Below, in pieces: positions 1 to 64,000 of a DNA stretch of 64,000 bases (within the stretch, counting starts at the first letter, position 1; each line of letters starts with the position of its first letter). The stretch lies in contig JAFWUX010000108.1 of assembly GCA_017523995.1 (NCBI GenBank), positions 49,322-113,321 of the forward strand. The letters run 5' to 3'. Source of the DNA: Oscillospiraceae bacterium. GTDB lineage: Bacteria > Bacillota_A > Clostridia > Oscillospirales > Ruminococcaceae. The notes below the pieces were generated by a model, which saw only the letters and a program-made list of their open reading frames with translations, had not been told where the DNA came from and searched no databases. The translations under genes and the position numbers were made by a program.

Positions 1-289
1 CTGCGCCGCTGCCGTCGATAACCGGACGGTTCTTCAGCTCATCCTGTGCAGCGCGAAGCTGATTCTTCGTCGTACCCAATTCGCCGCGGAGTCGGGAGAG
101 TTCAGCTTCATATTCGGCTTTCAGTTCATCGGTAGCACCGCCGCCGGACTGCGCTTTTTTCTTCAGTTCATCGCGCTCTTCCTGCAAGGCATAAATCTGG
201 GAATTCAATTCATCGACGTATGCTAAAACATCTTCCTTCACAAAACCGCCACCGATTTTCGTGGTTCTCAAAACATTTGGCTGATCCAT
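1..289 (-). CDS. DivIVA-like coiled-coil protein, N-terminal part
   Basis: The gene runs off the left edge, so only the first 96 residues are seen. It begins MDQPNVLRTTKIGGGFVKED, followed by VLAYVDELN and a heptad-like run rich in Glu, Lys, Leu and Ala (about residues 30-90), which suggests a long coiled coil. The opening motif (GGGFxKEDVLxYVDEL) resembles DivIVA/GpsB-type division proteins of clostridia, which bind curved membrane and sit next to ftsZ in many Firmicutes; this is a family resemblance, not proof. The start codon at 289 is preceded by a weak GGAGCG. It has its own promoter at 426-454 and lies behind the ftsZ terminator, so it is probably a separate transcript. Confidence 0.6.
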   Translation of the reverse strand, partial: MDQPNVLRTTKIGGGFVKEDVLAYVDELNSQIYALQEERDELKKKAQSGGGATDELKAEYEAELSRLRGELGTTKNQLRAAQDELKNRPVIDGSGA

Positions 290-425
290 AAGTACGCTCC
301 AATCCTCCGCAAAAAAATGATATTGCACGGCTGCGGGATGCTCAAAACTGCCGTTGCCGGAACTGTTCGCGGATGCAGTTCCTCCTGTGGCAGCTGATCA
401 ACAGTATCCCACGAGTACATAATAT

Positions 426-454
426 ATGATAACACATTTTCGCATTTTTTGCAA
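426..454 (-). promoter_or_regulatory. Sigma-A-type promoter of the DivIVA-like gene
   Basis: Read on the minus strand there is TTGCAA, a 17-base spacer and TATCAT. The start codon of the DivIVA-like gene lies about 130 bases downstream, leaving a moderately long untranslated leader. The 290-425 stretch holds short GC-rich inverted repeats but no riboswitch I recognise. Confidence 0.6.
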
Positions 455-620
455 GCCGCTATATGTAGAAATATCCGGTTGTTTTTCGTGCAACTTCACC
501 ATATATCTTAGCCATTTTCCGGAACAATCGACAAAAACGAAACCATTTATGCCGATTTCAGGCGCTTTTCGCATCTTTCGGAACTGTGCAGAAATCACTT
601 TCCGATCCTGAGCGGAATAT

Positions 621-652
621 AAAAAAACAGACCGCCGAAGCAGTCTGTTTTG
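621..652 (-). terminator. Rho-independent terminator after ftsZ
   Basis: On the minus strand AACAGACTGC, a TTCG tetraloop and GCGGTCTGTT form a ten-pair stem (one G-U) followed by a run of T. It starts ten bases after the ftsZ stop codon and separates ftsZ from the DivIVA-like gene. Confidence 0.9.
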
Positions 653-659
653 TGTGATC

Positions 660-1820
660 TTATTTCTTATCAAGGATCTTGAAGATCTCGGAGAGATCAT
701 CGTCATCGTCAAGGCGCGGGATCGCACCGGACGGACGCTGCTGTGCAGCCTTTCTCGGCTCGACGGATGCAAAGTTATCGACGAGCGGATTCTTGACCTC
801 TATCGGCTCCTTCTTCTTCTTTTCAGCAGGCAGCGGAACATCGTCGATGGTGTCCGGCGTCTTGTCCTCATAGCCTGCAGCGATGACGGTGATAACCATC
901 TCGTCGCTCATATCCTCCTTGAACGCAGTACCGAGGATGACTTCAACACCCGGTGCAGCGGTCTCGGTGATCTTCTGCGTTGCAGCATCGACCTCAGCAG
1001 AAAGCACATCCTCGCTCATTGCGATATTGATGAGCAGGCGCTTTGCACCGGCGATCGAGGTTTCGAGCAGCGGGCTGGAAATAACAGCAGAAGCTGCCTC
1101 GTCCGCCTTGTTCTTGCCTGCGCCGTGACCGATTGCCATATGTGCATAGCCGGCACCCTTCATGATCGTGGAGACATCCGCGAAGTCCAGATTGATATAG
1201 CCGTCCTCAACGATCAGATCGGAGATCGACTTGACACCTGTTTTCAGCACATCATCCGCCATTGCAAAGCTCTGGCGCATGGTGAGCGGCTTATCAAGAC
1301 CGACGAGCAGACGCTCATTCGGAATAATTACGAGGGAATCAACATATTTTTTCAGTGTCTCGATACCGCGCTCAGCCTGTGCCATTTTCTGCTCACGCTC
1401 GAAAGCGAACGGCTTGGTGACAACTGCGACCGTCAGGATCCCGAGTTCCTGTGCGATCTGTGCAACGACGGGAGCTGCACCGGTACCGGTACCGCCGCCC
1501 ATACCTGCGGTAATGAAGATCATGTCCGCACCCTTGAGTGCATTGCTGATCTCATCACGGTTTTCCTCTGCGGACTGTCTGCCGACCTCAGGACGGTTGC
1601 CTGCGCCTCTGCCCTTCGTCAGCTTTGCGCCGATCTGGATTCTGGTCGGTGCCTTCGAGTTCAGCAGTGCCTTTGCATCGGTGTTCACCGCGATATACTC
1701 AATATTTTTCACATCTGCCTGTACCATGCAGTCCAGAGCATTTCCGCCGCCGCCGCCGACGCCGACGACCTTAATATTCACCTGCGGGTCAAATGAATCT
1801 TCATAAACAAAATCAGTCAT
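660..1820 (-). CDS. ftsZ: Cell division protein FtsZ
   Basis: Tubulin-like GTPase that polymerises into the Z ring at mid-cell. The 386-residue product has the GTP-binding glycine loop VGGGGGNA (about 21-28), the tubulin signature GGGTGTG (108-114), the NxxF/RxE region NRPEVGR, and the T7-type FADV motif. I chose the ATG at 1820 rather than an upstream in-frame start because GGAGGAAC lies just before it. The flexible linker is short and the last residues (DDDDDLSEIFKILDKK) do not match the usual IPxFLR-type peptide that binds FtsA. It follows ftsQ but has its own promoter at 1885-1913. Identification is certain; the effect of the unusual tail is inference. Confidence 0.98.
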   Translation of the reverse strand: MTDFVYEDSFDPQVNIKVVGVGGGGGNALDCMVQADVKNIEYIAVNTDAKALLNSKAPTRIQIGAKLTKGRGAGNRPEVGRQSAEENRDEISNALKGADMIFITAGMGGGTGTGAAPVVAQIAQELGILTVAVVTKPFAFEREQKMAQAERGIETLKKYVDSLVIIPNERLLVGLDKPLTMRQSFAMADDVLKTGVKSISDLIVEDGYINLDFADVSTIMKGAGYAHMAIGHGAGKNKADEAASAVISSPLLETSIAGAKRLLINIAMSEDVLSAEVDAATQKITETAAPGVEVILGTAFKEDMSDEMVITVIAAGYEDKTPDTIDDVPLPAEKKKKEPIEVKNPLVDNFASVEPRKAAQQRPSGAIPRLDDDDDLSEIFKILDKK

Positions 1821-1884
1821 CAAAGTTCCTCCATTTCGACAGCCCAAGGTTCCGCTCGGGAGAGCCGCCTACAAACATATAGTT

Positions 1885-1913
1885 ATTTTATCACAGTTTC
1901 GATGTGAATGCAA
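1885..1913 (-). promoter_or_regulatory. Promoter of ftsZ
   Basis: Minus-strand TTGCAT, 17 bases, TAAAAT, located about 65 bases before the ftsZ start codon and after the ftsQ stop. It would let ftsZ be transcribed apart from the rest of the division cluster. A palindromic stretch TCACATCGAAACTGTGA fills the spacer (TCACA/TGTGA), so an operator inside the promoter is possible. Confidence 0.65.
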
Positions 1914-1975
1914 GCGGATTTTTTATTTTTGCGCAACTTTGTGCAATTTAACGAATAATTTGTTTGAATATTATG

Positions 1976-2869
1976 TCATTCTATGGCAGTTGACGTGGTT
2001 GTGGTAGTCGTTTCGGCGGATTGCGGCGCAGTCTCCGTAATCATGCTGAGCCACGAAGGCGTCGTAACCGGATTTTCGATTGTTTCCAGCGGCAGAACGG
2101 AGATCTGTTTGTTGCCGATCATCGTCAGTTTGTAGTTCTTGTTCGCATTCAGATTATTGAGCTTTTCAAATACAGTGAGCGCCAAACGGAGCTTATAAAC
2201 TGCATCGCTGCTGTTGCCCATATGGAACACGGCATTGCTGCCGATGTAAACCAGAATATCACTCTGATCCGCCATATCCAGCGACCAGATGCGCGGATCG
2301 CCGCACTCGGAGACCGCGGCGGTCAGGGTCTTGAGGATGTTGTCGCGCTTTTCGTCCTCGGAGCGCAGCACCATACCGATCGAACCCTCCGCCGGATTGT
2401 AGCCGGAGATAATCAGCAGCCCCGGATACGGATCCTCTTTGAGTTCTTCGAGCACGCGGTTCGAGGAGCTGACCAGCAGATAGCCGTAGCTCTGCGTGAT
2501 ATTCGCAACCGGCACCGCCCGCTCAACCTTGATTTCGACTGTGGACGGAAACTGCCGCGTCACCGTGACTTTCTCTGCATACACAACATTTGCGCGGACA
2601 CGTTCCGCTGCGATATTCGTATCCAGCCGCACGAGATTATCGTGATATTTGATCTGGCTCAGCGCCACGATCTGCTCGTCCGGCGTATCGGTTTCATTGA
2701 TGACCACAATATCCTTGATATTGAAGAACAGCGTCATCGAAAGCGCTGCCGCAAGCCCGATCACCAGTACAATGACCAGCAGAATATAGGCTCTGTGACC
2801 GCGTGTCCGGCGGCGGCGGCGTTTGCTGCTGCGCTGCCGTTTGACACTCTGCTTGACGACGTCCTGCAT
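1976..2869 (-). CDS. ftsQ: Cell division protein FtsQ/DivIB
   Basis: Bitopic membrane protein of the divisome that links early and late division proteins. The 297-residue product has a very basic N-terminal tail (KRQRSSKRRRRRTR, about 9-23), one membrane segment (about 28-49) and an extracytoplasmic POTRA domain beginning at FFNIKDIVVINE, followed by the FtsQ beta domain with ATVEIKV-like FPSTVEIKVERAVP. The C-terminus is Thr-rich (ETTTTTTSTA). Position between murA and ftsZ is the standard place for ftsQ/divIB. Sequence identity in this family is low, so the call rests on architecture plus position. Confidence 0.88.
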   Translation of the reverse strand: MQDVVKQSVKRQRSSKRRRRRTRGHRAYILLVIVLVIGLAAALSMTLFFNIKDIVVINETDTPDEQIVALSQIKYHDNLVRLDTNIAAERVRANVVYAEKVTVTRQFPSTVEIKVERAVPVANITQSYGYLLVSSSNRVLEELKEDPYPGLLIISGYNPAEGSIGMVLRSEDEKRDNILKTLTAAVSECGDPRIWSLDMADQSDILVYIGSNAVFHMGNSSDAVYKLRLALTVFEKLNNLNANKNYKLTMIGNKQISVLPLETIENPVTTPSWLSMITETAPQSAETTTTTTSTAIE

Positions 2870-2910
2870 CCGTTCTCACTCCTCTCTCCGACTTCTGAGA
2901 CAATATTGCC

Positions 2911-2970
2911 CTGTTGAACGTGGAAAAATGCCGTAACGTATCAGCGTGGATTTTCCCACAAGTTCAACAG
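2911..2970. repeat. Inverted repeat between murA and ftsQ
   Basis: CTGTTGAAC at 2911-2919 is the exact complement of GTTCAACAG at 2962-2970, with an inner TGG-AAAA/TTTTCCCA pairing. There is no T run on the minus strand after it, so it looks more like an RNA hairpin for mRNA processing or stability between murA and ftsQ than a terminator. Confidence 0.5.
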
Positions 2971-3069
2971 AGTTTTCAACACTATAACCCTGCAACCACG
3001 CGGAAACCGGCGGTTTTCCCCCGCCTTCCGGATAGTTTTGCACTTTTTCAACCAAGTTTTCAACAAAAT

Positions 3070-4368
3070 TCAGAGTTTCACACCCGAAAAGCTGCGCTCC
3101 AAGGCTGAAAACGCTTTGCGCTCGGTCGCGATGCCGAGACTGTTGAAAGTCTCTGCAAAATGTTCATATCCGCGGTCCAGATGCTGCAGACCGGAAAGAT
3201 ATGTGATACCCTCCGCACCGGCCGCCGCAGCAGCCAGTGCCGCGCCGCCTCTGAGATCCATCGCTTCGACGGATGCGCCGTGCAGCTTCGGGACGCCGGT
3301 CACAACCGCAGTTCTGCCTGATACGCGGATATCTGCGCCCATTCTTGCCAGCTCGCCCATGTGCTTGAACCGGTTTTCAAAGATCGTTTCCTCCAGCATG
3401 CTCGTGCCCTTTGCCGTGCAGAGCACCGCCGAAATCAATGCCTGCGCATCAGTCGGGAAGCCCGGATACGGCATCGTGCGTATGTAGCTGATGCTTTTGA
3501 GCGGTCCGGTGCGGTCTAAGAAGATGCGGTCTCCGCAGACGCCGATCCGGCAGCCTGCCTGCTCCAGCAGATCCAGACAGCTTTTCATGTCCTGCGGGGC
3601 TGCATCGCGCAGACAGATTTCGCCGCCTGCCGCCGCACCCGCGCAAAGATAGGTCATCGCGGCGATGCGGTCTGCCATGACGCGGTATTCCGTGCCGTGC
3701 AGATGCTTTCCGCCGCGGATCACAACGGTATGCGTTCCGGCGCCCTGAATCTCCGCGCCGCACTGATTGAGAAAGCCCGCGAGATCGGCGATCTCGGGCT
3801 CACAGGCGGCATTTGTCAGGACGGTCTCACCCTCTGCACAGACGGCTGCCATCAGGACATTCTCCGTCACCCCGACAGACGGGATCGGCAGATGAATCCT
3901 TGCGCCGGTAAGCTTCTCCGCGGAGCAGAACATTCTGCCTGCCCCCTCGCGGATCCGCACACCCATTGCGCGCATCGCATCCAGATGCAGATTGATCGGG
4001 CGCGGGCCAAGCTCGCAGCCGCCGGGCATGGTCAGCGTGCAGCGCTTCATGCTGCCGAGAATCGGTCCAAGAAACATGATGGACGAGCGCATCGCGCGCA
4101 TATCCTCATCCGGAATCTCATAGACCTCCGCCGATTCCCGAACGATCCGGACGGTATTGCCCTCCGCCGTCGAACGGCATCCGAGCCGGTTCAGGATCCG
4201 GCATGCCGCGTAGACATCCGAGAGCTGCGGCACATTTGTCAGGACGGTCTCGCCGCCGCAGAGCAGTGCAGCCGCCATCAGCGGGAGCGCGCTGTTCTTC
4301 GCGCCCTGTACGGAAATCTCACCGTGCAGCGGTCTGCCGCCGGTTATTTTCAGATACTCCTCTGTCAT
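3070..4368 (-). CDS. murA: UDP-N-acetylglucosamine 1-carboxyvinyltransferase
   Basis: Cytoplasmic enzyme that transfers enolpyruvate from PEP to UDP-GlcNAc, the first committed step of peptidoglycan synthesis and the fosfomycin target. The 432-residue product has the two-lobed EPSP-synthase fold features: GAKNSALPLMAAALL near residue 22, and the catalytic loop MPGGCELGPRPINLHL with the fosfomycin-sensitive Cys at 118. Length is normal for MurA. It sits between murG and ftsQ, about 100 bases downstream of murG. Many Firmicutes carry two murA genes; which paralogue this is cannot be told here. Confidence 0.97.
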   Translation of the reverse strand: MTEEYLKITGGRPLHGEISVQGAKNSALPLMAAALLCGGETVLTNVPQLSDVYAACRILNRLGCRSTAEGNTVRIVRESAEVYEIPDEDMRAMRSSIMFLGPILGSMKRCTLTMPGGCELGPRPINLHLDAMRAMGVRIREGAGRMFCSAEKLTGARIHLPIPSVGVTENVLMAAVCAEGETVLTNAACEPEIADLAGFLNQCGAEIQGAGTHTVVIRGGKHLHGTEYRVMADRIAAMTYLCAGAAAGGEICLRDAAPQDMKSCLDLLEQAGCRIGVCGDRIFLDRTGPLKSISYIRTMPYPGFPTDAQALISAVLCTAKGTSMLEETIFENRFKHMGELARMGADIRVSGRTAVVTGVPKLHGASVEAMDLRGGAALAAAAAGAEGITYLSGLQHLDRGYEHFAETFNSLGIATERKAFSALERSFSGVKL

Positions 4369-4469
4369 ATTGCATCACCTCAAACGTAAAGGGCGGTATC
4401 CGCCGTTTGTCTTTAGCGTATGCTGATTTTGCCGATTCTGTGAATCCGCGCAAAATCCGTTCTCTCTCT

Positions 4470-5588
4470 TTATTTTTGACGAATGTCCTTGATCGCATTC
4501 CAGATGCGGTCATTCGTATCGGTCAGGAACAGCCTGCCCGCGCGCTGGTGCATCGCGAGCCGCTTTTCCGGATCGTTGTAAAGCGCTTCGATATGCTGCT
4601 TCATCAGGTCGATTGTCAGGTCTTTCTGTTCAATGACAACCGCAGCGCCCGCCTTGCCCAGCACCATTGCGTTGTAATACTGGTGGTTTTCAGCCGCCGC
4701 CGGATACGGAATCAGAATCGACGCTCTGCCGACTGCCTCGAGTTCGCTCAGCGTCGATGCACCGGCTCTGCTGATGACAAGATCCGCCGCCGCAAGACAG
4801 ATATCCATATCGTGGATGTACTCGGTCACGCGCATCCGCGGATCATCTGCGATGCCGCGCTTTTTGAGCTCATCCGGCATGGTGTCCCTACCGTGCTTGC
4901 CGTAGGCATGAATATGGTTGATCTGCATATCGGATTCGAGATGCCACTGCATCAGCTCCGGCATCATATCATTGAGACATTTTGCGCCCTGACTGCCGCC
5001 GAACGATACAATCAGCATGCCCTCGCGGTATCCGAGCTGACGGCGTGCCTGCTCTCTGTCCACTTTGGTCATGCCGCCGCGGACGGGCAGTCCGGTCATG
5101 ACGGTGTTTGTGCCTGCGGGGAAGTATTTTTTTGCCTCCTCAAAGGTCATCATGACAGCCTTTGCCTTTTTGGCAAGGAGCTTGTTCGTCACGCCGGGAA
5201 ATGCGTTCTGCTCATGCACCGCCGTCGGGATGCCGAGCTGCTGTGCGGCACGGATCACCGGTCCGGATGCATAGCCGCCGGTGCCGATTGCCAGACACGG
5301 CTGAAATTCGCGGACAATTTTGCGGGCATGTCCGCCTGCCGTCATCAGGTAGCGGACGGCTTTCAGATTCCGTTTGATGTTCTCGGGGCTCAGGCTCCGC
5401 TGAAATCCGGCGGATTCGACAAATTCCATGCGGTAGCCGGCAGCGGGCACGAGGGTCGCCTCCATGCCGTCCGGTGTGCCGACAAACAGAAATTCCGCCT
5501 CCGGATCATGTTCTGCAATGATGCCTGCAATGGCAAGTCCCGGGTTGATGTGTCCGCCCGTACCGCCGCAGGAAATCAGATATCTCAT
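4470..5588 (-). CDS. murG: MurG glycosyltransferase (lipid II synthase)
   Basis: Membrane-associated enzyme that adds GlcNAc from UDP-GlcNAc to lipid I to make lipid II. The 372-residue product starts MRYLISCGGTGGHINPGLAI, the lipid/pyrophosphate-binding glycine loop, and has the second glycine loop VSFGGSQGAKCLNDM and the UDP-GlcNAc-binding SRAGASTLSELEAVG with IPYPAAAENHQYYNA, all hallmark MurG motifs (GT28 family). Gene order ftsW, Nudix, murG, murA is consistent with the division cluster. Confidence 0.97.
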   Translation of the reverse strand: MRYLISCGGTGGHINPGLAIAGIIAEHDPEAEFLFVGTPDGMEATLVPAAGYRMEFVESAGFQRSLSPENIKRNLKAVRYLMTAGGHARKIVREFQPCLAIGTGGYASGPVIRAAQQLGIPTAVHEQNAFPGVTNKLLAKKAKAVMMTFEEAKKYFPAGTNTVMTGLPVRGGMTKVDREQARRQLGYREGMLIVSFGGSQGAKCLNDMMPELMQWHLESDMQINHIHAYGKHGRDTMPDELKKRGIADDPRMRVTEYIHDMDICLAAADLVISRAGASTLSELEAVGRASILIPYPAAAENHQYYNAMVLGKAGAAVVIEQKDLTIDLMKQHIEALYNDPEKRLAMHQRAGRLFLTDTNDRIWNAIKDIRQK

Positions 5589-5646
5589 ATTGGTCTCCAG
5601 TCTTTCGGTTCACAGCCTCCGCTGTGTGGATTTATGTTCCTGCATC

Positions 5647-6147
5647 TCAAAGATGGATGTACGTCCCGTATGCCTCCGCGATCAGCGGCGTGTGCTGCGG
5701 GATTGTTTTATGCGCTGCAATCAGCGCCTTGTATTCGTCAGTTGTTACCCAGCGGAACGCATCGGTTTCGCCCTCCTGCATCCGGAGCTGCGCATCCTGC
5801 ACATCGCGGCGGAGCAGGAAAAATGTGTGGATATACCCCGTTCTGTGAAAGACGCCGCAGGGAATCAGGTCGGATTCCGCTGCACGGATGCCGGTCTCCT
5901 CAAAGAGCTCGCGGACGGCACCTTCGACCGCCCGTTCGCCGGACTGCACGCATCCGCCGGTGATCTCCCATCTGCCGGAATACTTCTTCGGGAATGCGCG
6001 CCGTGTCATCAGGAATCTGCCGTCGCTGCGCAGCGTCATGACCGCGGTCAGCATCAGATTCGTTCCTGCCGGCACGGGATTCCCGCGCAGAACCGTCCCG
6101 AGGATTCTTGTGCCGGTATCATCATATAAATCGAGCAGCTCTGTCAT
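5647..6147 (-). CDS. Nudix hydrolase
   Basis: Predicted hydrolase of nucleoside diphosphates linked to another moiety. The 166-residue product has a complete Nudix box from Gly65 to Ile87 (Gx5Ex7RELxEExGI) with the metal-binding Glu residues 80, 83 and 84. The N-terminus (MTELLDLYDDTGTRILGTVL) resembles NUDIX proteins of the isopentenyl-diphosphate isomerase-like or YfcD group, but the substrate cannot be read from sequence. I start it at the ATG at 6147 because AAAGGGGTG precedes it; a longer reading would overlap ftsW by about 50 bases. Lying between ftsW and murG in a dcw cluster is unusual, which hints at a housekeeping role in nucleotide-sugar or isoprenoid diphosphate metabolism (inference). 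Confidence 0.85.
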   Translation of the reverse strand: MTELLDLYDDTGTRILGTVLRGNPVPAGTNLMLTAVMTLRSDGRFLMTRRAFPKKYSGRWEITGGCVQSGERAVEGAVRELFEETGIRAAESDLIPCGVFHRTGYIHTFFLLRRDVQDAQLRMQEGETDAFRWVTTDEYKALIAAHKTIPQHTPLIAEAYGTYIHL

Positions 6148-6175
6148 CGGCACACCCCTTTCGTCCGTTCTGAAA

Positions 6176-7390
6176 TCAGTCGAGCTTTGCCTGTCTGGAA
6201 ATATTGAGCAGCACGCCCATTTCGGCAAGCTGCATCATCAGCGCCGTGCCCCCGTATGAGAAGAACGGCAGCGAAATGCCTGTTGGCGGAATCGCCTTTG
6301 TGACAACGGCGATATTCAGCAGCGCCTGCAGTCCGATGTGCATGGTAAAACCGACTGCAATCAGCATGCCGAATTTATCCTTCGCCTTTGCCGCGATATA
6401 GAAGCCGCGGAAGATCAGCAGGCAGAACAGCAGGATCACCGTCACTGCGCCGACAAAGCCGAACTCCTCGCAGAGGATTGCAAATACATAGTCATTCTGC
6501 GCTTCCGGCAGATACTGATACTTCTGCCGCGATGCGCCGAGTCCGAGACCGAACATGCCGCCCGAGCCGATTGCAATGAGCGACTGACAGGTCTGCCATG
6601 TCTGATCCTGCATATACTCCGGATCAAACGGATCGAGATACGAGAGGATTCTGTCCTCGAAATAGTCAAAGCCCTTGCTGTGCATCAGATATAGAATGAT
6701 GACCGCCAGCGCGAGCACACCGACCACGATCAGGATGCCGAAATGCAGCGGTCTTGCGCCGCCGACGAACACCAGCGTCACGGCAAGTGTCGCGATGATC
6801 AGCGTACCGGAGACATGCGGCTCCAGCATCATCAGTCCGGCGACAACTCCGAGCATCACCATGTAGGGCACGATGCCGTAGAGGAATGTCTGCATGCGGT
6901 GATCGTTGCGGACAATCAGTGTTGCAAAAAACAGGACAATCGCGATCTTCATCAGCTCCGAGGGCTGGAAGGTCAGTCCGCCCGCACCGCCGATCGCGAT
7001 CCAGCGGCGGGCGAATGTGCCCTGCTTGGAACCGATGCCCGGTATCAGCACCAGAATCAGCATGATCAGTGCCGTGCCGAATGCCGTGCCCGAAACCCAC
7101 AGCTTTTCAAAAAACTGATAGGGCACAATACTCAGGATAAACATTGCAGCAAGTCCGAGACCTGCGAAAATCAGCTGACGGGTTGCGTAATAGGTACCGC
7201 TCAGACCGTCCTCAATCGCTGCCGGATAGGATGCGGAAAACATCATCAGGATGCCGATGACCAGCAGCGCAATGACCGTTCCCAGTAGCACACCGTCCAG
7301 GTCATTGTTCACGAGACGCCGTCCTCTGCCGGCGGGACGCACGCGCGTTTTGGTGCGCGCACCGGATTGTTTTGCCGAAGCAGACGCCAT
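6176..7390 (-). CDS. ftsW: Lipid II polymerase FtsW (SEDS family)
   Basis: SEDS-family peptidoglycan glycosyltransferase of the division machinery, working with the cognate transpeptidase encoded upstream. The 404-residue product has about ten membrane segments, starting near residue 32 after a basic cytoplasmic tail (KTRVRPAGRGRR). Family features include the ARRWIAIGGAGGLTFQPSE loop, the SLIAIGSGGMFGLGLG block, YLPEAQNDYVFAILCEEFGF and the C-terminal PFFSYGGTALM. SpoVE and RodA share these motifs; position in the dcw cluster supports FtsW/SpoVE rather than RodA. Confidence 0.95.
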   Translation of the reverse strand: MASASAKQSGARTKTRVRPAGRGRRLVNNDLDGVLLGTVIALLVIGILMMFSASYPAAIEDGLSGTYYATRQLIFAGLGLAAMFILSIVPYQFFEKLWVSGTAFGTALIMLILVLIPGIGSKQGTFARRWIAIGGAGGLTFQPSELMKIAIVLFFATLIVRNDHRMQTFLYGIVPYMVMLGVVAGLMMLEPHVSGTLIIATLAVTLVFVGGARPLHFGILIVVGVLALAVIILYLMHSKGFDYFEDRILSYLDPFDPEYMQDQTWQTCQSLIAIGSGGMFGLGLGASRQKYQYLPEAQNDYVFAILCEEFGFVGAVTVILLFCLLIFRGFYIAAKAKDKFGMLIAVGFTMHIGLQALLNIAVVTKAIPPTGISLPFFSYGGTALMMQLAEMGVLLNISRQAKLD

Positions 7391-7421
7391 GTTTCAATCA
7401 GCTCCTTTTCTGAAGATGCGC

Positions 7422-8447
7422 TTACAGACGGGTCAGTGCGGCAAGAACGCCGAAGGCCAGCCCGAACAGCGAGAATACGATCACGATTTTGTACTCGCTC
7501 CACTTGCAGAGCTCAAAGTGATGGTGGATCGGGGACATTTTGAAGATACGGCGTCCCTCACCGTATTTTTTTCTGGTGTACTTGAAATAGAGTGTCTGAA
7601 TGACAACGCTCAGTGCATCGAGGACATAGACAATGCCGACGATCACGAGCAGCAGATGCATTCTGCATGCAACGCCGAGTGCGGCAAATGCGCCGCCGAG
7701 ATACATCGAACCGGTATCGCCCATGAAGCACTTTGCCGGATGCAGATTCCAGACAAGGAATCCGATGCAGCCGCCCGCAATCGTGATTGCGTAGAGCGAG
7801 AGCTCCAGTTCATCGAAGGATGCGCAGAGAATGGTCATAACAAGCATCGAGACAACCGTCACCGAGCCGCAGAGTCCGTCGATGCCGTCTGTGAGGTTGA
7901 CCGCGTTGATCATGTAGATCATGAAGAGCAGCATAATCGGATAATAGAGAATGCCGAAGTTCAGCTTGACAAACAGCAGGTCGATTGTTGTTTCGTGATC
8001 GCCCAGCGCATACATTATTGCCAGAAATGCACTGCAAAATACGATCTGGAACAGAATTTTCTGCTTCGGATTCAGTCCTTCGTTGCGCTTCTTGACCGCC
8101 TTGATGAAATCATCGGTGAAGCCGCATGCGCCGGAATAGAACAGCGCAAACAGCATGACCGTCAGCAGGCGGAGTGCATGCGTTGTGGTTGCGGCATCGG
8201 TCAGATCGGGTCCGCCGCGGAAACGCCAGACCGCATAGCCGAGAATCGTTGCAATGACACTGCCGGCAATGAACAGGAATCCGCCCATGATCGGCGTGCC
8301 CTGCTTGGATTTGTGCCACGCCGGACCTTCCTCCAGAATGGTCTGTCCGAAGTGAATGCGGCGCAGAAACGGAATCAGCACAAAACCGCCGAGTGCTGCG
8401 ATGATCGCCGACGTCACCGCGGCACATAAAGTCAACCAGATAGGCAT
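7422..8447 (-). CDS. mraY: Phospho-N-acetylmuramoyl-pentapeptide transferase
   Basis: Integral membrane enzyme that links UDP-MurNAc-pentapeptide to undecaprenyl phosphate to give lipid I. The 341-residue product has about ten hydrophobic segments, the aspartate pair in TDDFIKAVKKRNEGL, the NAVNLTDGIDGL motif with catalytic Asp residues, FMGDTGSMYLGG and the histidine cluster SPIHHHFEL. GGAGG lies ten bases before the start codon. It directly follows murE; the usual murF between them is absent. Confidence 0.97.
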   Translation of the reverse strand: MPIWLTLCAAVTSAIIAALGGFVLIPFLRRIHFGQTILEEGPAWHKSKQGTPIMGGFLFIAGSVIATILGYAVWRFRGGPDLTDAATTTHALRLLTVMLFALFYSGACGFTDDFIKAVKKRNEGLNPKQKILFQIVFCSAFLAIMYALGDHETTIDLLFVKLNFGILYYPIMLLFMIYMINAVNLTDGIDGLCGSVTVVSMLVMTILCASFDELELSLYAITIAGGCIGFLVWNLHPAKCFMGDTGSMYLGGAFAALGVACRMHLLLVIVGIVYVLDALSVVIQTLYFKYTRKKYGEGRRIFKMSPIHHHFELCKWSEYKIVIVFSLFGLAFGVLAALTRL

Positions 8448-8477
8448 AAAACCGGAACCTCCGAATAAATTGAAATC

Positions 8478-9935
8478 TTACAGTTTTTCCGCAAAGATGC
8501 GCTTTGCCGCATCCGCGACCAGCTCACGTTCATCCATATGCAGATGCACGCCGCCGGCAATGATCTGATAATCCTCATGTCCCTTGCCTGCCAGCAGCAC
8601 GACATCGCCGGTCTTTGCCTGCTTCATTGCAAGGTAGATCGCCTCGGCTCTGTCGGGCTCTGTCTGATACGGAACATTGGTATCTTTGAGTCCTTCGAGA
8701 ATATCGTGAATAATCGCAAGCGGATCCTCGTCACGCGGATTATCCGAAGTGACCATGACAAAATCCGCGAGATTTGCCGCAGCACGCGCCATCTTCGGGC
8801 GCTTTGCGGCATCGCGGTTGCCGCCGCAGCCAAAGACCGCAATCAGCCGCCCGACCGTGCATTCACGCAGGCTTGCGAGTGTTTTTTCCAGTGCATCCGG
8901 TGTGTGTGCGTAATCGCAGATCACCGTGAAATCGAGTGCCGTCGGGATGACCTCGCATCTGCCGCGGACACCGGTGTAATCGAGCAGCAGGTCGTTCATC
9001 ACATCCATCGGGATGCCGATTCTTCTGCCGACCGCGATTGCCGCGACCGCATTGCTGACATTGAACATGCCGGTCATGCGCATCGACATCGGAATGTTCT
9101 CGCCGTGCAGATGCAAGGTGAACTTTGTGCCCTCGGTGCTCAGCGTAATCTCATCCGCCATTGCATCGAAGCTGTCCGCATCATTCTGCCGGATGCCGTA
9201 GGTCATTTTCTCGCAGCTGATCTCATGATAGAGCCGCTTGCCGTAGTCATCGTTGCCGTTGACAATCGCAAAATCGCAGATGTCAAAGAGCATGCGCTTG
9301 GCAAGATAGTAATTCTCCATCGTGCCGTGGACATCGAGATGATCCTGCGTCAGATTCGTGAACACAGCCGCGTCGAAATGTGTCGGGCCGATGCGGTGCT
9401 GCTCCAGACCGAAGGACGAGACCTCCATGACAACCGTCTCGATCTTTGCCTCGACCATTTTGGCGAGCAGTGCAAAGTATGCATCGGTCAACGGTGTGGT
9501 ATTCGGCGAGGGCAGAATCTCATCACCGATCTCATACTGCACCGTGCCGATCAGACCGACACGCTGACCGGTCTTTTTGAGCATCTCCTTGATGAGCGTT
9601 GCAGTGGTGGTCTTGCCGTTCGTGCCGGTCACGCCGATGAACCGCATTTTCCGCTCCGGATGTCCATACCACGCGGCGCAGAGATCGCCGTAGGTGCGGC
9701 GGGTATTCGCAACGGTGATTTCGCGGTCGCCGAGCCCGAGCGGGCGCTCCGTAATGACCAGAACGGCGCCCTTTTCCAGCATGGCAGCTGCGGCATCGTG
9801 CCCGTCATATTTTGCGCCGCGGATCGCGACAAAGACCATATTCGGTTTCAGTGCGCGGGTATCGTCCGTGACACCCGTCACCTCCGTATCCGCAAGACCT
9901 GTTTTCAGGTTTTCGAGTAAAGTATGCAGTTTCAT
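8478..9935 (-). CDS. murE: UDP-MurNAc-tripeptide synthetase, meso-DAP type
   Basis: ATP-dependent ligase that adds the third amino acid to UDP-MurNAc-L-Ala-D-Glu. The 485-residue product has the Mur ligase P-loop GTNGKTT (104-110), the central TNLTQDHLDVHGT motif and, at 398-401, DNPR followed by DEDP. DNPR is the known selector for meso-diaminopimelate rather than lysine, so the wall is predicted to be DAP-type. It lies between the transpeptidase gene and mraY. Confidence 0.97.
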   Translation of the reverse strand: MKLHTLLENLKTGLADTEVTGVTDDTRALKPNMVFVAIRGAKYDGHDAAAAMLEKGAVLVITERPLGLGDREITVANTRRTYGDLCAAWYGHPERKMRFIGVTGTNGKTTTATLIKEMLKKTGQRVGLIGTVQYEIGDEILPSPNTTPLTDAYFALLAKMVEAKIETVVMEVSSFGLEQHRIGPTHFDAAVFTNLTQDHLDVHGTMENYYLAKRMLFDICDFAIVNGNDDYGKRLYHEISCEKMTYGIRQNDADSFDAMADEITLSTEGTKFTLHLHGENIPMSMRMTGMFNVSNAVAAIAVGRRIGIPMDVMNDLLLDYTGVRGRCEVIPTALDFTVICDYAHTPDALEKTLASLRECTVGRLIAVFGCGGNRDAAKRPKMARAAANLADFVMVTSDNPRDEDPLAIIHDILEGLKDTNVPYQTEPDRAEAIYLAMKQAKTGDVVLLAGKGHEDYQIIAGGVHLHMDERELVADAAKRIFAEKL

Positions 9936-10013
9936 GATGTTCTCCGTTCCCCTGCTGCGCAGATTGCGCGCAGTCCGTTTGTAGAAAACTCAGATTCCTT
10001 TTGCAGTTGCCCC

Positions 10014-10043
10014 GCCGGACGGCTCAGAAGGAGACCGTCCGGC
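10014..10043 (-). repeat. Hairpin between the transpeptidase gene and murE
   Basis: GCCGGACGG and CCGTCCGGC form a perfect nine-pair stem with a 12-base loop in the 140-base gap before murE. No T run follows on the minus strand, so it is more likely an mRNA-stabilising or processing hairpin than a terminator. Confidence 0.5.
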
Positions 10044-10075
10044 AGGAACGAAAGGATTGAGCGTAGATAGCTTGA

Positions 10076-12484
10076 TTATCCGGCGTCCTCATCGTGACCG
10101 ACATCGAGTGTGATGACCGACCACGGTTCGACGGTGCTGCCGGCAGGCTGACTCTGCAGCAGAACAATCGCATCCTGATGCAGCGAGCCCTTGGAAACAT
10201 AATTGAGTTTTGCCTCCGTGAGGATTTCATTCGCCTGTGCAAGTGTGCAGTTGATAACTGAAGGAACCGTCACAGGCTCCGGTGTTGTTTTATTGGTATA
10301 GAGCACAACCGTGCCGCCCTTTGCGACCGGCGTACCGGTGATCGGCATCTGCGTGAGGACGGTCGAGCCGTCGCCGACGATCTCGTAGTTGAGACCGATG
10401 TCCTCGAGCTTTTCGATTGCATCCGCCGTCGGGGTGTCAATCAGCAGCGGGACGCTGACGTCCTTGTGTGCCTCCTCCTCCGCGGAATACTCCGGATAAA
10501 TGCCGAGATACGGCAGCGCCTTTTCGAGTACGCGGCGCGAATACGGCACGACAACCGTAGCGCCGTAATAGGTGATGTTCTTGTTCGGTTCATCTGCCAT
10601 GATCAGCAGCACGATCTCCGGATCATCTGCCGGTGCAAAGCAGCAGTACGAAGCAACATACTCCGCGTCCGCCGCATTGATCATGCCCTGCAGCTTCTGG
10701 GATGTACCGGATTTACCGCCGATCTTATAGCCCTTGATGTAAGCGTTGCCGCCGTGGTTGAAGTCAACAACGAACTGCAAAGCGCGGCGCATTTCCGCCG
10801 AGGTCTCCTCGGAGATTACCTGGCGGCGCACGGTTTTGTCATGTGAAAGCACAACATTTCCCGCCTGATCGACAACCTTGCTGACCACATACGGTTCCAG
10901 CAGGTAGCCGCCGTTGACAACCGCAGCATAGCCTGTGACCATTTCGATCGGTGTCAGGGAGTTGCGCTGACCGTAGGAGCTTGCCGCAAGGTCAACAGGT
11001 CCCATAGAATCCAGATTGGAAATGGACTTTGTTTCAGCCGGCAGGTCAATGCCGGTGCGGTCTTCGAGACCGAATGACCGGAAATACTGACAGAACATGG
11101 TTCTGCCGAGCGTCTGACCGATCGAGATAAACGCCGGGTTGCAGGAGTTTTTCAGGATCAGTTCAAAGGACTGCGCGCCGTGAACACCGGTACATTTGAT
11201 CGGCGGCTCGCCCTCATACGGAATAATGGAGCCGGTACAGGTATAGCTGTAATTGTAATAGTCAATCACATTTTCTTCGAGACCTGCACTTGCTGTAAAG
11301 ACCTTGAAAACCGAACCCGGAATATAGGTCTCGGCGATGCATTTGTTGCGCCACTGCCGCTCCCGCGCCGCTTTGAGCGCTTCCGTCTTTTCCTCGTCAT
11401 TGCGGATTTTGCGGATTTCGGAAGCAATCGACTTGTCATAAATCTCATAGGGCTCATTCGCATCAAAGCCGCCGACGCTCGCCATTGCAAGCACCGCGCC
11501 GGTCTTTGCATTGAGCATTACGCCGCAGCCGCGCTCCGCAACCTGAAACTGATTGACCATCTCGGTGAGTTCGCTCTCAAGATAAGTCTGCAGCGTCATG
11601 TCAATCGTGAGGTAGACATCGTCGCCGTCCTGTGCCGGATAGGTTTTGGAATAGCGGTATGGCATATCGTTTCCGTTTGCATCGCGCGCCGTGACATTGC
11701 GTCCGTCCACGCCGGAAAGATATTCGTCATAATATTTCTCGACGCCGTAGAAGCCGTGGCCGTCATTGTTCGTGAATCCGATGACAGATGCCGCAAGCTC
11801 ATTCTGCGGGTAGTAGCGCTTGGTATCAGACTGCCGGCTGATCGACGAAATCGCGATCTTGCGCGCACTGCCCGGCACGCGGATATCGCTGATGTACTCG
11901 ATGATGCGGTCGGCGCGGCTCTTTTCCACCTGATTTTTCAGGACAACATAGTTGCTGTCCTTATCAAACGCCTCATTGATTTTGGATTCCGGTTCCTCGA
12001 GAATCTCCGCGAGATATGTGACAAGCTGCTCGCGGATCACAGCCGGATCGACAACGTCCGCCTTTGCGCCGCTGTCGCCCTGCTTTTTCTGCGCCGCTTC
12101 GGTCAGCTCGGCATTGCGCTTCTCAACGAGTTCCATTTCCTTGCTGAACAGCCCCGGATCGAGGAAGATTTTATAGACCGTCGCGCTCTGTGCAACAACC
12201 GCTTCATTCGCATCATAGATTGTGCCGCGCGCCGCCGGAATCGTGATCGTTCCAAACTGACGGGAATTCGCCATATCTGTATATTTATCATGCTCCACCA
12301 GCATGATCTTCGCGAGGTTTGCGATCAGACCCGCCGCCGCCAGAAGCACGATTGTCTGAATGACAACATTCGTGCGGACCTTCATGCTGGTAGACGGTCC
12401 CTTGGAGCGGTAGCCGCGCTTCCAGACCTGCTTTTTCGAGGCTTTGATCTTTCCCCGCGGATGCTTTTCAGTTTGATCCGGCAT
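10076..12484 (-). CDS. Division transpeptidase with PASTA domains (SpoVD/PBP2x type)
   Basis: Class B penicillin-binding protein that crosslinks septal peptidoglycan. The 802-residue product has a basic cytoplasmic tail, one membrane segment (about 40-62), a dimerisation domain, and the transpeptidase domain with SVFK (Ser391), SCN (447-449) and KSGT (591-594). Two PASTA domains follow from about residue 677 (SVPLLIDTPTADAIEKLED and TVPSVINCTLAQANEILTE), which bind uncrosslinked wall. AAGGAG before the ATG at 12484 fixes the start. It is FtsI-equivalent by position; the SpoVD and FtsI roles cannot be separated from sequence. A 395-base leader with a terminator-like structure precedes it. Confidence 0.93.
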   Translation of the reverse strand: MPDQTEKHPRGKIKASKKQVWKRGYRSKGPSTSMKVRTNVVIQTIVLLAAAGLIANLAKIMLVEHDKYTDMANSRQFGTITIPAARGTIYDANEAVVAQSATVYKIFLDPGLFSKEMELVEKRNAELTEAAQKKQGDSGAKADVVDPAVIREQLVTYLAEILEEPESKINEAFDKDSNYVVLKNQVEKSRADRIIEYISDIRVPGSARKIAISSISRQSDTKRYYPQNELAASVIGFTNNDGHGFYGVEKYYDEYLSGVDGRNVTARDANGNDMPYRYSKTYPAQDGDDVYLTIDMTLQTYLESELTEMVNQFQVAERGCGVMLNAKTGAVLAMASVGGFDANEPYEIYDKSIASEIRKIRNDEEKTEALKAARERQWRNKCIAETYIPGSVFKVFTASAGLEENVIDYYNYSYTCTGSIIPYEGEPPIKCTGVHGAQSFELILKNSCNPAFISIGQTLGRTMFCQYFRSFGLEDRTGIDLPAETKSISNLDSMGPVDLAASSYGQRNSLTPIEMVTGYAAVVNGGYLLEPYVVSKVVDQAGNVVLSHDKTVRRQVISEETSAEMRRALQFVVDFNHGGNAYIKGYKIGGKSGTSQKLQGMINAADAEYVASYCCFAPADDPEIVLLIMADEPNKNITYYGATVVVPYSRRVLEKALPYLGIYPEYSAEEEAHKDVSVPLLIDTPTADAIEKLEDIGLNYEIVGDGSTVLTQMPITGTPVAKGGTVVLYTNKTTPEPVTVPSVINCTLAQANEILTEAKLNYVSKGSLHQDAIVLLQSQPAGSTVEPWSVITLDVGHDEDAG

Positions 12485-12515
12485 TCCTCTCACTCCTTTC
12501 CGGATTCTGCGGCTG

Positions 12516-12556
12516 CTCCGCCAAAAAAACAGGCGGAGCGCATACGCCGCTCCGCC
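12516..12556 (-). terminator. Terminator/antiterminator-like structure before the division transpeptidase
   Basis: On the minus strand GGCGGAGCG (12556-12548 complement) pairs with CGCTCCGCC to form a nine-pair stem followed by TGTTTTTTT, a good intrinsic terminator only about 38 bases before the start codon at 12484. A second GGCGGAG right after the T run can pair with the same CTCCGCC arm, enclosing the T run in its loop. The two pairings exclude each other, as in attenuators. Confidence 0.7.
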
Positions 12557-12879
12557 TTGATCATCACAGGTGAACAGCAAACCGCATCGGCACCCCATAA
12601 GCCGTTCCGCGGCAATGCCGCAGATCGCGGATCTGTATGCAGAGGATCTGGTTGCATACAGCCTGCTCGCCTGTTTATCGCATTACAGTGCGGAGCTTTC
12701 AGCGGACCGAATATCCGCCGCTGCCCGATGCAGAATGTTTGTCGCTTCTACATCCGTCGGCATTGCTGCTCCGTTTCCTTTGTTCTACACATCTTGAATC
12801 TGACCTGCACATCATATATCTCTATGCAAGCTCCGCCGCAGCAGCAGTACCTGCTATGGCGTTACATTTTATATCTATG
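12557..12879 (-). other. Long leader between the ftsL-like gene and the transpeptidase gene
   Basis: This 323-base gap has no convincing gene. A possible 26-codon reading frame on the minus strand (beginning MPTDVEATNILH) has a weak GGAG before it. The rest contains GC-rich hairpin-forming stretches leading into the terminator-like structure. No known riboswitch or T-box motif was recognised. Confidence 0.4.
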
Positions 12880-13776
12880 TTATTTGCCCCGCAAAAATTC
12901 CCAGATGCTGACGAGGTAATCATTGACCGTGACGAAGAAGTTGTCTTCCGGCTCAGTGACCGTGACCTCGTCCTCAGTCTGCAGCTGAATGTACTCAATC
13001 TGTGACTGGTTCAGCGGCCGGAGTCCGAGCTCGTCCTCTGCATATTCCTCGATTTTTTTGACGGTGAGCTTGCCTTCCATCTCAGATCTCATGCTGATAT
13101 TTCTGGCAGTCAGGTCGTCATATTCCGCCTGCAGGGCTGCGATTTTTGTGTACACCTCATTCGTCTGCACACGGCCGTATATCACCGTGCCGATCAGAAT
13201 GCCCGTGAGGATACCGAGTGTCACGGCGCCGCCCGTTGTGATCCTGTTCGGATGCTCGGAGGTTCCGTTATTTGCGGTGCCCGTATAGCGGGAGCCCTGG
13301 GATGTTCGCGATTTGGATTCGGTTTGCTGTTTTGTGTTCTTTTTCTTTTTTGATTTGGCCTCAGACTGATCCTTTGTGTCCGGGATATCGACGTCGATAT
13401 CGGAGTCAGCGGTCATCGGAGCAGTCAGGGGTTCCGCCTGTTTGGAAGTCTTTTTCCTGTGTTCCGGTTCAGGCGGAGGAGCAGGCGCTTCGGCTCCGCC
13501 GGTTGCCGCCTGACGGCGGTTCTCCTCTGAGAGGGCGCTTCGGCTCTCCCGTTCTTCACGGATCCTTGCCTGTTCACGAGATCGGCGTTCCGCCTCAGTG
13601 AGCTTCCGCTCCTTTGGCTCAGCCTGTTTGGATTTGCGTTTCTTGCGGCTTTTGGCAGCCTTACTCATTGCAAGATTCCGCAGCGACATCTGCCGGCGCT
13701 CCTCAGAGCTCAGGCTCTCCTCTCCGGAGAATGACGCAGCGAATTCGGAAAAATGCGTCACGAAGTCTTCTGCCAC
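12880..13776 (-). CDS. FtsL-like division protein with long charged N-terminus
   Basis: Predicted bitopic septum-assembly protein. The product has about 183 cytoplasmic residues that are strongly charged and low in complexity (Lys, Glu, Arg, Ser, Pro rich), one membrane segment at about 183-202 (AVTLGILTGILIGTVIYG), then a short coiled coil (TKIAALQAEYDDLTARNISM) and an AEDELGLRPLNQSQIEYIQL motif typical of FtsL/DivIC C-termini. I prefer a GTG start at 13776 because GGGAGGTGA ends five bases before it; the ATG at 13797 has no proper ribosome site. FtsL is usually about 110 residues, so the tail is an extension. The order rsmH, this gene, transpeptidase is the ftsL slot. Confidence 0.75.
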   Translation of the reverse strand: MAEDFVTHFSEFAASFSGEESLSSEERRQMSLRNLAMSKAAKSRKKRKSKQAEPKERKLTEAERRSREQARIREERESRSALSEENRRQAATGGAEAPAPPPEPEHRKKTSKQAEPLTAPMTADSDIDVDIPDTKDQSEAKSKKKKNTKQQTESKSRTSQGSRYTGTANNGTSEHPNRITTGGAVTLGILTGILIGTVIYGRVQTNEVYTKIAALQAEYDDLTARNISMRSEMEGKLTVKKIEEYAEDELGLRPLNQSQIEYIQLQTEDEVTVTEPEDNFFVTVNDYLVSIWEFLRGK

Positions 13777-13814
13777 CGAGGTCACCTCCCATGGCATTTG
13801 CTGTGCGCCGCGCC

Positions 13815-13847
13815 GACCGGCTGGTTTGTTATGTTTCTCAGCCGGTC
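13815..13847 (-). repeat. Hairpin between rsmH and the ftsL-like gene
   Basis: GACCGGCTG and CAGCCGGTC pair perfectly over nine bases with a 15-base loop, in a 216-base gap without genes. There is no T run on the minus strand. It may mark an mRNA processing or pausing site. Confidence 0.45.
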
Positions 13848-13992
13848 ATTGCAGCATAAAGGTCACACTCGTTTTGTGTTGTTCTGCTTATATCAAATTC
13901 CCGCATCGTGCGGAAATCCGGTCTTTCGTTCGTTAGTTGGTTGTGTCTTCCGTTTCCTTTGCTGTTTGTGCGGAGATTGCTGCCGCACGGTT

Positions 13993-14922
13993 TCAGAGTT
14001 TCTCGATGCTGCGCAGCTTCGCACTGTGGGATCTTGGATTGCGTGCAAGCTCCTCAGCGGTGGCTGTCAGCGGTTTGCGGTGCAGAAGTCTGCCTTCGGG
14101 TTTGTGTCCGCATACGCAGACAGGAAACTCCGGCGGACAGATACATCCGGTACACCATTTTGCGAAAGCCTGCTTGACGATTCTGTCCTCCAGACTGTGA
14201 AACGTCAGAATCACAAGTCTGCCGCCCGGTTTGAGCGAGGCAAACGCCGTATCCAGCGCCGCGGTCAGACAGTTCAGTTCATCGTTCACCGCAATGCGGA
14301 TCGCCTGAAACGTCTTTTTGCAGGGGTTCTTTTCGCGTCTCATTTTTGCCGGTACGCCTTTTTTAATCAGCTCGGCAAGTTCGGTTGTTGTCTCGATCGG
14401 TTTGATCGCTCTCGCTGCGACGATCTGTGCAGCGATCTGCCTGGAAAATTTTTCTTCTCCGTAACGAAAGATGATATCACTGAGCTCCCGTTCCGTCAGC
14501 GTATTCACCAGATCGGCGGCTGTCCGTCCCGTCTGTGACATGCGCATGTCGAGCGGTGCATCCTGATGATAGGAAAAGCCCCGTGACCCTTCGTCCAGCT
14601 CATGGCTGCTGACTCCGAGATCGAGCAGAATACCGTCTGCTTTTGTTTGATGCTCTGCCAGTACCTTCCCCAGCTCCGTGAAGTTCGCGTGTACGATTAC
14701 CGCCGGCATTCCGGCGAGCCGCACAGTCGCCTCAGCGATTGCATCCGGATCCTGATCCATCGCATACAACTGTCCGCCGCACACGAGCCGTTCCGCAATC
14801 GCAAACGAATGATTCGCTCCGCCGCAGGTGCCGTCCAGATACACACCATCGGGCTTGATATTCAGGTCGCTGAGTACCTCCTCCAGCATGACAGGCACAT
14901 GATACACTCTGTGATCAATCAT
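13993..14922 (-). CDS. rsmH: 16S rRNA C1402 N4-methyltransferase RsmH
   Basis: SAM-dependent methyltransferase acting on 16S rRNA in the small-subunit P site; formerly MraW. The 309-residue product has the opening HxPVMLEEVL motif (about 9-16), the SAM loop YLDGTCGGANHSFAIAE, ILLDLGVSSHELDEGSRGFSY and the terminal NPRSHSAKLRSIE motif, all characteristic. It follows mraZ by four bases, the universal first pair of the dcw cluster. Confidence 0.98.
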   Translation of the reverse strand: MIDHRVYHVPVMLEEVLSDLNIKPDGVYLDGTCGGANHSFAIAERLVCGGQLYAMDQDPDAIAEATVRLAGMPAVIVHANFTELGKVLAEHQTKADGILLDLGVSSHELDEGSRGFSYHQDAPLDMRMSQTGRTAADLVNTLTERELSDIIFRYGEEKFSRQIAAQIVAARAIKPIETTTELAELIKKGVPAKMRREKNPCKKTFQAIRIAVNDELNCLTAALDTAFASLKPGGRLVILTFHSLEDRIVKQAFAKWCTGCICPPEFPVCVCGHKPEGRLLHRKPLTATAEELARNPRSHSAKLRSIEKL

Positions 14923-14925
14923 ATC

Positions 14926-15414
14926 TTATGCCTCTTCCTCTGCTGCCATCTTCGCACGCTTTGCAGCGTCCTTCCGGGCACGTTTGATTGCCTTCAGGCG
15001 GGCGCGTTCCTCCTCATACGCCTGCAGTCTGTCCGCATCCCAGATCTCGGCATATTCGCCGATACCGATTATCACCACGGCTCCCTTGAGACCTGCATAC
15101 TCGATGAGTTCCTTGTTGAGCGTGATGCGGTTGTTTTTATCCGGAGTGGGATTCTGCGTAGCGCCTGCGAAGTCGCGGCATGCGTCCTCAATTTCTTCGC
15201 GGTCCTCGCCCTCTTCGATACACTCAGCTTCAATGCGCTTGAGCTCGTTCTCATAGCCCTCCTTCGAGCGCATGATGAGGTAGCCTCTGCTGCGCTGATC
15301 GGGAGAGATGTAAAGAATGTCGCCGATTGCATTTCGGTAGGTGACAGGGTAACTGATGCGGTTGCGCTGATCCAGCTGGACAGTCTGCCTTCCTGACATG
15401 CAAGTCTGCCCCAT
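14926..15414 (-). CDS. mraZ: Transcriptional regulator MraZ
   Basis: DNA-binding protein of the AbrB/SpoVT fold that usually represses its own dcw cluster. The 162-residue product keeps both MraZ half-domains: DQRNRISYPVTYRNAIGD near residue 15 and PDKNNRITLNKELIEYAGL near 100, ending with IIGIGEYAEIWDADR. It is about 20 residues longer than the usual 143, with a Lys/Arg/Ala-rich tail. An AGGAGG lies nine bases before the ATG at 15414. It heads the cluster, downstream of the promoter at 15704-15732 and a 280-base leader. Confidence 0.95.
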   Translation of the reverse strand: MGQTCMSGRQTVQLDQRNRISYPVTYRNAIGDILYISPDQRSRGYLIMRSKEGYENELKRIEAECIEEGEDREEIEDACRDFAGATQNPTPDKNNRITLNKELIEYAGLKGAVVIIGIGEYAEIWDADRLQAYEEERARLKAIKRARKDAAKRAKMAAEEEA

Positions 15415-15462
15415 GGTTCAGCGCCTCCTTTCGCGATTGCGGCAGGAGACACCCCTGAACCG

Positions 15463-15532
15463 GCTCCGGAGAATACAAAGCCGCCTGATTCTATTTTTCT
15501 GCATCAGGCGTTCACTTTGTATGCTTCGGAGC
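15463..15532 (-). ncRNA. Structured leader hairpin of the mraZ transcript
   Basis: Three nested stems occur in the mraZ leader: GCTCCG (15463-15468) with CGGAGC (15527-15532), ATACAAAG (15473-15480) with CTTTGTAT (15515-15522), and CGCCTGAT (15482-15489) with ATCAGGCG (15503-15510). The result is a 70-base three-tier hairpin with small internal loops. No T run follows, so it is not a simple terminator. A 12-base palindrome GACGGTACCGTC lies just upstream at 15547-15558. Confidence 0.55.
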
Positions 15533-15649
15533 ATCGGTAACCAGCGGACGGTACCGTCGCCCTGCTGCCTTCTTACTTTTGTTCCACACGTTTTGTTTTT
15601 GTAGATTTCGGGAGTCGGCATTCTTTTCGGGCACTTTCCGGGAGGCTCA

Positions 15650-15696
15650 ACTGCCTTTTAGTCCCATCGAGTGTATCCGGACTGCCTTTTACTCCC
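15650..15696 (-). promoter_or_regulatory. Direct repeats at the mraZ transcription start, candidate MraZ operator
   Basis: On the minus strand GGGAGTAAAAGGCAGT (15696-15681) and GGGACTAAAAGGCAGT (15665-15650) match at 15 of 16 positions. They are 31 bases apart, about three helical turns, and the first begins at the predicted transcription start. MraZ proteins bind GGG-containing direct repeats near their own promoter, so this is a plausible operator, although the spacing differs from the ten-base period known in enterobacteria. Confidence 0.55.
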
Positions 15697-15703
15697 TGAG
15701 GAT

Positions 15704-15732
15704 ATTATATACCATCTTGAAAATAAAGTCAA
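15704..15732 (-). promoter_or_regulatory. Promoter of the mraZ division cluster
   Basis: Minus-strand TTGACT, a 17-base spacer and TATAAT, an almost ideal sigma-A promoter. Transcription would begin near 15697, giving a leader of about 280 bases before mraZ. Confidence 0.85.
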
Positions 15733-16825
15733 TAGCGATTTCGGAAGAATTCTCCGTTTCGCCCGCGAAAATCCGCCTTTGCGAAAAATGAAACAAGTGT
15801 TTTGTTCAATCTGTCGAGCACGTATTTACGTAATTTTCGAGGATTCACTTCAAAAAACTTCGCGCGCGAAAGTGAAATCGCGTCCGGATTACCGGAGAGC
15901 GCATTTTTGCCGCACCTGCGCCGAAAACAGCTTTTCCGTCAAATATGTTTATGATAAAATGCACCAGATTATACATGTAAACGCAGTTCGTTTTTCGTCG
16001 ATTCGCCGAAATTTCAAACAGGTTTTGTCCGGTTAGATGTCAAACAACATCCTGTGCAAAGTTCCGAAGTCAAACACAAGATATTGTGTTTCGTCAGTGA
16101 AAGCACATTTCCGTCCCTAAATATGCGGGGCGGGCACCGCGCAGGGCGCGGCTCCAATATGCTAAAGGTCTTTTTTGTGTTTGCCATCTTCATCGTGTGT
16201 TTATGAATCAATCACAGTGGGCTGTGCCCGCGTCTATTTTGCGAAAGCTCCGTACTAACGAAGCCGCCCTCTCCCGCCCCTTTGCCCCGCATCGTTTTGC
16301 GGCAAACTGCCTATAAAAGCGCTTATGGGCAGCAATGGGCACCGCGCAGGGCGCGGCTCCATATTGCTAAAGGTCTTTTTTGTGTTTGCCGTCTTCATCA
16401 TGTGTTTATGAATCAATCACAGCGGGCTGTGCCCGCGTCTATTTTGCGAAAGCTCCGTACTAACGAAGCCGCCCTCTCCTGCCCCTTTGCCCCACATTAT
16501 TTTTTCGGCAAACCACTTATAAAAGCGCCTATGGGCAGCAATGGGCAGCGGGCAGTGCCCGCCTCCAATTTGCTAAAGGTCTTTTTTGTGTTTGCTTTCT
16601 TCATCGTGTGTTTATGAATCAATCACAGTGGGCTGTGCCCGCCTCCATATTGCGAAAGCCCCGTACTAACGAAGCTGCCCTCTCCTGCCCCTTTGCCCCA
16701 CATGGTTTTGCGGCAAACCACTTTAAAAAGAGCTTATGGGCACCGCACAGGGCGTGGGTGGGCAGCAATGGGCACCACTCAGGACACGGCAAATCAGAGA
16801 AATCGGATTTTTTTCATCTTTCCTC
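15733..16825. other. Gene-free region between the mraZ and pyrH promoters
   Basis: About 1.1 kb without a supportable gene. The part to 16130 is AT-richer than its neighbours and has no motif I recognise. The part from 16131 is made of tandem repeats described separately. Open frames here (for example 16282-16617) consist of repeat sequence and lack ribosome sites. Confidence 0.6.
16131..16790. repeat. Tandem repeats of about 205 bp
   Basis: The block starting GGGCACCGCGCAGGGCGCGG recurs at 16132, 16337 and, altered to GGGCAGCGGGCAGTGCCCG, at 16543, with a partial fourth copy at 16738; offsets are 205, 206 and 195 bases. Each unit contains GCTAAAGGTCTTTTTTGTG, then GTGTTTATGAATCAATCACA, GGGCTGTGCCCGC and CGTACTAACGAAGC. 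Copies differ at scattered positions, so they are old duplications. No coding logic or CRISPR-like spacing is seen. Confidence 0.85.
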
Positions 16826-16854
16826 TTTACAATATGAAAAAAATCGTGTATAAT
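16826..16854 (+). promoter_or_regulatory. Promoter of the pyrH operon
   Basis: TTTACA, 17 bases, TATAAT, ending 36 bases before the pyrH start codon. It lies just after the tandem repeats and probably drives pyrH, frr and the genes behind them. Confidence 0.75.
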
Positions 16855-16890
16855 AAATATTGTATATTTTGACTTCGGAGGTATGAACCA

Positions 16891-17622
16891 ATGGAACTGA
16901 AATACAAGCGTGTCCTTTTGAAGGTCAGCGGTGAAGCACTCGCCGGTGACAAGAAAACCGGATTTGATTTCGATGTCATCAACCCGATCTGCAAAGCCGT
17001 CAAGCGCTGCACCGATGCAGGCATCGAAGTCGGCATCGTGGTCGGCGGCGGCAATCTCTGGCGCGGACGCTCGTCCGGCGCAATGGACCGCACCAGAGCT
17101 GACCACATCGGCATGCTCGCTACCGCTATGAACGCACTCGCCCTCGCAGATGCACTCGAGAGCCTCGGCGTGGAAACCCGCGTTCAGACCGCGCTCCATA
17201 TGACGAGCGTCGCAGAGCCGTATATCCGCGGCAGAGCCGTCCGGCATCTGGAAAAAGGCAGAGTCGTGATCTTCGGCTGCGGCACCGGCAACCCGTTCTT
17301 CTCAACCGATACGGCGGCTGCACTCCGTGCGGCGGAAATCGAAGCCGATGTCCTGATGAAGGCGACTATGGTTGACGGCGTCTACGATAAGGACCCGCAC
17401 AAGTTTGCCGATGCAAAGAAGTACGAAACCCTCACCTTCACCGATGTTGTCACAAAGCAGCTCGGCGTCATGGACGCAACTGCTGCAGCGCTCTGCCGCG
17501 ACAACAAGACGACCATGCTCGTCTTCGATCTCAGCAGACCGGATAACATCTTTGACGCCTGCATGGGCGAAAACATCGGCACACTGTTGTTCCGGAATAA
17601 TCCCAGCTATACTATTATATAG
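16891..17622 (+). CDS. pyrH: UMP kinase
   Basis: Phosphorylates UMP to UDP with ATP; hexameric cytoplasmic enzyme of the amino-acid kinase fold. The 243-residue product opens [15 protein letters not shown], has [10 protein letters not shown] for phosphate binding, the [23 protein letters not shown] region, and [20 protein letters not shown], all typical of bacterial PyrH. GGAGG stands nine bases before the ATG. In most Firmicutes tsf precedes pyrH; here the upstream side is repeat DNA instead. Confidence 0.98.
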
Positions 17623-17703
17623 ATAGTATATATACCGGCAGTACATTCACGAGTCGTACTGAATACGAATCGTACATATCAATACTTTAAGGAGATGAAA
17701 TCA

Positions 17704-18270
17704 ATGCTTGATATTCTGAAGGAAAAACTCGACGCATCCGAAAAGAACATGAAAAAGGTCATCGACCGCCTCCTGAAGGAATACGGCTCAATCCGCGCCG
17801 GCAGAGCAAACCCTGCCGTGCTCGATAAGATTCCGGTCGATTACTTCGGCACCCCGACCCCGATCAATCAGGTTGCAGCCGTCTCTGTCTCTGAGGGCAG
17901 AATGCTGCTGATCAGCCCGTGGGATCCGCAGATGATCAGGCCGATCACCAAGGCAATCCTTGCTTCCGAGCTCGGCATCACCCCGACCGATGACGGCAAG
18001 ACAATCCGCCTTGTGTTCCCGCAGCCGACGGAAGACCGCCGTAAGGAGCTTGCAAAGACTGCGAAGAAGTACGGCGATGAGGCAAAGGTTGCAGTCCGCA
18101 ACGAGCGCCGCGATCTGATGGACAAGTTCAAGAAGCTGAAGAAGGATTCCGAGATCACAGAGGACGATCAGAAGGCAGCCGAGAAGAAGGCGCAGACCCT
18201 GACCGACCGCTACACCGAGGAAATTGATAAGATCGTCTCCGACAAGGAGAAGGAGATCATGAGCCTGTAA
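17704..18270 (+). CDS. frr: Ribosome recycling factor
   Basis: Splits the post-termination ribosome together with EF-G. The 188-residue product begins MLDILKEKLDASEKNMKKVI and contains EYGSIRAGRANPAVLDKI (the conserved RAGRANP motif), YGTPTPINQVA-like YFGTPTPINQVAAV, and VRNERRDLMDKFKKLKKD near the C-terminal three-helix bundle. I start at 17704 since AAGGAG is nine bases upstream; an in-frame ATG at 17695 overlaps that site. It follows pyrH as usual. Confidence 0.97.
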   Translation: MLDILKEKLDASEKNMKKVIDRLLKEYGSIRAGRANPAVLDKIPVDYFGTPTPINQVAAVSVSEGRMLLISPWDPQMIRPITKAILASELGITPTDDGKTIRLVFPQPTEDRRKELAKTAKKYGDEAKVAVRNERRDLMDKFKKLKKDSEITEDDQKAAEKKAQTLTDRYTEEIDKIVSDKEKEIMSL

Positions 18271-18312
18271 TCTTCGCTCTGAACCGATCAAATACTATCT
18301 GAGGAGTTATTC

Positions 18313-19041
18313 ATGGCAAAGAAAAACGAACCGCCGGTACCGGCGGATATGATGCCGCAGCATATCGCCATTATCATGGACGGCAACGGCAGATGGGCGA
18401 AAAAGCGCGGTATGCCGCGTACCTACGGTCATGTGCAGGGCGCACTCGCCTTCCGCAAGCTCCTGCGCTACGCAAATGACATCGGTGTGAAGTACATGTC
18501 CTTCTACGCCTTTTCAACCGAAAACTGGAAGCGTCCGGATGACGAGGTTCACGCGCTGATGGATCTGATGCGCAAGTACCTCAAGGAGGCATATGAGCAT
18601 TTCGATCTCCGCACGCGCTTTGTCCTGCTCGGCGATGAGGACGGCTTTGAGCCCGATCTCCGTCAGCAGTATATCGACATCCAGAAGGACACCGTGGATT
18701 TCGAGCGCATGACAGCCGGCATTGCAGCGAACTACGGCTCGCGCAATGAGATCACCCACGCCTGCAAGGAGCTCGCGCAGCTCGTCAAAGAGGGCAAGCT
18801 TGAGCCGGAGGACATCACCGAGGACATGATCTCGCAGCACCTTTACACAAAGGATATGCCGGATGTCGATCTGATGATCCGTCCGGGCGGCGAACAGCGC
18901 CTCTCGAACTTCCTGCTCTGGCAGAACGCCTATGCGGAATTCTACTTCTGCGACACGCTCTTTCCGGATTTCGATTCCAAGGAGCTCGACAAGGCAATCG
19001 TGGAATTCGCACGCCGGACAAGACGGTTCGGCGGACTCTGA
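18313..19041 (+). CDS. uppS: Undecaprenyl diphosphate synthase
   Basis: Cis-prenyltransferase that builds the C55 lipid carrier for wall synthesis. The 242-residue product has HIAIIMDGNGRWAKKRG near residue 16 (catalytic Asp in MDGNGRWA), FYAFSTENWKRP and DLMIRPGGEQRLSNFLLWQ, the full cis-prenyltransferase signature. The usual motif reads RTSGExRxSNF; here it is RPGGEQRLSNF, so a Thr-Ser pair is replaced by Pro-Gly, an odd change beside the substrate site. TGAGGAG precedes the start. Confidence 0.96.
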   Translation: MAKKNEPPVPADMMPQHIAIIMDGNGRWAKKRGMPRTYGHVQGALAFRKLLRYANDIGVKYMSFYAFSTENWKRPDDEVHALMDLMRKYLKEAYEHFDLRTRFVLLGDEDGFEPDLRQQYIDIQKDTVDFERMTAGIAANYGSRNEITHACKELAQLVKEGKLEPEDITEDMISQHLYTKDMPDVDLMIRPGGEQRLSNFLLWQNAYAEFYFCDTLFPDFDSKELDKAIVEFARRTRRFGGL

Positions 19042-19242
19042 CGGTATGAACCCCGGATCTGCAGCATAGGATAGCAACAGATCCCGCTGCTCATCCGGAT
19101 CTGCTTGATCTGTTTTGATTTGATTTTGCAGCACCCTGCCGCGAACGGTCTGTATTGGCGTACAGATTTGAGCCGTCCGGCGGTGGTTCCGCTGCGTATT
19201 TGAATTGGATTGGAGGCGCGGCATTTTCCGCCGCAGACACAT

Positions 19243-20079
19243 ATGGTTACACGTTTGATAACCGCAGCGATCGGAGTCGCGATCGCACTGATCGTACTGT
19301 TTTTTCACAGCACCCCTGTTCTGCCGATCGCGGCAGGCCTCATTTCGGTACTGGCACTTTATGAACTCCTGCGCGCAAACAATCTGCTGCGCTATCATCT
19401 CTCCTCGACCGCATCGCTTGCCTATGCATTCCTGCTGCCCTGTGTACAGGTCGGCCTTCTGGCAAGATACCGCGCTATGATGATCATTGCCGCAATCTGC
19501 TTTGTACTGTTCGATTATGTCCGGCATCAGAAGAAAATGGCGGATAAATCGTTCTATACGTTCCTCGCAGGCATGTTCCTGATCCCGCCGGCAATGGCGG
19601 CAGCCGTCACGCTGAACGAAGCGCATGAAAATCACGGCGTTGCGTATCTGGTGCTCGCACTCGGCGGCGCATGGATCGCGGATACCGGTGCATATTTCAT
19701 CGGTTCGGCATTCGGCAAGGCAAAGCTCTGCCCGGTCATCAGCCCGAAAAAGACCATCGTCGGATTTATCGGCGGCATTATCGCAAATGTGATCTTCTTC
19801 ATCGTGTTCAGCGCGATCTACAGCTCTGTCATGACGAAGAAGGGCATCCCGATGGGCGTCAACTGGTTCGCGACGGTTCTTGTCTCGATGGTCTGCGCAA
19901 TCCTCGGTACACTCGGCGACCTTGCTGCATCGACTGTCAAGCGTCAGCTCGGCATCAAGGATTACGGTGATATCATGCCCGGTCACGGCGGCATTCTCGA
20001 CCGCTTTGACAGTGTCCTGCTCGTTCTGCCGTTCTTTGCGGCATTCGTTCAGGCAACGAATTTCTTTGAATTAGCTTAA
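19243..20079 (+). CDS. cdsA: Phosphatidate cytidylyltransferase
   Basis: Membrane enzyme that makes CDP-diacylglycerol from phosphatidate and CTP. The 278-residue product has about seven to eight membrane segments and the CdsA signature near its C-terminus: STVKRQLGIKDYGDIMPGHG followed by GILDRFDS. I take ATG 19243; GGAGG lies rather far upstream (19212-19216), so a TTG start at 19210 is possible but less likely. It follows uppS after a 200-base gap that shows no clear promoter or terminator. Confidence 0.95.
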   Translation: MVTRLITAAIGVAIALIVLFFHSTPVLPIAAGLISVLALYELLRANNLLRYHLSSTASLAYAFLLPCVQVGLLARYRAMMIIAAICFVLFDYVRHQKKMADKSFYTFLAGMFLIPPAMAAAVTLNEAHENHGVAYLVLALGGAWIADTGAYFIGSAFGKAKLCPVISPKKTIVGFIGGIIANVIFFIVFSAIYSSVMTKKGIPMGVNWFATVLVSMVCAILGTLGDLAASTVKRQLGIKDYGDIMPGHGGILDRFDSVLLVLPFFAAFVQATNFFELA

Positions 20080-20097
20080 AAAAGGAGCTTCATCAAC

Positions 20098-21249
20098 ATG
20101 ACTGACAGTATCGCAATCCTCGGCTCAACGGGCAGTATCGGTACGCAGGCAATCGAAGTCGCACAGATGCACAATATCCGTGTGACTGCCCTTGCCGCGA
20201 ACACCCGTGTCGAGGAGCTGGTACAGCAGGCAAGACTGCTGCACCCCGAACTGCTGTGCATCGCAGATGAATCCCGTTATTCTGCTCTCAAGGAAGCGGC
20301 AGCCGGTCTAGGCTGCCGCCTTTTGGCAGGAATGGAGGGTTTATGCGAAATCGCGCAGCACCAGAGCACCGGAACCCTGCTCAATTCCGTGGTCGGCATG
20401 GTCGGTCTGCTGCCGACACTGACCGCAATCGAAGCAAACAAACCGATCGCACTTGCAAATAAAGAAACGCTCGTCGCAGGCGGCGCGCTTGTCATGAAGG
20501 CTGCCGCTGACCGCGGTCTGCCGATCTACCCGATTGACAGCGAGCATTCTGCGATTTTTCAGTGTTTACAGGGAAACAAGCGCGGTCAGCTCAAGAAGAT
20601 CATCCTGACGGCATCCGGCGGACCGTTCTTCGGCAAGACGAAAGCCGATCTTGCAGAGACCACCGTCGAGCAGGCGCTCAAGCATCCGAACTGGAGCATG
20701 GGCAATAAGATCACAATCGACTCCGCAACGCTGATGAACAAGGGACTCGAATTCATCGAGGCGCGGTGGCTCTTTGACCTCGCCCCCGATCAGATCGAGA
20801 TTGTTGTCCACCGGCAGAGCGTTCTGCACTCCGCAGTTGTCTACGCGGATGATTCGATGATCGGTCAGATGGGCGTGCCGGATATGAAAATCCCGATCCA
20901 GTATGCGCTGACCTATCCGGACAGGCTCCCCTGCCCGACAAAGCCGCTCTCCCTGACCGACTACGGCACACTGACCTTTGCAAAGCCCGATTACGATACC
21001 TTCGACTGCCTGACCGCATGCATCCGTGCAAGCAAGATGGGCGGCAGCGCGCCGGCAATCGCAAACGGCGCAAATGAAGCAACCGTCGCAGCGTTCCTCA
21101 AGCGGAAGATTCCGTTCCTGCGCATCGGTGAGCTTGTCACGGAGTCCATTGAGAAGATTCCGTCCGCGCCGCTCACCTGCTATGAGGATGTTGTCGCGGC
21201 GGACCGCAAGGCGCGCGAATTTGTCGCGGAGGCAATCGCGGCATGCTGA
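20098..21249 (+). CDS. dxr: 1-deoxy-D-xylulose 5-phosphate reductoisomerase
   Basis: Second enzyme of the methylerythritol phosphate route to isoprenoids, using NADPH and a divalent metal. The 383-residue product opens with the NADPH loop ILGSTGSIGTQAIEV, and has ALANKETLVAGG, PIDSEHSAIFQCL (metal-binding Asp and Glu), TASGGPF and MGNKITIDSATLMNKGLE, all diagnostic. AAAGGAG lies before the ATG. With ispG downstream the operon carries two steps of this pathway, feeding UppS. Confidence 0.98.
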   Translation: MTDSIAILGSTGSIGTQAIEVAQMHNIRVTALAANTRVEELVQQARLLHPELLCIADESRYSALKEAAAGLGCRLLAGMEGLCEIAQHQSTGTLLNSVVGMVGLLPTLTAIEANKPIALANKETLVAGGALVMKAAADRGLPIYPIDSEHSAIFQCLQGNKRGQLKKIILTASGGPFFGKTKADLAETTVEQALKHPNWSMGNKITIDSATLMNKGLEFIEARWLFDLAPDQIEIVVHRQSVLHSAVVYADDSMIGQMGVPDMKIPIQYALTYPDRLPCPTKPLSLTDYGTLTFAKPDYDTFDCLTACIRASKMGGSAPAIANGANEATVAAFLKRKIPFLRIGELVTESIEKIPSAPLTCYEDVVAADRKAREFVAEAIAAC

Positions 21250-21279
21250 GCACCCGCGCAGATTTTACCGAAATTTTCA

Positions 21280-21293
21280 CCTGATGCATCAGG
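21280..21293. promoter_or_regulatory. Palindrome between dxr and rseP
   Basis: CCTGATGCATCAGG is a perfect 14-base palindrome in the 114-base gap. A TATACT box lies about 40 bases downstream, but no good -35 is present. It may be an operator; no regulator can be named. Confidence 0.3.
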
Positions 21294-21363
21294 AAATACC
21301 ATGTTTTTCGGGTAATCTATCTTTGTATACTATATGCATCTTGATGCGAAAGGAACCTGATCT

Positions 21364-22413
21364 ATGACCATTCTGACTGTTCTGGCGGCAATTCTCGGCT
21401 TCGGCATCATCATCATGATTCACGAGGCGGGGCATTTCTTCGTCGCAAAAAAATGCGGCATCCGTGTGCTGGAGTTCTCCATCGGCATGGGACCGGCGAT
21501 CATCTCGAAGCAGAAGGGCGAGACGAAATATTCGTGGCGCCTGTTCCCGATCGGCGGCTACTGCGCCATGGAGGGCGAGGACGAAAACAGCGATGATCCG
21601 CGCGCATTCCGCAAGCAGGCGGTCTGGAAGCGGATGCTCGTCACGGTTGCAGGCGCAACGATGAACCTGATCCTCGGCTTCTTCCTGATTCTTGCGGTGG
21701 TCTGCCTCGATTCGCCGCTGACCTCGACAACGATCGCGCAGTTCCGCGAAAACGAGGCGGGCGAAAGCATCTCGACCTCGTCGCAGTGGCTGCAGCCCAA
21801 TGACCGCTTTGTCTCGATCAACGGGCTGAAGATTTTTTCGTGGCAGGATATCTCATACGCGCTGCAGAATGATACCTGCGATACGTTTCAGGTCACGGTG
21901 GAGCGCGAGGGCGAGCTGATCACCTATGACGAGGTGACGTTCCTCAATACGGAAACGCAGGGTCTGCTTGATTTCTACCTTTCCCGCGATGAGAAAACCA
22001 TCGGCAATATCATGGGGCACACCTTCAAATATTACGCGACAACCGCGCGCCTGATCTGGATTTCGCTGGTCGATCTGATCCGCGGCAAATACGGTTTCCA
22101 CGATCTTTCCGGCGTGGTCGGCATCATCGACGCGACCACAACGGTTGTCAACATGAGCGAGACCTTCCGCGAAAAGCTCGTCACGATGCTGGATATTCTC
22201 TCGTTCATCACGATCAATGTCGGCATCTTCAACCTGATTCCGTTTCCGGCGCTCGACGGCGGCAGATTGGTCTTCCTCGTTGTCGAAGCGATCCGCCGCA
22301 AGCCCTGCCCTGCCAAGGTTGAGGGCATGATCCACTTCATCGGGCTTGCAGCGCTCATGCTGCTGATGATTGCCATCACCTTCCAGGATATCTCAAAGAT
22401 TTTCACAAGGTAA
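21364..22413 (+). CDS. rseP: Site-2 intramembrane metalloprotease RseP
   Basis: Zinc protease cleaving inside the membrane, typically releasing anti-sigma factors or clearing signal peptides. The 349-residue product has HEAGH at residues 20-24 in the first membrane segment, the FSIGMGPAI and FPIGGYCAMEGED motifs, one PDZ-like region (about 120-200), and PFPALDGGRLVF near 290, whose Asp is the third zinc ligand. Position after dxr is the standard one in Firmicutes. Confidence 0.95.
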   Translation: MTILTVLAAILGFGIIIMIHEAGHFFVAKKCGIRVLEFSIGMGPAIISKQKGETKYSWRLFPIGGYCAMEGEDENSDDPRAFRKQAVWKRMLVTVAGATMNLILGFFLILAVVCLDSPLTSTTIAQFRENEAGESISTSSQWLQPNDRFVSINGLKIFSWQDISYALQNDTCDTFQVTVEREGELITYDEVTFLNTETQGLLDFYLSRDEKTIGNIMGHTFKYYATTARLIWISLVDLIRGKYGFHDLSGVVGIIDATTTVVNMSETFREKLVTMLDILSFITINVGIFNLIPFPALDGGRLVFLVVEAIRRKPCPAKVEGMIHFIGLAALMLLMIAITFQDISKIFTR

Positions 22414-22419
22414 CCGCAG

Positions 22420-23160
22420 ATGAAAAGACTGAAATACCGGCACCTGTTCAACGGCAGACAGTATCCGCTGTATCTCGGATGCATCGCCGCATGTGTCGCG
22501 CCGCTGATCACACTGGCAGCGCGGATTGAACTGAATCCGGTGCTCGTGATGCCGTGCGCGTTTCTTCTGGTGCTCGTGATCTGCTTTCTGATCGAGCACC
22601 GCCTTTCGCGTGAGGAGCGGCAGCTCATTGCCGACGCCCCGATGCCGCTCTGGAAACCGGTCAACGCGCCTGTCCGGTCAAAGATTCGCGAAAAATATGA
22701 GAGCTCACAGTTCAGGCTGCCCGGCATGATCATCGGCAGTCTCGTGATCGGGATTGCGGTCTTTGTGATCGGCATTCTTCCGACGCGGCACAGCACAGAG
22801 TTCAATGATCCCTCTGTTGTGCTGCCGATTGCTGCCGCCGCGGCGATCATCGGTTTTATCGTGATGCTCCTTTACAGGGGCAGAGGCGCAAACTGGCTTG
22901 AAATCGACGAATCTGCGATGTATACGGTGATACCGGTTCACCACTGCTTTGAAATCAAGCAGCATCACCGTTCCCCTTACCGTCTCACAGGCGGTGAAAC
23001 ATGGTATGAAAACTATCTGGTATTCTATCAGCCCGACGGCAGATATGTTCTGAAAATCCCGAAAGGCGGACATTTCTGCTCGGCGGTTATTATCGTGCTG
23101 TATCACGGTGCAGTCACATGGCTGCCGGTCGATGCATACACGCCGGAGGATACGCTATGA
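22420..23160 (+). CDS. Unknown membrane protein, paralogue A
   Basis: Function unknown. The 246-residue product has four hydrophobic segments (about 16-35, 39-60, 100-121 and 132-152) and a soluble C-terminal domain of about 90 residues containing YQPDGRYVLKIPKGGH. It shares two motifs with the next gene product: EExxLIxxAxxPLWxPV before a membrane pair, and YxPDGRYxL in the soluble domain. It starts six bases after rseP and overlaps the next gene by four, so it is in the operon. I do not recognise a described family. Confidence 0.8.
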   Translation: MKRLKYRHLFNGRQYPLYLGCIAACVAPLITLAARIELNPVLVMPCAFLLVLVICFLIEHRLSREERQLIADAPMPLWKPVNAPVRSKIREKYESSQFRLPGMIIGSLVIGIAVFVIGILPTRHSTEFNDPSVVLPIAAAAAIIGFIVMLLYRGRGANWLEIDESAMYTVIPVHHCFEIKQHHRSPYRLTGGETWYENYLVFYQPDGRYVLKIPKGGHFCSAVIIVLYHGAVTWLPVDAYTPEDTL

Positions 23161-23816
23161 AAGATGAAGCGTTCATCAAAGCGCCGTTTGTGCGCAGAGC
23201 CGTAAACAACTTCACATTACATGAAGAAAAGCTGATCGAAGCCGCAGAGCAGCCGCTTTGGCTGCCGGTCTCCGATGAAATACTCTGGGAAACGCGCGCA
23301 AAACTGCAGCAGAACCGCAAGGTGCTGATACAGGGCGTCGGGATCGCGCTTGCTGTCATGGTCGCAGGATTTCTGCTCGGCGCGAAGAAATACGCAATTG
23401 CGGTCGGCATCACGGCGATTGTCTTTGCAGTCGCGGCGATCATTTTTCATCTGCGCTCGAAAATTGACGAGACCGCGGTCATGGCAGAGCTGCCGATCGA
23501 CCGGATCGAGAGCGGTACAGGCGGAAACTATGCCGTCTGCTATCTGCCGGACGGCCGCTATGAGCTGCGTGTCACCGGCGACACCTCCTACGCAAATACG
23601 CTGGTGATCGTCAAATACAAGAAAATGACCACATGGCAGGCAATGTTCATCCGGCATGCGGATGACAAGCCCCTGCCGAGCACGCTCGGTATCGAGGACG
23701 AGGAAACACCGGCGGACGAACCGCTGCCGGATGAAGCAGATACCGCCGCAGAAGAATCCGATGAAGAATTCGAGGATGCCGAATCCGAGAATGATGACGA
23801 AACGGAATCCGACTGA
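23157..23816 (+). CDS. Unknown membrane protein, paralogue B
   Basis: Function unknown. The 219-residue product has a cytosolic start (MKDEAFIKAPFVRR), the motif EEKLIEAAEQPLWLPV, two membrane segments (about 58-78 and 83-103), a domain with YLPDGRYELRVTGD, and a very acidic tail (EDEETPADEPLPDEAD and onward, about 40 residues). It matches the preceding protein in layout, lacking its first two membrane segments. ATG overlaps the stop of the preceding gene (ATGA), implying coupled translation. Confidence 0.8.
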   Translation: MKDEAFIKAPFVRRAVNNFTLHEEKLIEAAEQPLWLPVSDEILWETRAKLQQNRKVLIQGVGIALAVMVAGFLLGAKKYAIAVGITAIVFAVAAIIFHLRSKIDETAVMAELPIDRIESGTGGNYAVCYLPDGRYELRVTGDTSYANTLVIVKYKKMTTWQAMFIRHADDKPLPSTLGIEDEETPADEPLPDEADTAAEESDEEFEDAESENDDETESD

Positions 23817-23844
23817 TTCAATCGAACAGAAAGGACGTAAAATC

Positions 23845-24882
23845 ATGAGAAATCTGCATCCTGTCAAGGTCGGGCAATGTCTGCTCGACGGCAAGCATAT
23901 CTATATTCAGTCCATGCTCAACACACGCTCCGATGATATCGCGGGCTCGGTCGCGCAGGCAAAGGCGCTCGAGGCGGCAGGCTGCGAGATCGTCCGCGCC
24001 GCAATCCCGAACAAGGACGCTGTCACGCTGATTCCGGCGATCAAAGAGGCTATTTCGATTCCGCTCGTCGCGGACATTCACTTTGACTATAAGCTCGCGC
24101 TCGCTGCGGCGGACGCAGGCATTGATAAAATCCGCATCAACCCCGGCAACATCGGCGCGATGGACCGCGTCAAGGCAGTCGCGGACAAATGCCGCGAGAA
24201 GAACATCCCGATCCGCATCGGCGTGAACTCCGGTTCGCTCGAAAAGGATCTGCTCGCAAAATACGGCGGCCCGACACCGCAGGCAATGGTCGAGAGCGCG
24301 CTGAATCACGCGAAGCTCCTCGAAAAATTCGATTTCAATGATATTGTTATTTCGATCAAATCCTCGGATGTACAGAACATGATCGCCTGCTACCGGCTCG
24401 CGGCGGAATCCTGTGACTATCCGCTGCACCTCGGCGTCACCGAGGCGGGCACGGCGCGCATGGGACTGATCAAGTCCGCGGCGGGCATCGGCTCGCTGCT
24501 CTGCGACGGCATCGGTGAGACGATCCGCGTCTCCCTGACGGCGGATCCGGTCGAGGAGATCGCTGCGGCGCAGGATATCCTCAAGGCGATCGGCAAGCGC
24601 GGCGGCGTGCAGCTCGTCTCATGTCCGACCTGCGGCAGAACGCGCATCGACCTGATCGGCACGGCAAAGGCGGTCGAGGAGGCACTGCGCGGCTGCGAGA
24701 AAAATATCAAGGTCGCCGTGATGGGCTGCGTTGTCAACGGCCCGGGTGAAGCAAGAGAAGCGGATATCGGCATCGCGGGCGGCGACGGCTGTGCGGTGCT
24801 GTTCAAGGGCGAGCAGATCCTCGGCAAGGTGCCGGAATCGGAGATCGTCCCTGCGCTGCTCGCGGAGATCGAAAAGCTGTGA
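23845..24882 (+). CDS. ispG: 4-hydroxy-3-methylbut-2-enyl diphosphate synthase
   Basis: Iron-sulfur enzyme of the methylerythritol phosphate pathway making HMBPP. The 345-residue product has the TIM-barrel part (HPVKVG at the start, ADIHFDYKLA, INPGNIG) and the cluster-binding cysteines Cys260, Cys263 and Cys295 with Glu302 (SCPTCGRTRID and GCVVNGPGEA). AAAGGACG precedes the ATG at 23845; longer in-frame starts lie inside the preceding gene. It is separated from dxr by rseP and the two membrane proteins. Confidence 0.97.
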   Translation: MRNLHPVKVGQCLLDGKHIYIQSMLNTRSDDIAGSVAQAKALEAAGCEIVRAAIPNKDAVTLIPAIKEAISIPLVADIHFDYKLALAAADAGIDKIRINPGNIGAMDRVKAVADKCREKNIPIRIGVNSGSLEKDLLAKYGGPTPQAMVESALNHAKLLEKFDFNDIVISIKSSDVQNMIACYRLAAESCDYPLHLGVTEAGTARMGLIKSAAGIGSLLCDGIGETIRVSLTADPVEEIAAAQDILKAIGKRGGVQLVSCPTCGRTRIDLIGTAKAVEEALRGCEKNIKVAVMGCVVNGPGEAREADIGIAGGDGCAVLFKGEQILGKVPESEIVPALLAEIEKL

Positions 24883-25460
24883 GCAAATTTGATCAGGTCA
24901 AGCGGCAGATCGACCGGCTCGATCCGCATGATCTGCTTGCATCACACGCGCCGCAGGATGAATATGACGCAGAATCGCAGAAAATCAGCGCGCGCATTTC
25001 GTTTGCAGATTCCGCGGAGCAGATTGCAGATGTGATCGCGGAGGTCATGCAGGCGGCATTCGGTGCGCCGGAGTCCCCTGCCCGTTATCAGGAGACCGCG
25101 CGGAACATCCGCAGAGCACTCGCCTATGAGCATTACGGACAGATTGCCGATCTGTTTGAATACGGCAGCGGATCCGACAGCGCATGCACCGAAAAAGCAA
25201 ATGCGCTCATCCTGCAAACACGCGCCGAGACCGATCCGGAGATCCTCGAAATGATGTTTCATGCGCTGTATCAGCTCGTCACGAACCGGCGCTGTGCCGC
25301 GCAGCTTGATCTGCTGACGCTCACGGAAGACTGGCAGCGATTTGATGCGATGTCGCTGGAATATCTGCCGGTAATCCTCGCGGCGAGCGGCGATCCGCAA
25401 TATAAACCGGTCATACGGCAGATCTGCGCACAGTATCCGCAGATTGACATGCCGGAATGA
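24879..25460 (+). CDS. Small cytoplasmic protein with DUF1871-like N-terminus
   Basis: The 193-residue product starts with GTG overlapping the ispG stop (GTGA). Residues 1-75 (DRLDPHDLLASHAPQDEYDA) resemble the DUF1871 family, small helical proteins with a DPxxLLxxxAPxDEYDxE motif; the remaining part is helical and acidic with no motif I recognise. No membrane segment or signal peptide. The family has no established function. It closes the operon ahead of a terminator. Confidence 0.65.
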   Translation: MSKFDQVKRQIDRLDPHDLLASHAPQDEYDAESQKISARISFADSAEQIADVIAEVMQAAFGAPESPARYQETARNIRRALAYEHYGQIADLFEYGSGSDSACTEKANALILQTRAETDPEILEMMFHALYQLVTNRRCAAQLDLLTLTEDWQRFDAMSLEYLPVILAASGDPQYKPVIRQICAQYPQIDMPE

Positions 25461-25480
25461 TCCCCCCTGACGAAGACTTC

Positions 25481-25512
25481 ACCCCGTATGCTGTCAAAAT
25501 ACGGGGTTTTCT
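25481..25512 (+). terminator. Terminator of the pyrH-ispG operon
   Basis: ACCCCGTAT and ATACGGGGT form a perfect nine-pair stem followed by TTTTC. It ends the operon before polC, so polC may need its own promoter, none of which is obvious in the remaining 40 bases. Confidence 0.8.
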
Positions 25513-25549
25513 TCCGAATACCGAATACACGCGAAAGGAATGAACACGC

Positions 25550-28500
25550 ATGACACAGACGCTGCGTGAATTTTTACGTGAATACGGCGCAAAGCTGCCG
25601 GAGAATGTCTTAGACGGCAGGATCCGGAGCGTGCTTTCCAATCCCGGGCGCACCAAGCTGTTCTTTGAGACAGAATATGATGCGCCCGTTCCTTCTGCCG
25701 ATTTATTTGCGGCGGAAACCGAACTGACCTCACGCCTGAAGCTCGCCGGACTGCGCATTCTCTGCCGCTATCCGGCCTCGAGCTTTTCGGTGGATGTTCT
25801 GCCGGATCTGTTCATGGTGCTGCGCCGCGAAATCCCGATGCTGAACGGCTTTCTCGATGAAGCAGGGCTGACGCTCGAGGACAATGTCCTTTCGATCGAA
25901 TTAAAGCGCGGCGGCGTCGATATCCTCAACGATATCCACTTTGCCGATACCTTCGTCAAAGCGGTGCAGAAGATGTTTTCCGTGACCATCAAGGTGCAGT
26001 TTGTCGGCGAGCACCTGCATGCAACCGAGGAGGAACAGTCCCGCATGCAGAGCGATGTGCTCTCCGAACGTCCGCCGGAGCGCCGCCTGCGCACCGAACC
26101 CGAAGCGCCGCCCCCGCCCCCGCAGTTCTCCGCGCTCTCCTCAATCGAGCCGGATGCAAAGCCCGTTCAGCCCGATCAGCCGGATAAAGAAACGCTCGAA
26201 ATCCTCTACGGCAGAACCGTCAAGGAAAAGCCCGTCTCGATTGCGACCGTGGTCGGACAGGTCGGCGCGGGCATGGAGGGCAAGGCACCGAAGTTTGCAA
26301 TTGCCTGCGAGGTCTTTGCAAAGCCGGAGTCGCGCGAGCTGAAAAACGGCAAAACGCTCGTGACATTCCCCGTCACGGATTACACCGGCAGCCTGCTCGT
26401 CAAGATGTTCCTTGACGAGGAAAAGCTCAAGGATTTCCCGCTCGGACAGTGCAAGCCCGGCGCCTCGCTGCTGATCTACGGCTCTGTCTCCTACGATGAC
26501 TATGACCGCGATATCGTGATCAAGCCGACCGCGATCAACAGCTATACCCCCGACCGCCGCACCGATGATGCACCGGTCAAGCGCGTCGAGCTGCACCTGC
26601 ATACGAACATGTCCGCAATGGACGCCGTGACCTCTGCGGAAGCACTCTGCAACCGCGCACACGAATGGGGACACCGCGCCATTGCGATCACCGACCACGG
26701 CGTGGTGCAGGCATTCCCCGAGGCCATGAACGCGACCGCCAAATGGAAGGATTTTCGCGTCATTTACGGCTGCGAGGCATATGTCGTCAACGATCTGCAG
26801 GCACTCCATGTCATTGACCAGCCCGATCCGCGCTCGCCGCAGGATGAGGTCATTGTCTTTGACGTTGAGACAACCGGTCTCTCCTATAAAAATGACCGCC
26901 TGACGGAAATCGGCGCGGTCAAGGTGCGCGGCATGCGGATTATTGACAGCTTCGATACCTTCGTCAACCCCGAGCGCCCGATCCCGCAGCAGATTCAGGA
27001 GCTGACGCACATCACGCAGGACATGGTGGACAATGCCCCGAAGGAGCAGGAGGCTGTCGAGAAATTTCTCGAGTTCTGCGGCGAAAATCCGGTGCTGATC
27101 GCGCACAATGCGTCCTTTGATACAACGTTTATCCGCGAGGTTTTTGCGCGGCACAATATGAATCACCCGTTCGTCACGATTGATACGGTGATCATGGCGC
27201 GCGCCGTGCTGCCCGAGCTCGGCAGACACAAGCTCGATACGATTGCCAAGCACCTGAAGCTCGGCAAATTCGAGCACCACCGCGCCGCCGACGATGCCCT
27301 GATGCTTGCGAAGATTTACACCACGCTGATGGAACGCATCATCAAGGAACACAATCTGACTACACTCGCCGAGCTGAACACTGTTCTCCCGACGATCGAC
27401 CCCAAAAAGCTCAAATCCTATCACCAGATCATCCTTGCGAAGAACCAGACGGGCATCAAGAATCTCTATCGCCTTGTCTCCTATTCGCAGCTCGATTATT
27501 TCTATAAAAAGCCGCTGATTCCGAAATCGCTGCTCATCAAGCATCACGAGGGACTGCTCTACGGCAGCGCATGCGAAGCGGGTGAACTGTTCTCCGCGAT
27601 TGTCGAGGGCAAATCCGAGGATGAGCTCGACCAGCTCGCGAAGTTCTATGATTACCTCGAGATTCAGCCGATTGCAAACAATGCGTTCATGATCCGCAGC
27701 GACCACTACACTGCCCAGACCGAGGAGGACCTGCGCAACTACAACCGCAAGGTGCTCGAAATCGGCGACCGCAACGGCATTCCGGTTGTCGCGACCTGTG
27801 ACGTCCACTTTATGGATGAAAAGGACGGCATCTACCGCGAGATTCTGCAATCCGGCACGGGCTTCGATGATGCAGGCACGCAGGCGCCGCTCTTTTTCCG
27901 GACAACCGACGAAATGCTCGAGGAGTTTGACTATCTCGGCTCCGACAGAGCCTATGAGGTTGTTGTCACGAACACGAACATGATCGCGGACAAAATCGAC
28001 CGCTGCCACGCAATCCCGAAGGGCACATTCACGCCCTCGATCCCCGGCGCGGAGGAGGATCTCATCCGCATCACAACCGACAAGGCAAAGAGCATCTACG
28101 GCGATCCCCTGCCCGAGCTCGTGCAGAAGCGTCTGGACAGAGAGCTCGATTCGATCTGCCGCCACGGCTTCTCCGTTCTGTATATGATCGCGCAGAAGCT
28201 CGTTGCAAACTCGGAAAAGCACGGCTATCTCGTCGGCTCGAGAGGATCCGTCGGCTCATCGTTTGTCGCTTCGATGGCAGGTATCTCCGAGGTCAACCCG
28301 CTGGTGCCGCACTATGTCTGCCCCGAATGCAAATACAGCGAATTCCTGATGGACGGTTCCGTCGGTTCGGGCTTTGACCTCCCCCCGAAGAACTGCCCGA
28401 AATGCGGCGCCGATATGAAGCGCGACGGCCACGATATCCCGTTCGAGACCTTCCTCGGCTTCGACGGCGACAAGGCGCCGGATATCGACCAGAACTTCTC

Positions 28501-29923
28501 GAGTGAATATCAGTCCGAATCGCACCGCTACACAGAGGAACTGTTCGGCAGAGCGAACGTCTTTAAGGCGGGCACAATCTCCGGCGTGCAGGATAAAATC
28601 GCATACGGCTATGTCAAGCACTATCTCGAGGACTGCGGTCTGACCGTCAACAACAGCGAGATCAACCGCCTTGTCGCGGGCTGCGTCGGCGTCAAAAAGA
28701 CGACCGGTCAGCATCCGGGCGGCATGGTTGTTATCCCTGAGGATTTCGATATCTTTGATTTCACGCCGGTTCAGCAGCCGGGCGAACCCGGTGAAGCCGA
28801 TGACGATACCGGCATGATCATCACAACACACTTCGACTTCCACAAGCTGCACGATACCATCCTCAAGCTCGATGAGCTCGGCCACGTTGTGCCGACGCTC
28901 TATAAGCACCTCGAGGATCTGACAGGTATCAAGATCGCGGATGTCCCGACAACCGATCCAAAAGTTTTCCAGATGTGCACCGACTGCTCCGTGCTCGGCG
29001 TCACCGAGGACGAGATCTACTGCCCGACCGGCTCGCTCGGCATTCCGGAAATGGGCACAAACTTCACAATCGGCATGCTGCTGGACGCAAAGCCCCGCCT
29101 GTTCTCGGACTTCCTGCAGATCTCCGGTCTGTCGCACGGCACGGATGTGTGGCTGGGCAACGCAAAGGATCTGATCGCGAACGGCACCTGCACGATTTCG
29201 GACGTGATCGGTACCCGTGACTCGATCATGACCTATCTGCTCTATCACAATGTCGAGCCGAAGCAGGCGTTCCAGATCATGGAGGATACCCGTAAGGGCA
29301 AGGCGCCCAAGACCTTCACGCCGGAGCGCATCCAGATGCTGCTCGATCACGATGTTCCGCAGTGGTATATCGACTCGTGCCTGAAAATCAAGTACATGTT
29401 CCCGAAGGCGCACGCGGCAGCATACGTCACGGCGGCAATCAAGCTCGGCTGGTTCAAGCTCTATAAGCCGCTGGAATACTACGCGACCTATTTCTCCGTC
29501 CGCGGCGATGACTTTGATGCAGCGCTCGCGGTGCAGGGCATCAACGCGGTGCGCAACAAGATCAATGAGCTGATCGGCAAGGGCAAGGAGCGCTCCAAAA
29601 AGGAGAATGACCTGCTCGATATCCTGAAGATTGTCAATGAGATGATGTCGCGCGGATACGAATTCCTGCCGGTTGACCTCAAGCGCTCGCACGCCTGCGA
29701 TTATCTGCTGGAAGACGGCAAGCTCCGGATTCCGTTTGCCGCGATTGACGGCATCGGCGCAAAGGCTGCGGAGAAGCTCTATGAAACCGCGCAGAACGGC
29801 GATTTCATCTCCGTGGATGAATTCCAGCAGCTTTCCGGCGCATCCAAGGCAACCATTGATGCCCTCGATGCCCTCGGCGCCCTCGGCGATCTCCCGAAAT
29901 CCAATCAGCTTTCTCTTTTTTAA
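25550..29923 (+). CDS. polC: DNA polymerase III PolC, Gram-positive type
   Basis: Replicative DNA polymerase of low-GC Gram-positives with built-in proofreading. The 1457-residue product shows the N-terminal domain, an OB fold (about 225-330), a PHP part starting VELHLHTNMSAMDAV, a DEDD exonuclease (VFDVETTGLSYKNDRLTEIG, then HNASFDTTF and HHRAADDA) and the palm/fingers with GSRGSVGSSFVA, PDIDQNFSSEYQ, and KTTGQHPGGMVV. A zinc-like CPECKYSEF and CPKCGADM pair lies near 930-970. Length is normal. The stop codon is followed at once by a gene-end repeat. Confidence 0.98.
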   Translation: MTQTLREFLREYGAKLPENVLDGRIRSVLSNPGRTKLFFETEYDAPVPSADLFAAETELTSRLKLAGLRILCRYPASSFSVDVLPDLFMVLRREIPMLNGFLDEAGLTLEDNVLSIELKRGGVDILNDIHFADTFVKAVQKMFSVTIKVQFVGEHLHATEEEQSRMQSDVLSERPPERRLRTEPEAPPPPPQFSALSSIEPDAKPVQPDQPDKETLEILYGRTVKEKPVSIATVVGQVGAGMEGKAPKFAIACEVFAKPESRELKNGKTLVTFPVTDYTGSLLVKMFLDEEKLKDFPLGQCKPGASLLIYGSVSYDDYDRDIVIKPTAINSYTPDRRTDDAPVKRVELHLHTNMSAMDAVTSAEALCNRAHEWGHRAIAITDHGVVQAFPEAMNATAKWKDFRVIYGCEAYVVNDLQALHVIDQPDPRSPQDEVIVFDVETTGLSYKNDRLTEIGAVKVRGMRIIDSFDTFVNPERPIPQQIQELTHITQDMVDNAPKEQEAVEKFLEFCGENPVLIAHNASFDTTFIREVFARHNMNHPFVTIDTVIMARAVLPELGRHKLDTIAKHLKLGKFEHHRAADDALMLAKIYTTLMERIIKEHNLTTLAELNTVLPTIDPKKLKSYHQIILAKNQTGIKNLYRLVSYSQLDYFYKKPLIPKSLLIKHHEGLLYGSACEAGELFSAIVEGKSEDELDQLAKFYDYLEIQPIANNAFMIRSDHYTAQTEEDLRNYNRKVLEIGDRNGIPVVATCDVHFMDEKDGIYREILQSGTGFDDAGTQAPLFFRTTDEMLEEFDYLGSDRAYEVVVTNTNMIADKIDRCHAIPKGTFTPSIPGAEEDLIRITTDKAKSIYGDPLPELVQKRLDRELDSICRHGFSVLYMIAQKLVANSEKHGYLVGSRGSVGSSFVASMAGISEVNPLVPHYVCPECKYSEFLMDGSVGSGFDLPPKNCPKCGADMKRDGHDIPFETFLGFDGDKAPDIDQNFSSEYQSESHRYTEELFGRANVFKAGTISGVQDKIAYGYVKHYLEDCGLTVNNSEINRLVAGCVGVKKTTGQHPGGMVVIPEDFDIFDFTPVQQPGEPGEADDDTGMIITTHFDFHKLHDTILKLDELGHVVPTLYKHLEDLTGIKIADVPTTDPKVFQMCTDCSVLGVTEDEIYCPTGSLGIPEMGTNFTIGMLLDAKPRLFSDFLQISGLSHGTDVWLGNAKDLIANGTCTISDVIGTRDSIMTYLLYHNVEPKQAFQIMEDTRKGKAPKTFTPERIQMLLDHDVPQWYIDSCLKIKYMFPKAHAAAYVTAAIKLGWFKLYKPLEYYATYFSVRGDDFDAALAVQGINAVRNKINELIGKGKERSKKENDLLDILKIVNEMMSRGYEFLPVDLKRSHACDYLLEDGKLRIPFAAIDGIGAKAAEKLYETAQNGDFISVDEFQQLSGASKATIDALDALGALGDLPKSNQLSLF

Positions 29924-30032
29924 GGTATCTCCGATGGATTTGTAATGGGGACTTACAGGATTGCTGCGCAAACTGTGCCCCAAACCTCTGCTTAAGGAAT
30001 ACTATCCCTTAAGAATCCCATTTTTGCGGAGA
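29924..30032 (+). repeat. Gene-end repeat, copy 1
   Basis: Starts directly after the polC TAA with GGTATCTCCGATGGATTTGT, then AATGGGG, a CTTACA GGATTGCTGCGCAAACTG segment, and the TTAAGG...CCTTAAG inverted repeat followed by ATCCCATTTTTG. Same family as copies at 36154, 36526, 39185, 50964, 53484, 54564, 61075 and 63764. Confidence 0.85.
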
Positions 30033-30091
30033 TGGATAAAACCGCTGAAATGGACATAAATGCAGAGAATGACAATCAATAAGGAGTTCAA

Positions 30092-31129
30092 ATGACAAAA
30101 AAGAAAACAGCGCTGTGCGCGGCTGCGGCAGCGGTCATCCTGATTGCGGGGGCAGCGTTTGTCAACCGCGCGCGGCTGCGCGAATACCGCGAAAACCGGC
30201 AGATCATCCGCATTGCGCAGGATTATCTGCAGCAGAAATACGGCTTCAAAGGCAAGCCGCAGAAAACGAGCAGACTTGCCGATTACAGCAATGTCCTGTT
30301 TACAGATGAAAAAGAGTATCGGATCTACCGCGTCTATCTGGATCCGAACCGGCAGCCGGTTCTGGATACCTATCAGTATGACGAGATCGTCAGCGCGCTC
30401 AAAACGCGCATCATGGAGGATTATCCGGATTGTCATGAGGTTTTGCTTTCGCTTTCCTGCCCCGAACAGTATATCGAACAACTGGGCGCCACCGCGCGGT
30501 ATACGTTCGGGCTCGATGCGGATACAAAATTTGACGGCAGCAATCTCGATGCGATCCTGACAAACTGCGAAATTGAACTGATGGCTTATTTTTCAGAGAC
30601 CGATCTGGAGAAGGCGCCGCTCACCGATCTGCTTGAGACACACTGCATTGACGGCAGATTCGTCGCATTTGATACGCAGGCGCACCTGATGGAATGCCGG
30701 CGCGCGGGCTGGTCTTCACGTTCCGCTTCGGTGCCGGATGATGTGCTCTACGCACCGTATATCACGCAGATTCGCGAATTTGGCAGCAAATCGCAGAGCA
30801 GCACACTGACCAATTATCCGCTGCATGAGGGCGAAGGGTTCCTCTATTGCTGCCCCGCCTTCCCGCAGGTACAGTGCATGGAATCCGAACAGCAGCCGGA
30901 AAATGCCGTCACAAAAAGCTTCTGGCTGGACAGCGGCGACCATGCGGCGTATATCTATTATCCAATCGAATCGCTGCCGGATTCCGAATCGCTCTATGTC
31001 AAATACGGCGCAAACGCAGGCGAAAGCACCAGCAAGGATTCGCTGATCCCCTGCGGTGATTATGTCGTCGCGCCGCTCATCGGCGAGATGAATCCGCGCT
31101 GGTATCTGGCAAAATATGCGGAACCCTGA
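30092..31129 (+). CDS. Unknown membrane-anchored extracytoplasmic protein
   Basis: Not recognised. The 345-residue product has a short basic start (MTKKKT), a hydrophobic segment at about 7-24 (ALCAAAAAVILIAGAAFV) that is either an uncleaved anchor or a signal peptide, and then about 320 hydrophilic residues. No cysteine follows the segment in lipobox position. The mature part is Tyr- and acid-rich with no obvious catalytic motif. AAGGAG stands before the ATG. It stands alone between polC and the methyltransferase-his operon. Confidence 0.7.
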   Translation: MTKKKTALCAAAAAVILIAGAAFVNRARLREYRENRQIIRIAQDYLQQKYGFKGKPQKTSRLADYSNVLFTDEKEYRIYRVYLDPNRQPVLDTYQYDEIVSALKTRIMEDYPDCHEVLLSLSCPEQYIEQLGATARYTFGLDADTKFDGSNLDAILTNCEIELMAYFSETDLEKAPLTDLLETHCIDGRFVAFDTQAHLMECRRAGWSSRSASVPDDVLYAPYITQIREFGSKSQSSTLTNYPLHEGEGFLYCCPAFPQVQCMESEQQPENAVTKSFWLDSGDHAAYIYYPIESLPDSESLYVKYGANAGESTSKDSLIPCGDYVVAPLIGEMNPRWYLAKYAEP

Positions 31130-31224
31130 GGGATTTGCCGCGTCAAAAATCACAATTGATTCCGGCGGATTTTGCAGGGCTTTGGGGAATCTCCCGAAAT
31201 TCGCGCCGCATTTGCGCTTTGCTC

Positions 31225-31253
31225 TTGACTTTTTCATAGTATTATGGTATCAT
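31225..31253 (+). promoter_or_regulatory. Promoter of the methyltransferase-his operon
   Basis: TTGACT, 17 bases, TATCAT, with the methyltransferase start codon 47 bases downstream. The -10 box lies inside a palindrome described separately. Confidence 0.75.
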
Positions 31254-31274
31254 GTTACCATGTTAGCAAGCTAA
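31244..31274. promoter_or_regulatory. Two palindromes over the promoter, candidate operator
   Basis: ATGGTA-TCATGT-TACCAT (31244-31261) is a perfect inverted repeat covering the -10 box, followed one base later by TTAGCAAGCTAA (31263-31274), a perfect 12-base palindrome over the start point. Such placement is typical of repressor sites. The repressor is unknown. Confidence 0.5.
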
Positions 31275-31299
31275 AGTGTTCCGGGAAGGATGTGAAAGA

Positions 31300-31923
31300 A
31301 TGTTCTGGGATTTCGCAGCCGGTTTCTATCAGCTCTTTGAGGATATCGTCAACGGCAAAGTCAACCGGCAGCTCTGCGAGACCGTCGCAGCACAGATTCG
31401 CCCGCAGGATGTTGTTCTGGAATGCGCCTGCGGCACGGGGATGATCTCCAAAGTGATCGCACCGCGCTGCAGGCATCTGACGGCGACCGATTTTTCCGTC
31501 GGGATGCTCCGGCAGACAAAGAAAACCTGCGCAGCGTTCCGGAATGTCACCGTCAAAAAGGCGGATATCCTGCATCTCAAAGCACCGGATCACTGCTTTG
31601 ATGCGGTTGTCGCCGGCAATGTGATCCACCTGCTCGATGACCCGCAGGCGGCACTCAAAGAGCTCGCGCGCGTCTGCAAGCCGGAGGGCAGGCTCATCAT
31701 CCCGACCTATATCAACGAAAAAGCAGACGGCGGCACCTCGCTGTTCATCCGGCTGCTGAGCAAACTGGGCGCGGATTTCAAACGGCAGTTCACTGCCGAA
31801 AGCTACCGGCAGTTCTTCCTTGACGCCGGATTCCCCGCGCCGGAGATCACGATCATCAAAGGCAGAATTCCCTGCGCTGTCGCCGTCCTCGGAGACGGGC
31901 AGCACGCAGGCAGTCAAAGCTGA
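31300..31923 (+). CDS. Class I SAM-dependent methyltransferase
   Basis: Predicted small-molecule methyltransferase. The 207-residue product has motif I VLECACGTGMIS (about 39-50), an acidic loop end near TATDFSVGMLRQTK, and DAVVAGNVIHLLDDP-like post-motif, the layout of UbiE/MenG-like enzymes. It begins MFWDFAAGFYQLFED, as in proteins annotated as class I methyltransferases near phospholipid or quinone genes; the substrate is unknown. GGAAGGA lies nine bases before ATG 31300. It leads the hisZGDC genes, 23 bases before hisZ, so it is probably co-transcribed; a link to histidine is not known. Confidence 0.85.
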   Translation: MFWDFAAGFYQLFEDIVNGKVNRQLCETVAAQIRPQDVVLECACGTGMISKVIAPRCRHLTATDFSVGMLRQTKKTCAAFRNVTVKKADILHLKAPDHCFDAVVAGNVIHLLDDPQAALKELARVCKPEGRLIIPTYINEKADGGTSLFIRLLSKLGADFKRQFTAESYRQFFLDAGFPAPEITIIKGRIPCAVAVLGDGQHAGSQS

Positions 31924-31946
31924 TTTCTACAACGAAAGGTGTTTTT

Positions 31947-33134
31947 ATGAACAAGTATGACCGCATTACACCGGAAGGTACCCGTGATGCACTCTTTGCT
32001 GAGTGTACGCTCCGCCGTGAGCTCGAAAACCGTCTGCACGGACTGTTTGCAGCACGCGGCTACAGCGAAATCATCACCCCGACACTCGAATTTTACGATG
32101 TGTTCAACCGCGATGCAAATCCCTTTCCGCAGGAGCAGATGTACAAGCTGACCGACGCAAAGGGCCGCCTCATGGTGCTGCGTCCGGATAACACTGTCCC
32201 GATTGCGCGTGTCTGCGCAACGAGACTGCGCACCGCAGCACTGCCGCTTCGCCTCTGCTATCAGCAGAATATCCATGTGATCTCCCCTTCGCTCAAGGGC
32301 AGAGATGACGAGATCTCGCAGGCGGGCATCGAGCTGATCGGCTCGGATTCGCGCATGGCGGATCTCGAGGTCATTGCGGCGGCGGTCGATGCACTGCAGG
32401 CATGCGGCGATGAATACGCACTCGAGCTCGGCAACGCGGCATTCTTCCGCGAGCTGATGCAGCAGCTTCCGGCGCCCGAGCACATCAAGGAGACCATCCG
32501 CGACTGCATCGAGGCAAAGAACTATCCGGAGCTGAACGATATCCTCTCCGCACTGCCGGAATCCGAAACAACCAAGGCACTGCGCATGCTGCCGCGTCTG
32601 TTCGGCGGCGAGGAGGTCTTTGAGAAGGCTGCAAAGCTCTGCACCGGCGAGCGGTTCGCGTCGATCCTCAGCGATCTGCACACGCTCTGGAAGGCGGTCG
32701 CACAGTTTGCAGGCGCCGAGCGCGTCACCGTCGATCTCGGCATGATGCACCGCACCGACTACTACACCGGCATGATCCTGCGCGGCTATCTCTCCGGCTA
32801 CGGCGAGGAGGTCCTGTCCGGCGGCAGATATGACAAGCTGCTCGCAGAATTCGGATATGATGTTCCGGCGACCGGCTTTGCCGTCAACATTGATGCTGCC
32901 GTCAAGGTGCTGAGCCGTCAGCAGACCGCCGCACCCGCACCGGCAAGCAATGTCCTGATCTGGGCGGCTGAGGGCTGCGAGGCGGAGGCCATCGAAGCTG
33001 CGACCAATCTGCGCAAAAAGGGACTGGTTGTGGAGCATTCGCTCTCGGAATCGCTTGAGGATGCCCGCCGGTATGCAGCCGAACACGGCATTGACAGCGT
33101 TCTGCCCATCGAACCCAGCAGCAAAGGAGAATAA
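31947..33134 (+). CDS. hisZ: ATP phosphoribosyltransferase regulatory subunit HisZ
   Basis: HisRS-like paralogue without tRNA charging activity that partners with short HisG. The 395-residue product has class II synthetase motifs in weakened form: TPEGTRDALF near the N-terminus, FYDVFNR, LRPDNTVPIARVCATR, and YYTGMILRGY with SGGRYDKLLAEFG. The C-terminal anticodon-binding domain is partial. Two bases separate it from hisG. Distinguished from the true hisS at 41722 by position, by missing motifs and by the short HisG next to it. Confidence 0.95.
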   Translation: MNKYDRITPEGTRDALFAECTLRRELENRLHGLFAARGYSEIITPTLEFYDVFNRDANPFPQEQMYKLTDAKGRLMVLRPDNTVPIARVCATRLRTAALPLRLCYQQNIHVISPSLKGRDDEISQAGIELIGSDSRMADLEVIAAAVDALQACGDEYALELGNAAFFRELMQQLPAPEHIKETIRDCIEAKNYPELNDILSALPESETTKALRMLPRLFGGEEVFEKAAKLCTGERFASILSDLHTLWKAVAQFAGAERVTVDLGMMHRTDYYTGMILRGYLSGYGEEVLSGGRYDKLLAEFGYDVPATGFAVNIDAAVKVLSRQQTAAPAPASNVLIWAAEGCEAEAIEAATNLRKKGLVVEHSLSESLEDARRYAAEHGIDSVLPIEPSSKGE

Positions 33135-33136
33135 TC

Positions 33137-33784
33137 ATGCAGAGACCGATTCGCATTGCCCTCACCAAGGGCAGACTGGAAAAAGATACCGTCGGGATGT
33201 TTGAGCAGCTCGGGCTCGACTGCACCGCAGTCAGAGAAAAGGGCAGAAAGCTGATTCTCCCGATCGGCGACGGCAGCATCGAAGTGGTGCTTGCCAAGGC
33301 AAACGATGTCATTACGTATGTCGAGCACGGCGTCTGTGATCTCGGCGTTGTCGGCAAGGATACGATCCTCGAGATGCAGGGCAAGTTCTATGAGCTGCTC
33401 GATCTCGGCTTCGGACGCTGCAAATTCGCACTCGCCGTCAAGAAGGGCACCGATTTCTACTCGGGATACGGCGTCAAGACAATCGCCTCGAAATATCCGA
33501 ATGTCACGCGCAGATTCTTTGAGGCAAAGGGCATGGATGTCGATATCGTCAAGATCGAGGGCTCTGTGGAGCTCGCGCCCCTGCTTGAGCTCTCCGACGG
33601 CATTGTCGATATTGTCGAGACCGGCACAACGCTCAAAGAGAACGGTCTCGAGGTCTTTGAGGATGTCTGCCCGATCTCCGCGCGGCTCATCGCAAATACC
33701 GTCAGCATGAAGCTGCGGCAGGAGGAGCTTGAGGCGCTCATTTCCAAGATTGAAAGCTATTTCAGCGCGCAGGATGCAAGCTGA
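33137..33784 (+). CDS. hisG: ATP phosphoribosyltransferase, short form
   Basis: First enzyme of histidine synthesis, joining ATP and PRPP. The 215-residue product is the short form that lacks the C-terminal regulatory domain and needs HisZ. Motifs: IALTKGRLEKDT at the start, DLGVVGKDTILE, and SVELAPLLELSDGIVDIVETGTTLKENG with the PRPP loop. GGAG is present before the ATG. Next to hisZ and hisD. Confidence 0.98.
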   Translation: MQRPIRIALTKGRLEKDTVGMFEQLGLDCTAVREKGRKLILPIGDGSIEVVLAKANDVITYVEHGVCDLGVVGKDTILEMQGKFYELLDLGFGRCKFALAVKKGTDFYSGYGVKTIASKYPNVTRRFFEAKGMDVDIVKIEGSVELAPLLELSDGIVDIVETGTTLKENGLEVFEDVCPISARLIANTVSMKLRQEELEALISKIESYFSAQDAS

Positions 33785-33808
33785 ATCTATACAAAGGAGG
33801 AATCCACT

Positions 33809-35104
33809 ATGCAAATCATTCGCTGCAACGGCAAAGATGAAGCCGCTTTCTTTGAACAGCTCCGCAGCCGCAGTGCCGCGCCCGATCCGAAGGTCGTCGA
33901 GACTGTAACCACGATTCTCGAAGATGTCCGCACAAAGGGCGACGAGGCAGTGCGCGCATATACCGAAAAATTTGACGGCAAGTGCCCCGAAGCATTCGAG
34001 GTCGATGCCGACACCATTTCCGATGCACTCGAAAAGGCAGACCCGAAGTTTGTCGAGGCGCTGCTCAATTCGATCGAGAACATCGCAGATTTCCACAACC
34101 GCCAGAAGGAGCAGGGCTTCTGCAACACCCGCGAAGACGGCGTCATTCTCGGTCAGCGTCTGCGCGGTTTACACCGCGTCGGACTCTATGTTCCGGGCGG
34201 CACCGCAGCGTACCCCTCCTCTGTGCTGATGAACGCGATTCCCGCAAAGATCGCAGGCGTCAAGGAGCTGATTATGGTCACACCGCCCGCCAAGGACGGC
34301 AAGCCGAATCCGGATATCCTCGTCGCTGCATCGCTCTGCGGCGTTGACCGCATCTTCCTGATGGGCGGCGCGCAGGCTGTTGCGGCACTCGCCTACGGCA
34401 CCGACACAATCCCGCGCGTTGACAAGATCGTCGGTCCGGGCAATATTTTTGTAGCTACAGCAAAGCGTCTGCTCTACGGCGTGGTCGATATCGACATGGT
34501 CGCGGGCCCGAGCGAGGTGCTTGTCATGGCAGACGATACCGCGAACCCGAAGTATGTCGCTGCCGACCTGATGTCGCAGGCAGAGCACGATAAGCTCGCA
34601 TCTGCGATCCTGGTCACCACATCCGAGCGCGTTGCAAATGAGACCGTCAAGGAATTCGAGCGCCAGATGGCATATCTCGAGCGCCGCGAGATCATCAAGG
34701 CATCGCTCGACGATTTCGGCGCAATCCTGATCTGTGATACGCCGGAGCAGGCTGTCGAGCTCGCAAACGAGGTCGCGCCGGAACACCTTGAAGTCCTGAT
34801 GGAGAATCCGCTGGAGTACATCGGCAAGCTCGATAACGCGGGCTCTGTTTTCCTCGGCACCTATGCATCCGAGCCGCTCGGCGACTACTATGCAGGTCCG
34901 AACCACGTTCTCCCGACCAGCGGCACGGCGCGGTTCTTCTCGCCGCTCTCCGTTTACAGCTTCATCAAGCGCTCGAGCTACATCTACTACACCGAGGACG
35001 CGCTGCGTCAGGCAAAGGATGACATCATCCTTGTCGCGAACAAAGAGGGTCTGACCGCGCACGCAAACGCGATTGCAGTCCGCTTTGAGGAGGACGCCGA
35101 ATGA
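33809..35104 (+). CDS. hisD: Histidinol dehydrogenase
   Basis: Zinc- and NAD-dependent enzyme that carries out the last two oxidations to histidine. The 431-residue product has YVPGGTAAYPSSVLMNA, GGAQAVAALAYGT, VGPGNIFVATAKR, GPSEVLVMAD, DLMSQAEHDK (zinc ligands Gln and His) and APEHLE near 330. AAAGGAGG precedes the ATG. It overlaps hisC by four bases. Confidence 0.98.
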   Translation: MQIIRCNGKDEAAFFEQLRSRSAAPDPKVVETVTTILEDVRTKGDEAVRAYTEKFDGKCPEAFEVDADTISDALEKADPKFVEALLNSIENIADFHNRQKEQGFCNTREDGVILGQRLRGLHRVGLYVPGGTAAYPSSVLMNAIPAKIAGVKELIMVTPPAKDGKPNPDILVAASLCGVDRIFLMGGAQAVAALAYGTDTIPRVDKIVGPGNIFVATAKRLLYGVVDIDMVAGPSEVLVMADDTANPKYVAADLMSQAEHDKLASAILVTTSERVANETVKEFERQMAYLERREIIKASLDDFGAILICDTPEQAVELANEVAPEHLEVLMENPLEYIGKLDNAGSVFLGTYASEPLGDYYAGPNHVLPTSGTARFFSPLSVYSFIKRSSYIYYTEDALRQAKDDIILVANKEGLTAHANAIAVRFEEDAE

Positions 35105-36153
35105 AACTGCCTGAAAAACTGACCAAACTCAAAGCCTACGATCCGATCACCGGCAGCTATGCCGTCCGGCTCGATGCGAATGAGTCCTATTTTGATCTGC
35201 CGCAGGTGCTGAAAGCGAAAATCGCCGACCAGATCGAGCAGATCAGCTTCAACCGCTACCCCGACCCGATCGCGACAGAGGTTGTCAACGCATTTGCGGA
35301 TTACTACAACCTCTCGCCGGACTGCGTCACCGCGGGAAACGGCTCCGATGAGATCATCACACTGATTCTCGGCTGTTTCCTTGAAAAGGGCGCAAAGCTC
35401 GTGACGGTCGCACCGGATTTCTCGATGTACGGCGTATATGCGTCGCTCGCGGAGATCGAGGTTGTCACCGTGCAGAAAGAGGATAATCTGCAGATCGACA
35501 CGGATAAACTGATCGCTGCCTGCCAAAAGGCGGATGCGGTTGTGTTCTCGAATCCGTGCAACCCGACCTCGCTCGGTCTGCCGCGGACAGAGGTCATCCG
35601 GCTGATCGAATCCGCGCCGGACTGCCTGATCATTGTGGACGAGGCATATATGGATTTCTGGGATGAATCCGTGCTCGACCTCGTGGAGAAATATGAGAAC
35701 CTGATGGTGCTGCGTACCTGCTCCAAGGCGATCGGTCTTGCGGCAGCGCGTATGGGCTTTGCGGTCGCGGATAAATACAAGACCGGTCTGCTGCGTGCGG
35801 CAAAATCGCCCTATAACTGCGACGCGATCTCGCAGAAAATCTGCGCGGCGGTTCTGCAGGAGCAGTCGATCCTGCGCCACTGCTGCGATGAGATCATCGT
35901 CCAGACACAGCGGCTCTATGCAGGCATCTCGGAGCTTGTCCGCAGATATCCGGATCTGCTGGAATGTGTTTATCCCTCGCGCACAAATTTCGTATTCGTG
36001 AAAACTGCGTATGCACGCGAGATTTTTGAGCAGCTCGAAAAAGCAGGCATCGCTGTCCGGTGCTTCCCGAACGGTCTGCGCATCTGTGCAGGCACCCGCC
36101 GCGAGCAGACGCTTCTCCTCAGTGAGCTTGAGCAAATTCTCCAGCCCTCGTGA
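35101..36153 (+). CDS. hisC: Histidinol-phosphate aminotransferase
   Basis: PLP enzyme of histidine synthesis. The 350-residue product has LDANESYFDLP (the HisC LxxNENP-like motif), NRYPDP, AGNGSDEIITLI, DEAYMDFWDE with the PLP Asp, and the lysine loop TCSKAIGLAAARMGFAVA. ATGA overlap with hisD. The remaining his genes hisI and hisE are near 46.2 kb; hisB, hisH, hisA and hisF are not in the window. Confidence 0.96.
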   Translation: MKLPEKLTKLKAYDPITGSYAVRLDANESYFDLPQVLKAKIADQIEQISFNRYPDPIATEVVNAFADYYNLSPDCVTAGNGSDEIITLILGCFLEKGAKLVTVAPDFSMYGVYASLAEIEVVTVQKEDNLQIDTDKLIAACQKADAVVFSNPCNPTSLGLPRTEVIRLIESAPDCLIIVDEAYMDFWDESVLDLVEKYENLMVLRTCSKAIGLAAARMGFAVADKYKTGLLRAAKSPYNCDAISQKICAAVLQEQSILRHCCDEIIVQTQRLYAGISELVRRYPDLLECVYPSRTNFVFVKTAYAREIFEQLEKAGIAVRCFPNGLRICAGTRREQTLLLSELEQILQPS

Positions 36154-36525
36154 TAGAGGTATCTCCAATAGCAGTATCTCCGATGGATTTGTAATGGGGA
36201 CTCCGTCCCCAAGCCCCTGCTGGGGTCATTGACCCCAGACCCCATGTTTATATTGTAATAGAACGAAGCCGCTCCAATTGGCGTTGATTGGAGCGGCTTA
36301 CTTACGTGTTTTCATCCAAGACGAAAGTTTTGATCAAACTTTTTCAAAAGTTTGCGGTTCAAGGGCAGCGCCCTTGTCGCTCATGGTTTGCTTGCAAACC
36401 ATTGCGCAATAGAGCGAAACTCCCCAGCGTTCACGCTCGGGAAGATGGGAGTTTGAGGGAAGACCCCTGCGGTAGCGGGGTATCTTCCCTCATTATTTAA
36501 TATTATCCGCAAAGCGGATACATCT
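36154..36525 (+). repeat. Gene-end repeat, full-length copy 2 (left arm of an inverted pair)
   Basis: Begins GGTATCTCC a few bases after the hisC stop and continues with GATGGATTTGTAATGGGG, a hairpin of GGGGTC/GACCCC, CATGTTTATA, the stem GAAGCCGCTCCAAT/ATTGGAGCGGCTT, a second block AGTTTTGATCAAACTTTTTC, CAAGGGCAGCGCCCTTG, TTGCTTGCAAACCA and finally GAAGACCCCTGCGGTAGCGG. Nearly the same 360 bases occur inverted at 39185-39548. Confidence 0.85.
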
Positions 36526-36700
36526 TTTCAGCAGTATCTCCGATGGATTTGTAATGTGGGACTTACAGTGTTGCTGCGCAAACTGTGTCCCCAAGCCCCT
36601 GCTGGGGTCATTGACCCCAGACCCCATGTTTATATTTGGATTCGATAAAGCCGCTCCGGTCAGCTGATGGGAGCGGCTTCGTCTGTCATGGTTGACGGGC
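36526..36700 (+). repeat. Gene-end repeat, shorter copy 3
   Basis: A second start of the element (CAGTATCTCCGATGGATTTG), the GGGGTCATTGACCCC hairpin, and a terminator-like stem AAGCCGCTCC...GGAGCGGCTT followed by CGTC. It lies directly behind copy 2, before the metK promoter. Confidence 0.8.
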
Positions 36701-36775
36701 TGCCTGCATTATAGCCTATTTATCCTATATGTATTCTATATTTTTATTCTACATGTAAAAAGTCCGCATTGCCTA

Positions 36776-36804
36776 TTGACAAAATCAGCATTATCTATTA
36801 TAAT
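36776..36804 (+). promoter_or_regulatory. Promoter of the SAM riboswitch-metK transcript
   Basis: A consensus sigma-A promoter: TTGACA, 17 bases, TATAAT. Transcription would begin near 36811, three bases before the riboswitch. Confidence 0.9.
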
Positions 36805-36813
36805 ATATACAGC

Positions 36814-36915
36814 CTTATCACGAGCGGTGGAGGAACGGGTCCTGTGAAGCCGCGGCAACCGCACCCATTGTGGTGTATGGTGCCAATTCCTGCGGCGCAT
36901 CAGCCGGAAGATGAG
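36814..36915 (+). promoter_or_regulatory. SAM-I (S-box) riboswitch
   Basis: Conserved S-box elements are present in order: closing stem CTTATC with GATGAG, AGCGGTGGAGGAACGGG, CTGTGAAGCC...GGCAACC (kink-turn and core), and GGTGCCAATTCCTGC. Together with the terminator at 36931-36963 it should stop transcription when SAM is plentiful. It controls the CPBP protease gene and metK (the second is inferred from the 13-base gap between them). Confidence 0.95.
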
Positions 36916-36930
36916 GAACGAATGCATCGA

Positions 36931-36963
36931 AGGCGGCATACGTTCTGTATGCCGCTTTTTTTC
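36931..36963 (+). terminator. Riboswitch expression-platform terminator
   Basis: GCGGCATAC and GTATGCCGC form a nine-pair stem with a five-base loop followed by seven T. It stands 15 bases behind the aptamer and 20 bases before the CPBP start codon. Confidence 0.9.
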
Positions 36964-36982
36964 ACGCAGAAAGGAACTTTTC

Positions 36983-37864
36983 ATGTCACAACAACCGTCC
37001 GCACAAAAAGAGCATTCATTTTTCGACAAGCACACCGTGATCGGCACAATCCTGCTGATTATCTGGGGATTTTTCTTCATCACGCTGCCAGCCGGTGTTC
37101 TGGCCAGCATCATCAGCTTCCCGCTGGGCATCAAGGAACCGTCAGATATACAGTGCTTTGCCATTCTGATAACGGGTCTGCTTGCCCTGCTGATCCACAA
37201 GGTGTGGTTCAAGCCGGAGCTCAAGGGCATCCTGTTCCGCGGCTTTCTCAAAACGCTGCGATGTTGCCCTGTGATTCTGCTTTACTGGATTCTCGTCTGC
37301 CTGCCGGATTTCATTCACGGCAGTTTCCCGCAGACCTTCAACCTGCACGTACTGTCGATTTCGATGACCGCCGGCATCTCCGAGGAGATCATTTTCCGCG
37401 GACTGCCGCTCTCCTATCTGAAACGGCAGCTTCGCAAGGAAAGTCAGGTTCCGCTGATTGTTTTTGTCACCGGTGCACTGTTTGGGCTCAGCCACCTCGG
37501 CAATATCCTGTTCGGCTCGACGGTCAGTGCCACCCTTGAACAGACAGTCACAACAACCTGTATGGGAATCTTTTTCAGTGCGCTGTTCATGCGCGGCGGC
37601 AACATCGCCGTCCCGATTCTGCTCCACACGCTGCACGATATCCTGATGCTATCATTCTCAGAGGCAGATGAGGTCAGCGCAGTCATCACGCGTGAGGCTG
37701 AGCTCTGGGACATTCCGGTGATGATTGTCTGCCTCGGGCTCGGCGCCTTCGGATTGTTCCTGATCCGGAAATCCAAGCGCAGTGAGATCTGCGAAATGTG
37801 GGCTGAAACATGGTCACAGACAACCGAAAACCAGTCGGCAGTTCCGGCTGAAACCGTAAATTAA
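36983..37864 (+). CDS. CPBP-family intramembrane metalloprotease
   Basis: Membrane protein of the CAAX protease/bacteriocin-processing (ABI) family. The 293-residue product has about seven to eight hydrophobic segments and the three catalytic motifs: EExxxR (Glu134, Glu135, Arg139 in SEEIIFRG), FxxxH (FGLSHLGN, His171) and HxxxD (HTLHD, 215-219). AAAGGAAC precedes ATG 36983. It sits between a SAM-I riboswitch and metK, 13 bases before metK, which is unusual. Such proteases process prenylated or lipid-linked substrates or give bacteriocin self-immunity; the target here is unknown. Confidence 0.9.
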
Positions 37865-37877
37865 ATGGAGGTACATT

Positions 37878-39041
37878 ATGAAACGCTTTTTTACATCTGA
37901 ATCCGTTACCGAAGGACATCCCGACAAGATCTGCGACCAGATCTCCGATGCAGTTCTTGATGCGATCCTCGAACAAGACCCGATGGCGCGTGTCGCCTGC
38001 GAGACCACCACAACAACCGGTATGGTCATGATCATGGGCGAGATTTCCACATCCGCACAGGTTGATATTCCGGCAATCGCACGCGAGGTGATCGTCGATA
38101 TCGGCTATGACCGTGCAAAATACGGCTTCGACGGCTACACCTGCGCGATTCTGACTTCGATCGACCAGCAGTCCGGCGATATCGCACAGGGCGTTGATTC
38201 CGCATTTGATTCCGGCGACTCTGACGAGCAGGGCGCAGGTGATCAGGGCATGATGTTCGGCTATGCCTGCGACGAAACCGCAGAGCTCATGCCGCTGCCG
38301 ATCTCGCTTGCACATAAGCTTGCGCTCCGCCTGACCGCAATCCGCAAGGACGGCACGGTCAAGTATCTCCGTCCGGACGGCAAGACGCAGGTCACCGTCG
38401 AATATGACAATGACAAGCCGGTTCGCGTCGATACGGTTGTCATTTCGACACAGCACGCGGCATCCGTTGATCTCTCGCAGATCCGTGACGATCTGATCGA
38501 GCTCGTAATCAAGCCGACCATTCCGGCAGAGCTCATGGACAAGGATACCAAGATCTTCATCAACCCGACCGGCAGATTCGTCATCGGCGGTCCGCAGGGT
38601 GATTCCGGTCTGACGGGCAGAAAGATCATTGTCGATACCTACGGCGGCTACTCCCGTCACGGCGGCGGCGCATTCTCCGGCAAGGATCCCTCGAAGGTTG
38701 ACCGCTCCGCTGCGTATATGACGCGCTACATCGCAAAGAACATCGTTGCGGCAGGACTTGCAAAACGCTGCGAGGTGCAGCTTGCATACGCAATCGGCGT
38801 TGCAAAGCCGGTCTCCGTGTTTGTGGAGACATTCGGCACGGGCACAGTCGATGAGGAGACGCTGGCAAATGCAGTCACAAAGGTCTTTGACCTGCGTCCT
38901 TCCGGCATCATTGAGACGCTCGAGCTCCGCAAGCCGCAGTACCGCAAGCTCGCTGCATACGGTCACATGGGCAGAGAGGACCTCAAGCCCGCATGGGAGC
39001 GCACTGACAAAACCGAGGAACTCAAGGCTGCAGTGAAGTAA
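37878..39041 (+). CDS. metK: S-adenosylmethionine synthetase
   Basis: Makes SAM from methionine and ATP. The 387-residue product has [20 protein letters not shown] at the start, [27 protein letters not shown] (ATP loop), [20 protein letters not shown] and [24 protein letters not shown] stands nine bases before the ATG. Regulation by the riboswitch at 36814 gives classical feedback by the product. Confidence 0.98.
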
Positions 39042-39082
39042 GCGCAGGGTGTGCTGATAATTTGCGAACCGTATCATAACAG

Positions 39083-39130
39083 AAAGCCGCTGAATGAGCA
39101 AATAAGCTTGTTCAGCGGCTTTGTTTTATT
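39083..39130 (+). terminator. Terminator after metK
   Basis: AAAGCCGCTGAA and TTCAGCGGCTTT form a 12-pair stem around a 16-base loop, followed by GTTTTATTT. It is about 40 bases after the metK stop. Confidence 0.85.
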
Positions 39131-39184
39131 TCAGCATGAACGGTTTGCAAAGTAATACCATAGGATACAAATCCATTGAAGATA

Positions 39185-39548
39185 CCGCTGAAAAGATGTA
39201 TCCGCTTTGCGGATAATATTAAATAATGAGGGAAGATACCCCGCTACCGCAGGGGTCTTCCCTCAAACTCCCATATTCCCGAGCGTGAACGCTGGGGAGT
39301 TTCGCTCTATTGCGCAATGGTTTGCAAGCAAACCATGAGCGACAAGGGCGCTGCCATTGACCCGCAAACTTTTGAAAAAGGTTGATCAAAACTTTCGATA
39401 TGCTGTGCTGCAAAAAACGAAGCCGCTCCAATCAACGCCAATTGGAGCGGCTTCATCCAATCCACACACAAACATGGGGTCTGGGGATAATATCCCCAGC
39501 AGGGGCTTGGGGACGGAGTCCCCATTCTCAATCCATCGGAGATACCTC
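39185..39548 (-). repeat. Gene-end repeat, full-length copy 4 (right arm of an inverted pair)
   Basis: Reads on the minus strand like copy 2: GGTATCTCCGATGG, GGGACTCCGTCCCC, the CTGGGGATATTATCCCCAG hairpin, GAAGCCGCTCCAATTGGCG, the TTTTGATCAA block and the GAAGATACCCCGC end. Its first bases overlap the 3' end of the PBP2 gene and supply its stop codon. With copy 2 it brackets the riboswitch-CPBP-metK block in opposite orientation. Confidence 0.85.
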
Positions 39549-41594
39549 TATCGGAGATACCGCTTTCAATCTGCCGCCGAGGGCAACACCGATGCGGGAA
39601 TTCGGATAATTCTGCGCATATGCATCGAGGATGCCGCGAACCATAAACTTCGCATTCTTGCCGCCCTCGACCATCGCACAAAACGCGATCTCCGGATTAT
39701 ACGCCGGCGCAAAGCCGATCACAAACGTATCCGTGCCGCGCGGCGACTGCGGCGTACCGGTCTTGATTGCAACATCAAAGCCGAGATTGTTCAGGTCATA
39801 TTCGCCCCACATCGGGCTGCGCGCCGCGCCGATCATACCCTCGCGGATATACGGATACACATCCTCGGCGTTGTTCTGCGCAACCTGCGCGACCAGCTCC
39901 GGCGCCTTGACCGAAAGCTGCTCTGTCATGGTGTTGTTCCAGTAGGACTGAATCAGGTGCGGACGGAACCGCTTGCCCTGATTCGCAATCGTAGATGCGA
40001 CCGTTGCCATCTGCAGCGGCGTGACCTGCACCTCCGACTGACCGATTGCGGCCTGCAGCAGCTCACCGACATACCAGTGAATGCCCAGCTCATCAAAGGT
40101 CTCGGGGCAGGCAAGATAGCCGCCGCTGTCGCCGGATTCCAGCCCGAGCGGACTGCCGAGACCGTAAAGGCGCTCGTAATCCAGCAGCAGATCAAGTCCG
40201 AGCCGTGTACTCAGCTCATAGAAGAAGATGTTGCAGGAAACCGTGATCGCACGGGAAACCGCAATATTCTCATGAAAGCCGGTGCAGTGGAAGGTGTGGT
40301 CGATATACGTGAAATTCGTGCCGCAATAGAAAGTCGAATTCGGCGTAATTGTGCCGGAATCCAGACCTGCCGTTGCAGTGATCGTCTTGAAGGTCGAACC
40401 CGGACGGTAGAGACCGTCGGTCGCGCGGTTGATCAGCGGATAGTTATCCTGCTCCGCAACTTTGTTATAGTTTTCAACCAGCTCCTTGAGATCGTAGGTC
40501 GGGAGCGTTGCCGCGCCGAGCACTGCGTTATCCTTGGTATCGAGCACAACAATCGCGCCGCAGTTTGCGTTGCGGCACTCGTAATCGGTGTTGCGCAGCG
40601 TCTCGCAGTGGTTCGCGAGGAGCGTCTGGAGCTGCTGCTGCATCTTCGAGTTAACCGTCAGCTGAATGGTCTTGCCGCCGACGGGCTCCTGCGTAATGAC
40701 AACCGAGGAGACGTCGCCGTTTGTGACGGTGATCTCCTTTTTGCCGTTGATGCCGCGCAGATCGGCTTCGCATGCGCTTTCCAGACCGGTTTTGCCGACC
40801 TGATCGGAGAGCGCGTAGTCATCGTGACCGTTGAGCTTGAGCGCCTGAAACTCCTCTTTCGAGTAGATCGGGCCGACATAGCCGATCTCATGCGGCAGCA
40901 CATTGCCGTTCTCGACCGTGCGGATCGCGTTCTCGATGACATTGATGCCGTTCAGCGTGACACGCAGCTCCTTGATGCGCGTGACCGTTTTCAGGTCGAT
41001 GTCATTCGAGAGATAGAACACATTGGACATCGAAAAACCGCGCAGCTGCATCTCATAGCGGATGCCGGCGAGATTGCGCTTCTCCTGCTCGGAGTAGCTG
41101 TCCGCGATCTCATAATCCGCGATGAGCTTATCAAGGCAGTTTTCCGCCGTCGCATATTGGTTCAGGTGCAGCATTTTCTTCATCTGCGCGATGTCAGCGT
41201 CGCGGTCCTTGACGAAGATAAACGGCTTGGATTTCGTGATCGGCATTGTATCGTTCCACTCGTAGCCGGCGTCCTTGAGCAGCTTGATCGCGCGCGCAAT
41301 GACGGCGTTTCCGGCTGCGTTGTCATCGGGGAAGTATTCCTTTTCGATGATCAGGCTGTAGCCGATTTTATTGGAGACGATCGGTGCGCCGGTGCAGTCC
41401 ACGATCTCGCCGCGGGTCGCCGGAATGACCTGTGTGTAGACATTTTCGGTGACCTGCACGCGGGATTCTTCCTCCGCCGCAACGATCTGCAGCTTGACAA
41501 GCCGGTAGATCGCAAGCGACGCGGAGACCACAACCAGCAATACGAGAAAGCTCGACCGCAGAAACTCGGATATCTGACGAAGTATCTCTTTCAT
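39528..41594 (-). CDS. Penicillin-binding protein 2, elongation-type transpeptidase
   Basis: Class B transpeptidase likely working with RodA in side-wall growth. The 688-residue product has one membrane segment (about 12-34), a dimerisation domain and the catalytic motifs STFK (Ser400), SCN (453-455) and KTGT (611-614). No PASTA domains. I use ATG 41594 with AGAGGA upstream. The final residues (AVSPIEVSPMD) are encoded by a gene-end repeat, so the natural C-terminus has been replaced or extended. Neighbours minD-like and mgsA fit the mre/mrdA/min region of clostridia. Confidence 0.92.
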   Translation of the reverse strand: MKEILRQISEFLRSSFLVLLVVVSASLAIYRLVKLQIVAAEEESRVQVTENVYTQVIPATRGEIVDCTGAPIVSNKIGYSLIIEKEYFPDDNAAGNAVIARAIKLLKDAGYEWNDTMPITKSKPFIFVKDRDADIAQMKKMLHLNQYATAENCLDKLIADYEIADSYSEQEKRNLAGIRYEMQLRGFSMSNVFYLSNDIDLKTVTRIKELRVTLNGINVIENAIRTVENGNVLPHEIGYVGPIYSKEEFQALKLNGHDDYALSDQVGKTGLESACEADLRGINGKKEITVTNGDVSSVVITQEPVGGKTIQLTVNSKMQQQLQTLLANHCETLRNTDYECRNANCGAIVVLDTKDNAVLGAATLPTYDLKELVENYNKVAEQDNYPLINRATDGLYRPGSTFKTITATAGLDSGTITPNSTFYCGTNFTYIDHTFHCTGFHENIAVSRAITVSCNIFFYELSTRLGLDLLLDYERLYGLGSPLGLESGDSGGYLACPETFDELGIHWYVGELLQAAIGQSEVQVTPLQMATVASTIANQGKRFRPHLIQSYWNNTMTEQLSVKAPELVAQVAQNNAEDVYPYIREGMIGAARSPMWGEYDLNNLGFDVAIKTGTPQSPRGTDTFVIGFAPAYNPEIAFCAMVEGGKNAKFMVRGILDAYAQNYPNSRIGVALGGRLKAVSPIEVSPMD

Positions 41595-41721
41595 GTTTTG
41601 TTGTTCCTCTGGGGCGGCATCTCTGCGCAATGACGGATCCCGTTTTTTATATCAATTGGGACTTGAGGCAGCTGCGCAGTCTGACCGCAGGCTTATTGCG
41701 TACTGATGACTGACGGAATTA

Positions 41722-43020
41722 TTATGCCTCTGTATCGAACATTTCCGCGAGGGAAATGCCGGAATAATCCTCGGCAAAATTCGCTGCGGAATCCAGCCGG
41801 ATGTCATGCTGCTTGCCTGTCTCCATATTTTTGATCTGTCCCCTGCCCTGCTCCAGCTCATTCGAGCCGAGCACAACCAGATATTTTGTGCCGAGCTTGT
41901 TCGCGTATTTCATCTGCGATTTGAAGCTGCGGTCGAGCAGATCGAACTCTGCACGGACGCCCATTTCACGCAGCGCATTTGCATACTGCAGCGCGACCGG
42001 CTTTGCGTCGGCATCCATCGGGGCGAGGTAGACATCGCACTTTTTCTGCTCAAAGAATTCGCAGCCCTGCTGCTCCATCGTCAGGATCAGGCGCTCCAGA
42101 CCCATGCCGAAGCCCAGTGCCGGAATCGACTGCCCGCCGAGCTGCTCGATCAGGCCGTCATATCTGCCGCCTGCGCAGACGGTTCCCTGTGCGCCGATGC
42201 TGGTGGTGATGAACTCGAACACGGTCTTGGTGTAGTAATCGAGACCGCGGACGATCTTCGGATTGATGACATATTCCACGCCCATCGAGGTCAGCGCGGA
42301 TTTCACCGATTCAAAGTGCTCCTTGCACGCCTCGCAGAGGTAATCGAGAATGACCGGCGCATCCTTTGCGATTGCCTGATCTTCGGGCGATTTGCAGTCG
42401 AGCAGACGCATCGGGTTGCGGACAAGACGCTCCTGACAGGTCTCGCAGAGCTCTGCGCGGTGCGGCTCGAAATACGCCTTCAGTGCCTCCTGATACTTTG
42501 CGCGGCACTTCGGGCAGCCGATGCTGTTGAGGTTCAGGACGATATCCTTGAGCCCGAGGCGGTCGAGGACGGTTTTGCCCAGCAGAATGACCTCCGCATC
42601 CGCATAGGGCGAAGCGGAGCCTGCCATCTCGACGCCGAACTGGTGGAACTCGCGCAGTCTGCCTGCCTGCGGGCGCTCGTGGCGGAAGCAGGAAAGCTGA
42701 TAAAAGACCTTCTGCGGCAGCGCCTCTGCGAGCATGCCGTTCTGCAGCATGGCGCGGATTGTGCCTGCAGTGCCCTCCGGACGCAGCGTGAACTGCGTCT
42801 CCTTTGCGATGACGGAGTACATCTCCTTCTGCACAACGTCGGTGGTTTCGCCGACAGAGCGCTGGAACAGCTCCGTGACCTCAAAGGTCGGGATGCGGAT
42901 TTCGGAGAAGCCGAAGCTCTCGGCGATATCGCGCGTGACCTGCTCGACGGTCTTCCACTTGTTGATGCGCTCGGGGGTGATATCCTCGGTGCCCTGCGGG
43001 CGTTTCAGGTAATTTGCCAT
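41722..43020 (-). CDS. hisS: Histidyl-tRNA synthetase
   Basis: Charges tRNA-His. The 432-residue product has class II motif 1 (FEVTELFQRSVGETTDVVQKE region), motif 2 with FRHERPQAGRLREFHQFG, the histidine loops RGLDYYTKTVFEF and GGRYDGLIEQLGG, motif 3 GFGMGLERLIL, and the C-terminal anticodon domain. Intact catalytic loops separate it from HisZ at 31947. GAGAGGAT lies before the ATG; the preceding small gene ends three bases upstream. Confidence 0.98.
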   Translation of the reverse strand: MANYLKRPQGTEDITPERINKWKTVEQVTRDIAESFGFSEIRIPTFEVTELFQRSVGETTDVVQKEMYSVIAKETQFTLRPEGTAGTIRAMLQNGMLAEALPQKVFYQLSCFRHERPQAGRLREFHQFGVEMAGSASPYADAEVILLGKTVLDRLGLKDIVLNLNSIGCPKCRAKYQEALKAYFEPHRAELCETCQERLVRNPMRLLDCKSPEDQAIAKDAPVILDYLCEACKEHFESVKSALTSMGVEYVINPKIVRGLDYYTKTVFEFITTSIGAQGTVCAGGRYDGLIEQLGGQSIPALGFGMGLERLILTMEQQGCEFFEQKKCDVYLAPMDADAKPVALQYANALREMGVRAEFDLLDRSFKSQMKYANKLGTKYLVVLGSNELEQGRGQIKNMETGKQHDIRLDSAANFAEDYSGISLAEMFDTEA

Positions 43021-43023
43021 ATG

Positions 43024-43227
43024 TTAAAATCCTCTCTCGGGTTCATCGGTATCCGCGTCTTTGCGCGAAAACCTGCATTTTTCAAGTTCCTTCTGCGTGC
43101 GGTATGTTCGGTCCCTCAGGCACCGGAGACAGCCGCCGTGATTGCGGCAGGTCTGATCAACAATCTTCGTGCCGCAATAGGCTTTGCGGTGCTCTTTTCC
43201 GGCTGCGATTGCCTTTTCCAGTCCCAT
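43024..43227 (-). CDS. Small basic Cys-rich protein (RNHGGC motif)
   Basis: A 67-residue basic protein beginning MGLEKAIAAGKEHRKAYCG, with CRNHGGCLRCLRDRTYR at about 27-43. Proteins of this pattern (GKEHRKPYRG...CRNHGxCxWCxxNR) are common small hypothetical proteins in Firmicutes; the closely spaced Cys and His residues suggest metal binding, and the charge suggests nucleic-acid contact. GGGGTG is found four bases before ATG 43227, and the stop lies three bases before hisS, so the two are likely translated together. No function is established. Confidence 0.7.
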   Translation of the reverse strand: MGLEKAIAAGKEHRKAYCGTKIVDQTCRNHGGCLRCLRDRTYRTQKELEKCRFSRKDADTDEPERGF

Positions 43228-43297
43228 ATCACACCCCGCATAAAAACACAGAATTGCCCCTTTCTGTCCGGAAGGGGCAATCAATCAGCATGAATTG

Positions 43298-43705
43298 TCA
43301 CATCACTGTCGGGTTGCCGATCTCGCGCCAGTCGAGGTCGCCGCGTTCCAGTGCAAGGATCAGTGCTTCTGCTGTTGCGATATTGGTTGCGACAGGCACA
43401 TTGTGGACATCGCACAGCCGCAGCAGATTCATATCGTTCGGCTCGCTTGCCTTCGGATTGATCGGATCGCGGAAGAACAGCAGCACGTCGATCTCATCGC
43501 ATGAGATTCTTGCGGAGATTTCCTGACCGCCGCCCTGTGCGCCGCTCAGGAAGCGCTTGATCGGGAGACCGGTTGCTTCTGCGACCTGCTTGCCGGTGGT
43601 ACCGGTTGCACAAAGCGTATGGCGGCTGAGAATGCCTGAATATGCAATACAGAATTGGATCATCAGTTCCTTCTTCGCATCATGCGCAATCAAAGCTATT
43701 GTCAT
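43298..43705 (-). CDS. mgsA: Methylglyoxal synthase
   Basis: Converts dihydroxyacetone phosphate to methylglyoxal, a glycolytic bypass used when phosphate is low. The 135-residue product has ALIAHDAKKELMI (catalytic His/Asp region), TGTTGKQVAEATGL (phosphate loop), LSGAQGGGQEI (SGPxGGDQ-like) and FFRDPINPKASEPND with the catalytic Asp. I start at the ATG at 43705 because AAAGGA abuts the alternative ATG at 43717. It lies between the minD-like gene and the small Cys-rich gene. Confidence 0.95.
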   Translation of the reverse strand: MTIALIAHDAKKELMIQFCIAYSGILSRHTLCATGTTGKQVAEATGLPIKRFLSGAQGGGQEISARISCDEIDVLLFFRDPINPKASEPNDMNLLRLCDVHNVPVATNIATAEALILALERGDLDWREIGNPTVM

Positions 43706-43805
43706 TTCTGGATTCATCCTTTCTGATTAAGATTACAAGGTCATTGCGATCGCGCGGATACGCACGCGGTTGCACCCCGGACCTGACAGGGAGAAGCGGA
43801 TGCCG

Positions 43806-44546
43806 TCAGCCGATCTTGACGGTCAACGGGGCATTTTCACCGCGCAGGCGCTTCGAAATGGCATCGAATGCGGCAAGGCTCGGTGCAGTCGAGGGAATCG
43901 GTTCGCCCTTGCCTGTTGCAATGACGAGCTGATAATCCTCCGGAATGACGCCGATCAGCTGCACGCCGATGGTATCAATGATCTCATCAAGGTCACGGAC
44001 AAGCTCAGCGCCGAGCGCCTTCTTGCTGACCTTGTTGATGATGAGTCTCTGGCGGCGGTTGCCGCGGGCATAGAACTCATCGGACATCATCTGTGCATCG
44101 CGGACGCAGATCGGATCCGGCGTTGTGACAACGAGGATCAGGTTTGCCTGCTCAACGATATCAAAGACATGGTTGTTGATACCGGCGCCGGTGTCGATGA
44201 TGATGTAGTCATAATATTTACGGACAGACGCGCAGATGTCAATGATCTGCTCGACGGTCACATGCTGGAACGGGTTTTTCGGTGCGCAGAGGACAAACAG
44301 GTTGCTTGCCATCGGGACGCGCGTGACGGCATCGACAGCAGAAACCTTGCCGTCGAGCACATCGCTCAGGTCATATTTGATCTGACCGGTCATACCGAAA
44401 ATGATATCAATACAGCGCAGACCGAAATCCAGCTCGATGATGAGCGTGCGGCTGCCCTGCTTTGCGAGCGTATATCCGAGTCCTGCACAGATGGAGGACT
44501 TTCCGGTGCCGCCCTTACCGGAAGTAACTGCAATTGTTTTTGACAT
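43806..44546 (-). CDS. MinD-like ATPase
   Basis: Deviant Walker A ATPase of the MinD/ParA family placing the division site or other cargo. The 246-residue product has SGKGGTGKSS (9-18) with the signature Lys11 and Lys16, LIIELDFGLRCIDI (Walker A' region) and DYIIIDTGAGINN. It ends IGxxxxLTVKIG without the classic long amphipathic MinD helix, though RLRGE lies near the end. AAAGGAG precedes ATG 44546. No minC or minE is adjacent. Next to mgsA, as in clostridial min/mgsA regions. MinD is the best guess; a MinD-related ATPase for another role is possible. Confidence 0.82.
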   Translation of the reverse strand: MSKTIAVTSGKGGTGKSSICAGLGYTLAKQGSRTLIIELDFGLRCIDIIFGMTGQIKYDLSDVLDGKVSAVDAVTRVPMASNLFVLCAPKNPFQHVTVEQIIDICASVRKYYDYIIIDTGAGINNHVFDIVEQANLILVVTTPDPICVRDAQMMSDEFYARGNRRQRLIINKVSKKALGAELVRDLDEIIDTIGVQLIGVIPEDYQLVIATGKGEPIPSTAPSLAAFDAISKRLRGENAPLTVKIG

Positions 44547-44653
44547 ACAGTAAGACTCCTTTCCCCGTTGCTGCTTCTGCCAAAGGCATGAGAGGATGCA
44601 GCGATCCACAAATTATACACACGCCCGGAGCAGGGCGCAGATGTACCTCTTAT

Positions 44654-44682
44654 ATTATAACCACAAATCGCGGATTTGTCAA
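44654..44682 (-). promoter_or_regulatory. Promoter of the minD-like operon
   Basis: Minus-strand TTGACA, 17 bases, TATAAT. The spacer and flank hold an inverted repeat (ACAAATCCGCGATTTGT). The transcript probably runs through mgsA, the small gene, hisS and PBP2; no terminator is seen between them. Confidence 0.85.
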
Positions 44683-44803
44683 ATCCCTTTTGCGCAAAAA
44701 CTAAAAAATTGTCAGGTTTGTGATATTCCACATCTTCCGTTTGTGCAGTTTGACGAAATCCGCGTGCTTTTTTGTATAGCCTGCCGAATTTTTAACAGAA
44801 ATT

Positions 44804-45451
44804 TCAGGGAACTGCCGTTTCCTGCGTTCCGAGCGGGAGGGTGCCGGTCACGGTTGTTTCCGTCAGCGCGGATGCATCTGCAATCCGGATGCTCTCGATC
44901 ATGCGGCGGAAAGCTGTCTGGTAAATGCTGAAATTCTCCAGATGGCTCTTGCAGGTCACGAGATAGACCTGCTCATCCTTGATGAGCACAGCGGTTGTGC
45001 ACTGCATATTCTGCTGCGCATCGTCACTTTTCACGGCATAGGTGAAATCAAAGACGCGGCATTCCACTTCGGAAACCGGAATTGTCTCATCGGAGAGCAG
45101 CGCAAAATCATCCGCCGTCTGCTGATACTGCTGCAGAACACTGTCACCGTACTCTTTGACCGTCTGCCCGTAGATGCTGAGCTTTTCGCCGGTGACAATC
45201 ACCGAAGCATCGTTGCAGACATAGTATTTATCGTAGTATGCGGAGTTCGTCTCGGTAAATGCAGGATCGACATCCATCGAGATGCGCTCAGGCATCTCCG
45301 AGGGGATGATCAGCATTTCCGTTCCGCTGATCACCGCGGAGGATTCCTCTGCGGTTTCCGGCTTTTTTTTCTTTGTCATTGACATAATTCCGAGGATCAC
45401 GATCACCAGCGCGACCGCGGCAAGCAGTGTGACAATCAGTTTTTGCGGCAT
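44804..45451 (-). CDS. Unknown membrane-anchored extracytoplasmic protein
   Basis: Not recognised. The 215-residue product starts MPQKLIVTLLAAVALVIVIL, one membrane segment (about 4-24) followed by KKKK and then an extracytoplasmic part of about 180 residues with mixed beta character and no catalytic motif. AAAGGTG lies seven bases before ATG 45451; a longer reading would run into RNase P RNA and is rejected. It is a single gene after the RNase P terminator, convergent to none. Confidence 0.7.
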   Translation of the reverse strand: MPQKLIVTLLAAVALVIVILGIMSMTKKKKPETAEESSAVISGTEMLIIPSEMPERISMDVDPAFTETNSAYYDKYYVCNDASVIVTGEKLSIYGQTVKEYGDSVLQQYQQTADDFALLSDETIPVSEVECRVFDFTYAVKSDDAQQNMQCTTAVLIKDEQVYLVTCKSHLENFSIYQTAFRRMIESIRIADASALTETTVTGTLPLGTQETAVP

Positions 45452-45489
45452 AATCAAACACCTTTCTGAAACGAATGAGATTCCGAATG

Positions 45490-45517
45490 AAAAACCGATG
45501 CGTTTCGGGCGCATCGG
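45490..45517 (-). terminator. Terminator of RNase P RNA
   Basis: Minus-strand CCGATGCG and CGCATCGG form an eight-pair stem with a CCCGAAA loop followed by TTTTT. It lies about ten bases beyond the RNA 3' end. Confidence 0.85.
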
Positions 45518-45527
45518 CAATTCGGAT

Positions 45528-45907
45528 GTGACCAGACCTGTAAGCCGGGTTCTGTCATGTTCCATTCCGAGGAATCAAACAAGCGCAGCCATTTATCTAG
45601 ACGATTCGTCGCCGAACCGCTCAAGCCGCCTTTGCAGATGATCCGCCGAGCAGACGTTGTGACCACCTGCACCAATCAGCGTTGCATCGGGTAGGGTTTA
45701 CACAGCAGAGTGCTCTCGCACCCTCTGGTGCGCTCTTACCGCACCTTTCCACCGTTGCCGCACCGGTAAACCGGCGTGGCTGTATCATTTCTGTTGCACG
45801 AGCCCTAGGGTCGCCCCCGGCTGCCGTTAGCAGTTACCCCGCTCTGTGATGCCCGGACTTTCCTCGTAAGCCTAAAAGCGCTTCCGCGGCTGCTCAGTCT
45901 GCTCACC
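45528..45907 (-). ncRNA. rnpB: RNase P RNA, type A
   Basis: Catalytic RNA that matures tRNA 5' ends. On the minus strand the conserved 5' core GAGGAAAGTCCGGGC and GGGTAACTGCTAACGG lie near the start, with GGGCGACCCTAGGGC, GGAAAGGTGCGGTAAGAG and the closing ACAGAACCCGGCTTACAG near the 3' end. The roughly 380-base length and the layout fit the ancestral type A rather than the Bacillus type B. Ends are estimated from the promoter and the P1 stem. Confidence 0.95.
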
Positions 45908-45912
45908 ACAAT

Positions 45913-45941
45913 ATTTTACCATATTATACGCATTCTGTCAA
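45913..45941 (-). promoter_or_regulatory. Promoter of RNase P RNA
   Basis: Minus-strand TTGACA, 17 bases, TAAAAT, with the RNA 5' end six bases downstream. Confidence 0.85.
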
Positions 45942-45957
45942 GCCCTTTAATATAGTT

Positions 45958-46114
45958 AGGAGTGAGAAGATAGAAGTGAGGAGTTAAGGTGTCCGCTTCG
46001 CGGACAGTTTTCAAGAGAATGAAAGAAGCGGGAACAAAAAGAAAATCGTGAAGATCATTTCAAATCATCGCCGACAGGCGATACCGCAACTTCTATCTTC
46101 TCACTCCTCACTCC
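45958..46114. repeat. Terminal-inverted-repeat element, copy 1
   Basis: A 157-base element bounded by AGGAGTGAGAAGATAGAAGT (45958-45977) and its exact complement (46089-46108). Inside are two small hairpins, TGTCCGCTTCGCGGACA and ATCGCCGACAGGCGAT. It has no gene and resembles a miniature transposable element. A relative with the same ATCGCC-GGCGATACCGCAACTT core is at 58458-58591. Confidence 0.85.
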
Positions 46115-46134
46115 GAACTTCGCTTTGTTCGCTC

Positions 46135-46163
46135 TTGCGTTTTGGTGCGGAATGTGTTATAAT
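46135..46163 (+). promoter_or_regulatory. Promoter of hisIE
   Basis: TTGCGT, 17 bases, TATAAT, with TG one base before the -10 box (extended -10). The hisI start codon is 34 bases downstream. Confidence 0.75.
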
Positions 46164-46196
46164 AATTGGGAAAACCGCAGGAAAGGAATGCTGCAT

Positions 46197-46550
46197 ATGA
46201 TAAAAGTCGATCTGAACGATCTCGACCGCTTCTTTCAGAAGGGCGAGCTGATCCCCGCGATCTGCTATGAGGTCGATACGAAAACCGTGCTGATGCTCGC
46301 TTACATGAACAAAGAGAGCCTCAGACGCACGCTCGAAACCGGATACACATGGTTCTGGAGCCGCTCGCGGCAGGAATACTGGAACAAGGGCGCAACATCC
46401 GGACATCTGCAGAAGGTTGTCTCGATCTTCGCGGACTGCGATGATGATACGCTGCTTGTCAACGTCAAGCAGACCGGCGTCGCCTGTCACACGGGCGCCT
46501 ACAGCTGCTTTTTCAAGGAAATCTATAACGATGAGGAGAACGAAGCATGA
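46197..46550 (+). CDS. hisI: Phosphoribosyl-AMP cyclohydrolase
   Basis: Third step of histidine synthesis, a zinc- and magnesium-dependent ring opening. The 117-residue product has [16 protein letters not shown], then DCDDDTLL (metal-binding Asp residues) and [12 protein letters not shown] with zinc cysteines. AAAGGA lies nine bases before ATG 46197. It overlaps hisE by four bases; the two are separate polypeptides here, not fused. Confidence 0.97.
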
Positions 46551-46885
46551 ACGTCTATCAGGAAATTTTTGAGGTCATTAAGGCACGCAAGGCCGCTTTT
46601 GAGGCAGGTCAGGCACAGGAGAACTCCTACACCGCCTATCTCTTTGACAAGGGTGTGGACAAGATCTGCAAAAAGGTCGGCGAGGAGGCAACCGAGACCG
46701 TCATCGCTGCAAAGAACGGCGATAACGATGAGCTGAAAAACGAGATCAACGATCTGCTCTATCATGTCATGGTGCTCGCAGCCAATCAGGGGCTCGACTG
46801 GGATGATGTCGAGAAGGTGCTCGAGGAGCGCAACGAAAAAATCGGCAATCTCAAGCAGTTCCATCAGGTCGATAAGAATACCTGA
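46547..46885 (+). CDS. hisE: Phosphoribosyl-ATP pyrophosphatase
   Basis: Second step of histidine synthesis, an all-alpha MazG-like pyrophosphohydrolase. The 112-residue product has [32 protein letters not shown] (metal-binding EExxE) and [13 protein letters not shown], the diagnostic HisE motifs. ATGA overlap with hisI. The rest of the his genes in the window lie 10 kb away at 31.9-36.2 kb. Confidence 0.97.
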
Positions 46886-46983
46886 GCACAATTGTCACGT
46901 TTTCTCTCCGGCACGAATATATTGCAGTAAGGATTCCGATGAAACGCATTCGGAATTCCAATCTGTAACCGGGAGGAAACCAT

Positions 46984-47775
46984 ATGAACGAATTGCCGAA
47001 TGCCGAAAGCATCAGCGCGGTACCGGTCCGGCTTGACCGCGTATTCGACAGCTGCAGCGACAAGGACTGCATCACGAATCTGCAGGTGATGCTCGAGGGC
47101 GGCGCCGAGCTGCCGCAGCAGTATACATCCGTCAAAACGCGCTGTGTCTCGATCGACAATATCTGCATGAGCGTTGAGCCGATCCCGTTCAACCGCGGCT
47201 ATTACACCGTGGACATCACCTATACATTCGGTGTCGAGCTGCTCTGCTACACGCGAAACTGCGATGCGCCGGCGGTCATGCGCGGCATGGCGAGCGCCTC
47301 GAAAAGCGTGATTCTCTACGGCAGCGAATCGAACACCAAAACATTTTTCAGCAACGGCGCGCGTCTCGGCGATACGAACCGCTGCTGCGACGTTGTCAAT
47401 CTGCCGACCGCAAGCTGTCAGTGTGTCGATCCGATCGCGCTGGAAACACGTATCTGCGTACTTCCGCCGATGCCGCCGCTGAACGGTCAGGAGCCGCCGC
47501 AGATGCCTGCCCCGCGCAGAACCGTCGTGCTGACACTCGGCGTGTTCTCCGTTGTCGAGCTGACGCGGCCTGTCACGATGTCCGTCGCCGCCTATCCCTA
47601 TCAGGTGCCGTCGAAAACCTGCAACGGCGATACTGATTCGCCCTGCGAGGTCTTCAGCCGCCTGAACTTTCCGACAGAGGAATTCATCCCCTCTGCGGAC
47701 GGCTTTACCGCGCAGCAATCTGCAGAAGCGCTCCGCTACGAGGGCTTTTCCGGCTGGCAGCAGCCGGTACAGTAA
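46984..47775 (+). CDS. Conserved clostridial Cys-rich protein of unknown function
   Basis: The 263-residue product has no signal peptide or membrane segment and 13 cysteines. It opens with VRLDRVFDSCSDKDC, a pattern common in hypothetical proteins of spore-forming clostridia, and contains GYYTVDITYTF and CCDVVNLPTASCQC. Cys-rich, beta-strand-like proteins of this sort sometimes coat spores or cells, but nothing here proves it. GGGAGG is located six bases before the ATG, and a strong hairpin follows the stop. It follows hisE by about 100 bases. Confidence 0.75.
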   Translation: MNELPNAESISAVPVRLDRVFDSCSDKDCITNLQVMLEGGAELPQQYTSVKTRCVSIDNICMSVEPIPFNRGYYTVDITYTFGVELLCYTRNCDAPAVMRGMASASKSVILYGSESNTKTFFSNGARLGDTNRCCDVVNLPTASCQCVDPIALETRICVLPPMPPLNGQEPPQMPAPRRTVVLTLGVFSVVELTRPVTMSVAAYPYQVPSKTCNGDTDSPCEVFSRLNFPTEEFIPSADGFTAQQSAEALRYEGFSGWQQPVQ

Positions 47776-47785
47776 CAGGAAAGCC

Positions 47786-47828
47786 GCAGCCGCGTGAGCA
47801 TGCAAAACTCACGCGGCTGCGTATATTT
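47786..47828 (+). terminator. Hairpin terminator after the Cys-rich gene
   Basis: GCAGCCGCGTGAG and CTCACGCGGCTGC pair perfectly over 13 bases with a nine-base loop, followed by GTATATTTT. The T run is imperfect. Confidence 0.7.
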
Positions 47829-47838
47829 TGAGGTGCTT

Positions 47839-48300
47839 ATGAACATCATTCCGGCAACAGCTGCGGATTTTGAAACGGTCCGCAGAATCACGCAGGAGAC
47901 CATCCGCACAGTCTATCCGCACTACTATCCTGCCGGTGCGGTGGATTTTTTCCTCGCGCATCACAATGATGCGGCAATCGAGCGGGATATCCGCAAAAAC
48001 ATCGTATTTCTGTGCATTTCCGATGACGGCGATGCGGTCGGAACGGTGACTGTCAGCGGCAATGAGATCGGGCGGCTGTTTGTGCTGCCGGATCGGCAGG
48101 GCAGCGGATACGGCAAAGCGCTGCTTGATTTCGCCGAGCAGAAAATCGCAAGAAACTACGAATTTGCCGTGCTTGATGTCTCATTCTCCGCAAAGGCGAT
48201 CTATCTGAAACGCGGATATGAAGCTGTCAGCTGGCATGTGATCGAAACCGAAACCGGCGACTTCCTCTGCTTTGACGAGATGCGCCGGAAGCTGCGATAG
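47839..48300 (+). CDS. GNAT-family N-acetyltransferase
   Basis: Predicted acetyl-CoA-dependent acetyltransferase of unknown substrate. The 153-residue product starts MNIIPATAADF and has VTVSGNEIGRLFVLPDRQGS followed by GYGKALLDFAE, the acetyl-CoA loop (motif A, RQGSGYGKAL), and YLKRGYEAVSWH near the end. GAGGTG stands three bases before the ATG, rather close. It sits between the Cys-rich gene and a small DUF4926-like gene. Confidence 0.88.
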   Translation: MNIIPATAADFETVRRITQETIRTVYPHYYPAGAVDFFLAHHNDAAIERDIRKNIVFLCISDDGDAVGTVTVSGNEIGRLFVLPDRQGSGYGKALLDFAEQKIARNYEFAVLDVSFSAKAIYLKRGYEAVSWHVIETETGDFLCFDEMRRKLR

Positions 48301-48311
48301 GAGTATCTTGC

Positions 48312-50509
<2,198 letters not shown>

Positions 50510-50512
50510 CCC

Positions 50513-50857
50513 ATGAACATTCAGATTTTCGGAAAATCCAAGTGCTTTGATACGAAGAAGGCGGAGCGCTTTTTCAAGGAGCGCGGCGTCAGATTTCAGC
50601 GGATCGACCTGCCGGACAAGGGCATGAGCAAACGTGAGCTTGAGAGCGTCATCCGCGCGGTCGGCGGCATGGAGCAGATCGTCGATCCGAAGGATCAGGA
50701 TTTTGCGCTCTGGCAGCATCTGCTCCCCGATGCGCAGTTCGATATGCTGCTCGAAACGCCCGAGATGCTCCGGACACCGATCGTCCGCAACGGGCAGAAG
50801 GCAACCGTCGGCGAGGCGGCGGCGGTCTGGAAGCAGTGGATCGCTGAGGAGGCATAA
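50513..50857 (+). CDS. Spx/ArsC-like thioredoxin-fold protein
   Basis: A 114-residue protein of the ArsC family: MNIQIFGKSKCFDTKKAERF, LPDKGMSKREL and LLETPEMLRTPIVRNG with the cis-Pro. Only one Cys (Cys11) is in the active loop, where Spx has CxxC, so it is neither a typical Spx nor proved to be an arsenate reductase. It begins three bases after ligA and ends before a terminator. Confidence 0.85.
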   Translation: MNIQIFGKSKCFDTKKAERFFKERGVRFQRIDLPDKGMSKRELESVIRAVGGMEQIVDPKDQDFALWQHLLPDAQFDMLLETPEMLRTPIVRNGQKATVGEAAAVWKQWIAEEA

Positions 50858-50865
50858 CACAGGAA

Positions 50866-50914
50866 AACAGCCGCGGAATCATTCTGTTGCGATGATTCTG
50901 CGGCTGTCTGTTTT
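50866..50914 (+). terminator. Terminator after the Spx/ArsC-like gene
   Basis: ACAGCCGC-G-GAATCAT pairs with ATGATTC-T-GCGGCTGT over 15 bases with one mismatch, followed by CTGTTTTC. Confidence 0.8.
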
Positions 50915-50963
50915 CTGCGCACAATTTGCCTTGCATTCGACAAAAAACTGTGATATAATATAG

Positions 50964-51046
50964 ATGTGTCTCCGACGGATTTGCAATGAGACTCCGTCCA
51001 AAGCCCTGCTTAAGGGACATTGCCCCTTAAGAATCCCGATTTTTGG
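50964..51046 (+). repeat. Gene-end repeat, diverged copy 5
   Basis: GTGTCTCCGACGGATTTGCA, ATGAGACTCCGTCC, then CTTAAGGG-ACATTG-CCCCTTAAG and ATCCCGATTTTTGG. It is a shortened and diverged copy, behind the terminator of the Spx/ArsC-like gene. Confidence 0.75.
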
Positions 51047-51103
51047 CAAATATTGCGATAACACACATATTGCTGCAATGCATGGATTCGGCGTCTCATG
51101 CGG

Positions 51104-51376
51104 TTATTCTTCGGAGCCGAAGCGGATGATGATTGTCCGCCCGCCGGCGGATTCGTCCGCAGGCATGCTGCGAACCGAAAAATCCGATGCAAGATCCGCC
51201 GCCGCATCCTTGATATCCCCGAGCCGCCGCTCGAATTTCTCCGGCGAAGGCACCCCGATCTCATACGATTTTTCGCTTTCCGGCGCCTCTTTCGATGCGT
51301 CCGGTGCGGATGATCCGTTCGCTGCCGCCGCACAGAGAATCCCGAGCGCCGCCAGAATCACAAACAGCTTTTTCAT
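51104..51376 (-). CDS. Small secreted or anchored protein of unknown function
   Basis: The 90-residue product has an N-terminal signal (MKKLFVILAALGILCAAAAN) with an AAAAN-type cleavage site, then a hydrophilic part ending in RTIIIRFGSEE. The internal Cys15 lies inside the hydrophobic core and not in a lipobox. GCGGGG lies eight bases before ATG 51376. A longer reading to 51592 is unlikely. No known family. Confidence 0.55.
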   Translation of the reverse strand: MKKLFVILAALGILCAAAANGSSAPDASKEAPESEKSYEIGVPSPEKFERRLGDIKDAAADLASDFSVRSMPADESAGGRTIIIRFGSEE

Positions 51377-51608
51377 ATGCATGTCCCCGCTTTCATCAAA
51401 ATCTTGCGGACTTCCGTTCCGCTGACTATATTCTAGCAGATATTCTGCGCTGAAATCGACAAGATATCCGCACAAGTTTTTCATCCGGATGCTCCGTTTT
51501 TTCCGCACGGATGCACGGGCATTCCGGAAGGATGCTTCACAGGGCTGCATCATGCTGCATGATGCTGAACCTGTGCTGAATTTGTGCAACATTTAAGGGA
51601 GGTGCCGT

Positions 51609-52685
51609 ATGTATTATCCGATCAGCGATGCAAACTGCATCACACTGAACACGCTCAAAGCTCTGCTCAGCCCCGAAAGCCGTCAGACCGACTATCTGAC
51701 CATGCTGTTCCCGCCGGAGCTCAATGACTTTGATACCGCGAATCTGCTTGATTTTATCTATGACACGGAGAATATCACGCTGCGCAACACGCGGACAACC
51801 TTTACAAACGGCAATATCATCCGGCAGAATGACAAGCAGACCTATTCCCGTGCGAATCAGACGAAGCTGACCGTTATTGCGCGCTGGCTGCGATGTCCCG
51901 GCACGGAGACGCTCTGGGCGCAGTTTCTCGCTGCGCAGTTCCCGCTGCTCGATCACAGACTGCTTGCGCGGACGGTCGAGGAGGATGCTGCGCGCTATCC
52001 GGCGGCGTTTGCCGAACTGCTCGGACAGACTGAACATGCCGGAGACAGCGCACATCTGCTGCTCCTGCTGATCCTCTGGGCGGTGTTCGGCGAGCGCATC
52101 ACAACTGCAGACGGCATCTTTTATGCGGAATCTGAGGCGGCGCAGCCCGATGCAAAGGCTGGCTCGAAACCGCCCGACAGAAAAGCATTCTGTGAGGCTT
52201 CGTTCCGCACCGTTCCCGATATTCAGCATGTGGATTTTTCGTTTCACAAGGGCGATTTCTGGCTGATCGACAGCAGCCGCATCGAGTTTCTGCTCTCGCT
52301 CATCAGCCGGAAGATTCATCTGCGCGTGCTGGTCGATCTCGTCGAGCCCTCGCGCCTGATCTCCTCGCATATGGAGCACAGCAAGCGGTTTGTCCTGCCG
52401 CACGAAATGGTGCTGCAGTACTGGCGCGAATTTCAGCAGCGCAATCCGGAGTATGTCCATGTGCGGTTCTCGCCGGTGCCCGTTCTGCGCAATTACTGCT
52501 GCTTTGCCTCTGCCGATCCGGAAAAATCCGCAATGCGGCTGACGTTCTATTCCTACGGGCACAAAAATTTCAACGAATACTTTGTGCTGTGTCCGGAAGC
52601 GGGCACGAAGCCCTTTACGATCTTCCGTGAGGAGTTTGAGTATCTCTGGGCGCAGGGCGTCGAAGCAGATACCGATACTGTATAA
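51609..52685 (+). CDS. Unknown cytoplasmic protein next to a RlaP-type nucleotidyltransferase
   Basis: Not recognised. The 358-residue product has no signal or membrane segment. It opens MYYPISDANCITLNTLKALL, has a helical middle with LLLLLILWAVFGERIT (about 150-166) and a C-terminal part with DSSRIEFLLSLISRKIHLRV and YYSYGHKNFNEYFV-like strands (about 310-340). GGGAGGTG precedes the ATG. It is 39 bases before the nucleotidyltransferase gene, likely co-transcribed. A regulatory or RNA-related role next to RlaP is only a guess. Confidence 0.75.
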   Translation: MYYPISDANCITLNTLKALLSPESRQTDYLTMLFPPELNDFDTANLLDFIYDTENITLRNTRTTFTNGNIIRQNDKQTYSRANQTKLTVIARWLRCPGTETLWAQFLAAQFPLLDHRLLARTVEEDAARYPAAFAELLGQTEHAGDSAHLLLLLILWAVFGERITTADGIFYAESEAAQPDAKAGSKPPDRKAFCEASFRTVPDIQHVDFSFHKGDFWLIDSSRIEFLLSLISRKIHLRVLVDLVEPSRLISSHMEHSKRFVLPHEMVLQYWREFQQRNPEYVHVRFSPVPVLRNYCCFASADPEKSAMRLTFYSYGHKNFNEYFVLCPEAGTKPFTIFREEFEYLWAQGVEADTDTV

Positions 52686-52724
52686 TATGCAGACCATGCG
52701 TACATTATGACAAGGAGTACAGCA

Positions 52725-53483
52725 ATGAGAAACATTCAGCAGGAAATACAGGAAAAACTTGACGAAATCGAGCGCATGGAGCATGTGAAGATTCTGCACT
52801 GCGTTGAATCCGGCAGCAGGTCGTGGGGATTCCCCTCGCCCGACAGCGATTATGATGTGCGGTTTATCTATCTGCGGGAGCGCGATGCCTATCTCAATCT
52901 GGCGCCGCCGCGCGATGTGATCGAATGGCAGCTCGATGATGTGCTGGATATCAGCGGCTGGGATGTGCAGAAAATGCTCCGGCTGCTTTACAAATCCAAC
53001 CCGACCGTTTTTGAATGGAACAGCTCCCCGATCATCTACCGCACCGCGCCGGAATGGCAGCGCATCAGCGAGGTGATTCCCGCGTATTTTCGTGTGAAAT
53101 CGGGACTGCATCACTATCTGAGCATGGCGGGCGGCAATGCAAAAGCCTATCTGCAGGGGGATGCGGTCAAGCTGAAAAAATATTTCTATGTGCTGCGTCC
53201 GATTCTTGCGTGCCGCTGGATTCTCGACCGGCAGACACCCCCGCCGATGCTCTTTTCGGAGCTGATGCAGTCCGAGCTTGATCCGGAGATGCGCCCCGTT
53301 GTGGATGATCTGCTCGCGCGCAAGCAGCAGACCTCGGAGCTCGGCACGGAGCCGCCGATCGCACCGCTGCATGCCTATATCGAGCGGCAGCTTGCGGAGC
53401 TCACGGAAATCGCAGAACAGACGCCCGATCATCCGCATCCGGACTGGGACGCGCTCAACAAGGTTTTCCTCTCGCTGTTTTAA
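52725..53483 (+). CDS. RlaP-type nucleotidyltransferase
   Basis: DNA polymerase beta-like nucleotidyltransferase of the YcgL/RlaP family (PF10127), linked in other bacteria to RNA repair. The 252-residue product has the family signature ESGSRSWGFPSPDSDYDVRF (about 28-47) with the metal-binding DxD in SDYDVRF, followed by IYLRERDAYL and a helical C-terminal half. AAGGAG is seven bases before ATG 52725. It follows the 358-residue unknown gene; no RNA ligase or RtcB is in the window. Its stop is followed at once by a gene-end repeat. Confidence 0.9.
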   Translation: MRNIQQEIQEKLDEIERMEHVKILHCVESGSRSWGFPSPDSDYDVRFIYLRERDAYLNLAPPRDVIEWQLDDVLDISGWDVQKMLRLLYKSNPTVFEWNSSPIIYRTAPEWQRISEVIPAYFRVKSGLHHYLSMAGGNAKAYLQGDAVKLKKYFYVLRPILACRWILDRQTPPPMLFSELMQSELDPEMRPVVDDLLARKQQTSELGTEPPIAPLHAYIERQLAELTEIAEQTPDHPHPDWDALNKVFLSLF

Positions 53484-53567
53484 GGTATCGCTCCGCGATG
53501 ATCTGTAATGGGGCGCTGCCCCAAGCCCCGCTTAAGGGATAGTATCCCTTAAGAATCCCATTTTTGA
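53484..53567 (+). repeat. Gene-end repeat, copy 6
   Basis: Starts with GGTATC right after the TAA of the nucleotidyltransferase gene, with an insertion (GCTCCGCGATGATCTGTAAT), GGGGCGCTGCCCC, then CTTAAGGGATA-GTA-TATCCCTTAAG and ATCCCATTTTTG. The palindrome plus T run may act as a terminator. Confidence 0.85.
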
Positions 53568-53613
53568 ATCAATCCTCAGAATCTTCCGATAACCAGAAAG
53601 TGAGGCGGTTACA

Positions 53614-54291
53614 ATGAAACAAATTCTCTCCGGCATGCTCGCTGCGGGAATGCTGCTCAGTCTCGGCGGATGCGGAAAAAAGCCCGTCCAGCAGGCGGAG
53701 GAAAGCAGCGTCACCACTCCGGAATACAGCCTTGAGATCGTCGAGCCGGAGACCGGCAAGCCCGCGACCAATCCCGCGGACACCGTGCCGATGGCGCCCG
53801 AGACGGTCACGGAGGTTGTCACGGTCACGCAGATTGTCACGGTGACTTCGGTTGTCACAGTGACCGAATCCGCAGAACCCGGCGAGCCCTATGACGCCGG
53901 CACGCTCACAGAGGCGGCGGAACCGCTTGTTGTGGAGGGAACCATCGACAAGGACGGCACCTTCACCACCAAGGATGACGTCGCGCTGTATATCTATACA
54001 TACGGCGAGCTGCCGAAAAACTTTATCTCGAAAAAGGAGGCGCAGAAGCTCGGCTGGGAGGGCGGTTCGCTCGAGCCCTATGCCCCCGGCTGCTGCATCG
54101 GCGGCTCGTACTTCGGCAACTACGAGGGCAAGCTCCCTGAGAAAAAAGGCAGAGAATACACCGAATGCGACATCGACACACTCGGCAAAAAATCACGCGG
54201 CGCAAAACGAATTGTCTTTTCCAATGACGGACTGATCTACTACACAGGCGACCACTACGAAACATTTGAATTGCTGTACGGGGAGGAATAA
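53614..54291 (+). CDS. Lipoprotein with a barnase-family ribonuclease domain
   Basis: Predicted surface-anchored guanyl-specific RNase toxin. The 225-residue product has a lipoprotein signal with lipobox LGGC (Cys20), a Thr/Val/Pro linker with repeated VTVT units (about 62-88), and a C-terminal barnase domain (about 115-225): LYIYTYGELPKNFISKKEAQ, LGWEGG, GSYFGNYEGKLP, and DHYETF. The catalytic residues of barnase (Glu73, Arg83, Arg87, His102) align with Glu184, Arg195, Arg199 and His214. AAAGTGAGG lies before the ATG. A barstar gene follows after two bases. Family and active site are seen; the surface display and target are inferred. Confidence 0.9.
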   Translation: MKQILSGMLAAGMLLSLGGCGKKPVQQAEESSVTTPEYSLEIVEPETGKPATNPADTVPMAPETVTEVVTVTQIVTVTSVVTVTESAEPGEPYDAGTLTEAAEPLVVEGTIDKDGTFTTKDDVALYIYTYGELPKNFISKKEAQKLGWEGGSLEPYAPGCCIGGSYFGNYEGKLPEKKGREYTECDIDTLGKKSRGAKRIVFSNDGLIYYTGDHYETFELLYGEE

Positions 54292-54293
54292 CC

Positions 54294-54563
54294 ATGACTG
54301 TCACGATTGATTGCAAAGACATCCAGACGAAGGAGGATTTCCACAGCACTTTTTCCAAGTCGCTCTATCTGCCGGGGTTTTACGGCAACAATCTTGATGC
54401 GCTCCATGACTGCCTGACCGCACTGCCGCAGAAAACCGTGATCAATCTGCTGCATACAGAAAGCCTGATCCATAATCTCGGACCCTACGGCAGAGCCGCC
54501 ATCGCTGCCATTGCCCACGCCGAACGCGAAAATCCCGAACGGCTCACCGTGAATATGTTATAA
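54294..54563 (+). CDS. Barstar-family RNase inhibitor
   Basis: The 89-residue cytoplasmic protein matches barstar in size and key sites: LPGFYGNNLDALHDCLTAL around residues 26-44, with Tyr30, Asp35, Asp39 and Cys40 at the same numbers as in Bacillus barstar, whose Asp35 and Asp39 plug the barnase active site. Its ribosome site GGGGAGGAA lies in the end of the barnase gene. It presumably protects the producer from the neighbouring RNase before export. Its stop TAA is immediately followed by a gene-end repeat. Confidence 0.93.
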   Translation: MTVTIDCKDIQTKEDFHSTFSKSLYLPGFYGNNLDALHDCLTALPQKTVINLLHTESLIHNLGPYGRAAIAAIAHAERENPERLTVNML

Positions 54564-54980
54564 GGTATCTCCGATGGATTTGTAATGGTGGCTCTCCGCG
54601 CTGCGCTGTGTCGAGTTTGCTGCGCAAACATCGAGCCCCAAACCCCGCTTAAGGGATACTATCCCTTAAGAATCCCATTTTTATTATGGATGAATGGAAA
54701 ACGCTGCCGGAGCGTCAATAAAAAAGTTTTGGTCGAGCTTTTTCAAAAGCTCGCGGAATCCAGAGGCAGCGCCTCTGGTCGCTCGTCGCAACGAGCGAAA
54801 CTCCCCCGCCGAAGGAGCTCCGCAAGGGTGAATTTCAAAAAGCATCCGGGGGATGCTTTTTGAGAGAGGGACGCCCTGCGATAGAGGGCGTCCCTAAGTG
54901 AATTGCCAAGCAATTCACAGATCGTCACGAATGTGTCTCCGTCAGATGTGTCTCCGACGGATTTGTAATGGGGCTGCTCG
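54564..54980 (+). repeat. Gene-end repeat, composite copy 7
   Basis: Begins GGTATCTCCGATGGATTTGT directly after the barstar stop, then AATGG, CTTAAGGGATACTATCCCTTAAG (split palindrome), ATCCCATTTTT. A second block follows: AAAAGTTTTGGTCGAGCTTTT, CCAGAGGCAGCGCCTCTGG, CGTCGCAACGAGCGAAACTC, AAAAAGCATCC/GGATGCTTTTT and GGACGCCC/GGGCGTCC hairpins, and at 54935 a new start GTGTCTCCGACGG. A reading frame at 54585-54863 is made of repeat sequence. Confidence 0.8.
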
Positions 54981-55497
54981 CCACGCTGCCGTTCAATACC
55001 GCCCGATCAGTACACAATGGTCGGGCGGCTTTTGTTTTCCGGCAAGTTGTATTCCCCCCTCATGATATACAAACTATCAAAAATACAACTATTTGTGCAG
55101 GTTTACACTTGGAAACTTTGCACAAATATTAAAATATTATTCAGGTTTCCGATTTTCCGCTGCATTGATTGACAACTGTGAGTAGTATCCGGTATAATAT
55201 TTACAGAAGGGAGGCTTAGGGGGCACCGAAAAGCTGGGCAGTGTATGTTTGCCTTGCCATCCGGTTGTTTTATTTTATTTTTTCTTTTATGTTCTCAGCA
55301 TCCGAACGGATCATATGAAATATACAATTTTGCTTGCATCACAATATATACTTTATCCGACTTCCGATATGGCCTGACAAATAATCCCTGACACACGCCG
55401 CAGTTTTCCTGGCACATTCTAGATATAATCTCAGCGATATTTTGATCTCAGTTTTTGATCATTCTATCAAAATTCAAGAAAACAAGGAGAAATACAC
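54981..55497 (+). other. Upstream region of the leucine-rich-repeat gene
   Basis: About 500 bases without a convincing gene. It includes the promoter at 55171-55200 and an AT-rich leader of about 290 bases. A 48-codon frame starting at 55249 lacks a ribosome site. A second TATAAT at about 55429 has no good -35 partner. No known riboswitch is recognised. Confidence 0.5.
55171..55200 (+). promoter_or_regulatory. Promoter of the leucine-rich-repeat gene
   Basis: TTGACA, an 18-base spacer and TATAAT. The LRR gene starts about 290 bases downstream, an unusually long leader. Confidence 0.7.
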
Positions 55498-56493
55498 ATG
55501 AAAACCATCAACAGAAAGATTGTTGCTGCAATCTGCTCCGCTGCCATGATGACAGGCGCTGCATTTGCGCCGTCGCTCGGCATCATCAAGGATACCGCAC
55601 TCACCGCTTCTGCTTACAGCGGCTATATCAACGGCTGCCACTGGGAGTATGAGATGGATATCACCGGCTATGCAATCACCAAGTGCCGCAACTATCAGCA
55701 CCTGCAAACCGTCAACATCCCGTCTACGATCAACGGCAAGCCGGTTATCGCAATCTATGACAACGCTTTCATCAATAACTCTGAAAGCTGCGCACAGTAC
55801 ATCAAGAACCTCACCATGCCGAACACCATCTATAAGATCGGCAGCAACTTCTTCAAAAACTGCGATAATCTCCAGAGCATCAATCTTTCCACCTCGCTGA
55901 TCACCATCGGCGACTACGCTTTCTATGACTGCGACGGTCTCCACAGCATCAACTTCCCGGACAGCGTCAAGCAGATCGGCTCCTATGTCTGCAACTGGGC
56001 ATGGAACATGTATGACGTCACCCTCGGCTCCGGCATTGAGGTGATCGGTGCAAACTCCTTCGCACGGATGCGCGACCTGAACAACTTTAATTCCAGCAGA
56101 AGCGAACTGCTCTGGTCTGTCGGCAGCGGCGTTCTCGCGAACAGCAAATGGGCAAATAACCGTTCCGAAGACGAAATGCTCTGCATCGGCAAGAACAACA
56201 GAGTGCTGCTCAGATACCAGCGCTGCAGCACCAACCCGACCGTTCAGCTCGGCTCCAATGTCAGAATCCTCGCAGACGGCGCTTTCAACACCGCAAGCTG
56301 GAGTCACGGTCACTGGGTAAGAGACATCTACTGCCCGAGAATTGAGCACATCGGCAACAGCGTCTTCGGCAAGGTTCCGAATGCAAGAGTTCATCTCAGC
56401 GGCTCTCTGATGTATGTCCACTACGGTACCAACTACAACACTTCCGTTCCGCCGCTGGTCGCTCCGGCAACTGCTTACTTCGATCTCCCGTAA
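55498..56493 (+). CDS. Secreted leucine-rich-repeat protein (BspA-like)
   Basis: The 331-residue product has a signal peptide (MKTINRKIVAAICSAAMMTG, likely cut after AFAPSLG or TASA) and BspA-type LRR_5 repeats between about 70 and 300, such as LTMPNTIYKIGSNFFKNC, INLSTSLITIGDYAFYDC and INFPDSVKQIGSYV. Such proteins mediate adhesion or protein contact at the surface of gut and oral bacteria. No anchor motif or dockerin is seen, so it is probably secreted. AAGGAG precedes the ATG, and a strong terminator follows. Confidence 0.85.
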   Translation: MKTINRKIVAAICSAAMMTGAAFAPSLGIIKDTALTASAYSGYINGCHWEYEMDITGYAITKCRNYQHLQTVNIPSTINGKPVIAIYDNAFINNSESCAQYIKNLTMPNTIYKIGSNFFKNCDNLQSINLSTSLITIGDYAFYDCDGLHSINFPDSVKQIGSYVCNWAWNMYDVTLGSGIEVIGANSFARMRDLNNFNSSRSELLWSVGSGVLANSKWANNRSEDEMLCIGKNNRVLLRYQRCSTNPTVQLGSNVRILADGAFNTASWSHGHWVRDIYCPRIEHIGNSVFGKVPNARVHLSGSLMYVHYGTNYNTSVPPLVAPATAYFDLP

Positions 56494-56509
56494 GCTCTTA
56501 TCATTCAGA

Positions 56510-56548
56510 AAGAACGTCTCCGTGCGGAACGGAGGCGTTCTTTTTTTA
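56510..56548 (+). terminator. Terminator after the leucine-rich-repeat gene
   Basis: AAGAACG-T-CTCCG pairs with CGGAG-G-CGTTCTT around a short loop, followed by seven T. Confidence 0.9.
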
Positions 56549-56668
56549 CTCTTTTTCCTGTTCCGTGTGCAGTATTTTGTGCTCAGCAAGTTAAATCAAT
56601 ATAAAATATTGGGGAAGTTGCACGCATGCGTACAACTTTTGCCGGTTTGGCACCCCTTAATAGAGGGG

Positions 56669-56755
56669 GGAACGGAACAGCCTTGTTCCGGTCATATGGG
56701 AACAATCGTTCCGGATATCCGGAACAAAATGTGCAGCGTTCCGGAACAGATGTTC
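56669..56755. promoter_or_regulatory. Array of GTTCC/GGAAC palindromes before a winged-helix gene
   Basis: In 87 bases there are eight GGAAC or GTTCC half-sites: pairs at 56674-56689 (GGAACA...TGTTCC), 56685-56703, the perfect 18-base palindrome GTTCCGGATATCCGGAAC at 56708-56725, GTTCCGGAAC at 56738-56747, and a lone GTTC at 56752. This is operator- or iteron-like and lies 85 bases before the winged-helix gene, probably over its promoter (a TACTAT box is at about 56762). Confidence 0.65.
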
Positions 56756-56838
56756 TTATGATACTATATAGAAAGAAAATAAAAAGAAAAGAAAAGAAGT
56801 ATAAAGAGGAACTGCACTGAAAAAAAGGAGGAATCAGA

Positions 56839-57309
56839 ATGAAGTTTACGTGGGTACGGCTGCCGGTTCATCTGATCGGAACGATCTCAAGCAGCGGATT
56901 GATTCTGCTTTCGATGCTGCTCAACCGCGATACCGGAACACATGAGGTCCGGCTGCAAAACGCCGAGCTTGCGGACATGATGCACTGCACAGTCCGGCAC
57001 ATTGACACACTGATCCGCGAGCTGGAAAACGCCGGACTGATCCTCTCCCGTCAGCGCACGCAGTACGGCGTCGTCTATACGCTTGCGCCGGATATCCTTC
57101 CGCCGAAAAAAAGATCGCCGCAGAACATGCAGCAATCCGCCGGAAACAGCAGCAGCCGGACACAGTACACACAGCCTGCACAGCAGACGCAGAAGAGACG
57201 GCAGCAGCAGACACAGCCGCCGCAAGCTGAAACATGCAGCAGCATTGATTGGGATCTTGTGGAACAGATCATGCATCCCTACGGCTTGCCGCAGGATGCG
57301 AAATCATAA
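56839..57309 (+). CDS. Winged-helix DNA-binding protein, Rep- or DnaD-like
   Basis: The 156-residue product has an N-terminal winged helix (about 1-80: GLILLSMLLNRDTGTHEVRL, LADMMHCTVRHIDTLIREL, LENAGLILSRQRTQYG) like the HTH_36/replication initiator and DnaD N-terminal domains, then a Gln/Ser/Thr-rich flexible segment (about 90-135) and a short acidic end (SSIDWDLVEQIMHPYG). GGAGG precedes the ATG. It sits alone behind the GTTCC/GGAAC array, which it may bind. A plasmid or phage relic is possible, but no other such genes are nearby. Confidence 0.7.
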   Translation: MKFTWVRLPVHLIGTISSSGLILLSMLLNRDTGTHEVRLQNAELADMMHCTVRHIDTLIRELENAGLILSRQRTQYGVVYTLAPDILPPKKRSPQNMQQSAGNSSSRTQYTQPAQQTQKRRQQQTQPPQAETCSSIDWDLVEQIMHPYGLPQDAKS

Positions 57310-57344
57310 ATCCCCGTTTCGCCGTGCCCGTGATTGTGAAAGAC

Positions 57345-57373
57345 TTGACAATCTCTCGAATTTGCGGTATACT
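57345..57373 (+). promoter_or_regulatory. Promoter of pheS
   Basis: TTGACA, 17 bases, TATACT, 47 bases before the pheS start. No T-box leader is present, so regulation by uncharged tRNA in the usual Firmicutes way is not seen here. Confidence 0.8.
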
Positions 57374-57419
57374 ATAGGTTGGAGTTTTCCGAAAAATCAA
57401 AGAGAGGAAGGTATCGAAC

Positions 57420-58445
57420 ATGGAAGAGCAGATCAAAGCGATGCGGCAGAAGATCGAAGCCGCCGCTGCCGCCATTACCGATTCCAAAGAAATGTATCAG
57501 CTCCGGAAACAGTACCTCGACAATAAGACAGGTCAGATTTCCGCACTGATGAAGAATATGCGCGATCTTGCACCGGAAGACCGTCCGGCATTCGGCAAGA
57601 TCGTCAACGAACTGAAAACATGGGCGCTCGATTTCTTTACCGAACAGGATTCCCGTCTGAAAGCCGCGGAGCTTGCAAAGAAAAACGCCGCCGAGCAGAT
57701 CGACGTCACGATGCCCGCAAAGCCCCACAAGCAGGGCGCGCTGCATCCGAACACGCTGATCGCAAATGAGCTCATCGACATCTTCGCGGGCATGGGCTTC
57801 ACGATCTTTGAGGGACCGGAAATCGAAAACGATTACTATAACTTCACCGCGCTGAACACCCCGAAGGATCATCCGGCGCGCGATATGCAGGATACCTTCT
57901 ATGTCAGCCCGGAGCTGCTGCTCAGAACGCAGACCTCCGCAGGTCAGATCCGCGTTATGGAGAAGAACCAGCCGCCGATCAAGATTCTTTCGCCGGGCAA
58001 GGTGTTCCGCTCCGATGATGACGCAACGCATTCCCCGATGTTCTCCCAGATGGAAGGTCTCGTGGTCGATAAGGGCATTACCCTCTGCGACCTGCAGGGC
58101 ATGCTCGATGTCTTTGCGCAGAATGTCTTTGGCGAGAACGTCAAAACGCGCCTGCGCCCGAGCTACTTCCCGTTCACAGAGCCCTCTGTTGAGGTTGACG
58201 TCAGCTGCTTTGAGTGCGGCGGCAAGGGCTGCCGTCTCTGCAAGGATACCGGCTGGATCGAGGTGCTCGGTGCCGGTATGGTCAACCGCAAGGTGCTCGA
58301 AAACTGCGGCGTCGATCCCGATGTCTACACCGGATTTGCATTCGGCATGGGCATTGAACGTATCGCGATGCTCAAGTACGGCATCCCGAATATCAAGATG
58401 CTGTTTGAATCCGACGTCAGAGTATTGTCGCAGTTCAACGAATAA
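57420..58445 (+). CDS. pheS: Phenylalanyl-tRNA synthetase alpha subunit
   Basis: Catalytic subunit of the (alpha-beta)2 enzyme. The 341-residue product has the N-terminal coiled coil (about 1-85), [35 protein letters not shown] (motif 1 region), [20 protein letters not shown] (motif 2), and [17 protein letters not shown] (motif 3, Phe pocket). AAAGAGAGGAAG lies before the ATG. pheT follows after 193 bases that hold a repeat element. Confidence 0.98.
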
Positions 58446-58457
58446 GCCGGCATATAC

Positions 58458-58591
58458 CGTTAGGAGTTAGGAGTTAGGAGATAGCAGTTAGGAGATATGG
58501 TATGCGCTGACGCGCATGATTCAAAATTTACATCGCCGCAAGGCGATACCGCAACTTCTCACTTCTCACTCCTCACTTCTCACTCCTAACG
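58458..58591. repeat. Terminal-inverted-repeat element, copy 2, between pheS and pheT
   Basis: CGTTAGGAGT (58458-58467) is the complement of ACTCCTAACG (58582-58591). Repeats of TTAGGAG on the left and CACTTCTCACTCCT on the right, and an internal ATCGCCGCAAGGCGAT hairpin, match the element at 45958-46114. It splits an otherwise tight operon. Confidence 0.8.
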
Positions 58592-58638
58592 CCTCACTGA
58601 TACATAAAAAATCTTTGTTATGAAAGGAACTGAAAAAG

Positions 58639-61074
58639 ATGATCGTTCCGCTTAGTTGGTTAAAAGAATACGTTGATATTGATATCACGCCGCAGGAGCT
58701 CGAAACCAGACTCTTTGACTGCGGCTTTGAGGTCGAAACGCTGACACAGCTCGGCGCAGAGGTCTCCGGCGTTGTGGTCGGTCTTGTCACCGAATGCGAG
58801 CCGATTCCCGAGACGCATCTCCATGTCTGCAAGGTCGATTGCGGCGAACACGGCACCTTCCAGATCTGCTGCGGCGCCGATAACGTCAAGGTCGGCGGCA
58901 AGTATCCGGCGGCACTCGTCGGCGCAACCGTCTACGAAACCGAGCGTGATCATGTCACAATCACCGGCACCATGAAGATCAAAAAGGGCAAGCTCAAGGG
59001 CTTTGAATCCCACGGCATGCTCTGCTCCGGCATTGAGATCGGTCTGAATGAGGACCTCTATCCGGGCGCGGATTACTGCGGTCTGCTCGTGCTGCCGGAG
59101 AATGCGCCCGTCGGTGCAGATGTCAAGGAGATCACCGGTCTCGATGACTGGATGTACGATATTTCGATCACCGCAAACCGTCCGGACTGCATGAGCGTCC
59201 TCGGCATTGCGCGTGAGGTCGCTGCAGCGCTCGGCAAGCCGCTCAAAATGCCCGCTGTCGATTATACGCCGGATGCATCCGGTCTCGAGGGCTTCAAAGT
59301 CACGGTCGAGGCACCGGAGCTCTGCCCGCGCTATCAGGCACACTATGTCAAAAATGTCAAAATCGCGCAGTCCCCTGCATGGATGCGCCGCAGACTTGCA
59401 CTCGTCGGCATCCGCTCCATCTCCAATATCGTTGACATCACAAACTATGTCCTCAAGGAGATCGGTCAGCCGATGCACGCATTCGATCTGCGTCAGCTCG
59501 AGGACAGACAGATCATCGTCCGCAGAGCAAAGCAGGATGAGACCATCGTCACGCTCGACGAAAAGGAATTCAAGCTCAACCCCAATAACCTCGTGATCTG
59601 TGACGGCAGAAAGCCGGTCGCGCTCGCAGGCATCATGGGCGGTCTGAACTCCGAGATCAAGGATGACACCGCGGATGTTGTATTCGAGTCCGCAAAGTTC
59701 ATGCGCGACAATGTCCGCAAGACCGGCAGAGCGCTCGGTCAGCATTCGGACAGCTCCCAGCGCTTTGAAAAGGGCGTCGATGAATACGCAACCCAGCTCG
59801 GTCTCAAGCGCGCACTGCACCTCATCGAGGAGCTCGGATGCGGCACCGTCACGGGCGCTGCGTTCTGTGAAGCGGTCAACGCTGACCCGACCGCAACCCG
59901 TCCGCTGACTGTCTCGATCGAAAAGATCAACGCGCTGCTCGGCATCACCGTCCCGAACGATGAGATTCAGCGCATTCTCACCAATCTCGATTTTGCACCG
60001 CAGATCGACGGCGACAAGCTTTCCGTGCAGATTCCGCCCTATCGCGAGGACATCGAAAACGCGCCGGATATCGCCGAGGAACTGATCCGCATGTACGGCT
60101 ACGATCACATCAAGCCGACCTTCCTTGCGGCTGCATCCGTCACGAACGGCGGCAGAAATACCGCGCAGAACAGCATCCTCAAGCTCAAGCGTACACTCGC
60201 TGCGCAGGGGCTCTATGAGGCGATTCACTACTCGTTCTATTCGCAGAAAGACCTTGATCTGCTGCACATCCCGCAGGATGCACCGCAGCGTCAGGCAATC
60301 CGCATTCTCAATCCGATCTCTGAGGACCTCTCGATCATGCGCACGATGCTCGCACCCTCGATGCTGAACGCCGTGATCCGCAATGTCCGCCGCGGCAATG
60401 ATGAAGGCGGTCTGTTCGAGATTGCAAAAACCTATCACTCCGCAGAGGAGCACCCGAGCACGGAGCCCGAGGAGCGCGAGGCGCTGTCGATCGGTCTCTT
60501 TGACGGCGGCAAGCTCGATTTCTTCGAGGGCAAGGCGATTCTCGAGGCAATTGCGGACGCATTCCGTCTGGAATTCACCTACGCAAAGCCGGAGGACGCT
60601 GCAAAGTATCCGTTCCTGCATCCGGGCATGAGCGCGGTTGTCTCGCTCGACGGTCAGGAAATCGGCTGGCTCGGTATGCTCGCGCATGACCTGACCGATG
60701 CCGAGGTTCCGGAGCACAAGGTCTTCCTCGCAGAGCTCGATCTCACCGTGCTGCGTCCGTATCTCAGCAAGCCGGTCGCATTTGAGGCGCTGCCGAAGTT
60801 CCCTGTTGAACAGCGTGATATTGCGCTGCTCGTCAGTAAGGAGGTCATCTGTGCAGACCTCGAAGCCTGCATGAAGCGCTCCTGCAAGTCGCTCGACCGC
60901 GTGCAGCTCTTTGATGTCTACGAGGGCAAGCAGATTGAGGCGGGCAAGCATTCGCTCGCATTCTCGCTGTGGTTCAAGAGCAATGACCACGCCCTGACCG
61001 ATAATGAGGTCGATCAGTTCGTCGCGAAAATCCTCAAGAACCTCGCCAAGGAATACGAAGCATCCCAGAGATGA
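58639..61074 (+). CDS. pheT: Phenylalanyl-tRNA synthetase beta subunit
   Basis: The 811-residue beta subunit carries editing and tRNA-binding modules: B1 start MIVPLSWLKEYVDI, a tRNA-binding OB domain (about 40-155, HLHVCKVDCGEHGTFQICCG), the B3/B4 editing domain with GLNSEIKDDT, the B5 domain, the catalytic-like B6/B7 (about 480-690) and the C-terminal ferredoxin-fold anticodon domain (FPVEQRDIALLVSKEV). AAAGGAA lies before the ATG. Length is normal. A gene-end repeat starts four bases after the stop. Confidence 0.98.
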   Translation: MIVPLSWLKEYVDIDITPQELETRLFDCGFEVETLTQLGAEVSGVVVGLVTECEPIPETHLHVCKVDCGEHGTFQICCGADNVKVGGKYPAALVGATVYETERDHVTITGTMKIKKGKLKGFESHGMLCSGIEIGLNEDLYPGADYCGLLVLPENAPVGADVKEITGLDDWMYDISITANRPDCMSVLGIAREVAAALGKPLKMPAVDYTPDASGLEGFKVTVEAPELCPRYQAHYVKNVKIAQSPAWMRRRLALVGIRSISNIVDITNYVLKEIGQPMHAFDLRQLEDRQIIVRRAKQDETIVTLDEKEFKLNPNNLVICDGRKPVALAGIMGGLNSEIKDDTADVVFESAKFMRDNVRKTGRALGQHSDSSQRFEKGVDEYATQLGLKRALHLIEELGCGTVTGAAFCEAVNADPTATRPLTVSIEKINALLGITVPNDEIQRILTNLDFAPQIDGDKLSVQIPPYREDIENAPDIAEELIRMYGYDHIKPTFLAAASVTNGGRNTAQNSILKLKRTLAAQGLYEAIHYSFYSQKDLDLLHIPQDAPQRQAIRILNPISEDLSIMRTMLAPSMLNAVIRNVRRGNDEGGLFEIAKTYHSAEEHPSTEPEEREALSIGLFDGGKLDFFEGKAILEAIADAFRLEFTYAKPEDAAKYPFLHPGMSAVVSLDGQEIGWLGMLAHDLTDAEVPEHKVFLAELDLTVLRPYLSKPVAFEALPKFPVEQRDIALLVSKEVICADLEACMKRSCKSLDRVQLFDVYEGKQIEAGKHSLAFSLWFKSNDHALTDNEVDQFVAKILKNLAKEYEASQR

Positions 61075-61424
61075 TTGCGGTATCTCCGATGGAGTGATAG
61101 CAGTATCTCCGATGGATTTAGAATGAGGGCGCTGCCCTCAAACTCCCGCCAAAGGGATACTATCCCTTTGGAATCCCATGTTTATGCATGAATAGAAATA
61201 AGCCGCTGAATTGACGTAAATGCGTTGATTTGGCGGCTTATATTTTTCACGGTTCAATGAGAAACCGGAAGCCGCTCAATTTACGTATTACGCAGAATTG
61301 AGCGGCTTACTTTTATACACATATAAACATGGGGTCTGGGGATAAATCCCCAGCGAGGGGTTTGGGGGCGAGCAGCCCCCATTACAAATCCATCGGAGAT
61401 ACCTCTATCCATCGGAGATACCGC
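61075..61424. repeat. Gene-end repeats, head-to-head pair, copy 8
   Basis: The left half reads plus (GCGGTATCTCCGATGGAG, then GTATCTCCGATGGATTTAGA, AAAGGGATACTATCCCTTTG) directly after the pheT stop. The right half is inverted (GATACC...CATCGGAGATACC at the far end) directly after the mntP stop on the other strand. Between them lie two terminator-like stems, AAGCCGCTGAATTGACG-type at 61200 and GAAGCCGCTCAATTTACG at 61268. So each of two converging genes has its own copy. Confidence 0.85.
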
Positions 61425-61426
61425 AA

Positions 61427-62008
61427 TCACAGATGCGAGACGAAAATCTCGATGCCGATGCCGATGAGGAGCACGCCGCCGAGGATTGTCGCCTTGCCTG
61501 CGAGCTTCATGCCGGCGCGTCTGCCGATGAGCAATCCCGCAAAGCAGATCAGAAAGGTCACTGCGCCGATCATCACGGCGGCTGCAAGTGCAAGTGCGCC
61601 GCGGTAATCCGCGATTGTGAACCCGACGGACAGCGCATCAATCGAAGTTGCGATGCCCTGCACAACCAGTGCGCCGAGCCCGAGTGCGGCGGTTTTCTGC
61701 TCCGGCTCCGGCTGCTTTTTCCGGATGCCCTCGAGCAGCATCTTGCCGCCGATATAGCAGAGCAGCAGCAGCGCGATCCACGGAATCAGCTTCTCAAAAG
61801 CGCGGAAATACTGCAAAATCGTGTGAACACATATCCAGCCGATCAGCGGCATAAGCGTCTGGAATCCGGCAAACATCCCTGCGATGCCTGCCTGCTTACA
61901 TCGCCGCATCTTCGGCTCGTTCAGCCCGTTTGCCAGTGACACGGTGAATGCATCCATTGCAAGCCCTGCGCCGAGCAGCAGGCTGTTGCATACAAATCCA
62001 AATGACAT
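61427..62008 (-). CDS. mntP: Manganese efflux pump MntP
   Basis: Small membrane exporter lowering cytoplasmic Mn2+. The 193-residue product has six hydrophobic segments in two related halves, each with the metal-site motif: GLAMDAFTVSLANG (Asp19) and IATSIDALSVGFT. AGGAGA stands six bases before ATG 62008. MntP genes are often controlled by yybP-ykoY riboswitches; I saw none here, but two promoter-like copies lie upstream. Confidence 0.93.
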   Translation of the reverse strand: MSFGFVCNSLLLGAGLAMDAFTVSLANGLNEPKMRRCKQAGIAGMFAGFQTLMPLIGWICVHTILQYFRAFEKLIPWIALLLLCYIGGKMLLEGIRKKQPEPEQKTAALGLGALVVQGIATSIDALSVGFTIADYRGALALAAAVMIGAVTFLICFAGLLIGRRAGMKLAGKATILGGVLLIGIGIEIFVSHL

Positions 62009-62039
62009 AACGTTTCTCCTATCCAAAAGCGTGCTCTCT

Positions 62040-62068
62040 ATTATATCATATTATCCCGGAAAATGCAA
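62040..62068 (-). promoter_or_regulatory. Promoter of mntP (proximal copy)
   Basis: Minus-strand TTGCAT, 17 bases, TATAAT, about 32 bases before the mntP start codon. The sequence around it is duplicated 97 bases upstream. Confidence 0.7.
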
Positions 62069-62136
62069 TGGGAGGAGGATAAAAAAATGCTGACTTTTCG
62101 CTTCTTGGGCGTAAAATCGGAGCCGCGCACGGCGCG

Positions 62137-62165
62137 GTTATATCATATTGTTCTGAAAAATGCAA
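62137..62165 (-). promoter_or_regulatory. Duplicated distal promoter of mntP
   Basis: Minus-strand TTGCAT, 17 bases, TATAAC, embedded in a 33-base stretch that matches the proximal promoter region in most positions (shared TATATCATATT and AAAATGCAAT). It may be a weaker second promoter. Confidence 0.5.
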
Positions 62166-62283
62166 TAGGCGGAAGGTGAAAAATACGGGAAAATACGGAA
62201 CTGATATCATTGGATTATATGTGAATAGCAGCCGTCTCAGAAGTACAGAAAGCGCGCCTTTTTAGGACAGACTGTCCTGCTGA

Positions 62284-62329
62284 TAAAAACCAAAACAGCC
62301 TTCTCGCGCATGAGAAGGCTGCTTTGGTT
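62284..62329 (-). terminator. Terminator of the candidate small RNA
   Basis: On the minus strand AACCAAA-G-CAGCCTTCTC pairs with GAGAAGGCTG-T-TTTGGTT around ATGCGC, about 17 pairs, followed by TTTTTA. It is too far from dacF (220 bases) to be just its terminator, given the promoter between them. Confidence 0.85.
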
Positions 62330-62432
62330 ACGGGTAAATTTCGAGAGGGCGATTGATTTATCACATTAACGGCGAGCAGGATAAATCAATTGCGGAGGAA
62401 AGGATGGATGCCGAATTACAAACGCTCACCTT
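62284..62432 (-). ncRNA. Candidate small RNA with an anti-Shine-Dalgarno stretch
   Basis: A strong promoter at 62439-62467 and a strong terminator define an RNA of about 149 bases with no good coding frame. Inside, ATTGATTTATC and GATAAATCAAT form an 11-pair stem. Before that stem lies CCTTTCCTCCGC, complementary to ribosome binding sites. It matches no RNA family I can name (not 6S, SRP RNA, tmRNA or yybP-ykoY). Confidence 0.6.
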
Positions 62433-62438
62433 GCCTAT

Positions 62439-62467
62439 ATTATAACAAAATGCTTTTGGTTCGTCAA
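62439..62467 (-). promoter_or_regulatory. Promoter of the candidate small RNA
   Basis: Minus-strand TTGACG, 17 bases, TATAAT, about 80 bases downstream of the dacF stop. Confidence 0.75.
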
Positions 62468-62549
62468 GTGGTTTTTAGCATATTTGTAAAAAATCAGCAT
62501 AGTGGACAGAAACGCGCTCCCAAGTTTGTAAAACTTGACGGAGTTTATA

Positions 62550-63701
62550 CTATTCGTAATCAAACAACATAGATTTGAGCCGGGAGATTGTACGGACAAG
62601 CCATGAATCCTGCGCAGATTCTTCGTAAACTTGTACGTTTTCGGCGGCGTAGAGCGGTGTCCGCGCAATCTCGACCGCACCGCTGCGCCAGATCAGTGTA
62701 CCGATCTCTGCGCCCCGTTCGACCGGCGCGAGCAGGAACGGCGGGAGCGCCGCTGTCACGGTGTATTCCGGCGGGATGCCGTACCACGCAGTCATCTGCG
62801 GCGGCGATTTCATGTATCCGCGGACGGTCTGCGCTGTGCCGCCCTCGACCTGTACGGTCACCTGCTCCGGCAGCGGGACTTCGTAATCCGCGGCGCCCGC
62901 AAAGCCGTAATCATAGAGCGCGCTGTGATCCGCCCAGTCATTGCGGTCATTGAGCGTCACGCAGATCAGCGTGCGGTCATCGCGGCGGCATGCGCTGACC
63001 AGACAGCGCCCTGCGGCATCGGTGAAGCCGGTTTTCACGCCGATCACCGTTTCATCCATGCTGAGCAGCTTGTTCGTATTCGTCAGTGTGCGCATATACG
63101 GCGGGTTGCCGTAGCTGACGGTCATCGACTCGCGGCGGCAGATATCCGCAAAATCAGGATTCCGGAGCGCCTCACGGGCAAGCAGCGCCATATCGCAGGC
63201 GGAGGCGCCGTGTCCTTCCGCATCGAGCCCTGAGGGGGACGCAAAGCAGGTGCGCGTCATGCCGATCTCTTTTGCACGCGCGTTCATCATCGCGAGAAAC
63301 GCCGGTATACTCCCCCCGACCCTGACCGCTGCCGCATTTGCGCCGTCATTGCCCGAGGGCAGCAGCATCCCGACGCAGAGCGCACGCTTGGTCACCGTAT
63401 CGCCCTGCTGCAGCCCCATCGACGAGCCCTCCACGCGGATCGCCTCACTGTCCACGATAAACGGCGTGTCGAGATCACCGCTTTCCAGCGTCAGCAGCGT
63501 GGTCATGATCTTGGTTGTGCTCGCCATCGGGAGCTTTTCCTGCGCGTTCTGCTCAAACAGGATACAGCCTGTCTGCGCATCCATGAGGACGCAGCCTTTC
63601 GCGCTGATTTCGGGCGCATCGGCAGCGGCAGCAGACATCCCGTGCAGACCCGTCAGCAGCATTGCGCATCCGATGAGCATGTGCCGGAACAATCGTTTCA
63701 T
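62550..63701 (-). CDS. dacF: D-alanyl-D-alanine carboxypeptidase (DacF-like)
   Basis: Penicillin-binding protein 5-type enzyme trimming the terminal D-Ala of wall pentapeptides outside the membrane. The 383-residue product has a signal peptide (about 1-27, ending SAAAADA), catalytic motifs STTK (Ser61), SGN (116-118) and KTG (223-225), and a C-terminal PBP5-type beta domain ending in a segment LVRTISRLKSMLFDYE that may serve as an amphipathic membrane anchor. GGGGAA lies before the ATG. In spore formers DacF is often forespore-specific; the exact paralogue cannot be told. Confidence 0.92.
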   Translation of the reverse strand: MKRLFRHMLIGCAMLLTGLHGMSAAAADAPEISAKGCVLMDAQTGCILFEQNAQEKLPMASTTKIMTTLLTLESGDLDTPFIVDSEAIRVEGSSMGLQQGDTVTKRALCVGMLLPSGNDGANAAAVRVGGSIPAFLAMMNARAKEIGMTRTCFASPSGLDAEGHGASACDMALLAREALRNPDFADICRRESMTVSYGNPPYMRTLTNTNKLLSMDETVIGVKTGFTDAAGRCLVSACRRDDRTLICVTLNDRNDWADHSALYDYGFAGAADYEVPLPEQVTVQVEGGTAQTVRGYMKSPPQMTAWYGIPPEYTVTAALPPFLLAPVERGAEIGTLIWRSGAVEIARTPLYAAENVQVYEESAQDSWLVRTISRLKSMLFDYE

Positions 63702-63763
63702 ATCAGATTCCCCTTTTCGCTTTCTGCTCCATTCTATGCTGCTGCTTTTGTGAATATGTGTAG

Positions 63764-64000
63764 AGGTATCTCCGATGGATCAGAAATGGGGGCTGCTCGC
63801 CCCCATACCCCTCGCTGGGGATATTATCCCCAGGCCCCATGTTTATATGTGTATAAAAGTAAGTCGCTCTGGTTTGCGTAATTGGAACGGCTTCGTTTGC
63901 GTTGCACAGCATATCAAAAGTTTTGGTCGAGCTTTTTCAAAAGCCCGCGGAGTCCAGGGGCAGCGCCTCTGGTCGCTCGTCGCAACGAGCGAAACTCCCC
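63764..64000 (+). repeat. Gene-end repeat, copy 9, running off the right edge
   Basis: Starts GAGGTATCTCCGATGG, then AATGGGGGCTGCTCGCCCCC, the CTGGGGATATTATCCCCAG hairpin, CATGTTTATA, AAGTCGCTCTGG...GGAACGGCTT, then AAAAGTTTTGGTCGAGCTTTT and CAGGGGCAGCGCCTCTGG to the edge. It lies upstream of the divergent dacF gene, so it probably follows a gene outside, or stands free here. Confidence 0.8.

Follow-up and report, generated by a model that had tools for sequence, protein, structure and literature searches.

The window, the whole 64,000-nucleotide stretch of DNA from a gut-type bacterium analyzed here, encodes a barnase-type ribonuclease (RNase) with a lipobox at its N terminus, followed directly by a barstar gene (Table 1). 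We found that such an anchored barnase is a common, conserved form in related bacteria and no oddity. We lean toward the view that it would serve as a conserved surface RNase for external RNA, with the barstar guarding the cytoplasm and the product passing to salvage. To our knowledge, the natural role of barnase, the textbook secreted enzyme, is still unclear, and the tethered form opens a direct test of the purpose of the barnase family.

Table 1. Features in and around the RNase–barstar pair (positions are those of the window).
Feature	Position	Strand	Remarks
Barnase-type ribonuclease ORF	53614..54291	+	225 aa; signal and lipobox LGGC (Cys20), linker ~21-113 with VTVT stretch at residues 64-84, PF00545 domain 126-220
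Signal peptide through predicted lipidation cysteine (Cys20 codon)	53614..53673	+	Basis: sequence, lipobox rule, shuffle control
RNase catalytic domain, residues 114-225	53953..54288	+	Aligned to barnase
GGGGAGGA stretch	54280..54296	+	Precedes barstar ATG, within RNase gene 3' end
Barstar ORF	54294..54563	+	89 aa, no visible signal sequence; predicted cytoplasmic inhibitor
358-aa protein gene	51609-52685
RlaP-type nucleotidyltransferase gene	52707-53483
BspA-type leucine-rich repeat protein gene	55498-56493
Palindromic repeat, four copies	29991-30018; 51009-51036; 53531-53558; 54648-54675

By sequence and by predicted fold, the RNase is a member of the barnase family. PF00545 was the only Pfam domain matched in the window RNase (E 1.5e-20, 74 bits against a curated cut-off of 24), and the closest solved relative by alignment was barnase (E 7.7e-26). 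Barnase chains were also the top PDB matches of the predicted RNase domain, with TMt mostly 0.88-0.92 and identity mostly 46-50%. In the alignment, K140, E184, R195, R199, and H214 of the RNase pair with barnase K27, E73, R83, R87, and H102, which we take to be the catalytic positions in barnase numbering. Cys20, Glu184, Arg195, Arg199, and His214, as named in the original prediction, its coordinates, and the two bases that it placed between the RNase stop and the barstar ATG were all exact on re-reading of the sequence; K140, which matches barnase K27, is a fifth catalytic residue that it had not listed. With these residues intact, the RNase domain is predicted to be catalytically competent. 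The AlphaFold model of the RNase had a mean pLDDT of 63.3 and was confident mainly in the domain, while values fell below 50 over residues 28-46 and 48-85, which is consistent with a flexible tether.

The adjoining protein matched PF01337 (E 4.5e-18, 65.5 bits against 23.4); Pfam and the predicted folds agree with the barnase and barstar families originally assigned to the two proteins. Its AlphaFold model, with a mean pLDDT of 94.4, matched the solved structure 1a19_A at TM 0.86 and 27% identity (Foldseek), and its closest solved relative was barstar (E 6.5e-08), with 1b3s_D as the top PDB match. The stretch GGGGAGGA is a candidate ribosome-binding site and suggests that translation of the RNase and the barstar may be coupled. 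Tyr30, Asp35, Asp39, and Cys40, the barstar residues singled out earlier, are all found in the sequence, and D39 and D35 are presumably those that block the active site. However, Tyr29, which we take to be an important contact, is Phe29 in this barstar; 1b3s_D shows Phe at position 29 of the alignment as well. The hot spots of the Bacillus amyloliquefaciens pair are presumably barstar Tyr29, Trp38, and Glu76 and barnase Arg59, and the window pair differs at each of them (Phe29, His38, and Ala76 in the barstar; Tyr170 for barnase Arg59). We treated these four contacts as marks of that pair, not as criteria of the family. The barstar of the window is predicted to inhibit the adjoining RNase.

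To place the pair among its relatives, we relied on several searches. All of the scored candidates in the protein database search passed (8,000/8,000), so the RNase family numbers at least 8,000 in that database. GTDB genomes contained 268 stretches encoding relatives, of which the best 80 were used, and the other genome searches contributed at most 30 loci each, for example 30 of 61 places in the class search. The resulting 178 loci and the window held 180 RNase frames, or 157 distinct RNases once copies identical over the last 150 residues were dropped, a set biased to close relatives. In the genus to which the nearest genome (G001) belongs, 26 of 30 genomes carried the RNase, 25 of them with a single copy. 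Outside the genus it was patchy, occurring in 30 of the 148 genomes of the G001 family and in 57 of the 391 genomes of the class. The wide distribution of the tethered form, which most genomes of that genus carry, suggests a cell-surface role in which the product stays with the producer.

The window signal, MKQILSGMLAAGMLLSLGGC, has a basic residue, a hydrophobic core, and a lipobox cysteine, and it falls into the lipobox class of our own pattern (not SignalP). With this pattern, under which some assignments used GTG/TTG starts or a cysteine upstream of a likelier one, the 157 distinct RNases (window counted) fell into four classes: a lipobox in 106, a different hydrophobic segment at the N terminus in 32, neither in 14, and truncation at a contig end in 5. 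Of the 14, three (L037, L055, and L070) carry a lipobox in a frame without a called start and were counted as lipobox proteins in the tree and in the barstar-adjacency tallies, which leaves 11 RNases without a signal. The original prediction had treated the lipid anchor as an oddity and had proposed a search for other lipobox–barnase proteins; among the relatives examined, the lipobox turned out to be the commonest N terminus. The 27 loci of the genus divide into 22 with a lipobox, 4 with a hydrophobic segment, and 1 without a signal.

The N terminus could instead be an ordinary Sec signal, cleaved or uncleaved, in which the cysteine is coincidental. Such a reading draws on the 32 RNases with a hydrophobic segment but no lipobox, on the cysteine that L131 has within LIAGGC and that is missing in L005, L006, and L007 of the same genus, and on LGGC itself, a loose lipobox shared by 7 of the 106 proteins in the lipobox class (window counted). 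However, the lipobox was present in 106 of the 138 lipobox-or-hydrophobic proteins (window counted), compared with 288 of 27,600 sequences (1.0%) when residues 2-45 were shuffled and 1,769 of 27,600 (6.4%) when only residues 11-34 were. Moreover, G19 and C20 were at least 90% conserved in a 40-sequence alignment. A coincidental cysteine is therefore highly improbable in our judgment, and the RNase is probably lipidated at Cys20 and displayed on the outer face of the membrane. As predictions, the lipid anchoring and the cytoplasmic location of the inhibitor are both well supported. The hydrophobic-segment class (n=32) may contain cleaved, released proteins. The two kinds of N terminus were mixed across the RNase tree, which was built from 108 columns and has many unresolved forks; the best tree required 19 switches between the two. 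On supported branches alone, a minimum of 4 changes is needed for the lipobox group and of 5 for the hydrophobic group, each taken against all other rows. Thus, an anchor at the N terminus appears to be retained through changes in its chemistry.

The pairing with barstar extends well beyond the window. Every RNase locus of the genus (27/27, in 26 genomes) had a barstar domain match 18-50 bases away; a barstar was present in 27 of the 30 genus genomes, one of which has it without the RNase. Across the class, we found a barstar in 56 of the 57 genomes with the RNase versus 17 of the 334 others (Fisher p 2.9e-51, kinship ignored), and the corresponding figures for a second family (that of G568) were 36/41 versus 6/79. 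Among 138 anchored RNases followed by 330 bases of sequence or more, 115 had an adjacent barstar (93/107 with a lipobox and 22/31 others). The adjacent barstar was missing in the remaining 23, whose genomes had a barstar match elsewhere in 21 cases and no barstar match in 2.

Comparison of the paired proteins showed that all 127 paired barstars (window counted) keep D39 and that 124 of them keep D35. Barnase position 59 is Tyr in 120 of the 157 RNases, and none of the 127 barstars examined has Glu at position 76. We take R59 of barnase and E76 of barstar to form a contact in the textbook pair; because this contact is missing, binding must differ from that of the textbook pair. No residue swap between position 59 and barstar 76 was seen, as barstar 76 is A, M, L, I, F, or V in the 18 rows with Arg59. 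Raw counts gave an apparent association of position 59 with barstar 38, Trp38 occurring in 7 of the 18 Arg59 rows versus 3 of the 101 Tyr59 rows, but this co-variation was not upheld by a tree-aware test (on supported branches, only 4 independent pairs; median p 1).

Of the 23 genomes that lack a barstar beside the anchored RNase, 10 encode a low-molecular-weight tyrosine phosphatase with a C-terminal barstar, a protein of about 235 aa. It is encoded at 11 loci (L179-L189), all away from the RNase, and Pfam confirmed both domains in 5/5 of the loci tested; L247 holds a further fusion of this kind. A database search with the fused barstar part returned 161 proteins. The phosphatase signature lies within the first 30 residues of 104 of the 120 proteins listed, and 117 of the 120 keep both barstar aspartates. 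Barstar frames of 225-250 aa were absent from the matches in the genus of G001 and from those of the 391-genome class sample (where frames of 176, 195, 207, and 736 aa were left out). Among the fusions read thus far, the RNase is always unlinked, and the fusion looks lineage-specific. A 240-aa barstar frame in G684, a genome of the G568 family, adjoins the RNase of that genome. At L050:5830-6726, a single lipoprotein contains two tandem barnase domains, with Arg replacing the catalytic His in the first; the genome of this locus, G568, also has a phosphatase–barstar fusion. We found no paper on a barstar–tyrosine phosphatase fusion in the open-access literature. If it bound the RNase, the fusion would be a new way of tying an RNase inhibitor to signaling, and it may interest specialists more than the anchored RNase. 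It is conceivable, although doubtful, that the barnase of gut Clostridia is chiefly a membrane-tethered surface enzyme with interchangeable lipid and transmembrane anchors, and that its inhibitor is regulated in some lineages by phosphatase fusion, an arrangement that would link RNase safety with phosphotyrosine signaling.

Purifying selection on the catalytic domain is strong, and the tether is loose. Between the window and 12 relatives, dN/dS was 0.00-0.10 for the RNase catalytic domain and 0.06-0.34 for the barstar, as compared to 0.10-0.58 for the RNase N terminus and linker (11 values, one saturated); several dS values exceeded 1 and are imprecise. The RNase domains of L001 and the window were identical at 112/112 aligned residues with a dS of 0.36. 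Such a difference between domain and linker is what a conserved enzyme held by a loose tether would show. All five catalytic positions were kept in 148 of the 157 RNases (104/106 with a lipobox and 32/32 with a hydrophobic segment) and changed in 9.

These results bear on an antibacterial weapon, contact-dependent or shed, for which the barstar would be the immunity protein; the contact-dependent form was among the roles originally proposed. The gene order, toxin then immunity, would suit a weapon, simple barnase–barstar pairs being a possible incipient form according to the available text of one study (PMC3482391), and the sampled genomes include fusions of this RNase family to phage-head (MuF-type) domains. 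However, a weapon is difficult to reconcile with genus-wide, mostly single-copy presence and with purifying selection on the RNase domain, which has no diversified toxin tip. The RNase also has no delivery or trafficking domain, PF00545 being its sole Pfam match. Furthermore, none of 141 anchored loci had more than one barstar-like frame, in contrast to 3 of 11 signal-less loci, which had 2 or 5 (flank sizes differ between the two sets). The weapon is thus weakened, and we judge it distinctly unlikely. Among the signal-less RNases, 5 of the 6 given to Pfam matched the phage-head family PF04233, 2 of them above the cut-off, and 3 of the 3 given to PHROGs matched phage head families. The MuF-type barnase fusions of L105, L107, and L103 are followed by 5, 5, and 2 barstar-like frames, respectively.

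The neighbors of the RNase in 22 loci (L001-L008 and L165-L178) were compared with the window genes, and a separate search for eight of the window proteins covered every frame of a set of loci. The neighbors differed among these relatives, and neither comparison with the window revealed a conserved operon wider than the pair. The 358-aa protein has no Pfam match, and its gene recurs upstream of the RNase in L001, L002, L113, L126/L171, and L131/L178. The palindromic repeat CTTAAGGGA...TCCCTTAAGAATCC has two of its four window copies flanking the RNase–barstar pair, with 0 matches expected in shuffles; exact copies were found in only 2 of the 178 loci (L001 and L085), which represent one and the same place. 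A mobile cassette has too little support, given the copies at 29991 and 51009 and the restriction of exact copies to L001/L085.

Directly upstream of the RNase lies the RlaP-type nucleotidyltransferase gene (PF10127, E 1.5e-88, "RNA repair pathway"). Its position, and the likeness of an RNase with its inhibitor to toxin–antitoxin logic, would fit the originally suggested phage-defense trap, which would degrade phage RNA or kill infected cells. However, PADLOC gave no match for the RNase, the barstar, or RlaP, and among the loci searched, many of them short-flanked, RlaP lies beside the RNase only in L001 (= L085), L002 (= L130), and L122 (= L177). Moreover, an exported RNase would miss intracellular phage RNA. 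This makes a trap extremely improbable. The downstream BspA-type leucine-rich repeat protein (PF13306, E 1.7e-26) has an N terminus that is signal-like by eye and is possibly a surface protein. It would accord with a surface RNase that remodels biofilm or extracellular RNA rather than serving nutrition, a role that the same anatomy would suit; yet few other loci showed the leucine-rich repeat gene in the vicinity of the RNase, and we consider such remodeling unlikely.

In the nutritional role that we favor, the RNase would be exported via Sec and lipidated at Cys20, and its flexible linker of about 93 residues would keep the barnase domain outside the membrane, where the tethered domain would cut external RNA. 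The barstar made from the next gene and held in the cytoplasm would block any enzyme that folds before export. The benefit would probably be a local breakdown of RNA whose products supply nucleotide or phosphate salvage. Among the roles considered in the original prediction, an RNA-degrading, nutrient one appears to be the best fit, with the nutrient step the least certain. This step leans on phosphate-starvation-induced Bacillus enzymes and on mycoplasma membrane nucleases; the eight window proteins that were run against Pfam included no product of a phosphate or nucleotide uptake gene.

Simple barnase–barstar pairs are already published. The examined text of Zhang et al. 2012 describes them as widely distributed and in toxin-then-immunity order, the same gene pair as in the window, and anchoring is absent from that text (PMC3482391). 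For the lipid-anchored form, we found no paper in the open-access literature: it is not described in the titles and abstract openings examined, a scope that most subscription journals fall outside. Balifase of Bacillus licheniformis, a related enzyme, resembles the window RNase in sharing one operon with its own inhibitor. Balifase is induced by phosphate starvation; it differs in that it has a signal and a propeptide, and the term "lipoprotein" is missing from the available text of the balifase paper (PMC5021464). The MuF-type polymorphic toxins with barnase share the RNase domain and often have a barstar downstream, but they carry an N-terminal phage-head domain, which the window RNase does not have, and sometimes several barstars. 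MnuA of mycoplasmas is a nuclease unrelated to barnase and is not known to have a barstar. Mycoplasma membrane nuclease lipoproteins of this kind resemble the window RNase in their anchor, being membrane-associated and linked to nucleotide salvage in the available text (PMC11729948). Last, the B. amyloliquefaciens pair, apart from the four contacts described above, shares with the window pair its family, fold, catalytic residues, barstar D35/D39, and signal-less inhibitor. In the available text on barnase, barstar is a cytoplasmic safety catch and the enzyme is secreted to the extracellular space after removal of its signal peptide (PMC8625414), whereas the window RNase has a lipobox and a long linker.
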